Source: Planctomycetota bacterium (GTDB taxonomy: Bacteria; Planctomycetota; Phycisphaerae; SM23-33). Taken from it: 38,039 bases of DNA. The notes under the pieces were generated by a model. The model saw nothing but the letters and a program-made list of their open reading frames with translations. It was not told the origin of the DNA and did not search any database. The DNA is taken from positions 1 through 38,039 of the forward strand of contig JAJRYB010000065.1 in NCBI GenBank assembly GCA_024275995.1, written 5' to 3'. The position numbers and the translations under genes were made by a program. Position 1 is the stretch's first letter. Each line of letters opens with the position of its first letter. Positions 1 through 38,039 of this stretch are shown one piece after another.

Positions 1-1
1 G

Positions 2-109
2 AGCCTCATGCTATTCGACAAAAGGCCCATTTTGCAGGTGTTTTCGGAGCAGGATTACAGAATCGAAAACATGCAATGTCATAACCAACTGGAACTATTC
101 GACTTTTAA
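2..109 (+). CDS. Possible C-terminal end of a gene entering from the left edge
   Basis: The frame is open from base 2 to a TAA at 107-109 and encodes about 35 residues ending in NQLELFDF. The gene, if real, starts outside the window, and the internal ATG at position 8 has no ribosome binding site. The segment is clearly poorer in G and C than the rest of the window, so it could be the tail of a mobile or foreign gene. I recognise no family. It could equally be a chance open stretch. Confidence 0.25.
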   Translation, partial: SLMLFDKRPILQVFSEQDYRIENMQCHNQLELFDF

Positions 110-369
110 CGGGACACTACTGTTCATCCATGATTAATCGCTCTTGGCATATCAAGGGCAACCTACGATGCCGGATCAGGACGCTTTTTCCAGTCCCGAT
201 TCGCCCGAGTCGGGTTGCACTGGCTTCACGAAGGCGAACAAGCCCAGGATTCTACCCTGCGAACCCGCGGGGTAAAGGTAATTTCGAGCCTTTCGCCACA
301 TTGTTAAATTCGGCATCCGATGCGGAATTCCTTTTGTCAGAATTATCGGAATTACGATCGGTGGACGCC
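110..369. other. Intergenic stretch without a supported gene
   Basis: A reading frame spans 130-501 here, but its product is rich in Arg, Pro and Ser without any family signature, and no ribosome binding site precedes it. The stretch holds an imperfect hairpin near 254-276 (TACCC and GGGTA arms). No tRNA or other known RNA is visible. Confidence 0.4.
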
Positions 370-397
370 TTGGCGCATGGGAAATTTCGGATAGAAT
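370..397 (+). promoter_or_regulatory. Candidate sigma-70-type promoter upstream of the small membrane protein
   Basis: TTGGCG (370-375) is followed after 16 bases by TAGAAT (392-397). Transcription would begin near 404, about 100 bases before the ATG at 506, giving a leader that contains the hairpin at 417-445. The assignment rests on consensus match only. Confidence 0.4.
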
Positions 398-416
398 GGA
401 TACAGGAGAAGTCTCA

Positions 417-445
417 CGGGTCCTCGAATGGCTGCGAAGGACCCG
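417..445 (+). other. Leader hairpin
   Basis: CGGGTCCT (417-424) pairs perfectly with AGGACCCG (438-445), extended inward by CG/CG around one bulged A. No T-run follows, so it is not a standard terminator. It lies between a candidate promoter and a small gene, so it may shape that leader, or it may be a stray palindrome. Confidence 0.35.
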
Positions 446-505
446 TCCAGAGCATTAATGACGCGCTCCGCAACACGGACGCTACCGGGGCCGGGGAGTA
501 GCAGC

Positions 506-634
506 ATGATGGAACCCGCGATCGTTCGGTTCGCACGTGGATTCTGCATCGGAGCGCTGATCGCCGTTGTGTTCCTTGCCGTCAACGGAACCTTCACGCT
601 GGCGTGGAGCATTATCTGGGGCACGGAACAGTAA
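506..634 (+). CDS. Small single-span membrane protein
   Basis: This predicts a 42-residue protein: a short N-terminal part with Arg (PAIVRFARG), then a hydrophobic segment of about 20 residues with Val, Leu, Ala and Ile, and a short polar end (WGTEQ). One inner-membrane helix is likely. The start is chosen because GGGGAG lies about 8 bases upstream of the ATG pair at 506/509. A candidate promoter lies at 370-397. The gene converges on rsmE, whose stop is 8 bases away. No family is recognised, and a protein this short could be spurious. Confidence 0.4.
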   Translation: MMEPAIVRFARGFCIGALIAVVFLAVNGTFTLAWSIIWGTEQ

Positions 635-641
635 CAAGGCT

Positions 642-1388
642 CTAATCCGCACACAGCGCCGTGACGGCGGCAAGCATCGCCACCGCGGCGGTCTCCACCC
701 GTAGCGTCGTGCAACCCAGGCGAACCGCGCGAAAATCCGCCCGTCTCAACGCATCCGTCTCCGTATCGGTAAGCCCGCCTTCCGGCCCGACGAGCAGACA
801 TATCTCGTCGACGTTTTTTTCATCCGGGATGGCCTCTCGAAGCGAACATACCTGCCGGTCCGCGAATCCGGCCAGTTTCACGCTTGGGGGCGCTTCGGAA
901 AGAAAATCCGCCAGCGGTTGGAGTTCATACAGATTCGGAAGCCAGTCCAGCCCGCACTGCTGCGCTGCGGCGATGCAATGGGTCAGCCAGCGGTCCTGCC
1001 CCCTCTCGGAGGTCGCAGCTTTTCTGCCGGCTACGGATCGCTCGAAGAGGACAGGCCTCAACGACGCCGCACCCAACTCGGTGACCTTCTCGATAAGCCA
1101 GTCCAGACGCTTTCCCTTCGGAACGGCGAAGGCAAGGTGGACCAGGGGGCGCGCCCTGTCGCCGACGGACTCGACGCGATCGATCAGAATGGCGATCTGG
1201 TCCCGCCCGACAGTCTCGATTACACCGGAGGCGCGCCCGCCGCGACCATCGAATAATTCAACGCCGGCGCCCGCTTCCATTCGCAGCACGTGTGCGGCGT
1301 GGTGTACCTGACCGCCGGAAAGAACCACGCGCCGAGGCGCAAGGTTCTCAACGTAAAACCGTCGTATCCGCCGATTCCTGTTCGACAT
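642..1388 (-). CDS. rsmE: 16S rRNA m3U1498 methyltransferase RsmE
   Basis: The 248-residue product is a SPOUT-class methyltransferase of the RsmE family, which methylates N3 of U1498 in 16S rRNA using S-adenosylmethionine. The N-terminal PUA-like part (RRFYVENL, then VHHAAHVLRMEAG) precedes the trefoil-knot domain. The knot motifs are intact: LLVGPEGGLT near residue 200 and VRLGCTTLRVETA near the C terminus, where the family has its LG..LR.ETA signature. Length is normal. The gene starts 24 bases after the hisB stop and is probably the last gene of that operon. No strong ribosome binding site precedes the ATG (only a weak CGAGA), so translation may depend on coupling to hisB. Confidence 0.93.
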   Translation of the reverse strand: MSNRNRRIRRFYVENLAPRRVVLSGGQVHHAAHVLRMEAGAGVELFDGRGGRASGVIETVGRDQIAILIDRVESVGDRARPLVHLAFAVPKGKRLDWLIEKVTELGAASLRPVLFERSVAGRKAATSERGQDRWLTHCIAAAQQCGLDWLPNLYELQPLADFLSEAPPSVKLAGFADRQVCSLREAIPDEKNVDEICLLVGPEGGLTDTETDALRRADFRAVRLGCTTLRVETAAVAMLAAVTALCAD

Positions 1389-1412
1389 GCATATATTCTC
1401 GCGGCGGCGCGA

Positions 1413-2003
1413 TCAGAGCGTTTTCTTCGTGGAAGGAATCTCTCCGTTTCGCGCCGGGTCTATCGCCTTTGCCTTCCGAAGCGCCTGGGCGAACGCCTTG
1501 AAGATTGCCTCGGCGATGTGGTGATCGTTGCTGCCGTACGGAACCTTCACGTGCAGGTTCATCCTGCCTTCGCGCGCGATCGCCCGCAGCAGTTCCTCGA
1601 CGAGCTGCGTATCGAACGTGCCGATCTTGCCGGAAGGAAACGTTACGTCGAACACCACCGCGACGCGACCTGACAGGTCGATCACCACCTCGGCGAGCGA
1701 TTCTTCCATCGGAACAGACGCCGAACCGTAGCGGCGGATCCCCGCCTTGTCGCCCAGCGCTTCGGACAGCGCCTGGCCGAAGCATATCCCAACGTCCTCG
1801 ACGGTATGGTGGTCGTCCACCTCCACGTCGCCTCTCGCCCGGACCTTCAGATCGGAAAGGCTGTGCACGCCGAGGTGGTCCAGCAGGTGATCGAGAAAGC
1901 CCACGCCCGTCCGCACGTCGGTTTTTCCGGTCCCGTCGATATCCAGCGTCAGCTCGATGACGGTTTCCTTCGTCTCCCGCTTGATTGTTGCGGTGCGGCT
2001 CAT
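1413..2003 (-). CDS. hisB: Imidazoleglycerol-phosphate dehydratase HisB
   Basis: The 196-residue, monofunctional enzyme dehydrates imidazole-glycerol phosphate to imidazole-acetol phosphate, a late step of histidine synthesis in the cytoplasm. Both metal-binding His-rich repeats are present: DDHHTVEDVGI in the first half and NDHHIAEAIFKAF in the second. The FLDHLLDHL motif near residue 37 is also typical. There is no fused phosphatase, unlike the E. coli enzyme. Its ATG overlaps the hisC stop (ATGA), which implies translational coupling. A histidinol-phosphatase is not encoded nearby. Confidence 0.96.
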   Translation of the reverse strand: MSRTATIKRETKETVIELTLDIDGTGKTDVRTGVGFLDHLLDHLGVHSLSDLKVRARGDVEVDDHHTVEDVGICFGQALSEALGDKAGIRRYGSASVPMEESLAEVVIDLSGRVAVVFDVTFPSGKIGTFDTQLVEELLRAIAREGRMNLHVKVPYGSNDHHIAEAIFKAFAQALRKAKAIDPARNGEIPSTKKTL

Positions 2004-3058
2004 TGCGTCATCCTTGATAGCGTCTCGATGAGGGTTGAGTTCTGTTCATCCGTTCCTACGGTAATCCGCAGCATTCCGTCAAATCGCGGCTGATTGAAAT
2101 ATCGGACCAGAATCCCCGCCGCCTTGAGCGACAGATACACCGCCTCCCCGTCGCCTCCCGGCGGGCGGGCGCACAGGAAATTCGCCTCCGATGGAAGAAC
2201 GTCAAAACCGAGCTTTTCCAGATCGGCCGTGAGCTTCGCTCGCGAAGCCTTGACCTTCTCGGCGTTGGCGTTCTTGTAATCCTGATCGTCCATCGCGACG
2301 GCTGCGATTTCCGCCGCCAGGGCGTCCACGTTGTATATCTGCTTTGCCTTGGACATGCCCTCCAGAAGCTCCGGATTCGCGACGGCGAAGCCCAGCCGCA
2401 GACCGGCGAGCGAGTAACCCTTCGAGAGTGTCCGCAGAATTACGACGTTCTCGTGCTTTCGCGCCAGTGGCAGGGCGCTGTCCGATGCGAAGTCCACGTA
2501 CGCCTCGTCGATCGCCAGTACCCCGTCAAGCCCTTTGGCAAGGGCGTCCAGGCGATCTATCGGCGCCGCGGTTCCCGTCGGAGAGTTCGGGCTGGCGACG
2601 AACGTAAGGGCCGCACCGGCTGCGATGAGCGCATCGGTCGGAAGGTCCAGGCCGCCGCCTTCGTAGGGAACTTCGACGCCGACGGCATTCTCGACGCACG
2701 CCTGCGTTTGGTAATAGGTGAATGTCGGAACGGGATAAGCGATCTTTCGTCCGGTCCCGGCAATCGAGCGGGACAGCATCACGATAATGTCGTCGCTGCC
2801 GTTACCTGGAAGAATCCAGTCTTGAGGCACGTCGAGCACCGCGGCTGCGACTTCACAAAACCGCGACGGGACGGCCTCGGGATACGTTCGCAGAGACTCG
2901 AAGTCGAACGTGCGCCCCGCTGCAATCGCGCGCGGCGAGGGCGGATACGGATTCTCGTTCGTATTGAGCTTGATGACGTTGGCGTTTCCACCGGGCTGTT
3001 CGCCGGGAACGTAGGCAGCCATCGCATCGATATTGTCCCGAAAGTAACTCACGTTCAT
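2000..3058 (-). CDS. hisC: Histidinol-phosphate aminotransferase HisC
   Basis: The 352-residue PLP-dependent fold-type I aminotransferase converts imidazole-acetol phosphate to histidinol phosphate. Visible motifs are LNTNENPYPPSP near the N terminus, GNGSDDII for cofactor binding, AIDEAYVDF with the PLP-contacting Asp/Tyr, and RTLSKGYSLAGLRLG with the Schiff-base Lys. The open frame runs about 115 codons further upstream, but that part lies inside hisD. The ATG at 3058 fits because it overlaps the hisD stop by ATGA and begins MNVSYFRDNI, a family-like N terminus. Confidence 0.95.
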   Translation of the reverse strand: MNVSYFRDNIDAMAAYVPGEQPGGNANVIKLNTNENPYPPSPRAIAAGRTFDFESLRTYPEAVPSRFCEVAAAVLDVPQDWILPGNGSDDIIVMLSRSIAGTGRKIAYPVPTFTYYQTQACVENAVGVEVPYEGGGLDLPTDALIAAGAALTFVASPNSPTGTAAPIDRLDALAKGLDGVLAIDEAYVDFASDSALPLARKHENVVILRTLSKGYSLAGLRLGFAVANPELLEGMSKAKQIYNVDALAAEIAAVAMDDQDYKNANAEKVKASRAKLTADLEKLGFDVLPSEANFLCARPPGGDGEAVYLSLKAAGILVRYFNQPRFDGMLRITVGTDEQNSTLIETLSRMTQ

Positions 3059-4380
3059 TGCGTTCCGCGGTCGCGACGGATATTCACCGCCGCGGCATGC
3101 GCAGAAAGTCCTTCCCGATCCGCGAACCCAGCCACGTCGTCCGCGTCGGCATTCAGGGCGTCGGCGTCGTAACGAATGACACTGGACGCCTTGCGGAAAT
3201 CGTTGCAGCTCAACGGCCCGAAGAATTTCGCCGTTCCGCCCGTCGGTAGAACGTGCGAGGGACCGGCGCAGTAATCCCCAAGCGGGACGGGGGTATAGGC
3301 CCCGATGAAAATAGCGCCGGCGTTGCGGATTTTCGCCAGCACGTTTTCGTCGTCGGAGGTGACAATCTGAAGGTGCTCGGCGGCGAAGTCGTTTGCGAGT
3401 TCGCACGCGGCGTCCAGGTCTTTCGTAACGACGATAGCGCTGTAGCTTTCCAGCGACTTCCGCATCGCGTCAAGGCGATCCAGCGAGACGATCTGGAGTT
3501 CGATTTCCTTCGCCACGCGCTCGGCGAGCGATTCCGAAGGCGTAACAAGCACCGCCGATCCGGGATCGTGCTCCGCCTGGGCGAGCATGTCCGCAGCCAG
3601 CCACTTCGGATTAGCCGAAGCATCCGCGATGATCAACACTTCGGAAGGCCCGGCGATACTGTCGATTCCCACTCGCCCCATAACCTGCCTCTTCGCCTCG
3701 GCGATGAAGGCGTTTCCCGGCCCGACTATTTTCTGCACCGGTGGTATCGCAGGCGTTCCGATCGCCATCGCGGCGATTGCAGCCGTTCCGCTCACGCGGT
3801 AGACCTCGTCGATGCGCAACTCGCCCGCAATCGCCAGGACCATCGGATCAACCTCACCTCCGGTCGGTGGAGACGCCATCACAATTTCCCCGACGCCCGC
3901 AACCTGCGCCGGCACGGCCGTCATCAGGACGGTAGAGGGGTACATCGCCCGCCCGCCGGGGACGTAGATGCCGACACGTTCGATAGGCGTATATCGCACC
4001 GAAAGCCGCCTGCCCGATCGCTGCAACTGTGGCGGCGCTTCCACCAGGATGCCCTGCTGGTATGCCCGAATGTTCGCGATTACGCGTTGCACGAGCGAGA
4101 GGAATTCGCTGTCGGCATTGCGATGGGCGGCGGCTATCTCGTCCGCCGAAACGCGGAATTTGTCGGGTGTCAGATCGACGTTTTCAATCTCGGCTGTGAG
4201 TTGCGCGACGGCGGCGTCACCGCGCGCTTCGACGTCCGCGATAATGCGGGCAACGACGGCAGGCACGTCCGCCTCGCCCCCGCCGGCGCCGGTAAGACCG
4301 CCCGCGCGCAGACGGTCGCGAACGGCGGCGACTTGCGGATCGTTCAAGGGATCGTCAGCATGGAGAATCCGAATAGACAT
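3055..4380 (-). CDS. hisD: Histidinol dehydrogenase HisD
   Basis: The 441-residue zinc enzyme oxidises histidinol to histidine with two NAD molecules. Family signatures are KIVGPGNAFIAEAKRQV, GPSEVLIIAD, and CAGPSHVLPTGG. Length matches the family. It is followed by hisC and hisB with ATGA overlaps. The ATG has no Shine-Dalgarno; instead a good promoter (TTGCAA, 17 bases, TAGACT) ends 9 bases before it, so the mRNA from this promoter may be leaderless or nearly so. Readthrough from the secreted-protein module upstream is also possible, because the gap is only 44 bases. Confidence 0.95.
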   Translation of the reverse strand: MSIRILHADDPLNDPQVAAVRDRLRAGGLTGAGGGEADVPAVVARIIADVEARGDAAVAQLTAEIENVDLTPDKFRVSADEIAAAHRNADSEFLSLVQRVIANIRAYQQGILVEAPPQLQRSGRRLSVRYTPIERVGIYVPGGRAMYPSTVLMTAVPAQVAGVGEIVMASPPTGGEVDPMVLAIAGELRIDEVYRVSGTAAIAAMAIGTPAIPPVQKIVGPGNAFIAEAKRQVMGRVGIDSIAGPSEVLIIADASANPKWLAADMLAQAEHDPGSAVLVTPSESLAERVAKEIELQIVSLDRLDAMRKSLESYSAIVVTKDLDAACELANDFAAEHLQIVTSDDENVLAKIRNAGAIFIGAYTPVPLGDYCAGPSHVLPTGGTAKFFGPLSCNDFRKASSVIRYDADALNADADDVAGFADREGLSAHAAAVNIRRDRGTQ

Positions 4381-4389
4381 TGCCGCGCA

Positions 4390-4418
4390 AGTCTACGCAG
4401 ACGGAGGTTATTTTGCAA
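4390..4418 (-). promoter_or_regulatory. Promoter of hisD, probably leaderless
   Basis: Read on the minus strand, TTGCAA (4418-4413) and TAGACT (4395-4390) are separated by exactly 17 bases. The -10 box ends 9 bases before the hisD ATG at 4380. It occupies most of the 44-base gap after the preceding gene. No Shine-Dalgarno can fit in the remaining leader. Confidence 0.5.
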
Positions 4419-4424
4419 CGGTGT

Positions 4425-5564
4425 CTATTCGCCCGGCATTTTCGCCCGGATCACGTTCTGCGAAACGCCGACGACCTTCAGGCCCTTTATCTTCGCCTTG
4501 ACGATCTTGATCGCCAGCGCCTTGGCGCTGAGCGTCGTCTGCACCGAGCAGGTCGCAATGTTGCTGTCGTACTCGACGTTGACGCTCTTGACGCCCTCGA
4601 CCTTCTTGATCGCCTCTTCCAGGGCTATGTACTGCTCGAAGCTCACGCCGGAGACTTCCAGTTTCACCTCGCCCCCGCCGGACAGTGCGTCCATCCAGAA
4701 CCGCAGAATATCCCGGCGGACTTTCGGGGCGATTGTCTGTGCCTGGAGGTCCAGCGACTGCTTCGCCGCTGAGCGCCACACACGCTGCACGCCGCGGGTC
4801 GCCGCGCCCGGAATACTCGAAAGAAGCTGGGCCGTGTCGGACCGGAAGCATTTGACGTTCGCCTCCGCCTCGTAAGCGAAGGCGCGGATGTTGCCCAGCC
4901 GGGTCGGACCGCCGGTCGCATTGGCGGTCCCGGTGACAAATAACTGCGCCCCGAAACGCCGCGCTATCGCCTGGATCTTCGCCGGGTTGTCGTCGGCGAT
5001 GGCGGCGGCGATGGCCTTGCGATCTATCGCCTTGATCTGCTCGCGGTTGACCAGCAGGAAGCCGTTCTTGAGAAGCAGGTTCTCAATCCGCGTTTGCACG
5101 GTCGAGTTCTCGATGAGGTCTTTTCCGATCATCTCCTTGATGAAGACCATGATCTTCGGATGGCCTTTCTCCTTCAGGAGATTCCGCACGACACCCCAGG
5201 TATCCTCGATGCCCTTGATCGAAACGGTAACGCGCGCCTTGACTTCCCACACGTCGTCGACGGTCTGACGGGCGTATATATCATCGAACGCCTGAACGAA
5301 CCCTGCCGATCGAGTCAGCACCGTATCCTTCTCCAGGACGAAATCGCGCGTTTTGCTCTGCGAGTACACAGTGGTGCCCGCACCGTATTCGACGGCTTTG
5401 CGCTTGGCGTCGGAGATGGCCTCTTCTTTCGTTTCGCCCTGGCCTACTACTGTAACCTCGACGAGGTTCCCGCCCTTCTTGACGAGGGTCTGGGCATTGG
5501 CGACTGTCGCCGCCGAAATGATCAGCGCCGCGAGAACGGGCACACTCCACAGACGTGTTCGCAT
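4425..5564 (-). CDS. Secreted protein with FlgT-N/LPP20-like N-terminal domain
   Basis: The 379-residue product has a signal peptide (basic start, hydrophobic core, cleavage near VANA-Q at about residue 24). Residues about 35-120 (EVTVVGQGETKEEAISDAKRKAVEYGAG and following) have the pattern of the FlgT N-terminal/LPP20 family: a beta strand with VxGxG, then an Ala-rich helix, then a second strand pair containing VWEVKARVTV. The middle part (VFIKEMIGKDLIEN, FGAQLFVTGTA) resembles the TolB/CsgG-like alpha-beta fold that follows it in FlgT. The last 80 residues may form another small alpha-beta domain. The start has AAGGAAG 7 bases upstream. It is the last gene of a four-gene secreted module, before hisD. 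Domain calls are by eye; function is inferred, probably periplasmic. Confidence 0.65.
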   Translation of the reverse strand: MRTRLWSVPVLAALIISAATVANAQTLVKKGGNLVEVTVVGQGETKEEAISDAKRKAVEYGAGTTVYSQSKTRDFVLEKDTVLTRSAGFVQAFDDIYARQTVDDVWEVKARVTVSIKGIEDTWGVVRNLLKEKGHPKIMVFIKEMIGKDLIENSTVQTRIENLLLKNGFLLVNREQIKAIDRKAIAAAIADDNPAKIQAIARRFGAQLFVTGTANATGGPTRLGNIRAFAYEAEANVKCFRSDTAQLLSSIPGAATRGVQRVWRSAAKQSLDLQAQTIAPKVRRDILRFWMDALSGGGEVKLEVSGVSFEQYIALEEAIKKVEGVKSVNVEYDSNIATCSVQTTLSAKALAIKIVKAKIKGLKVVGVSQNVIRAKMPGE

Positions 5565-5649
5565 GATGCGGCTTCCTTAACAAGGCGCGACCACCGGCCC
5601 GATCAAGCGTAAAAGCCCCCGGCCGGGACGGTGAGTTCGCGCGACTTAT

Positions 5650-5687
5650 CGAAATTCTTTTCGAAAAATCGAAAAATCGAAAAATTA
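5650..5687. repeat. Tandem TCGAAAAA-type octamer repeat
   Basis: The gap between the small lipoprotein and the FlgT-like gene contains three consecutive (A/T)TCGAAAAA-type units plus the palindrome TTTTCGAAAA. It directly abuts the small lipoprotein stop codon (TTA at 5685-5687 on the plus strand). On the transcribed minus strand this is a series of T-rich blocks without a strong GC stem, so it is not a classical terminator. Confidence 0.45.
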
Positions 5688-5831
5688 CTCGACTACCGTT
5701 TCCTGGTGGACCGGCTGATTGCGTACTTCCGTCTGTCGATGGGTCTCGATTTCGTCTTCGCAGCCTGAGACCCCAAGGAATAATCCGAGCACGGCTACCA
5801 GTATCACGGTCGAAAGAATGCGCTTCAGCAT
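5685..5831 (-). CDS. 48-residue lipoprotein
   Basis: Translation from the ATG at 5831 gives a short lipoprotein precursor: MLKRILS, a hydrophobic stretch, then the lipobox GVSGC with the acylated Cys at residue 24. The mature part is only 25 residues, acidic at first (EDEIETH) and rich in Gln and Val at the end. AGGAG stands 8 bases upstream of the ATG, a strong start. The gene sits 25 bases after the LPP20-repeat gene and is co-oriented with the whole module. Lipidation by Lgt, LspA and Lnt follows from the lipobox; its partner and role are unknown. It may be an anchoring or priming peptide for the neighbouring secreted proteins. Confidence 0.65.
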   Translation of the reverse strand: MLKRILSTVILVAVLGLFLGVSGCEDEIETHRQTEVRNQPVHQETVVE

Positions 5832-5856
5832 AGTCGGTTCTCCTGATTTGTCGAAT

Positions 5857-7227
5857 CTAGCGAATCGTGATGGACAGTTTTCTCTGATAGAACAGGATCA
5901 TGTTCCACAATGGTTTGAGGTCGGCTTCGACCGTCACCTGGGCCGTTCCGTCCGCCGCAAGCTTCTTTGACGAGTCGATAACGCGAACGCCCTGCTGGAA
6001 GCTTCCCATTGCGGTGTTGATCTGGTCGTTCTGCGCGACGAAGTTGCTCACCGATGTGTTGGATGTAATCATCAGCCCGCCCAACTGCTCGGAGAGTTTT
6101 CGCCTGGCGTCGAGTTCGGCGGCGCGGAACGCCATCAGCTTCGCCCTGGCCTTGTTGTCGTCGTCCGTGTCGAGGGCGCCCTGACCGGTCGCCCGCAGTG
6201 ACTGGGTAATCCACGGAGGCGCCTGGGAGGCGGTCTGCATCACCGCAACGACGGCCGGTGGAACGTCCTTGAGATACTTCCGCGGAGGAACGCCCATCCC
6301 GGTTTCCTTGATGATCGTGTCCTTCGACTTGAGGATCAATTCTTCCAGGCGCTTCATCTTGACGTTGTTGCCCTTGATCTTCGTGTGCACAATGCTCTTG
6401 ACCGTAGCATAGACGGTGCGGAGCTTGACCTGCATCTCCACCTCGACGATCAGTTCGTCTGAGTGATACCGCACGCCAATCTCGCGGGCGCCCCGCAGCC
6501 ACGTCCGCATCTCCACGTTCACCACGTCGGACTCGGTTACGAAATCCTGCACGGTGGTATCCGCGGTGATGCGCACGCCCTTGATGCGCTCGGCAAGACG
6601 CCGCTGGGCGTCCACGCGCGCGGCGCGTTCAGCCATCAGCCTGCCTCGACCGGTGCAATGCGCCATCCAGTACCTCCTGGCCGGCCCGTGAAGTTTCGAG
6701 AATACAGGGCCACCGCTCGATGGGATCAGCGGATCTTCGTCGAAGGGATCGTCTTCCTTTATCGCGCCCTGTCCGACCTCGCGTATCTCGGTGAACTTGT
6801 TGGTCACCGTGATTTCCTCGAAGTCCTGCGCCTTGAACTTGCTGCCCTTGTAGTAGCGGTTGCGAATCTGCTTGAGCGTCGCGACGACGGTGCGAAGTTT
6901 CACCACCATGACGACCTCGCACGTACCGTCTTCCGTGTACTTGGGCTTGCCTACTTCCTTGAACCCGTTCAACCACGCGTTGACGGCGGTTTCGACGGCA
7001 TCGGACTCCGCCACGAAATCCTGCACCGTCGTCGAGGACGTTATCCGCAGACCCTTGATGCGCTCGGCGAGCTTGCGGATACCGTCCACCCTGGCTGCGC
7101 GATATGCCATCAGCTTTCGCCGGGCTTTCTTCTGCTCGTCGACGGCGCCGCCCAGCGCCGGGACCGTAAACACAACCACCAACGCCAGACATACCATACC
7201 CGCCAGCATTTTCGTTCGTCTGCTCAT
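5857..7227 (-). CDS. Secreted protein with three LPP20-type repeats
   Basis: The 456-residue product has a signal peptide (about residues 1-28, cleavage near ALGGA). Three copies of one domain follow, at about residues 33-121, 194-279 and 359-444. Each copy has the pattern of an Ala/Arg-rich helix (KLMAYRAARVDGIRKLAERIKG, LMAERAARVDAQRRLAERIKG, KLMAFRAAELDARRKLSEQLGG in abbreviated reading), then ITSSTTVQDFVAES-like sequence, then a paired beta strand (VVMVVKLRTV, VEVEMQVKLRTV, VTVEADLKPL). This is the LPP20/FlgP type fold. The linker 150-190 is acidic and Pro-rich. AAGGAG precedes the ATG. It lies between the CsgG-like gene and the 48-residue lipoprotein gene. The family includes outer-membrane-associated lipoproteins, but no lipobox Cys is evident here, so a soluble periplasmic scaffold is the inference. 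Confidence 0.7.
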   Translation of the reverse strand: MSRRTKMLAGMVCLALVVVFTVPALGGAVDEQKKARRKLMAYRAARVDGIRKLAERIKGLRITSSTTVQDFVAESDAVETAVNAWLNGFKEVGKPKYTEDGTCEVVMVVKLRTVVATLKQIRNRYYKGSKFKAQDFEEITVTNKFTEIREVGQGAIKEDDPFDEDPLIPSSGGPVFSKLHGPARRYWMAHCTGRGRLMAERAARVDAQRRLAERIKGVRITADTTVQDFVTESDVVNVEMRTWLRGAREIGVRYHSDELIVEVEMQVKLRTVYATVKSIVHTKIKGNNVKMKRLEELILKSKDTIIKETGMGVPPRKYLKDVPPAVVAVMQTASQAPPWITQSLRATGQGALDTDDDNKARAKLMAFRAAELDARRKLSEQLGGLMITSNTSVSNFVAQNDQINTAMGSFQQGVRVIDSSKKLAADGTAQVTVEADLKPLWNMILFYQRKLSITIR

Positions 7228-7295
7228 TCCTGATTCTCCTTTACCGTAAAATTCGGGGGGCCTTATGCCCTGTGTGAACTGTCGTTACGAGCCGG

Positions 7296-8291
7296 TTACA
7301 CCCGCTTCGCCATTTTTTTTTGCAGGTCGCGCACGCGCTTCCTCGCCCGGATGTATTCTTCTTTCGGCTCGAGCCTGTAAGCGCGATTGTAGTATTCCAG
7401 CGCCTTGGCATACTTCCTGAGCGCCTCGCACATGACTCCTGCGTTGAAGATCGCCCCGTGATCGTCGCCCTTCTTATCGATGGCGCGCTCGTAAAGCTCC
7501 AGCGCGTCGGCGTATTCGCCGCTGGCGGCGAGCTTGTTTCCGGTCCTGGCGTACTTGCTCCTGCCGCCCTGCAACTTGACCGAAATCATCCGGGTGTGCG
7601 GACTGATCTTCCTCAGAATTTCCTCGATGCATTCCTGGATCAGTCCGTTTATCACGTGGTCCGTCGGGGGGAGTCTGTCGCCGCCGAAACCAAGCTTGGA
7701 GGCGAAGCTTCCGCCCGCCTTCTTGTCCTTCTCCGAGTCGTACTCGCGGGTGACGGTAACGGTAGCGATGGTTTTTGACGTGTGGATGTCGGCCATGGTG
7801 AAGTTGACCGCCACCAGGCAGTATCGCTTCTTGTACGAGACTCTTTTCATCCTCCGCCTGAGCGGGTCGAACGTGCTGCGCGTTGCGGATTCGTCCTTGG
7901 CGATAACGTTGACGTTCCCGTAGATCATCGCGTCGACCTTGGCGATTTTTCCGAACTTCACGGCAGTGCTCGTATCGGAAACCATCAACTGCGTGTCGCG
8001 TTCGGCGAGCACCGCGCTGAGACGCTTGCGATCCACAAGCACGTACCGCTTGAATCGTTTGTTGTACTCGTCCAGCGCGGAGGCGAGCTTATCGGCGGCG
8101 ACCTCTCCCCAGCGTTTATCCGTCCTGGACATGGCCCCGAACTCGGTTATCGCCAATCGATGCACCTTCCGGGGGATGGAATACTCGGCCGGGTAATCGT
8201 ACGGAATGTCGATCGTGATTTTCTTATCGCATCCCGCTGCTACAAGAAGAGTTGGTATGATCAGCGCCGCAAGCGACCGGATTCCGTTCAC
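7296..8291 (-). CDS. CsgG-like lipoprotein with C-terminal TPR repeats
   Basis: The 331-residue product starts with a lipoprotein signal (LLVAAGC, Cys 21). Residues about 43-230 show the CsgG/TolB-N-like alpha-beta pattern: RLAITEFGAM, AADKLASALDEY, RYVLVDRKRLSAVLAERD, KVDAMIYGNVNVI, AVNFTMADIHTSKTIATVTV. Residues about 254-325 hold two TPR-like helix pairs (ALELYERAIDKKGDD, ALEYYNRAYRLEP). CsgG forms an outer-membrane secretion pore for curli, while related proteins such as FlgO and LpoB act in envelope assembly, so pore formation here is not established. The start is GTG at 8291 with GAGGAG 8 bases upstream. It is the first gene of the module and has its own promoter. No curli subunit gene is nearby. 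Confidence 0.7.
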   Translation of the reverse strand: MNGIRSLAALIIPTLLVAAGCDKKITIDIPYDYPAEYSIPRKVHRLAITEFGAMSRTDKRWGEVAADKLASALDEYNKRFKRYVLVDRKRLSAVLAERDTQLMVSDTSTAVKFGKIAKVDAMIYGNVNVIAKDESATRSTFDPLRRRMKRVSYKKRYCLVAVNFTMADIHTSKTIATVTVTREYDSEKDKKAGGSFASKLGFGGDRLPPTDHVINGLIQECIEEILRKISPHTRMISVKLQGGRSKYARTGNKLAASGEYADALELYERAIDKKGDDHGAIFNAGVMCEALRKYAKALEYYNRAYRLEPKEEYIRARKRVRDLQKKMAKRV

Positions 8292-8314
8292 TGTGTGATC
8301 TCCTCTTTCTCATC

Positions 8315-8346
8315 GGCCTTCGCGCAAGGCGCACAACCCAAAGGCC
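8315..8346 (-). other. Hairpin in the leader of the secreted-protein operon
   Basis: GGCCTT (8315-8320) and AAGGCC (8341-8346) can pair around a GC-rich inner segment. It sits between the predicted transcription start and the GTG of the CsgG-like gene. No T-run is present. Its effect is unknown. Confidence 0.25.
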
Positions 8347-8381
8347 TTCGTGGCGGACGTGTTCAGGTACTCTCGAAATTA

Positions 8382-8410
8382 AACCTAGAGGCGGCACGAA
8401 CCAAAGTCAA
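8382..8410 (-). promoter_or_regulatory. Promoter of the CsgG-like/LPP20/FlgT-like operon
   Basis: On the minus strand TTGACT (8410-8405) is followed after 17 bases by TAGGTT (8387-8382). The predicted start lies about 85 bases before the GTG at 8291. It is divergent from the rplM promoter at 8467-8494. Confidence 0.5.
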
Positions 8411-8466
8411 GCTTGCAGCGGGAAAAACATCTCCCACCCCCCGGCGTTAATTCTCGGAAAATGCGG

Positions 8467-8494
8467 TTGACATACCCGCCAATTCCGCCATAAT
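8467..8494 (+). promoter_or_regulatory. Promoter of rplM-rpsI
   Basis: A perfect TTGACA (8467-8472) and CATAAT (8489-8494) are 16 bases apart. The transcription start would be near 8501, leaving a leader of about 50 bases before the rplM ATG. This is the best -35 match noted in the window, as expected for a ribosomal protein operon. Confidence 0.65.
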
Positions 8495-8550
8495 GCGAGG
8501 CTCTTTGCACGAACTGTCTCTATTTCAGTGAGCTGTCAGGTGAGCGGATA

Positions 8551-8979
8551 ATGAAAACGTACATGGCCAAGAAGGGCGAAATCGTCGCCAAGTGGCATCT
8601 GGTCGATGTCACGGACAAAGTGCTCGGACGGGTTTCGACCCGGATCGCGCAAATCCTTATGGGCAAGCACCGTCCGGAGTACACCCCCCACGTGGACACC
8701 GGCGATTTCGTGATTGTCGTCAACGCCGGGAAAGTCAAAGTCACCGGCGCGAAGCTTTCGCAGCGGACCTACGAGCGGTTTTCCGGATACCCCAGCGGGC
8801 GAAAGGAAACCTCCATGGAGGACATGCTCGCCAAGCACCCCGACAGGGTGATCAGCGAGTCCGTCCGTCGGATGCTTCCCAAGAACAAGCTCGGGCGCGC
8901 CATGCTCAAGAAACTGAAGGTCTACGCCGGAAACGACCATCCACACCAGGCACAGATGCCGGAAATACTCGATATCTAG
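8551..8979 (+). CDS. rplM: Ribosomal protein uL13
   Basis: The 142-residue product is large-subunit protein L13, an early-assembling 23S rRNA binder. Family motifs include WHLVDVTDKVLGRVSTRIA, the LMGKHRPEYTPHVDTGDFVIV stretch around residues 37-57, and YERFSGYPSGRKE. Length is normal. AGGTGAG lies 6 bases upstream of the ATG. rpsI follows 22 bases later, the conserved L13-S9 gene pair. A strong promoter lies about 55 bases upstream. Confidence 0.97.
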   Translation: MKTYMAKKGEIVAKWHLVDVTDKVLGRVSTRIAQILMGKHRPEYTPHVDTGDFVIVVNAGKVKVTGAKLSQRTYERFSGYPSGRKETSMEDMLAKHPDRVISESVRRMLPKNKLGRAMLKKLKVYAGNDHPHQAQMPEILDI

Positions 8980-9001
8980 TTTGACAGGAATCAGAATCGT
9001 C

Positions 9002-9559
9002 ATGAGCGAGCAGCAAGAGAATACCCAGGATACCGCAGTCGAGCAGGCCGTTGCCCAGGTAGAGGCGCCGGAGGATACGCCGGACATTCAGGAAGATCTC
9101 GCCCCTCCGGTTCCCGAGCAAGCCGAACCGCAAACCCAGACCGCCACGCCCCCTGCCGCACAGGCCAAGGGCGGCGGTTTCATCTGGGGTACGGGACGCA
9201 GAAAAAAGGCCGTCGCACGCGTTCGGATTCGACCCGGCGACGGGAAGTTCCTCATCAACAAGCGCGAGATCGATAACTTCTTCAGCAGTGAACGAGATCG
9301 CAACACGATCATCACACCGCTCGCAGCCATCGAGGCAACCGGTGCATGGGACGTCTGGGTGAACGTCGTCGGTGGAGGGTCCACCGGACAGGCCGGCGCT
9401 ATCTCCCTGGGCCTGGCAAGGGCGCTTGTCAAGGCGCTTCCGGATCGCGAGTCCATCCTTCGCGACAAGAGCCTCCTGACGCGCGACGCCAGAATGCCCG
9501 AACGCAAGAAACCAGGCCAGCCCGGTGCACGCAAGAGGTTCCAGTTCTCCAAACGTTAA
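9002..9559 (+). CDS. rpsI: Ribosomal protein uS9 with acidic N-terminal extension
   Basis: Small-subunit protein S9, whose C-terminal tail reaches the P-site tRNA. The core begins near residue 60 (WGTGRRKKAVARVRI) and ends with the diagnostic KKPGQPGARKRFQFSKR, with GGGSTGQAGAISLGLARAL between. From the ATG at 9002 the protein has 185 residues, about 55 more than a typical S9. The extra N terminus is rich in Glu, Gln, Pro and Ala (for example VEAPEDTPDIQEDL) and looks disordered. AGGA lies 12 bases upstream of the ATG. A TTG at 8981 would add seven residues but is less likely. An intrinsic terminator follows at 9585-9622. Confidence 0.95.
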   Translation: MSEQQENTQDTAVEQAVAQVEAPEDTPDIQEDLAPPVPEQAEPQTQTATPPAAQAKGGGFIWGTGRRKKAVARVRIRPGDGKFLINKREIDNFFSSERDRNTIITPLAAIEATGAWDVWVNVVGGGSTGQAGAISLGLARALVKALPDRESILRDKSLLTRDARMPERKKPGQPGARKRFQFSKR

Positions 9560-9584
9560 TAAAGTCGGGAAACAGGAATTACCC

Positions 9585-9622
9585 AAAACCCCGGTGCTTG
9601 CCCAGTACCGGGGTTTTTCTTT
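9585..9622 (+). terminator. Intrinsic terminator after rpsI
   Basis: AAAACCCCGGT (9585-9595) pairs perfectly with ACCGGGGTTTT (9607-9617), giving an 11-bp stem with an 11-base loop and a run of T at 9614-9618 continuing CTTT. This is a textbook rho-independent terminator, 25 bases after the rpsI stop. Confidence 0.9.
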
Positions 9623-9627
9623 ATGAT
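9598..9627 (+). promoter_or_regulatory. Candidate argC promoter overlapping the rpsI terminator
   Basis: TTGCCC (9598-9603), lying in the terminator loop, is followed after 18 bases by TATGAT (9622-9627), a five-of-six -10 match. The argC ATG is 33 bases further on. The spacer is made of the terminator arm and T-run. Confidence 0.35.
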
Positions 9628-9660
9628 GCCGGAGATCTCAAATGCAGGAGTAAGGAACTG

Positions 9661-10692
9661 ATGACTGTCAGTAACACGAAAATCCGAGTCATTCTCATCG
9701 GCGGAAGTGGATACGCGGGCTTCGAGGCATTGCGATGGCTGCTGCGGCATCCGAACGCCGAGGTGGTCGGTGTATTCGGGCCGCAAAGTGAGCTTGGGCC
9801 TATGGAGGAGTTCTATCCCCTGCTCACCAGGACAACCGCCCTGTCGCAGGAATTGTTCGAGACGGAAAAGCTCGCCGGTATCGAGGCGGACCTCGCCATG
9901 CTCTGTGTTCCGCACAAGGTGGCGATGAGCTACGTGCCCGCCCTGCGCCGGGCGGGTCTGCGTGTGATCGATTTCTCCGCGGACTATCGGCTTTCCGACG
10001 TGGACGTATATGAAAAGTGGTACGTCCCGCATACCGACCCGAAGGGGCTTTCCGAAGCCGTTTACGGGCTGCCGGAATTCTACGCCGGGAAGATCGAGAC
10101 AGCCGACCTTGTCGCCAACCCCGGCTGCTATCCGACGTGCACCGCGCTCGCCCTTGCGCCGATCATCAAGGCCGGGCTTGTCGAACCCGATGGAATCGTC
10201 GTCAACGCCATCAGCGGCGTAAGCGGCGCCGGAAGAACGCCCAGCCTGAAGAACCATTTCCCCGAGCGGAACGAAAATTTCGAACCCTACGCGGTTGGCG
10301 GGCATCGACACCAGCCGGAGATGGAGCAGGTGCTCTCGGAGATCACGGGCAAACCCGTCGAGTTGTACTTCCAGCCCCACCTTTGCCCGATGGACCGCGG
10401 AATGCTGTGCAGCATCTACGCCACGCCGATGGGTAACGTGACGACCGAGCAGCTTACCGAAGCGCTCGAAAAAACCTACGCCGACGCGCCGTTCGTACGC
10501 GTCCGCAAAGACGTGCTGCCCGCTACGAAATACGTAAGCACGACCAATTTCTGCGACGTCTCGGCGCGTCTCGCCAAGGGTCGCGCAGTGCTGTTCAGCG
10601 CGCTGGACAACGTGATCAAAGGCGCCGCCGGGCAAGCGATACAGAACATGAACCTGATGTTCGGCCTGGACGAAACGACAGGTCTGTACTGA
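9661..10692 (+). CDS. argC: N-acetyl-gamma-glutamyl-phosphate reductase ArgC
   Basis: The 343-residue enzyme reduces N-acetyl-glutamyl phosphate with NADPH to the semialdehyde in arginine synthesis. The N terminus carries the dinucleotide-binding GGSGYAGFE motif, and the catalytic Cys lies in VANPGCYPTC. AISGVSGAGR and GGHRHQPEMEQ are further family motifs. The open frame extends upstream through rpsI, but the ATG at 9661 is preceded by AGGAG and AAGGAA and fits family length. argJ follows after 9 bases. Insertions relative to other members are not apparent. Confidence 0.95.
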   Translation: MTVSNTKIRVILIGGSGYAGFEALRWLLRHPNAEVVGVFGPQSELGPMEEFYPLLTRTTALSQELFETEKLAGIEADLAMLCVPHKVAMSYVPALRRAGLRVIDFSADYRLSDVDVYEKWYVPHTDPKGLSEAVYGLPEFYAGKIETADLVANPGCYPTCTALALAPIIKAGLVEPDGIVVNAISGVSGAGRTPSLKNHFPERNENFEPYAVGGHRHQPEMEQVLSEITGKPVELYFQPHLCPMDRGMLCSIYATPMGNVTTEQLTEALEKTYADAPFVRVRKDVLPATKYVSTTNFCDVSARLAKGRAVLFSALDNVIKGAAGQAIQNMNLMFGLDETTGLY

Positions 10693-10701
10693 GGTTGAAC
10701 C

Positions 10702-11907
10702 ATGATTGGAGCAAGACACATCACGGTCCCGAAGGGCTTCCGGGCTGCGGGCGTCAAGTGCGGTATCAAGCCGAGCGGGAAAGAGGACCTGGCGATATTC
10801 GCAGCCGACGACGACGCCAGTGCGGCGATCATGACGACGCAAAACCAGTTCGTCGGTGCGCCTGTCGTGTGGTGCCGCAAGATCCTCCCGGCTGGATACG
10901 GAAAGGCGCGGGCGATGGTCATCAATTCCGGCGTGGCGAACGTCGCCAACGGGAAACGTGGCCTGAAGGACGCCGAGACGATGGCGCGAGAAACGGCTGG
11001 ATGCCTGGGCTGCGAACCCCAAAAGGTGCTCGTCGCCTCGACGGGCGTGATAGGCCATCACCTTCCGATGGCGAAAATCCGACGCGGTATCGCCGCGGCT
11101 GCAAAGCGGCTCGGTACGCGAAATGACGGCGAGGCGCTGCGGGCGATAATGACGACCGACACGCGCGAAAAGTCCGCCCTCGTGCAGGGGCGAATCGGCG
11201 GAAAGCTTGTGACGATATCCGGTATCGTCAAGGGCGCTGGCATGATCGCCCCGTCAATGGCGACGATGCTCTGCGTGATCACCACGGATGCCGCCGTCCG
11301 GCCCGCCGCACTGCACAAGGTTCTCAGAAGCGGCGTCGATCGCACGCTCAACGCCGTCACCGTCGATTCGGACACGTCCACCTCCGATACCGTGGCGATA
11401 TTCGCTTCCGGAGCTGCCGGCAACGTGCCGCTGGCGACGCGGTCGAAGGAAATCGGCAAGTTCGCCTCCGCGCTGCACGAGGTACTCGCCCAACTCGCCC
11501 GCGCGATGGCTGCCGACGGCGAGGGCGCCACGAAACTGATCGAGGTCCACGTTCGCGGCGCTCGCAGCGACGCCGAGGCACGCACCGCGTCTATGTCCGT
11601 CGCCAACTCGCCGCTGCTGAAGTGCGCCGTTCACGGATGCGATCCCAACTGGGGACGCATCGTCATGGCGCTCGGAAAATCCGCCGCGAAAATCGACCCC
11701 GAAAAACTCAAAGTCAAGATCGGCGAGACAACCGTCTTTTCACTTGGCCGACCGCGCAGCTTCGACGCGAAAAAACTCTCGCGATACCTCGGACAAAAGG
11801 AAGTAAGCATCACCTGTAATCTCAACCTGGGCGAGGGCGAATACACCGCCCTTACCTGCGACCTGTCGCGCGAATACGTCGCCATAAACGCCGATTACCA
11901 TACCTGA
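10702..11907 (+). CDS. argJ: Bifunctional ornithine acetyltransferase / N-acetylglutamate synthase ArgJ
   Basis: The 401-residue proenzyme transfers acetyl from N-acetylornithine to glutamate, recycling acetyl in the arginine pathway; some members also use acetyl-CoA. It self-cleaves before a Thr that becomes the nucleophile, seen here as A187-T188 in APSMATML. ASTGVIGHHLPM, DSDTSTSDTVAIFASG and the C-terminal INADYHT are typical. One deviation: the usual NSGNANA segment reads NSGVANVANG. It is coupled to argC. With ArgC it forms a partial arginine operon; argB and argD are not in the window. Confidence 0.95.
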   Translation: MIGARHITVPKGFRAAGVKCGIKPSGKEDLAIFAADDDASAAIMTTQNQFVGAPVVWCRKILPAGYGKARAMVINSGVANVANGKRGLKDAETMARETAGCLGCEPQKVLVASTGVIGHHLPMAKIRRGIAAAAKRLGTRNDGEALRAIMTTDTREKSALVQGRIGGKLVTISGIVKGAGMIAPSMATMLCVITTDAAVRPAALHKVLRSGVDRTLNAVTVDSDTSTSDTVAIFASGAAGNVPLATRSKEIGKFASALHEVLAQLARAMAADGEGATKLIEVHVRGARSDAEARTASMSVANSPLLKCAVHGCDPNWGRIVMALGKSAAKIDPEKLKVKIGETTVFSLGRPRSFDAKKLSRYLGQKEVSITCNLNLGEGEYTALTCDLSREYVAINADYHT

Positions 11908-12026
11908 TTGCGCGAGGCGGGGCGCCGAAGGCGAGACGCCGGCAAAATCGTCATATCTTGCGTCTTGGCCGCATGTTACCTATTTTACTTTTTGCGGAAT
12001 TTCAGCTCGGACGGTCCTTTTATATC

Positions 12027-12055
12027 TTCGCGCCGACGTGCGATTCGGCTATAAT
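12027..12055 (+). promoter_or_regulatory. Promoter of the 24-residue peptide gene
   Basis: A perfect TATAAT lies at 12050-12055. The best -35 at 17-base spacing is only TTCGCG (12027-12032). Predicted transcription start near 12062, giving with the terminator an RNA of about 160 bases. Confidence 0.5.
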
Positions 12056-12093
12056 GACGTAGTGGAACAACGGCTGCCTCAGGAGGTGTTACC

Positions 12094-12168
12094 GTGTTGA
12101 AAAAGGCGATACGCCACAAGTTGAAAGTCGTACTTTACATCGTGCTGAGTTTTGCCGCGATGTGCTGA
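12094..12168 (+). CDS. 24-residue basic-hydrophobic peptide
   Basis: GTG at 12094 opens a 24-codon frame: MLKKAIRHKLK, then the hydrophobic VVLYIVLSFAAM and a terminal Cys before TGA. A nearly perfect Shine-Dalgarno, AGGAGGTGT, lies at 12081-12089. The unit has its own -10 box (12050-12055) and an intrinsic terminator (12199-12224), so it is transcribed alone. The peptide resembles a bare signal sequence or small membrane peptide; AAMC is not a valid lipobox because Met precedes Cys. Options are a small membrane regulator, a type I toxin-like peptide, or a translated small RNA. No homologue is recognised. Confidence 0.55.
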   Translation: MLKKAIRHKLKVVLYIVLSFAAMC

Positions 12169-12198
12169 GCCCCATCGTCATATTCAGAGCCTCCCCAT

Positions 12199-12224
12199 CC
12201 CGCACCTTTGCGTGCGGGTTTTTT
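12199..12224 (+). terminator. Intrinsic terminator of the 24-residue peptide unit
   Basis: CCCGCAC (12199-12205) pairs with GTGCGGG (12212-12218) around a six-base loop, followed by six T (12219-12224). It lies 30 bases after the peptide stop. In the opposite direction no T-run follows, so it serves the plus strand only. Confidence 0.85.
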
Positions 12225-12235
12225 ATGACAAGGTC

Positions 12236-13246
12236 TTAGCTACCCAACTCTCCTGGAGCCCATCCGAGTTGACTAAGACATGAATACATGCGATGCAATA
12301 TTTTGCATTCCTTGTCATCCAACCACTTATCCCCAATGAACTGAGATATTACACCTGAGAACAGACGAGCATGAAGCATCCTCACCTGTTCATCTGGAAG
12401 CCCAAGATCTATTTTTCTGCGATGCAGTTCTTCGATTTCCTCATCTGTAATCGTCAGGTCAGCTACTGCAACTTTCAGTGCTTCCCAATAGTCTACTAAT
12501 CCGCGGCGTGACGACTCTTCGGGGGGCACCTCCAACTCGGTCGTAATGTGTTTCTTTTCCATTGTCGGCGTCATGACACGACGAGATTTCAAATTTGTAC
12601 ATGTGGGACGCCCTTCAACGAGGGATGATGTAAGGAAGTTATTCTCGAAACTTTGCACAAATTTGTATTTCTTAAGCCGTGCCAAATCTCCAAAAGTCGT
12701 TATGCCCATCGATTTCATCTCACTCAAATACACCCTAAGAAGTTCTGCTGATGCCAAAGCATCCTCGGAAGCTATATGCGCCGCGTTATTCGTGACGTCG
12801 TGGAACTTACAGGCCTCGCCGAGAGGACATCGCTTCCCGAGCCCCAACATTGGGCGCATATACATAAGGCAGAAATGGGGGGGAAGGATTTTAATACCTG
12901 CCGAGAGCAATTCATGCTCTAAGAACTTGATATCAAAATAGATATTGTAAGCTGCGAGAGTACACCCAGAAAGAGCTCTCACAAGATCCCCCACCAAATC
13001 GTTGAACATCGGTGCATCTTTGACATCTTCGTCGGTTATACCGTGGATAAATGTCGCTGCTACGGCACGGCCTGGATTCACCATGGTATCCAAGACCAGT
13101 TCAGGATTAGACCCGGGATCGACACGTACCACAGAGAGTTCAACAATCCCGTCAAACCCTGGGCTCAGACCGGTGGTTTCGAAGTCAATGACAGCAACGG
13201 GGGCATCGTAAACGATACTATCTCTTATTCCATGTGAGTTACTCAT
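12236..13246 (-). CDS. DnaQ-type 3'-5' exonuclease with C-terminal helical domain
   Basis: The 336-residue product begins with a DEDDh exonuclease domain: VIDFETTGLSPG (D21, E23), AYNIYFDIKFLEHEL (D105) and HIASEDALASAELL (H157, D162), so all catalytic residues are present. This fold hydrolyses DNA or RNA from the 3' end with two metal ions. Residues about 260-330 (TDEEIEELHRRKIDLGLP, then FIGDKWLDDKECKILHRM) form a helical segment that may be TerB-like. AAAGGG lies 6 bases before the ATG. Base composition and codon use are much more AT-rich than the flanking argJ and ligA, suggesting transfer. It is not the usual stand-alone Pol III epsilon subunit; a repair or defence role is possible. Confidence 0.75.
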   Translation of the reverse strand: MSNSHGIRDSIVYDAPVAVIDFETTGLSPGFDGIVELSVVRVDPGSNPELVLDTMVNPGRAVAATFIHGITDEDVKDAPMFNDLVGDLVRALSGCTLAAYNIYFDIKFLEHELLSAGIKILPPHFCLMYMRPMLGLGKRCPLGEACKFHDVTNNAAHIASEDALASAELLRVYLSEMKSMGITTFGDLARLKKYKFVQSFENNFLTSSLVEGRPTCTNLKSRRVMTPTMEKKHITTELEVPPEESSRRGLVDYWEALKVAVADLTITDEEIEELHRRKIDLGLPDEQVRMLHARLFSGVISQFIGDKWLDDKECKILHRMYSCLSQLGWAPGELGS

Positions 13247-13272
13247 TGTTAACCCTTTGCGTTATTCTGATC

Positions 13273-15784
<2,512 letters not shown>

Positions 15785-17359
15785 TTGAGTTCGTCCGGCC
15801 GCTTCAAGATACGCCGCATCGTCGTATCGGCCATCGCTGCGATGGTGCTGGCATGGATACTCCATGACGTCGTGGTCGGGCGCGGTTTCTGGTCAGGCGT
15901 CGGCGGGTATCTCAACAAGCTTACCAGCCGTGCGGGTCCGACGCGCGATCTCCGGCAGAAACTGGGTCTCGCCTCCGGTCCGGGGGCGGATCGCCCCGTC
16001 AAGCTGCGCGTGTGGGACTGGTGGTCACCCTCGGCCAACGAGGCATATGGGGAGTACTTTAGCGAACTGGAGCGCATCTTCGAGGAGGAGAACCCCGAAG
16101 TAGATGTAATCTTCCAGCCCGTCCCTTTCTCCGGTTATGAGCAAAAACTCGCAACCGCGATGCTGGGGGACAGGCCGCCGGACGTCTTCCAATGCAGCGC
16201 AATCTGGGCCCAGGGATTCTACAAGCGAGGCATGCTGCTGAAACTTAACGACTTCCTCGCCGGGAGCGAAGCCGAGGGAATCCAGGCAAAAGAGTTCATT
16301 GCCTCCACGCTCCGTCACAGTCGCACGGGCAATGACATATACGGCGTACCACACATAGCGGACGCGTTCTGCCTGATGTGGAATCTGGACATCCTCGAGG
16401 CCGAGGCCCGGGCCAATCCGGAACTGCTGAAGATGTTCGAGCGCAACCCCGACGGTAAGGTGGACTTCAGCCGCCTGCGCTACGACGCAGTGAAGAGTTG
16501 GGACGAATTCCGTCGCATCACCAAGATGCTCACGAAAGACGTTCAGAAGAACGGGCAGACTATCCGACAGTACGGATTCGAGATCGCCGGTTATGGCGAG
16601 TCGCTCGGCTTCGTGCCGTGGGCCGTCAGCAATGGTGCGCAGTTTCAAGACGAAGCCGGCACGAGGGCTTTGTTCGACTCTCCGGAATCGGTCGAGGCCC
16701 TGAACTTCATCCTTACCCTGTACCACATAGACAAGGTCAGCCCCCCCTTCCGCCTGGCCATGGCGCCTTTCGAACGATTCCAGCGAGGCAACATCGCCTG
16801 CTCCAGAGCGGGCACATGGTCGGGCAAATCCATTATCAGAAACACCGGCGGTTGGAAGCATTTCGCCATGACCGCCTTCCCGCCCGGCCCCCGGGGCAAG
16901 GGTCCCAAGACCCTGGTCTGGGGCAACATGATGGTCATCGGCTCACGCAGCAAGCACCCGAAGATCGCCTTCAAATACCTGAAGCTCGTGTGCAGTCGGA
17001 GAGGAGCGCTGCTGCGATTGAAGCTGCTGGAAATGAGTTCGCCCCGGAAGGACCTTTACACGCACCCGGATTGGAAAGCCACGGTCGCCAAGTACCCGGA
17101 CCTGTCCAACATTCCAAGTATCTGCAACGTGGGCGAGCCTTTGTACCACACCCAGGTCGCCGCCGTCACAGACGAGGTAAAACCGATCATCGAGTACCTG
17201 ATGCTCAACTGGCCGGAGGTCCGAGCGGGCAAAGGCATCTATCGTGACTCCGCCCATGCGCTGGCCGACGCGGCGGCGCGCGTGAACGAAGTCTACCGCC
17301 GGTATGGCAAGATTGTCCGTGACTGGGACGCCGCTCGCGCACGACGGGAGGGTCGCTGA
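15785..17359 (+). CDS. ABC transporter substrate-binding protein, sugar-type
   Basis: The product of about 524 residues is a family 1 extracellular solute-binding protein. After an N-terminal hydrophobic segment (residues 12-31) it reads VKLRVWDWWSP, FEEENPEVDVIFQPVPF, TAMLGDRPPDVFQ, YGVPHIADAFCLMWNLDIL, WDEFRRITKML and RGNIACSRAGTWS, the usual order for oligosaccharide or glycerol-phosphate binders. No lipobox Cys is present, so the protein is probably anchored by its uncleaved helix. The start is uncertain: TTG at 15785 has GGAAGG 6 bases upstream, while TTG at 15647 also has a plausible site and would add 46 residues. The permeases follow immediately. Confidence 0.85.
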   Translation: MSSSGRFKIRRIVVSAIAAMVLAWILHDVVVGRGFWSGVGGYLNKLTSRAGPTRDLRQKLGLASGPGADRPVKLRVWDWWSPSANEAYGEYFSELERIFEEENPEVDVIFQPVPFSGYEQKLATAMLGDRPPDVFQCSAIWAQGFYKRGMLLKLNDFLAGSEAEGIQAKEFIASTLRHSRTGNDIYGVPHIADAFCLMWNLDILEAEARANPELLKMFERNPDGKVDFSRLRYDAVKSWDEFRRITKMLTKDVQKNGQTIRQYGFEIAGYGESLGFVPWAVSNGAQFQDEAGTRALFDSPESVEALNFILTLYHIDKVSPPFRLAMAPFERFQRGNIACSRAGTWSGKSIIRNTGGWKHFAMTAFPPGPRGKGPKTLVWGNMMVIGSRSKHPKIAFKYLKLVCSRRGALLRLKLLEMSSPRKDLYTHPDWKATVAKYPDLSNIPSICNVGEPLYHTQVAAVTDEVKPIIEYLMLNWPEVRAGKGIYRDSAHALADAAARVNEVYRRYGKIVRDWDAARARREGR

Positions 17360-17360
17360 A

Positions 17361-18218
17361 ATGGCCCGAAACATCGTTGACCGCGAGCCCAACGACAACG
17401 TGGCGTACCTGTATATCCTTCCAGCCTTTACCATCATCGTCGTATTCAGCTTGTTGAGCATGGGCATCAGCTTGTATGTCAGCGTTCACGGCTGGGACAC
17501 GTTCCAGGGTGGCGGGCGGTACGTCGGCGCAGAGAACTACACCCGCGCCCTGACCGACGAGACCAGCATGTTCTGGCCGGCACTCAAGAACACACTCCTG
17601 TACGTCGTCATGGCCGTGATCGGCGTAATAAGTACGTCGCTGGTGCTGGCCCTGCTCTGTCGCAAGGCGCGTATCGGTCAGAGCTTGTTCCGCACGCTCT
17701 ACTTCCTGCCGTCGATCACACCGATGGTTATAATTTCGCTGGTGTGGTACTGGCTATTGCAGGAATGGGGGAATCTGACGGGCAGCCCCAATACGGCCTT
17801 GGCGGCAATCGCCATCGTCGGCGTCTGGCAGGCAAGTGGGTATAACATGCTGCTGTTCCTGGCAGGACTGAATGAAATACCGCGGGAATTCTATGATGCC
17901 GCCCGGGTGGATGGAGCCGGACGATGGGGGGAATTCCGTCACATCACGCTCCCGCTGCTGCGGAACACGCTTATTTTCGTGACTGTGATGGTCATCCTCG
18001 GGGCGTCCCAGGTCTTCACGCAGGCCTACATCATCACGAGGGGCGGACCCATGCGCAGCACCGAGGTGATGGGGCTGCAGATATACCGCAATGCTTTCAG
18101 CTATGCGGGGCAGATGGGATATGCCTCGGCCATGGCGTGGCTGCTTTTCGTCGTGATGTTTGTCTTCATCGTGATCCAGATGCGCGTGTTCCGCTCGCGG
18201 AAGGTGTACGACGAATGA
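17361..18218 (+). CDS. ABC sugar-type permease, MalF/UgpA-like
   Basis: The 285-residue integral membrane protein has about six helices, beginning LYILPAFTIIVVFSLLSM. The cytoplasmic EAA loop, which docks the ATPase, reads DAARVDGAGRWGEF. It is one of two permease subunits for the preceding binding protein. The ATG lies 1 base after the binding-protein stop and has GGGAGGG upstream. The next permease overlaps its stop by ATGA. Substrate is unknown, probably a sugar or polyol. Confidence 0.9.
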   Translation: MARNIVDREPNDNVAYLYILPAFTIIVVFSLLSMGISLYVSVHGWDTFQGGGRYVGAENYTRALTDETSMFWPALKNTLLYVVMAVIGVISTSLVLALLCRKARIGQSLFRTLYFLPSITPMVIISLVWYWLLQEWGNLTGSPNTALAAIAIVGVWQASGYNMLLFLAGLNEIPREFYDAARVDGAGRWGEFRHITLPLLRNTLIFVTVMVILGASQVFTQAYIITRGGPMRSTEVMGLQIYRNAFSYAGQMGYASAMAWLLFVVMFVFIVIQMRVFRSRKVYDE

Positions 18219-19141
18219 GCCATTCACCCCTGACAGGACGTTTGCGCCGCCAATGGTCGACTCTGGCAGCGCTGATTATCATGACGGCCGGCGCCGTGAT
18301 CATGGTCTATCCGTATGCCTTCATGCTCGGGTCCAGCTTCAAGACGCGAAAAGAGTTTGCGGAGGACAAGAAGTCTATCATCCCACCACGGTTCCAGATC
18401 GAGCAGCGCCTCAAGCACGCCCGAGGCGAACCAAGCGCGCTCGACTGGTCCGGCGCCAAGGACTGGCCGCTGATGAAGAATTACGCCGACGCTCTGACCT
18501 TTGGGCGCGTGGACGTGTTCCTGTTCAACAGCCTCATTTACGCGGTTGCCATTACATTGGTCCAACTCACGGTCAACATGCTGGCTGCGTATGCGTTTGC
18601 GCGCATGAACTTTCGTGGGAGAGGCTTCCTGTTCGCCGTGGTGTTGACGACTATGATGCTCCCGTCTGCTGTGCTGCTGGTGCCGCAATTTCTCGTTATC
18701 CGCCAGCTCGGGCTGGTCGACTCATTTGCGGGCGTGGTGCTGCCGGGCTTCGCCGGCGCATTTGGGATATTCCTGCTACGGCAGTTCTTCATGAACATCC
18801 CGCGATCGCTGGAAGACGCCGCTCGTCTCGACGGATGCGGCCGGCTCGGCGTCCTGTGGCATGTAATCCTTCCACTGAGCAAGCCCGTGCTTATCACGCT
18901 GGGACTGTTCACGTTCATGGGGGCATGGAACTCGTTCATCTGGCCGCTGGTCGTGCTGTCGGACCAGTCGTACTACCCGCTGACAGTTGGCCTGAGTCTC
19001 TTCCAGACAGAGAGCAGCGCCGATTGGCCGCGGATCTTTGCAGCCAGCGTCATGGGCTCACTACCGTTGATCATGCTGTTCCTGCTGGCCCAGCGATACC
19101 TGGTCAGGGGTATCAGCCTCAGTGGTCTGAAAGGCGCGTAG
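18215..19141 (+). CDS. ABC sugar-type permease, MalG/UgpE-like
   Basis: The 308-residue protein is the partner permease, with six hydrophobic segments starting at about residue 15 and an EAA motif EDAARLDGCGRLGVLW near residue 205. After the first helix there is a longer than usual periplasmic part (SSFKTRKEFAEDKK to about residue 95). Translation is coupled to the upstream permease by an ATGA overlap. No ATP-binding subunit gene follows; sugar importers often share one ATPase encoded elsewhere. Confidence 0.9.
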   Translation: MSHSPLTGRLRRQWSTLAALIIMTAGAVIMVYPYAFMLGSSFKTRKEFAEDKKSIIPPRFQIEQRLKHARGEPSALDWSGAKDWPLMKNYADALTFGRVDVFLFNSLIYAVAITLVQLTVNMLAAYAFARMNFRGRGFLFAVVLTTMMLPSAVLLVPQFLVIRQLGLVDSFAGVVLPGFAGAFGIFLLRQFFMNIPRSLEDAARLDGCGRLGVLWHVILPLSKPVLITLGLFTFMGAWNSFIWPLVVLSDQSYYPLTVGLSLFQTESSADWPRIFAASVMGSLPLIMLFLLAQRYLVRGISLSGLKGA

Positions 19142-19169
19142 CGAGCTTCCACAGCAGCAACGTAATCAA

Positions 19170-19183
19170 ATATTGTGCAATAT
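19170..19183. other. AT-rich palindrome
   Basis: ATATTG-TG-CAATAT forms a perfect 6-bp inverted repeat around two bases in the gap between the convergent permease and mreB genes. It could be a protein binding site, but its position between two gene ends argues against a role in initiation. Confidence 0.3.
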
Positions 19184-19211
19184 CCCCGGTCGATACCCAA
19201 AATGCCGCTTT

Positions 19212-19232
19212 CCGTGGGCGTTCCACCCACGG
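19212..19232. repeat. REP-like palindrome, isolated copy
   Basis: CCGTGGG and CCCACGG arms flank a seven-base centre. The pattern (TTTCC...CGTGG.CTAA) matches the palindromes flanking the RAYT pseudogene at 26074-26733. It is followed at 19241-19273 by AGCTGAT-type short imperfect repeats. It lies between two convergent genes, a usual place for REP units. Confidence 0.55.
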
Positions 19233-19275
19233 CTAAACGGGAGCTGATCGCTGATAACTGAAAGCTGATTGCTTT

Positions 19276-20328
19276 CTAGAACTCATCCTCGTCGGACTCC
19301 ATCGTATCTTTCCAGTCCTTGAGGTTTTCGAGATAAACCGCAGTTCCCCGCGCCACGCAGGTCAGCGGATCGTCGGCGATACGAACATCCAGGCCGGTGG
19401 CGTTCGAGAGGACGGTGTCGATCCCTCGCAGCAGCGCCCCTCCACCGGCAAGGGTTATGCCGTTGTCCACGAGGTCCGCGGCGAGTTCCGGTTCAGCCTT
19501 TTCGAGCGTCCTGGTAACGCAGTCGATGATCTGCCCGATAGGCTCCTTGAGCGACTCGCGGACTTCTTCCGACGAGATGATCGTTTTCCGCGGCAGGCCC
19601 GATATCATGTCGCGCCCGCGGACATCCATCGTCAGCTCCTGCTCCATCGGCGCCGCTGAACCTATCTCGATCTTGATCCGCTCGGAAGTCTGCGTGCCGA
19701 TCATCAGGTTATACGTGCGCTTCATGTGCGCGGCGATGGCTTCGTCCATGTCGTCCCCGGCGACGCGAATGGACTCGCACACGGAAATATCCGCAAGCGA
19801 CATGATGGCAACTTCCGTCGTGCCCCCGCCGACGTCCACGACCATCGACGCGGTCGGCTCGGTGATGGGCAGTTCCGCCCCGATACCGCAGGCCATGGGC
19901 TCTTCCACGAGGTACACGCGACGGGCGCCGGCGCGCTCGGCACTGTTCAGGACAGCGCGTTTCTCGACCGCGGTGATACCGGATGGAATCGCGATAACGA
20001 CTCGCGGCTTGATGAGCGATCGGCGGTTGTGAACCTTGCGGATGAAATAGCCAAGCATCGCCTCGGTAATATCGAAATCGGCGATGACGCCGTCTTTCAT
20101 CGGCCTGATCGCACTGATCGAACCGGGCGTTTTTCCGAGCATTTCCTTTGCGACAAGCCCGACGGCGTTACCGTTCTGGAGCACACGGTTCGTTCCGCGT
20201 TTGACGGCGACGACGGACGGCTCGTTCAGCACGATCCCCTGCCCGCGGACACAGACCAGCGTATTGCACGTGCCCAGATCAATACCCATGTCCATCGAAA
20301 AGAGGCCCAGGATGGGTTCAAGAATCAT
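19276..20328 (-). CDS. mreB: Cell-shape actin homologue MreB
   Basis: The 350-residue protein is an actin-fold ATPase that polymerises under the inner membrane and guides cell-wall synthesis. Nucleotide-binding motifs are intact: MGIDLGTCNTLV, VVDVGGGTTEVAI, and LAGGGALLRGID. The start (MILEPILGLF) offers a short hydrophobic N terminus that could serve as membrane anchor. The acidic tail DWKDTMESDEDEF is longer than usual. AAGGGA lies 6-7 bases before the ATG. mreC, mreD, pbp2 and rodA are not adjacent, though a coiled-coil protein of MreC-like shape is encoded 520 bases upstream. Confidence 0.95.
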   Translation of the reverse strand: MILEPILGLFSMDMGIDLGTCNTLVCVRGQGIVLNEPSVVAVKRGTNRVLQNGNAVGLVAKEMLGKTPGSISAIRPMKDGVIADFDITEAMLGYFIRKVHNRRSLIKPRVVIAIPSGITAVEKRAVLNSAERAGARRVYLVEEPMACGIGAELPITEPTASMVVDVGGGTTEVAIMSLADISVCESIRVAGDDMDEAIAAHMKRTYNLMIGTQTSERIKIEIGSAAPMEQELTMDVRGRDMISGLPRKTIISSEEVRESLKEPIGQIIDCVTRTLEKAEPELAADLVDNGITLAGGGALLRGIDTVLSNATGLDVRIADDPLTCVARGTAVYLENLKDWKDTMESDEDEF

Positions 20329-20404
20329 GAGAGTCCCTTTATGGGCGTCCGGTTTCCAGGGCGCAACGATTCACGTCCTTTTATTGATCTTCTCGTTATC
20401 AATG

Positions 20405-20425
20405 CAACCCGCCTCCGGCGGGTTG
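20405..20425. other. Strong hairpin upstream of mreB
   Basis: CAACCCGCC (20405-20413) and GGCGGGTTG (20417-20425) form a perfect 9-bp stem with a three-base loop, without a T-run on either side. It lies in the 292-base gap between the small membrane-protein gene and mreB, 77 bases before the mreB ATG. It could attenuate readthrough into mreB or sit in its leader. Confidence 0.45.
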
Positions 20426-20620
20426 TGCCCGTCAAACCAGGCCCAAACGAAAATCAAAGATTACATTCACGATCCGAATATCAACAAAATATCGGCGGCG
20501 CGGTTTTCGCATGCAATCACCGCAACCAATGCGCGACAGGCGCACCTTCCACCGGCGCACCCCGGTTAGACAGGTCGCAAACGGGCGCTGCGGACAAACG
20601 GGCCCGGCAGGGCTTTCCGT

Positions 20621-20833
20621 TCACTTCGATACCGGCGCCGATTTCGGAACAGGATTGAAAACGTCCGAGAACCCTATTCCGTATCCGTTCTTCTCGACGG
20701 GCGACATCAGGTTATTCAGAACGATGCCGATAGTAATCGCCAGCGCAATGATCGCCACGATGATCAGAACCGTATATACCGTGGGATGCGCCTTTGCCTG
20801 GATCGCCGATCTCTGTGTTGCCAATTGCGTCAT
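20621..20833 (-). CDS. Small single-span membrane protein
   Basis: The 70-residue product has a polar N terminus (residues 1-18), one membrane helix (about 19-41, with TVLIIVAIIALAITIG) and a Pro/Lys-rich tail of 25 residues. The gene follows the anchored coiled-coil gene by 15 bases and is therefore co-transcribed with it. No family is recognised. The operon position suggests an accessory subunit of the coiled-coil protein. Confidence 0.65.
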   Translation of the reverse strand: MTQLATQRSAIQAKAHPTVYTVLIIVAIIALAITIGIVLNNLMSPVEKNGYGIGFSDVFNPVPKSAPVSK

Positions 20834-20848
20834 GGTCGGACTCCCGCC

Positions 20849-21697
20849 TTACTTCATCAGGCTTGCCATCGATTCCACCCGGTCGCCCCGGGATGGATCC
20901 AACTGCTTGTCCACCACCACGCCGGCGGCTCTGTCAAGCTCAACGCTCTCGATGCGAAGGTAACCCACGAACTTCGGGCCACGGGAAATTACCAGACGCA
21001 TCTTTTTCTCGACTCCCTTGGCGGAACCGATATTTATGCTCGCCAGTTCGTTCTTGGCGTCCCAGACGATAATCTCGCCGACGAGAACCTTATCCCGACC
21101 CGGCTCGGCCTTGACCTTCGGACCGGTCGCCGTACCACGCGATTCGAGGTCCCGGACGATCTGCTTTTGGGCTTCCAGCTCCTCCTTGAGGAACTGGGCG
21201 AGCTTCTCGAGGCGCTCGAACTCGATTGTCTTCGACTTGAGCTGATTGTAAAGCTCGATGTTCTTCTGGGCTTCGGAGTCCGCTCGCTTGCGCGCTTCGG
21301 AAATCTGCGATTCCAGACGCTCCGTCCGCGCCAGGAACTCCTTCTGCCCGACGCTCAACTCGGTCATGCGAGAGGTAATCGCGTCGATCTTTCTGCCCAG
21401 ATTGGCAACCTTCTGGCGTTCCTTTTCCAGGTCTCCCTGTGCCTTCAGCAGGCTCACCGATAAATCCCGGGCCTGCTTTTCGCGAAGGGTCTTCTCCACG
21501 CCAAGCTCATGCTGAAGGCGATTGGAAACCACACTCTGGTTGCGGTACGCCTGGTCGCTAAGCTGCCTGCGCTGCTCTTCCTGCCTGAACAGCTTCTTCC
21601 ACGCCGGTGTCATCGTCGCCTGGGTGGTGAATACCGGAACCGCCACAATTACCAGCAGCACAAGGACCACCACACATATCTTCGTCAAAATGTCCAA
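20849..21697 (-). CDS. Membrane-anchored coiled-coil protein, MreC-like layout
   Basis: The 282-residue product has an N-terminal membrane helix (about residues 6-24), a long heptad-rich coiled coil (about 38-195, rich in Glu, Lys, Arg, Gln, Leu) and a C-terminal beta-type domain (about 204-278: VGEIIVWDAKNELASINIG, GVEKKMRLVISRG, GYLRIESVELDRAAGVVV). That domain ends in GDRVESM. MreC has the same order of helix, coiled coil and beta domain, and mreB lies close downstream, but sequence identity to MreC is not obvious. Start is TTG at 21697 with AAGGAG 7 bases upstream. A good promoter lies about 155 bases upstream. Confidence 0.65.
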   Translation of the reverse strand: MDILTKICVVVLVLLVIVAVPVFTTQATMTPAWKKLFRQEEQRRQLSDQAYRNQSVVSNRLQHELGVEKTLREKQARDLSVSLLKAQGDLEKERQKVANLGRKIDAITSRMTELSVGQKEFLARTERLESQISEARKRADSEAQKNIELYNQLKSKTIEFERLEKLAQFLKEELEAQKQIVRDLESRGTATGPKVKAEPGRDKVLVGEIIVWDAKNELASINIGSAKGVEKKMRLVISRGPKFVGYLRIESVELDRAAGVVVDKQLDPSRGDRVESMASLMK

Positions 21698-21852
21698 GCT
21701 CGGTCTCCTTAGGAAACTTTTTCACATCGCCCTGCGGGCATCAGGCCAAGTCCGTTGAAGCCTTATGATGAATGAATAAATACCGTTACCACAACAGCAC
21801 AGCAACGACCGGCACCGATGGCGCAGGGTTGCCATGCCTGTTCCCGAGGACG

Positions 21853-21880
21853 ATTGTATTTTGCCGACAGGCCGCGTCAA
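21853..21880 (-). promoter_or_regulatory. Promoter of the coiled-coil/small membrane protein operon
   Basis: On the minus strand TTGACG (21880-21875) and TACAAT (21858-21853) are 16 bases apart. The start of transcription would be near 21846, giving a leader of about 150 bases. The promoter lies just after the stop of the HEAT-repeat gene. Confidence 0.55.
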
Positions 21881-21900
21881 GGAAAAACATTGTGTCCAGT

Positions 21901-23028
21901 TCAGTCCTTTCCACCGGCGGTGTGAAGTTTCGGCCGTTTTGGAGGCCTGCCCGAAGCTGACGCATCCTTTCGTTTCGGTTTCACCACCGCAGGAGTCACG
22001 GTTTTGTAACGTTCCAGGATTCGCAGAATGCTCATCGCCGCGGCGACCCTCACGCCACCGTCTTCGCTTTTCCGCAACGGGTGCAGCACGTTCACTGCTT
22101 CGGATCGCTTCATCCAGCCCAGGGAAATAGCGGCAAGCCTCTGAAGCGACCTGACATCCACATCGGCAATTTTGTGCGAAACGCCATACTTCTTTTCCAT
22201 GACCTTGCGGGGCGAAACCGCCGCTTCCACGCAAAGGTTATACGCATCGTCACTTCCGCTGCCCAGGGCGGCGAGCACCCCCGCCGCCGCCACTCGCACC
22301 CGGGGCGGTTGGCGTTCATCGAGCATCGGCGACAGAACTGCCGCCGCGCCGCGAGAGCGTATCTGCCGCATTGCCTGGATCGCCACCAGGCGGTCTTCCA
22401 GGTAATGCCCCCTCGTGTACGCCTCCAGCAGGTTGGCGTATTTTTCCTCGCCCAGCCTGGCGAGAGATTCCACAGCCTGCAATTGCACAGCGGACTTATG
22501 CTCGTCCGACAGCAGCATCCGCAACGGACTCACCGCGGACGGTTCGCCGATAAGGCCCATCACAAGCGCCGCCGAGGCTCGCACTTCCGCCTCGCGATGG
22601 AACAGCAGCCTGCCCAGGTCGCCCGTGAAGCCGGTCTCGCCCAGTCGGTGAAGTGCGTAAATCACCGCGGCGTACACCCGCTTGTCGGGACCGGACGCCT
22701 TGGCCATACGAATCAGCACATCTCGCGCTGGAGCGTACTTCGATTCCCCCACCGCCATCGCAGCCGCGAACTGAACTATCGGATCGTCGTCGCTGAGGGC
22801 CTGTAAAAACACCCCTCCGTATCGCTGTGCCGTTGTTGCCGCCAGCGCCTCCATGGCATGAACCCGCGTGAAGGGGTCCTTATCGTCGGCCGCCTGAAGC
22901 AACGTCGATTGCGCGTCGATTACCGCATCGCGCAGCGAAACCTCCGGAAAGCGGGAACCTTCCTCACAACCGAACGCAACGATAGCGGTCGCTATCGCCA
23001 ATACGATAAGACATCTGCATTGCGTCAC
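21901..23028 (-). CDS. HEAT-repeat lipoprotein
   Basis: The 375-residue product has a lipoprotein-type signal (IVAFGC, Cys 21) and then eight or so HEAT/PBS-lyase-type repeats, for example DPFTRVHAMEALAAT, DPIVQFAAAMAVGE, EAEVRASAALVMGLIGEPSAV, PRVRVAAAGVLAALGS and GGVRVAAAMSILRIL. The C-terminal 25 residues are Lys/Pro-rich and probably disordered. HEAT repeats form a solenoid that binds other proteins. The ATG overlaps the lnt stop by ATGA, so it is translated with Lnt. A periplasmic, membrane-tethered scaffold is inferred; no partner is known. Confidence 0.75.
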   Translation of the reverse strand: MTQCRCLIVLAIATAIVAFGCEEGSRFPEVSLRDAVIDAQSTLLQAADDKDPFTRVHAMEALAATTAQRYGGVFLQALSDDDPIVQFAAAMAVGESKYAPARDVLIRMAKASGPDKRVYAAVIYALHRLGETGFTGDLGRLLFHREAEVRASAALVMGLIGEPSAVSPLRMLLSDEHKSAVQLQAVESLARLGEEKYANLLEAYTRGHYLEDRLVAIQAMRQIRSRGAAAVLSPMLDERQPPRVRVAAAGVLAALGSGSDDAYNLCVEAAVSPRKVMEKKYGVSHKIADVDVRSLQRLAAISLGWMKRSEAVNVLHPLRKSEDGGVRVAAAMSILRILERYKTVTPAVVKPKRKDASASGRPPKRPKLHTAGGKD

Positions 23029-24884
23029 TGCTGTTTTCCTTCCTTATTTCGCCGCAGCACCAGCCATCCCGCCAGCACCAGCCCCGCCAGGGACATCGCC
23101 ATGGCGAACAAATCGCCGACGAGACTGTATACGCTTACGCGCCTGTCTACAAGGACTTTGCCTCCATGCCCGGTGGCGTATTCCTCGGCGTTGCGCTTCT
23201 TCCCGTCCAGCAGGAGGGTTCCGGAAACCATGGTCTTGCCGCCATAGGTGATAATCGACAGGATCCGTCCATTGGAATCGATGGAAGCGCTGATTCCCGT
23301 GTTGACGGATCGGACGACCGGGACGCGATTTTCGATCGCCCGGAAGACGTACTGCACAAGGTGCTGGGCGTGCTCGGTGGAGCTTCTGGTTTTTCCTCGC
23401 CACTTGTAGACAAACCAGCCGTCGTTGGAAATGTTCGCCAGGACGTCCACGACTTTCTTTCCATCGCGGACCACCATGTTCCGGCAGACGCGTGAGAAGG
23501 TTCCCTCGAAACAGATTGGCGTGGCGATACGCCATGGTTTTCCGGGCATTGAGGCACGGGGTATCCTGAAGATCCTGTTTTCCTTCCCTGGTTCAAGCTG
23601 CGCCATGGCCGCCGGAACGCAGGAACGCAGTATTTCGTGAAGCCACGGCCAGCTCTCCTTGAAGGGCACGTACTCGCTGAACGGAACAAGGTTCCTTTTC
23701 GAGTAGATCGCCGAGCTGCGGTTGGACTGATTGAACATCACGGTGCTGTTTCGCAGCAGCCATCCTCCCGTCGCCTCCTCGCCGCCTTCGTGCAGGCTGA
23801 TACTCCCGGCGATTATCGGGCATCGCAGGCTTCTGGAAAGCGCCGCCATTTCGTCCGCCATCTTGTGCAGCTCGCGGAAGCGAGGCTGGTTTTCGCTGAG
23901 GTCCAGGAACTCGGCGTTCATGCCCATCGGGAGCATGGTTTCCGGCCAGAGCACCGCGGCAAGGGGCCCTGCGCCTGACTCGTCGGTCGCACGGATGAAC
24001 CGTCGCGACATTTCCACGTGCGCGTCGAAGACCTTGCGCCTTCGCGTGGACAGTGCGCTGCCGCCGTTGTTCTCATCGTCGCCGTCGAGCGAAATGCGGA
24101 AGTCCCGCTGGACGATTCCCAGCACCGGACCATCTTGCGTCGTGTTGCGGGCCATCTGCCAGCCGCCATAAATGAGCATGCCCGCGGCGGCCAGTGCTGT
24201 CGCAACCGGAGCGAAAAGGATTTCCCATCGCAGGCGCCCGTTGCGTTTCCTGCGCACGAACAGCGGGGAGATCAGCAGGTCCACGATGGCGCCGTTGACC
24301 ATGGCTACGAAAAACGTCACGACGTACGGACCGGCGAGGTCGGCTACCTGGATCAACTGCGTCTGGCGATACTGGCTGTGCGCCAGGAAGAACCATGTGA
24401 ATCCTCCGATGACGTACGCCCGCGCAAATTCCAGCGCGACCCATACGACCGGCAGGAACAGGAACATGGGCCAGTTTCGCCTTACCGCCCCGCGCACGAG
24501 CAGCGCCGCAACGAGCCAATAGGCGGAGAGGTACACGACCGCGGCTGCGTATCCTCCCAGCGTCACCCACCACAGCCAGTAAAGGTTCGCCGCCCAGAAC
24601 AGCGCCCCGGCAAGCACGGAGCAGACGATTGGCCACTTTTTCCGCTCGCTCCCTGCCAGCGCCAGCGTCCACGGTACGAGCGCGAAGTACGCCAGGTACC
24701 AGCAGTCGAACGGGGCGAACGAGGCGGTCAGAAGAACGACGCTCAGCAGGCAAAGCAGCGCGACGATAAACCTTCGTCGAAGCTCCAGACGCCGCTGGAA
24801 AATCTCCGGAGGCGCCGAGGCGGCTGGATCACGCATCTGGGCCTTGATCTTCGCCGGGTTTTTCGCATGGCGCTGTTTCACCAT
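23025..24884 (-). CDS. lnt: Apolipoprotein N-acyltransferase Lnt
   Basis: The protein of about 619 residues adds the third acyl chain to lipoproteins at the inner-membrane outer face. An N-terminal multi-helix part (from about residue 40; LLTASFAPFDCWYLAYFALVP) precedes a nitrilase domain. The catalytic triad is visible as Glu in WPETMLP, Lys in YSKRNLVPFSEYVPF and Cys in ICFEGTF. It is longer than E. coli Lnt, with a basic 35-residue N terminus and an extended C terminus ending in a membrane helix. The ATG at 24884 is preferred, with GGAG 9 bases upstream. Its downstream partner is a lipoprotein gene. Confidence 0.93.
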   Translation of the reverse strand: MVKQRHAKNPAKIKAQMRDPAASAPPEIFQRRLELRRRFIVALLCLLSVVLLTASFAPFDCWYLAYFALVPWTLALAGSERKKWPIVCSVLAGALFWAANLYWLWWVTLGGYAAAVVYLSAYWLVAALLVRGAVRRNWPMFLFLPVVWVALEFARAYVIGGFTWFFLAHSQYRQTQLIQVADLAGPYVVTFFVAMVNGAIVDLLISPLFVRRKRNGRLRWEILFAPVATALAAAGMLIYGGWQMARNTTQDGPVLGIVQRDFRISLDGDDENNGGSALSTRRRKVFDAHVEMSRRFIRATDESGAGPLAAVLWPETMLPMGMNAEFLDLSENQPRFRELHKMADEMAALSRSLRCPIIAGSISLHEGGEEATGGWLLRNSTVMFNQSNRSSAIYSKRNLVPFSEYVPFKESWPWLHEILRSCVPAAMAQLEPGKENRIFRIPRASMPGKPWRIATPICFEGTFSRVCRNMVVRDGKKVVDVLANISNDGWFVYKWRGKTRSSTEHAQHLVQYVFRAIENRVPVVRSVNTGISASIDSNGRILSIITYGGKTMVSGTLLLDGKKRNAEEYATGHGGKVLVDRRVSVYSLVGDLFAMAMSLAGLVLAGWLVLRRNKEGKQQ

Positions 24885-24913
24885 GGGGCCGTTCTCCAAC
24901 AAAAACAGACTTT

Positions 24914-24999
24914 AACCACAGAGTTCACGGAGGGCATAGAGGGGTAGATTTTCAAAAACTAAAATGTGTTCCTCTGTGTTCCTCTGTGACCTCTGTGGC
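24914..24999. repeat. Inverted pair of CCACAGAG-type repeats
   Basis: The region between divergent lnt and the next gene contains AACCACAGAGTTCACGGAGG at 24914-24933 and, in opposite orientation, three CCTCTGTG-type units at about 24970-24999. Such accacagaggacacagag-like repeats are dispersed in many bacterial genomes. Here the two copies face each other and could form a long imperfect stem. Confidence 0.6.
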
Positions 25000-25071
25000 A
25001 AAAAATCTTTTTGTTACTGGTTCTCTGATCTTCCTGAAACGCCTTTGCATCCCTCGGCGACGAAGCTTACC

Positions 25072-26019
25072 ATGACGCCGATGGCAAGGGAATACTTTCC
25101 AACCTCGCAGCGTTCCAGGGAAACGGTCATCGCCGTCGTCATGATCGGCGTCCTTACGATGAGCGCTGCCGCAGCGTGGTGGCTGGGTTCCGTGCGCCGG
25201 GTAAAATCTCACGAGGCCGCCTCCATCCTCGCAGAAATCCGCGACAAGGGGCTTAGTGCTTTTTGGGGCGATCCCGACCCGCAATGGTTCCTCATTCGCG
25301 AAAACGGGAAAACGGTCGGCTGGTATGCGCGGATATCGGTCCGCCTGCCGGACGAAGGATACGCCGCGCTCGAAGCGCAGATCGTTCACGCCGGGCGGCG
25401 ATGGAGCGGTTACTGGGAAAAGTGGAGCATCAACTCAAACGCGACCCGATGCCGCTACGCCAGCGGAAAAGCTTTTGCCGTAAGGGGGTCCGGAGCGGTT
25501 GTCGCACTCGACACGACCATCGATTATGGACGCGGCGCCGTGACGGTCGAGCAGTTCCTGGACAGGAACGACGTTGACCCGGACCATCGCGGCGGGAAAG
25601 ACGACGTTCCGGGCAACTATCTTCCCGAGGGCGTGTTCGACCTGGCGGCGCTGCTGGTCGCACGCAGAAAGACCACCGCCCGGTTCGGCATGATTATTAA
25701 TCAGCGCCCGTTTACCGACAGCCATGCACTGGTTCCTTTCGTCTTTTCTTATGACGGACCGGCCGATGAGAAAAAATTCGGTAAAGACACCTATCGCGTC
25801 AAGGTCTCGTACGCTGAAAACTCGGACGTTTACATTCTGGACAAATCGGGGAGGCGCCTGGCGAAGTTTTCCAGCGGGGGCGAGAGAGTGGAGATCGCCG
25901 CGACCGTCGAGAATGTGCTGGACAGCTACCCCGACGCGGTGAAGATTCTGGATTTCATCCGCCAGCAGACGCAACCGCTCGCCGTTTACGAAAGCGGCGA
26001 GAATGCCATCAGGAGATAG
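25072..26019 (+). CDS. Membrane-anchored protein of unknown function
   Basis: The product of about 315 residues has one N-terminal membrane helix (about 18-38, MIGVLTMSAAAAWWLG) and a large soluble part outside. The body is mixed alpha/beta, with WFLIRENGKTVGWYARISV, YWEKWSINSNATRCRYASG and TYRVKVSYAENSDVYILDKSGR, resembling beta-rich lipid- or protein-binding folds. I recognise no family. ATG at 25072 is chosen because the helix follows closely; ATG at 25081 is also possible. No clear ribosome binding site is present for either. It is divergent from lnt and followed by the RAYT element. Confidence 0.65.
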   Translation: MTPMAREYFPTSQRSRETVIAVVMIGVLTMSAAAAWWLGSVRRVKSHEAASILAEIRDKGLSAFWGDPDPQWFLIRENGKTVGWYARISVRLPDEGYAALEAQIVHAGRRWSGYWEKWSINSNATRCRYASGKAFAVRGSGAVVALDTTIDYGRGAVTVEQFLDRNDVDPDHRGGKDDVPGNYLPEGVFDLAALLVARRKTTARFGMIINQRPFTDSHALVPFVFSYDGPADEKKFGKDTYRVKVSYAENSDVYILDKSGRRLAKFSSGGERVEIAATVENVLDSYPDAVKILDFIRQQTQPLAVYESGENAIRR

Positions 26020-26073
26020 GGAACAACTCTGACACCGTTACGAAATAGTGCCGGGTGTGCGGGTTCATGCTAG

Positions 26074-26093
26074 CCACGGGCGCGAGCCCGTGG
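26074..26093. repeat. REP-like palindrome, left of RAYT
   Basis: CCACGGGC (26074-26081) and GCCCGTGG (26086-26093) form a perfect 8-bp stem with a GCGA loop. It matches the two copies on the right of the transposase, differing only in loop bases. Confidence 0.8.
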
Positions 26094-26116
26094 TATTGTG
26101 CCAAACGATCATGGGA

Positions 26117-26130
26117 GTCCCGTTAGGGAC
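26117..26130. repeat. Short palindrome bordering RAYT on the left
   Basis: GTCCC-GTTA-GGGAC, a 5-bp stem with a four-base loop, 24 bases before the transposase start. A related GCCC...GGGC palindrome borders the right end. Confidence 0.5.
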
Positions 26131-26153
26131 GAATCATTTTCCAGAGACATCGA

Positions 26154-26624
26154 GTGGGTCATACATTCGCCAACCAGTTGCTCCACGTCATTTTCAGCAC
26201 CAAGGAACGCCGAGCGACGATTGAAAACGGATTCAGAGACAAACTCTATGCCTATATGGCCGGCGTGGCAAAGGGGGAGTTCGGATGGGCGCGGAAGATC
26301 GGCGGCACGGCCGATCACGTCCACGCGCTTGTGTAGATACGTCCGTCCATTTCAACCTCTCATGCCATGAACCGCCTGAAAAGCCTCTCTTCCAAATGGA
26401 TTCACGATACATATCCAGGCTCATGGGGGTTCGCCTGGCAGGCGGGATATGCCGTTTTCAGTGTCAGCCCTTCGATGGCTGAACAGGTTATCCGATACAT
26501 CGACTGCCAGGAAGCACACCACCGCCGGGTTACATTTGAGGAAGAGTTTGTCGCATTCCTGAAAAGGCATGGCGTCGAATACGATCCGAACCTTGTTTTC
26601 GATAAGTCTTCATCAACAAAATGA
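26154..26624 (+). pseudogene. REP-associated tyrosine transposase (RAYT), interrupted by an amber codon
   Basis: GTG at 26154 opens a frame that reads GHTFANQLLHVIFSTKERR, then GGTADHVHALV with the metal-binding His-x-His, then a TAG at 26334-26336. The same frame continues after it: IRPSISTSHAMNRLK, SSKWIHDTYPGSWGFAWQAGY, and RYIDCQEAHHRR with the catalytic Tyr, to TGA at 26624. All family blocks are present and in one frame, so a single nonsense change (a CAG to TAG change is the simplest) explains the break. RAYTs are Y1-type single-strand transposases of REP elements. Matching palindromes flank it. Unless the amber is suppressed, it is inactive. Confidence 0.88.
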
Positions 26625-26627
26625 ATC

Positions 26628-26640
26628 GCCCCTGAAGGGC
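26628..26640. repeat. Short palindrome bordering RAYT on the right
   Basis: GCCC-CTGAA-GGGC, a 4-bp stem, begins 4 bases after the transposase stop. Confidence 0.4.
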
Positions 26641-26653
26641 TCTGCATGTTGAA

Positions 26654-26733
26654 GGTCGTCCGCTTTCCACGGGCTTGCGCCCGTGGCTAACATGGTCGTC
26701 CGCTTTCCACGGGCTTGCGCCCGTGGCTAACAT
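26654..26733. repeat. Two exact tandem 40-base units, each with a REP palindrome
   Basis: Unit 1 is 26654-26693 and unit 2 is 26694-26733, identical in every base. Each contains CCACGGGCTTGCGCCCGTGG, an 8-bp stem with TTGC loop (26667-26686 and 26707-26726). The duplication is recent. It lies right of the RAYT pseudogene. Confidence 0.9.
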
Positions 26734-26829
26734 GACTGTATCCACCCTTCCAAGGCTTGTTTATAATCGACGCTCGTCCCCGGGGCTTGCCTGATCTTGC
26801 CTGGCTCGTCCTCTCGCCCGCGTTCCCCG

Positions 26830-27228
26830 TTACTTTACCGGCTGGAACGTTCTCTTCTGAAGCTCGGCGGCGCGTTCGATCAGGTCTGCATCGGACGGTT
26901 CCACACGCTTGTCCAGCTTGAAGTGCAGGTAGCGATTGTCCCGATACGTCCAGGGCGCTATCTCGCTGAGCAGGTCCAGCGGCGGAACTTCGTACCACGG
27001 CATTATGATGTTGGCGTGGGTCTTTCGCGTCTCGAACCCGTCCTTGCGGAGGATGATATCGTAATCCCCGTACCACGTGAACGATATCGTCACCGGCGTC
27101 CTGCCCACTTCCACGTCCGATACCCACACAAGTGCGCCGGACGGCTCGGAGGTGATCGTCATTTTCCGCTCGACACATCCAGCCATCGTGAGAATGGCGG
27201 CCAACATGATTGGAGCGTATTTGCTCAT
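26830..27228 (-). CDS. PEGA-domain lipoprotein
   Basis: The product of 132 residues has a lipoprotein signal (LTMAGC, Cys 18) and a PEGA domain at about residues 23-68 (ITSEPSGALVWVSDVEVGRTPV, abbreviated; then YDIILRKDGFE). PEGA is a small beta domain of surface proteins, often found in polysaccharide-rich envelopes. The rest (YEVPPLDLLSEIAPW, LIERAAELQKR) is not recognised. The ATG at 27228 gives the typical lipoprotein start; a TTG at 27249 would add seven residues. No Shine-Dalgarno is present, but a promoter-like pair ends 8 bases before the ATG. It is divergent from the FAD oxidoreductase. Confidence 0.75.
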   Translation of the reverse strand: MSKYAPIMLAAILTMAGCVERKMTITSEPSGALVWVSDVEVGRTPVTISFTWYGDYDIILRKDGFETRKTHANIIMPWYEVPPLDLLSEIAPWTYRDNRYLHFKLDKRVEPSDADLIERAAELQKRTFQPVK

Positions 27229-27236
27229 GGCGGCAA

Positions 27237-27265
27237 TTGTTATCGCCAATCGGCCCCGTGAGCAA
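27237..27265 (-). promoter_or_regulatory. Candidate promoter of the PEGA lipoprotein gene, leaderless spacing
   Basis: On the minus strand TTGCTC (27265-27260) and TAACAA (27242-27237) are 17 bases apart; the ATG follows 8 bases later. The -10 match is modest. Confidence 0.35.
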
Positions 27266-27283
27266 GCTAAAAATCGGCATCGC

Positions 27284-27312
27284 TTGCCAAAGCCCCCGCC
27301 GTCCGCTACCGT
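27284..27312 (+). promoter_or_regulatory. Candidate promoter of the FAD oxidoreductase gene, leaderless spacing
   Basis: TTGCCA (27284-27289) and TACCGT (27307-27312) are 17 bases apart, with the ATG 8 bases after the -10. There is no Shine-Dalgarno. The -10 keeps only the TA...T core. Confidence 0.35.
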
Positions 27313-27320
27313 GGTCCTTC

Positions 27321-28445
27321 ATGTCACGCACGTACGATATCGCCGTACTGGGCGCTACGCCGGCGGGTTTCGCAGCCGCGTGCAAGCTCGCCGGGAAGGG
27401 GCTGGACGTCGTAGTTCTCGACGCGCCGCAGCAAAACGTCCGCAGTCCGCTGGCCGATTGGGTACCCAGGGATTTCTTCGCCATCGAGGGTCTTCCCAAG
27501 GGACTGATGAGGGCTTCGGGCGCCGCGGCGTTCAGGCATGTCTGCTATCACAACGTAGCCGTGGACAAACAGGCGGAGTACAAGTCCCGCTCCATAGCCG
27601 GATATTTCTTCCGGGCGGACGATCTGCTGAAGGCTTTCAAATCGGCCGCCGTAAAGGTCGGCGTCAAGGTGCGCACGACGAAAAACTCCCCGTCGATCCG
27701 CCTGGAGGAGGACCGCGCGCAACTGCTGGTATCATCGCAAGCCAAAATTACCTGCCGCATCCTTATCGTCGCGCAGAACCGTCCGGTGGACGTGATCAAC
27801 GATCTATCGCTACCCGTGCGCGCCGTTCCGCAATCGTCGGTGACGGTCGCGGGCCTGGATATTCCCGCAGCCGGAAAATCCGCCCTCAGGTCGCTCGCCG
27901 GAACGCTGCATCTTGTGGGATTGAGCGATCGGACGGAAATGGGAATGTTCTTCGCGCTGGGGCCCGTCGTCCACCTGCGGGTAATCTCGACGTCAAACGC
28001 TTCGGCCAACCGCGTCGCGAAGCTGGCGGCGATGGTTTCCTCACTTCAGGAAGCCGGCGTGCTCCCCGAGCGCCTGCAGCTTAATCGCGCGCGCGGTGCG
28101 GCGTGGAAACCGCCCGCCGGAGTCGCGCTGGAGCTGGAAACCCACGTCGCCAAGCGTTGCCTGCTTGCGGGAACGGCCGGGGGATTCGCGGACAGCATTA
28201 CCGCGCAGGTGCTCCCGCCTTCGGTAAAGTCCGCACTGCTCGCAGCCGGGATCGCCGCGAACGCCCTGGACGGCGACGACGTCCAGAATACGCTGATGAA
28301 GTACAAAAATACCTGGCGGAACGCCCTGGCGAAGGTGCTGCGACCCCCAAACACGTCGCTCCAGATGCTCCTTCCGCTCCTGTTCGTCAACAGGCGGATC
28401 GTCGGAAAGTTCACCCGCGCGCTTCTCTACGGCGAGGCAATCTGA
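27321..28445 (+). CDS. FAD-dependent oxidoreductase, geranylgeranyl-reductase-like
   Basis: The 374-residue product begins with an FAD-binding Rossmann motif (YDIAVLGATPAGFAAACKLA), and later has CLLAGTAGGFADSITAQVL, the position where flavoprotein monooxygenases and geranylgeranyl reductases carry GD(A/S)AGFxxP. The usual Asp is replaced here by Thr (GTAGG). This groups it with the FAD-dependent reductase/hydroxylase superfamily; the substrate is unknown. The gene has no Shine-Dalgarno, and its last 35 bases overlap the end of the convergent GT4 gene. Nearby surface-glycan genes do not obviously explain it. Confidence 0.75.
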   Translation: MSRTYDIAVLGATPAGFAAACKLAGKGLDVVVLDAPQQNVRSPLADWVPRDFFAIEGLPKGLMRASGAAAFRHVCYHNVAVDKQAEYKSRSIAGYFFRADDLLKAFKSAAVKVGVKVRTTKNSPSIRLEEDRAQLLVSSQAKITCRILIVAQNRPVDVINDLSLPVRAVPQSSVTVAGLDIPAAGKSALRSLAGTLHLVGLSDRTEMGMFFALGPVVHLRVISTSNASANRVAKLAAMVSSLQEAGVLPERLQLNRARGAAWKPPAGVALELETHVAKRCLLAGTAGGFADSITAQVLPPSVKSALLAAGIAANALDGDDVQNTLMKYKNTWRNALAKVLRPPNTSLQMLLPLLFVNRRIVGKFTRALLYGEAI

Positions 28446-29619
28446 GATCTGCCTGCCCTCCATAGCCCATAGGGCGACGGAGGGAGATTTGAGATTTGAG
28501 ATTTGAGATCGCTTCTCTATACGCTTCCAGCGTCGTCGTAGCGGCGGCGGACCAGGTGTACTCGGTTAATATTCTCTCCGCGAGCGCCCCGGGGGCGGGT
28601 TTGTCCATGGCTGCGATCACGGCCGATTTCAGCGACGCCGCGTCTGCCGGAGTGAAGTAAGTCGCATCGGTCCCGAAGTACTCCCGCACCGGCGGACAGT
28701 CCGGAAGGACCAGTGCGCAGCCCATCGCCGCCGCTTCGAGATTCGCCAACCCGGGGGTTTCCAGCCTGCTGGGGCAGACGTGCAGACGCGCTGATCGCAG
28801 ACGGCGAAGGACCTCCACGCCGTCGATCCGGCCGGCGAAATGGAAATCGTCGCCCGCCAGTTTTCGGCAGCGCCCGTAGTATCGCCTGTGCATCCGACGG
28901 GCTGCGCCGATGAACGTTACGGAAATCGCGGCCCCCTTCAACGCACGAATCAGGGCGAGCTGGTTCTTTCGCGGATCGAAGTGCCCCACGCACACGATTC
29001 CCTCGCGCCTGGAGGGGGTCTGCTCGCCAAGGACGCTCCGGCAGGCGTCGGTGTCGATGGCGTTCGGCACGGGTATGCAGCGAATCCCGGTGGAAGCTTC
29101 CCGCGAAAGGATTTCCGCCTCCGCGCGGGAGTTGGGCAGCAGGACGCCGGCCGATTCCAGCAATTCCCTGCGACAGGCAAGCCAGCCTTTGAGCAACGCC
29201 GAGCGGATCGCATCGCGCTCGCTTTCGCAGCGCGCTCTCCGCAGGCGGACGCGATTTTTCATATCCTCCTTCAATGAACGAAATGAAAACATCCGCCCCG
29301 CAACGAAGGGCTTGCCTTTTGGCGGATAGTATATCGTGGACAAAACCGTCGGCTTGCTGAACCGGCGGGCGTTCACCAGGTGGGCGTATGTTTCGTGCAC
29401 GCGCTCGAGGTGCCAGAGGTGGACGCAATCGAAGGCGGACAGGTCGGCTGTGTGATCGGAAGATATCGTGACTCGCACGCCGATTTTTTCGAGCGCCGCG
29501 GCAGTCGCGAGCGTCTGGACCGCGTCGCCGCCGCCGCAGTTTGACAGGTCGCCCCGCACGGCGAAAAAGACGCTCAGGTCCCCTCCGACGGTTCCGGATG
29601 ACGATGTCGCGCCGTCCAT
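28411..29619 (-). CDS. Glycosyltransferase family 4
   Basis: The product of about 402 residues is a GT-B glycosyltransferase, transferring a sugar from a nucleotide donor. The donor-binding half has IPVPNAIDTDA, IVCVGHFDPRKNQLALI and the PSRLETPGLANLEAAAMG motif with the conserved Glu residues. The C-terminal tail (ISNLKSQIS...) is encoded by three exact GAGATTT heptamers plus part of a fourth (28484-28509) and the following bases, and probably is a late addition. The ATG at 29619 has AAGGTGG upstream and lies 10 bases after the wecB stop; ATG at 29637 or 29649 would overlap wecB. It is probably co-transcribed with wecB. Confidence 0.85.
   Translation of the reverse strand: MDGATSSSGTVGGDLSVFFAVRGDLSNCGGGDAVQTLATAAALEKIGVRVTISSDHTADLSAFDCVHLWHLERVHETYAHLVNARRFSKPTVLSTIYYPPKGKPFVAGRMFSFRSLKEDMKNRVRLRRARCESERDAIRSALLKGWLACRRELLESAGVLLPNSRAEAEILSREASTGIRCIPVPNAIDTDACRSVLGEQTPSRREGIVCVGHFDPRKNQLALIRALKGAAISVTFIGAARRMHRRYYGRCRKLAGDDFHFAGRIDGVEVLRRLRSARLHVCPSRLETPGLANLEAAAMGCALVLPDCPPVREYFGTDATYFTPADAASLKSAVIAAMDKPAPGALAERILTEYTWSAAATTTLEAYREAISNLKSQISLRRPMGYGGQADLRLPRRREARG
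28484..28509. repeat. Heptanucleotide tandem repeat (GAGATTT)3.7
   Basis: Three exact GAGATTT units (28484-28504) plus GAGAT (28505-28509). The repeat lies inside the last 35 codons of the GT4 gene. Seven is not a multiple of three, so a change in unit number shifts the frame of the tail. Confidence 0.85.
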
Positions 29620-29629
29620 CGCAGCCACC

Positions 29630-30757
29630 TTACGCATTCTCCGTGACATCGAGGAACCGGCCCACCGCGCGTACGATTCTCCCCGCCGCCGCCCCGTCGC
29701 CGTACGGACAGCCGCCGCTGCTCATGGACGCGCAGGCGGCGGGATCGTCGAGCAAACGGATAATCCCGTCGACGATTCTCCGCGTCTCGGTGCCCACAAG
29801 TCGCGCTGCGCCGGAGCGAATCGCCTCGGGACGTTCGGAAATTTCCCGCATCACCAGCACCGGCGTGTGCAGGGCCGGGGCTTCTTCCTGAAGCCCGCCG
29901 GAATCCGTCAGTATTATCAAAGCGCGTTTCATTACGCTGACGAACCGGCCGTATTCCATCGGCTCGCACAGATGCACGCGCGGCCTGCCCGCGAGCATCT
30001 CCTGGACGACGGGCTTGACCGACGGGTTCGGATGCACCGGCCAGACGAATTCGACGTCGTCGCGCCGGCGTGCGATTTCGTCGACGGCCCGGCAGATGTT
30101 CCGCAGAGGCTCGCCGAAGTTTTCCCGCCGGTGCGCCGTCACCAGGATCATCCGGTTCCGATCGTCCAGGTCGATACCCGGTGGAACGTTCTTCGCCTCG
30201 GCGATTCGGAGCGCGTCGATCACGGGATTTCCCACGACGTGGATCGCATCGGCAGGAACGTTCTCGTTGAGCAGATTCTCTTTCGCCGTCGGCGTAGGGG
30301 CGAAATGCAGCGACGCAAGGTGCGTCGCGACCAGGCGGTTGGCTTCTTCCGGGAACGGTTCGGACAGGTTGTGCGTCCTCAGGCCCGCCTCGACGTGTGC
30401 GAATGGAACGCGGCGGTAGAAGCACGCCAGCGCAACGGCAAGGACCGTCGTCGTATCGCCCTCGGCGATGACCAGGTCGGGGCGCAGACCCTGAAGCGCC
30501 TCGTCGAGCTTCACGAGCAGCCGGGAAGTCAGTTCCGCGAGAGACTGCCCGTCGCTCATCACGTCCAGGTCGCTATCCGGCTGGACGTCGAAGAACGCCA
30601 GGGCGTCGTCGAGCATTTTTCTGTGCTGGCCCGTCAGCAGGACGTGAGTTTTCGCCCAGAGCGTTTCGCGCAGCGCCAGGATGACCGGCGCCATCTTGAC
30701 CGCCTCGGGGCGAGTGCCCACGCAGCAGAGAACGATCCTGGGTTCCGCATTGCCCAT
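29630..30757 (-). CDS. wecB: UDP-N-acetylglucosamine 2-epimerase (non-hydrolysing)
   Basis: The 375-residue enzyme converts UDP-GlcNAc to UDP-ManNAc, a precursor of surface polysaccharides. Motifs are CVGTRPEAVKMAPVI near the start, EGDTTTVLAVALACFYRR, FAHVEAGLRTHNLSEPFPEEANR (in part) and VTAHRRENFGEPL, all typical. The open frame continues 84 codons upstream, but that part overlaps the divergent membrane-protein gene. At the ATG at 30757 there is no Shine-Dalgarno; a promoter (TTGCCG, 16 bases, CATAAT) ends 6 bases before it. The GT4 gene follows. Confidence 0.93.
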   Translation of the reverse strand: MGNAEPRIVLCCVGTRPEAVKMAPVILALRETLWAKTHVLLTGQHRKMLDDALAFFDVQPDSDLDVMSDGQSLAELTSRLLVKLDEALQGLRPDLVIAEGDTTTVLAVALACFYRRVPFAHVEAGLRTHNLSEPFPEEANRLVATHLASLHFAPTPTAKENLLNENVPADAIHVVGNPVIDALRIAEAKNVPPGIDLDDRNRMILVTAHRRENFGEPLRNICRAVDEIARRRDDVEFVWPVHPNPSVKPVVQEMLAGRPRVHLCEPMEYGRFVSVMKRALIILTDSGGLQEEAPALHTPVLVMREISERPEAIRSGAARLVGTETRRIVDGIIRLLDDPAACASMSSGGCPYGDGAAAGRIVRAVGRFLDVTENA

Positions 30758-30763
30758 AGCGGC

Positions 30764-30791
30764 ATTATGCCCACCGGCTGCCTGTCGGCAA
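30764..30791 (-). promoter_or_regulatory. Promoter of wecB, leaderless spacing
   Basis: On the minus strand TTGCCG (30791-30786) and CATAAT (30769-30764) are 16 bases apart. Six bases separate the -10 from the ATG, so transcription starting at the usual distance begins at the start codon. Confidence 0.5.
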
Positions 30792-30871
30792 TACCTGTTT
30801 TGGCTTGCATCGCCGCCGCCGGTGCGGTAGACGGGTTCACGAACGCTTCTTCCGTTATATCGGCCGACGCC

Positions 30872-32533
30872 ATGCAGAACGAAAACCCCTCTCCGAGACG
30901 TACGACGTTTCGCCTTCCCACCCTGGCGGTGGCGATTACCATTGCGATTATCGTTCGCATGGAAGTCTCCAAAAACGCCGAGGCGATAGCGCCCGATGGG
31001 ACCATCCACCTTTCGATGGCGCGCGAGCTTGCGGGCCTATCGCCGATGGACGCGATGCGATCGTACCAGTACCACCCCGGATACCCAGCCGTTCTTGGCG
31101 CCGTGGCGGAACTGACCGGAGCTAAATGGCCCGACGGATGGATCGCCGTAGCGCGGGGAGTGTCGATAGTAATGAGCCTCATTGCGCTGGCGGCGCTGTA
31201 CTACGTCGCGCTGAAGATATTCAACCGCTCGGCGGCGTTGATAACCGTTGTGCTGTTCGGTATCGCCAGGGAGTTCACGTCGGTAAGCTGCGATTGTCTT
31301 TCCGACGCGCAGGCAATCGCCTGCGCGCTCCTGACGGTCGCGTTTTCCCTTTATGCGCGAGAGAACCTCAGCTCGCGCAATACCCGTGCGATTCTCGCCG
31401 CGGCGGCTGCGGGACTGGCAGCGGGACTGGGATACCTGACGCGGCCGGAGATACTCCTCTGCGGCGCGATAGCGATTATCGTCCTCCTGTGCCCGAAGCG
31501 CGAGGCGCCCCGCGACAGGAAGATCCGTTTCGCCGCCGTCGCGGCGCTCGTAATCGTGCTGCTCGCCTGTGTCCTGCCATATGCGATCCACGTCGGGGGC
31601 CTGACGCAGAAAAAGTCCATCGGCGACATCGTTCGCATGGGCGCCGCCGCGCCGCTTGCCGCGGCGAGTCTCCCAGCCGATGCCCTGAACAGCATGATCC
31701 GCGCCTGGGACCGAGGGCGCGCCGCCCTGAGCACTGGAATGTCGATCCTCGCGTGCGTGTGGTTCGCAACGTTCGTCGGGCGATTCGTTCTGCGCATCAA
31801 CCTGCCACCCTCCGTCCTGGTCATGCCGACGCGACCCGGATGGTTCATCCTGTTCGTACCGGTAACCGTGATGGTGATACTGATGACGACGATGGGCCTG
31901 CGCCTTGGTTCGCACTACGCGTCGAGCCGGCACATGTTGATGCCGGCAGCGCTGGGCGCACCGGCGGCAGGGGCGGGACTGCTGATCCTGGTGGAGTGGA
32001 CGCTGCTGCTTGCCGACAAGCTGCGCCTGCGCCGTTTACCGGCGCTGGCGACGGCGTGCTGGCTGGCGATGTTCGCGGTCCTGATGGGCGCGCGGGCGCT
32101 GCCGGTCCTGCACGAAGGAAAGGCATTCTACCGGCGCGCCGGAGAAACCATTGCCCGGCAGTTGGGTCCGGGAAGGCTGGTTCTCGCCTACGACGGGCGC
32201 ATTCCGTTCTTCGCATCTTCACCGGCCGAGCAGTTTCACGCCGCCAGCAAGGTTACGTATCAGATCTACCGGCGAAACGTGCAATCGCCGAAGGACCTGC
32301 TGAACCTCGTCGACGGCGCTGAAAAACCATACGACGTCGTCGCGATAGACACCCGCCTTATCGCCGAATACAACTGCGACGATCTCGTCGAGAAGCTGAA
32401 AAAACACGATCGTTTCCGGCTGATGACGATCCTGCACTCAACCGCTGGATACGCGCGCAGGAACAAGGTCTGGCTGTTCCGGATCATCCCGCCCGCACGG
32501 AGCGCGACGAGCCGACCCGTTGATCGCCTTTGA
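30872..32533 (+). CDS. Polytopic membrane protein, probable lipid-linked-sugar glycosyltransferase
   Basis: The product of about 553 residues has ten or more hydrophobic segments, a GT-C-type layout (ArnT/PMT and related families). The first loop holds an acidic motif (IAPDGTIHLSMARE) of the kind used as catalytic Asp in this superfamily, and GLGYLTRPE follows in a later loop. The C-terminal 130 residues are soluble (LVLAYDGRIPFFASSP, YDVVAIDTRLI). Such enzymes use polyprenyl-phosphate sugars on the outer membrane face. The ATG at 30872 is chosen because upstream codons carry no family-like sequence; no clear Shine-Dalgarno. It is divergent from wecB and probably part of the surface-glycan set. 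Confidence 0.7.
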   Translation: MQNENPSPRRTTFRLPTLAVAITIAIIVRMEVSKNAEAIAPDGTIHLSMARELAGLSPMDAMRSYQYHPGYPAVLGAVAELTGAKWPDGWIAVARGVSIVMSLIALAALYYVALKIFNRSAALITVVLFGIAREFTSVSCDCLSDAQAIACALLTVAFSLYARENLSSRNTRAILAAAAAGLAAGLGYLTRPEILLCGAIAIIVLLCPKREAPRDRKIRFAAVAALVIVLLACVLPYAIHVGGLTQKKSIGDIVRMGAAAPLAAASLPADALNSMIRAWDRGRAALSTGMSILACVWFATFVGRFVLRINLPPSVLVMPTRPGWFILFVPVTVMVILMTTMGLRLGSHYASSRHMLMPAALGAPAAGAGLLILVEWTLLLADKLRLRRLPALATACWLAMFAVLMGARALPVLHEGKAFYRRAGETIARQLGPGRLVLAYDGRIPFFASSPAEQFHAASKVTYQIYRRNVQSPKDLLNLVDGAEKPYDVVAIDTRLIAEYNCDDLVEKLKKHDRFRLMTILHSTAGYARRNKVWLFRIIPPARSATSRPVDRL

Positions 32534-32557
32534 ATCGCGTCGGCAGGCCGTTATACT
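32530..32557 (+). promoter_or_regulatory. Promoter of dapF, leaderless spacing
   Basis: TTGAAT (32530-32535) and TATACT (32552-32557) are 16 bases apart. Only TCCCCC separates the -10 from the dapF ATG at 32564, so the A of the ATG is the expected start point. Confidence 0.55.
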
Positions 32558-32563
32558 TCCCCC

Positions 32564-33484
32564 ATGAGTCTTAACAACATGAACTCGCCGGCGACGATGG
32601 AGTTTGTGAAGCTGTCGGGCAGCGGTAACGATTTCATCTGCATCGACAATCGCAGCGGGCGTTACGATTCCATCATGGACTGCCCAGGCCGGACCGGGCA
32701 TTTCGCCGCCTCTCTGTGCCACCGCGGAACGGGCGTGGGCGCCGACGGCGTGATCTTCGCAATCGCCCCGGAGATAGAGGGCGTCTCCGATATCGGGGCC
32801 AGGTTCTTCGAGGCGGACGGCAGCGAAACGGAACTCTGCGGTAACGGCACGGCGTGTTTCGCGCACTGGTCGATTTCCGCCGGGTTCGTTCCGGACCGCG
32901 AGCTTCGCATCCTTACGCCCGCCGGTGTGGTGCTGGCTCAGAACATCGACGGTTCCTACGTCCGCGTGTGCATTCCGACGCCGGAAGACATCCTCACGGA
33001 CGTCGAGGTGGACGTTGACGGACGAACGTGGACGTGCGATACGGTTATCGTGGGTATCCCGCACGCCGTGACGTACGTGGACGACGTTTCCGCCCTCGAC
33101 GTTGCGCGATGGGGCGCCGCCATCCGGCGACACGAGCTGTTCGCGCCGAAGGGCATCAATGCCAACTTCGTGCAGATCCTCGGCGAAGGGCGCATCGCCG
33201 TGCGGACATTCGAGTACGGCGTGGAGGGCGAGACGCTGGCGTGCGGAACGGGTTCGTCCGCCTCGGCTATTCTGACGGCGATTCGCGAAGGCTGGGGTCC
33301 GCCCTACTCCACGGGCGAAAAGGCCGTCCTCGTCCAGACACAAAGCGGCGACGTGCTGCGGGTATGCTTCACGCTGGAGGGCGAAACGGACGTTGCGGAC
33401 GTGTGCCTGGAGACCATCGTGCGTTTCGTGTACACCGGCGTGTTGCATCCGACGCTCGCCGAGCGGGCGATGGACCCGCCATGA
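32564..33484 (+). CDS. dapF: Diaminopimelate epimerase DapF
   Basis: The 306-residue cofactor-free racemase converts LL- to meso-diaminopimelate for lysine and peptidoglycan. KLSGSGNDFICIDN is the N-terminal signature. The two active-site Cys residues are present in ETELCGNGTACF and ETLACGTGSSAS. Length is slightly above average. Start candidates are the ATGs at 32564, 32579 and 32597; none has a Shine-Dalgarno, and 32564 sits at the expected transcription start. The next gene overlaps its stop by ATGA. Confidence 0.94.
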   Translation: MSLNNMNSPATMEFVKLSGSGNDFICIDNRSGRYDSIMDCPGRTGHFAASLCHRGTGVGADGVIFAIAPEIEGVSDIGARFFEADGSETELCGNGTACFAHWSISAGFVPDRELRILTPAGVVLAQNIDGSYVRVCIPTPEDILTDVEVDVDGRTWTCDTVIVGIPHAVTYVDDVSALDVARWGAAIRRHELFAPKGINANFVQILGEGRIAVRTFEYGVEGETLACGTGSSASAILTAIREGWGPPYSTGEKAVLVQTQSGDVLRVCFTLEGETDVADVCLETIVRFVYTGVLHPTLAERAMDPP

Positions 33485-35097
33485 TCAGCATCGATCAGAA
33501 TTGTCATCCACTGTGGGACGTAGTCCCGAAACTCCAGGCGCTCGCCGGGCGGTCGATACCGGTCCACCATTTCATCGAGGACATCGACACCGCCTTCACT
33601 GCACTGGGATCGGACGTGGACGATACGCGCCTGCGAATCGCGCGGGAGCGGTTCCACCGCAGCGGAGGCGCAGACTGGGGAGCGGCGCTGTTCTATTGGC
33701 AGTTCCTGGGACGGGTGCCGGTGGATATCCGCCAATGGGAACCCATGACCTCAATGAGCACGCACGCATTGGCCCGCAAACTGGGCCGGAGCGTCGATGA
33801 CCTTTACGACGAATTTTCTCCATCGGACAACTGGCAGCTTATCGGTTCGAGCTACGCGACCAGCCGGAACTATCACAGGACCATCGCGGACCTTTCGGTA
33901 AAGGAAACGGCGCCGTTTGTCCGCGAGATACTCGACAGGGCGCGGTCCGACACGCAACGCGCCTTTCCCTCTGCCGAATCGCAAAGACGCCTGCGAAAAT
34001 GGTTCGACGAAGAAGACAAACGCGTCGATCGCATGCTCTCCGAATGCGCCGGCGCTTCACTGGTGGAGTTCTACCGGCGATGGTTGGGGTATCACGTGCC
34101 CGGGCCGGTAACGCTTGACCTGGCGAGCGGGCTGTTCTCGCTGGAGACATATCCACGGCTCGCCGAGCTTCCGGAAGCCTTCCTGCGTGATTACGACACC
34201 GCGGCCGGTCTTTACAACGAATCCGTCTCGCAGGCAGGCGCGGGCCTGCGGGAGCTACGCACATCCGAAGGCGAGCTGCCCTTCTTCGCGACGATGGAGC
34301 GCGAGGGCGGCAAGGTGCGCTGCGGCGTTTACGTGCGAGGGGACGAGCTTCGTCTCGGCGAGGACACGTTCGCTCTGCCGGCCGATCGCCGCCTGCCCAT
34401 CGACGCCTTGAAATCAGCCGGCGTCCGCTGCCTCGCCGGAAAGGCGGTGCTGCTGGTAATCCAGGTGCGCCTGGGACCGTCGGGTCAGCCCTTGGCGCTG
34501 CCCTTCCGCGGATCGCTCTACGTACCGGCGGCGCATCTGCTGGCAGAGAAGCTGCGCGAGAGCGGACTGATCGGCGGCGAACTTCAGCCATTGATGCGCG
34601 TCCGCTTCCGCCTGCTCGACCACATGCGCCGGATCGAGACGCCCATCCGCCTTCCCGAGCACCTTGCGGAGTGCTTCGGGCGGGAGGAAATCCCCGCCTC
34701 GACGCTGGGCGAAAACTGGAAGGCGCTTTCCGCCGAGTCAGCCGGGCGATTGGAAAGTTTTAAAAACCCTTCAGCGCGCGAGCGATGGCAGAGAGAAAAT
34801 CTCCCGCGCGAGTTCGCCGAGCTTTCCGCACTGGACGCTCGCCGTCGCGAGCTTGCCCGCCGGGACCCGAAATCGCCGGAGATTCGCCGCGCGTCACAGG
34901 CTGCGAAGGAAATCCAGACGCGCATTGTCGATACGACCATCCGCCGGATCGACCGGGACACGCAGATAAGCCGGATCGACACGTGGGATTCGCGCGGTGC
35001 AATTTATCCCTGGTGCATCGCACTGGGCGGACAGACGTTCTATAATGAAGTGTTGACCTCCGCCGAGCTTTACGCGGAAACGCCGGATGTGTCCTGA
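33481..35097 (+). CDS. Large protein of unknown function in the dapF operon
   Basis: The 538-residue product is soluble-looking, with no signal peptide or membrane helix. It has a leading helical part with many Trp and Arg (RSGGADWGAALFYWQFLGRV, VPVDIRQWEPM), a central part with alternating strands (KVRCGVYVRGDELRLGEDTF, AVLLVIQVRLGPSGQPLALPF, in part) and a highly charged helical C terminus (LDARRRELARRDPKSPEIRR). I recognise no family. Its ATG overlaps the dapF stop (ATGA), and a methyltransferase gene follows after 3 bases, so the three genes form one operon. A role linked to lysine or wall synthesis is possible but not shown. Confidence 0.8.
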   Translation: MISIDQNCHPLWDVVPKLQALAGRSIPVHHFIEDIDTAFTALGSDVDDTRLRIARERFHRSGGADWGAALFYWQFLGRVPVDIRQWEPMTSMSTHALARKLGRSVDDLYDEFSPSDNWQLIGSSYATSRNYHRTIADLSVKETAPFVREILDRARSDTQRAFPSAESQRRLRKWFDEEDKRVDRMLSECAGASLVEFYRRWLGYHVPGPVTLDLASGLFSLETYPRLAELPEAFLRDYDTAAGLYNESVSQAGAGLRELRTSEGELPFFATMEREGGKVRCGVYVRGDELRLGEDTFALPADRRLPIDALKSAGVRCLAGKAVLLVIQVRLGPSGQPLALPFRGSLYVPAAHLLAEKLRESGLIGGELQPLMRVRFRLLDHMRRIETPIRLPEHLAECFGREEIPASTLGENWKALSAESAGRLESFKNPSARERWQRENLPREFAELSALDARRRELARRDPKSPEIRRASQAAKEIQTRIVDTTIRRIDRDTQISRIDTWDSRGAIYPWCIALGGQTFYNEVLTSAELYAETPDVS

Positions 35098-35100
35098 CAG

Positions 35101-35712
35101 ATGAATCACAAAAAAGAAATACTCAAACATTACGAACCGCGGCTTTCCACGGACCGCGAGCACTACGACATCCTCGACTGGGCAAGTACCGCCAGCCAGA
35201 AGTCGCGATTCGCCGTGCTTACCGACACCGTCGAACTGGCCGGAAAGAAACTGCTGGACGTGGGTTGCGGGCTGGGCGACCTGTACGCACACCTCCGCCA
35301 CCTCGGGATCGACCTCGCCTACACCGGCGTCGATATCAGCGATGAGATGGTCCAGGCGGCCCGGCAGTTGAACGCCGGCGTCGAGTTCGTCTGCGCGGAC
35401 CTTTTCGCCGATGGAGATAACACCTACCCGCCCGGAAGTTTCGACGTAACGTTCTGCTCCGGCGCGTTGAACCTGAACCTGGGCAACAACCTTCAATTCC
35501 TGCCGCGCGCAGCGGCGAAACTGGTCGAACTTGCCTCCGGAACCGCGGCGTTCAACCTGCTGCACACGCGGTCGAGCGCCAGGGAAGACCGTTACTTCTA
35601 TTACGATCCTGCCGACGTGCTGAAAATCGCCGAAAGCCTCCCCTGCGAAACCGAGATCATCGAAAACTACCTGCCCAACGACTTCACCGTTATCTGTCGG
35701 AAGAACTCCTAA
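35101..35712 (+). CDS. Class I SAM-dependent methyltransferase
   Basis: The 203-residue product has the Rossmann-like methyltransferase fold: motif I LLDVGCGLGDLYAHL, motif II YTGVDISDEMVQAA, motif III VEFVCADLF, and post-motif FDVTFCSGALNL. The substrate is unknown; small-molecule methyltransferases have this size. It follows the large unknown gene by 3 bases. Its stop codon overlaps the stop of the convergent nucleotidyltransferase gene within CTAA. Confidence 0.85.
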   Translation: MNHKKEILKHYEPRLSTDREHYDILDWASTASQKSRFAVLTDTVELAGKKLLDVGCGLGDLYAHLRHLGIDLAYTGVDISDEMVQAARQLNAGVEFVCADLFADGDNTYPPGSFDVTFCSGALNLNLGNNLQFLPRAAAKLVELASGTAAFNLLHTRSSAREDRYFYYDPADVLKIAESLPCETEIIENYLPNDFTVICRKNS

Positions 35713-36281
35713 GGCATGGGTTCGCCAAGTCGTCTGAGAATTGCCCGCCAGATTTCCATCAGGCCAAGTTGCTCCGCCCACCGGGCTATGTATCGGCGAT
35801 CGACGTCGTCGGGGCTGACCTTCATGATCCCCGTTATGTCGCGCAGATGTTTTTCCGATCCTCCTTCCCGATAATACTCCATTTTTGACAGGATTATGTC
35901 CTCGGGAGCGGCTACGCTCGCATTCAAACCGCTTTCTATTTGCACACGCCTGCGCCGAGATAGCTGCATCCGCCCCCACGGATCGCGTCGGGACATCATG
36001 AAGTCCACTTTGTTACCGGAGCTTGGGTGGATAACGTTAAACTGTCCACCATCGCAGACCGCGGCTTCGACCGCTTCTGCGCTGATGTAGTATTCGGACA
36101 ACGGAAATGCCCTGACTAACGGCTGAACGTCGTCCACTGCCAGAGAAACCACGATGTCAATATCCTGCGTGAATCTCGGCTCTCCCCACGCGCCACTTCC
36201 GTAGGAGCCGACGATCATGTAGGAGACGCCCATACCCTCCAGAACATCCACGACTTTCTCCAGGAGTTCACGCTGTTCCAC
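35709..36281 (-). CDS. Nucleotidyltransferase, likely toxin-antitoxin or related module
   Basis: The product of about 190 residues has a minimal nucleotidyltransferase core: SYMIVGSYGSGAWGEPRFTQDIDIVV carries the GS...R.T.D.D signature with two metal-binding Asp residues. A PEDIILSKMEYYREGG block and an R..D (HLRDITGIM) segment follow. This is the pattern of DUF6036/AbiEii-like proteins that nucleotidylate RNA or protein. The start is GTG at 36281 with AGGAGG 7 bases upstream, overlapping the preceding small gene by 14 bases. The pair is a likely toxin-antitoxin-like unit. Base composition is lower in GC than ffh next to it. Confidence 0.75.
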   Translation of the reverse strand: MEQRELLEKVVDVLEGMGVSYMIVGSYGSGAWGEPRFTQDIDIVVSLAVDDVQPLVRAFPLSEYYISAEAVEAAVCDGGQFNVIHPSSGNKVDFMMSRRDPWGRMQLSRRRRVQIESGLNASVAAPEDIILSKMEYYREGGSEKHLRDITGIMKVSPDDVDRRYIARWAEQLGLMEIWRAILRRLGEPMP

Positions 36282-36495
36282 CGAGCATCCTCCTGTTGAC
36301 TTCATCCCCGACGACCTGACTGTTCCACTCGGGGTGTTGAGAGGAAACAGCTGATTTGACCCACTTCCTCGCGGTTTTCCAGGCCTTTGCAACGATGAAC
36401 ATCCGCTCTGCTGGGGTCTTGCTCCGCAGAATCTCCGCTACCGCGTCGTCCACCACCTCGATCTGCCCGTCGTCAAGTCGGAATCTGCTCTTCAT
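36268..36495 (-). CDS. Small partner of the nucleotidyltransferase, antitoxin-like
   Basis: The 75-residue protein contains the pattern VVDDAVAEILRSKTPAERM, then an Ala/Lys-rich helix, then SQHPEWNSQVVGDEVNRRML. Proteins with the sequence types VAEILRxKTPAER and QHPxWxxxxVxxEVxRR commonly occur next to nucleotidyltransferases of the adjacent kind and are named Rv0078B-related antitoxins. Translational coupling to the next gene supports the pairing. It begins 23 bases after the ffh stop, so ffh transcription may run into it. Confidence 0.65.
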   Translation of the reverse strand: MKSRFRLDDGQIEVVDDAVAEILRSKTPAERMFIVAKAWKTARKWVKSAVSSQHPEWNSQVVGDEVNRRMLGGTA

Positions 36496-36518
36496 CTCAT
36501 TCGACTTTCCGTTCGCCG

Positions 36519-37949
36519 TTACCGGCGTTTTTTGCCCTTGCGCTTGGCGCGTTCCTTCTTGCTCAGTCGCTTGGAGCGTTTCTTGGTCTTGAACCTGGGC
36601 ATCGCCCCGCCCATGCCCATCTGCCCCATCTGCTGGGCGAACTTCATGCGATCGCGAGCGCCCATGCCCGCCATCTGCTGCATCATGCCGGAGGCCATGT
36701 TGAAACTCTTGACCATCCCGGATACGTCCTGCGGATCGGTGCCGGAACCTCGCGCGATCCTCCGGCGGCGCGACGCCTCGATCACGTCCGGCCTCTCACG
36801 CTCGACCGTCGTCATCGACTGGATGATCGCCTCCATCTTGCTGAACTCGTTTCCGTCGACCTGCATGGCGTCCATCTGCGAACCCATCCCCGGGATGAGC
36901 TTCATAATCTGCTTGAGCGGACCCATCTTCTGCATCTGGCGCATCTGACCGAGGAAGTCGGTCAGCGTGAACTGGCCCTTGGCCATCTTCTCCTGGAGCT
37001 TCTCTGCCTGCCCCTGGTCAAACTGCTCCTGGGCCTTTTCGACCAGCGTCACCACGTCGCCCATACCGAGGATTCGACCAGCCATCCTGTCGGCGTGAAA
37101 CTCCTCGATGTCCGTGAGCTTCTCCCCGACGCCTATGAATTTGATGGGCTTTCCGGTGACCGCCTTTACCGACAGCGCCGCGCCACCGCGGGCGTCGGAA
37201 TCGAACTTCGTCAGGATCACCCCGTCCAACTCGAGGCGCTCGTTGAATTCCTTGGCGCTGTTGACGGCGTCCTGGCCGGTCATGGCGTCGCAGACGAGAT
37301 ATATCTGGTGAGGCCTCGTCGCGTTGGCGATGTCCTCCGCCTGCTTCATCATCTCTCGGTCAACGTGGAGACGACCGGCCGTGTCGATGATCACAACGTC
37401 CCGCTCGTTCTCAGCCGCCCAGGAAAGGCTCTCCCGCGCGACGCGGACGGGGTTCTTTTCGCCCTCGACGCGAAAACAGGGGACCCCCACCTGAGAGGCG
37501 ACGATGGAAAGCTGGTCCACAGCCGCGGGCCTCTGAAGGTCGCACGCCACCAGCACCGGACGCTTGCCCTGCTTGAGAATGTGCGTCGCCAGCTTTCCGC
37601 ACGTCGTGGTCTTTCCGGAACCCTGAAGCCCAGCCATCATGATGATCGTCGGAGGAGGGCTGACGTAGTAGATGCGATTGTCCACCGGGCCCATCAGGTC
37701 GGTAAGCTCGTCGTTGACGATTTTGACCATGAATTGGCCGGGATGGAGGCTTTGGAGAACCTCCTGGCCGAGCGCTTTTTTCACCACGTCGTCGCAGAAC
37801 TTTTGGACGACCTGGTAGTTTACGTCCGCCTCGAGCAGGGCGGTGCGAACGTCTCGCATGGCGTCGCGGACGTTTTTCTCGGTAATTCGCCCGCGGCCGG
37901 AAAGCTTGCGGAACACGCCGTTGAACTTGTCGGTAAGTGCCTCGAACAT
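36519..37949 (-). CDS. ffh: Signal recognition particle protein Ffh (SRP54)
   Basis: The 476-residue GTPase binds signal sequences of nascent membrane proteins and delivers them to FtsY. NG domain: MAGLQGSGKTTTCGKLA (P-loop), CDLQRPAAVDQL, VVIIDTAGRLHVD, LTKFDSDARGG. The methionine-rich M domain follows (DFLGQMRQMQKMGPLKQI and later) with the SRP-RNA binding RRxRIARGSGT. A basic tail rich in Lys and Arg (KKRSKRLSKKERAKRKGKKRR, approximate) ends the protein. The ATG at 37949 gives the normal N terminus (MFEALTDKFNGVF). No Shine-Dalgarno is present. The 90 bases upstream end in a run of C at the window edge. Confidence 0.96.
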   Translation of the reverse strand: MFEALTDKFNGVFRKLSGRGRITEKNVRDAMRDVRTALLEADVNYQVVQKFCDDVVKKALGQEVLQSLHPGQFMVKIVNDELTDLMGPVDNRIYYVSPPPTIIMMAGLQGSGKTTTCGKLATHILKQGKRPVLVACDLQRPAAVDQLSIVASQVGVPCFRVEGEKNPVRVARESLSWAAENERDVVIIDTAGRLHVDREMMKQAEDIANATRPHQIYLVCDAMTGQDAVNSAKEFNERLELDGVILTKFDSDARGGAALSVKAVTGKPIKFIGVGEKLTDIEEFHADRMAGRILGMGDVVTLVEKAQEQFDQGQAEKLQEKMAKGQFTLTDFLGQMRQMQKMGPLKQIMKLIPGMGSQMDAMQVDGNEFSKMEAIIQSMTTVERERPDVIEASRRRRIARGSGTDPQDVSGMVKSFNMASGMMQQMAGMGARDRMKFAQQMGQMGMGGAMPRFKTKKRSKRLSKKERAKRKGKKRR

Positions 37950-38026
37950 AGATTCGGGAGGATACCAGATTCGCCCGACGCGAGGAAGGGCCAAACGGCG
38001 ACGACGCGGAAAAGACCCGCGTAATC

Positions 38027-38039
38027 CCCCCCCCCCCCC
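38027..38039. other. Poly-C run at the window end
   Basis: The last bases of the window are an uninterrupted run of C. A homopolymer at the very end of a sequence is more likely a contig-end or sequencing artefact than biology. Confidence 0.7.

Follow-up and report, generated by a model that had tools for sequence, protein, structure and literature searches.

A conserved four-gene module for secreted proteins in Phycisphaerae with FlgO/FlgP/FlgT-type parts, kept in genomes with and without flagella

The stretch of DNA analyzed here (the window; 38,039 nucleotides of a planctomycete of the class Phycisphaerae) carries four consecutive, codirectional genes on the reverse strand between positions 4425 and 8291, all with export signals as judged by reading of the sequences. 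These are A (8291–7296; 331 aa), a lipoprotein with a CsgG-type domain and C-terminal TPRs for which a FlgO-like role is proposed; B (7227–5857; 456 aa), a secreted protein with three LPP20/FlgP repeats; C (5831–5685; 48 aa), a micro-lipoprotein; and D (5564–4425; 379 aa), a periplasmic FlgT-like protein. A and C possess a lipoprotein signal with a lipobox, B and D a plain signal peptide, and the genes are separated by short gaps of 68 nt (A–B), 25 nt (B–C), and 120 nt (C–D), which confirms the four consecutive secreted proteins described in a first-pass annotation of this DNA. The arrangement is not due to chance, as the proteins share 43–65 % identity with those of relatives in conserved gene order.

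Upstream of A, the divergent rplM follows across a gap of 259 nt (8292..8550). The module had been credited with its own promoter, and one candidate on its strand, TTGACT-17-TAGGTT (8/12), is indeed present in this gap; however, it is a weak motif match only and does not appear among the promoters listed by a consensus scanner. No matches were obtained when the window was scanned for Rfam families and tRNAs. At the other end, hisD begins 44 nt past D. A link to the histidine pathway was considered and rejected, since, of the loci compared, that of the window alone has his genes following D codirectionally (in one relative, for example, hisC and hisB are convergent to D). Likewise, the divergent genes rplM-rpsI-argC-argJ are found upstream of the module in several relatives and are absent from this place in others, which indicates a shared position rather than a shared function with the ribosomal and arginine genes. 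A role in plasmid mobility was also discarded, B being without any plasmid match.

Protein A, with the lipobox VAAGC, consists of a CsgG-type domain (residues ~59–232; PF03783, E 4.1e-9, 36.5 bits against a Pfam gathering cut-off of 20.8) and TPRs (~249–312; TPR_2, E 2.4e-9, above the Pfam cut-off). Only CsgG and TPR models matched above their cut-offs, and the FlgO family model gave no match in Pfam at E<1. Orthologues of A are found upstream of B in most loci examined. The protein is also weakly similar to LpoB (Pfam E 0.083, NCBIfam E 0.0077), which might suggest that A regulates cell-wall synthesis through contact with a penicillin-binding protein, while B, C, and D would act as spacers in the envelope. 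This appears very improbable, since both matches lie far below the curated cut-offs and are expected from the shared CsgG/TolB-N fold, while B and D would be left unexplained. As a separate observation, A (7296–8291) has an Asp directly behind the lipidated Cys (position +2; GCDKK), where the relatives inspected have other residues; in E. coli, Asp at +2 of a lipoprotein is a signal for retention in the inner membrane.

In protein B, the LPP20 model (PF02169) matches three stretches (E 1.1e-14, 55.1 bits against a gathering cut-off of 25.9), and the corresponding repeats span about residues 28–112, 185–270, and 351–437. When the profile of B was compared with solved structures, only FlgP chains or FlgP-type lipoproteins were matched at E<0.01 (best E 2e-7), and the top Foldseek match of the AlphaFold model (pLDDT 74.8) is likewise a FlgP chain (9hmf_A, E 9.9e-3, TMt 0.61). 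Of the entries matched by B (9hmf, 9yfg, 9yec, 9yds, and 8z5n), at least three are named flagellar motor structures. In a 2025 study of the Campylobacter motor, the segment that follows the SHS2 helix and precedes the second strand was linked to ring formation by FlgP (PMC12222027). The repeats of B align with FlgP without gaps, i. e., at the same length, across this insert, yet the single-chain model of B shows helices there instead of a β-hairpin, which counts against the reading preferred below. In the genomes of relatives, almost all LPP20 matches fall on the module itself; since the domain is nearly absent elsewhere, the module does not represent a duplicate of a flagellar FlgP encoded apart from it. 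Tandem arrays of at least four LPP20-type repeats were furthermore noticed in open reading frames of two distant planctomycetes (G313, contig C111, 25430–27490; G341, contig C50, 333–2054).

The model of protein D (AlphaFold; pLDDT 78, pTM 0.65) finds its best Foldseek matches among solved structures in FlgT, namely 8z5n_0 (E 7.3e-10) and 3w1e (E 3.2e-9), over 387–410 alignment columns. Chain 0 of 8z5n, an entry titled "LPHT ring", is taken to be FlgT from its length and the match. Global TM-scores between D and FlgT are low (0.28–0.38), presumably owing to differing domain orientations. Three domains can be distinguished: an SHS2/LPP20-type N-terminal domain (~34–117), a CsgG/TolB-like middle domain (~135–295), and a ferredoxin/HMA-like C-terminal domain (~298–375). 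In profile comparisons, the first of these matches FlgP (9hmf, E 0.0013) and the last HMA chains (E 9.5e-4). The earlier description of D as FlgT-N-like thus needs to be both widened and qualified: the likeness to FlgT is one of fold and extends over all three domains, whereas none of the Pfam FlgT models, FlgT_N included, matches D at E<1. A distant paralogue of D does reach FlgT_N with E 0.0019, below the cut-off. D also shows similarity to LipL46 (NCBIfam, E 1.9e-5 over residues 43–331), albeit with a score of 23.5 against a cut-off of 400.

In many relatives, D is immediately followed by another FlgT-like gene, D2. A longer paralogue of the D2 type (480 aa) was also observed in the same genome as D (G000, contig C118, 26353–27771; 7339–8781 in the extracted locus L041), where it adjoins a short open reading frame whose relatives are ribosomal S21; in relatives, it is found beside genes for pyrophosphatase, ArgRS, and RsfS. 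These neighbors of the D2 paralogue (pyrophosphatase, ArgRS, RsfS, and S21) were considered as a functional link and dismissed as housekeeping genes.

The next Foldseek matches of D, which are made through its middle domain, are CsgG, GNA1162, and PelC. Together with the CsgG domain of A, they could be taken to indicate a CsgG/PelC-type portal for export or polysaccharide secretion, in which A, perhaps with the middle domain of D, would form an outer-membrane pore or a periplasmic ring and B and D the collar. We consider this rather improbable, given that clear amphipathic membrane hairpins were not seen when A was compared with CsgG by eye, and that no conserved neighbor family beyond the module, as might be expected of a cargo or synthesis gene, was found in the neighborhoods examined.

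Protein C combines a signal sequence and the lipobox VSGC with a mature chain of 25 residues, CEDEIETHRQTEVRNQPVHQETVVE, that ends in VVE. Counterparts lie directly 3' of B in many Phycisphaerae loci. These C-like lipoproteins measure ~45–85 residues, with a charged mature part of 22–27 residues in the window's family, where the C-terminus is usually VVE or closely similar to it; in the other families, PGEMVVE is a frequent ending. By these sequence features, C is a predicted micro-lipoprotein that is conserved class-wide and usually ends in VVE, which represents a new finding. It was not found between B and D in G004, G007, G017, and G025 (module loci L045, L047, L048, and L044), all of which carry a tandem D2. 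As so short a peptide can do little alone, our guess is that C might serve as a tether or plug.

The order A-B-C-D recurs in many Phycisphaerae, and the gene set is conserved across the class. In the loci of the window's family, B adjoins D in most cases, usually with A upstream of B and with C in the space that separates B from D. Families other than this one keep A-B with a C-like micro-lipoprotein after B and have D elsewhere, and in one of them D follows a second B-like gene. Outside the class, the full order A, B, C, D was seen in one planctomycete (L134) and B-D in another (L133). The distribution of B is patchy, with strong matches in 66 of 297 class members and few in the rest of the phylum, while D is present in 27 of 60 relatives. 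In the open-access literature, our searches turned up no publication that describes a module of this kind in planctomycetes.

Whether the module belongs to a flagellum is central to its interpretation. The first-pass annotation had stressed that no flagellin, motor, or curli gene is in view. By reading, none was indeed recognized among the open reading frames of the window; however, the host is flagellated, its genes for flagellin, FlhA, FlgI, and hook/rod proteins being located on other contigs, and their absence here is therefore no evidence. More informative are the relatives. Out of 60, 18 carry module and flagellin, 9 the module only, 23 flagellin only, and 10 neither (Fisher p 1.0); for the window's family, the respective counts are 12, 9, 11, and 3 (Fisher p 0.28), i. 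e., flagellin occurs in 12 of 21 members with the module and in 11 of 14 without. Within the family, module and flagella are unassociated. The nine family members with the module and without flagellin also lack canonical FlgI and Flg_bbr_C (hook/rod) matches. The constant co-occurrence with flagellar genes that, according to the first-pass annotation, would have made a plain flagellar role more likely is thus not observed. Some of the flagellin-less genomes are draft MAGs that are 68–83 % complete, while three of the nine carriers (G004, G012, and G019) reach a completeness of 91–95 %. Across 297 members of the class, in turn, 61 of 66 genomes with the module are flagellated as opposed to 173 of 231 without (Fisher p 0.0018), an association that is confounded by kinship, as whole families are without B. 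From this class-wide enrichment, a flagellar role in most carriers could be derived, and a secondary link to the flagellum is possible in some lineages.

The main rival explanation is that the module encodes an accessory of the planctomycete flagellar motor (an H-ring or basal disk) whose genes lie apart from the flagellar clusters, and that carriers without flagella lost them not long ago, the operon being a relic of that state. The strong resemblance of B and D to FlgP and FlgT, the flagellated host, and the class-wide enrichment all speak for it. Nonetheless, it appears unlikely: in the nine flagellin-less family members, which are also devoid of canonical FlgI and rod/hook genes, the reading frames of the module are intact and well conserved, D is missing from 23 of the 41 flagellated genomes in the same sample of 60 relatives, and no flagellar gene was recognized beside the module in any neighborhood examined, where neighbors are only partly annotated.

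A required type III secretion partner was likewise considered and rejected, as FHIPEP is absent from the carriers G007, G011, G012, G019, and G026. As a side observation, genes of the FlhA/SctV family were observed in the flagellin-less genomes G004, G010, G018, G020, G024, G031, G042, and G051, where they perhaps belong to non-flagellar type III secretion. Matches to FlgI were obtained in 59 of 60 relatives, non-flagellated ones among them, and a lipoprotein of ~600 residues with a FlgI (P-ring-like) domain was noted whose gene is flanked by those for a LysM-repeat protein and an SMC protein (L124, 4811–6625, G000 contig C93; L125, 5686–7569, G012 contig C80). It could be another case in which a flagellar ring protein has a non-flagellar relative.

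Taken together, we slightly favor the explanation that the products of the operon form an outer-membrane-associated collar or scaffold that is made from the kinds of part found in the Vibrio H-ring and is not obligately flagellar; as the operon persists in relatives without flagella, the structure probably serves some other purpose. Ring formation, assembly of a complex, its outer-membrane location, and a partner are what we infer from genes and models. Each chain of B would supply the equivalent of three FlgP subunits, and B chains may join at their edges to give a curved sheet, a ring, or a disk beneath the outer membrane. As lipoproteins, A and C could anchor this assembly to the outer membrane, with the TPRs of A docking further partners. 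D might link the sheet to a central partner or toward the cell wall; FlgT plays a comparable bridging part in Vibrio. The job of such a structure would conceivably be to brace the outer membrane or to provide the outer-membrane portal of another envelope machine, and in flagellated species the module might serve the flagellum too.

The earlier proposal of a distinct outer-membrane complex of the host lineage is supported in part: the gene set is conserved across Phycisphaerae and kept without flagella, and the class-wide flagellar enrichment leaves room for a flagellar role in some lineages. At a broader level, planctomycetes may harbor a self-contained ring or disk at the outer membrane that is non-flagellar and consists of FlgO/FlgP/FlgT-type parts and a micro-lipoprotein. 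It would either represent the type of scaffold from which the H-ring was recruited or have left the flagellum for a new role; we put this forward tentatively, at somewhat short of even confidence. Such outer-membrane disks and collars have mainly been described as accessories of flagella; a gene set that persists without them offers a testable non-flagellar relative. The module moreover provides a handle on an uncharacterized envelope complex in Planctomycetota, with the three FlgP units in one chain and the conserved micro-lipoprotein as concrete features.

In Vibrio, FlgO, FlgP, and FlgT form a collar (the H-ring) around the flagellum. The parallel to these proteins drawn in the first-pass annotation is borne out, as B matches FlgP chains, D matches FlgT, and the CsgG domain of A makes it the FlgO counterpart, if without a FlgO-family match; the anticipated folds of CsgG, LPP20, and FlgT were all found (by Pfam for A and B, by Foldseek for B and D). 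Module and H-ring (8z5n, 3w1e) thus share a CsgG/TolB-N-type lipoprotein, FlgP/LPP20 units, and a FlgT-fold protein. In contrast to the H-ring, the module lies outside a flagellar cluster and is kept in genomes without flagella, its FlgP unit is triplicated in a single chain that is no lipoprotein, A has TPRs, D has a ferredoxin/HMA-like C-terminal domain, and the micro-lipoprotein C is extra. Since D and A show no matches to the Pfam FlgT and FlgO models, respectively, and since co-occurrence with a flagellum, taken as a feature of H-ring membership, fails in nine carriers without flagellin, canonical FlgI, and hook/rod genes, the module is set apart from a true H-ring, though it would work like H-ring parts and is distantly related to them. 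With the Campylobacter FlgP basal disk (9hmf), it has in common that the repeats of B and the N-terminal domain of D match FlgP in sequence and fold; the difference is that genes and models alone evidence neither concentric rings nor a motor link here, and that the insert of B is modeled as helix. The outer-membrane lipoproteins CsgG, GNA1162, and PelC resemble A in its CsgG domain (Pfam) and D in the fold of its middle domain, whereas A bears C-terminal TPRs and no curli or Pel genes were recognized in the window. Finally, the Leptospira lipoprotein LipL46 is weakly similar to D, which itself is no lipoprotein.
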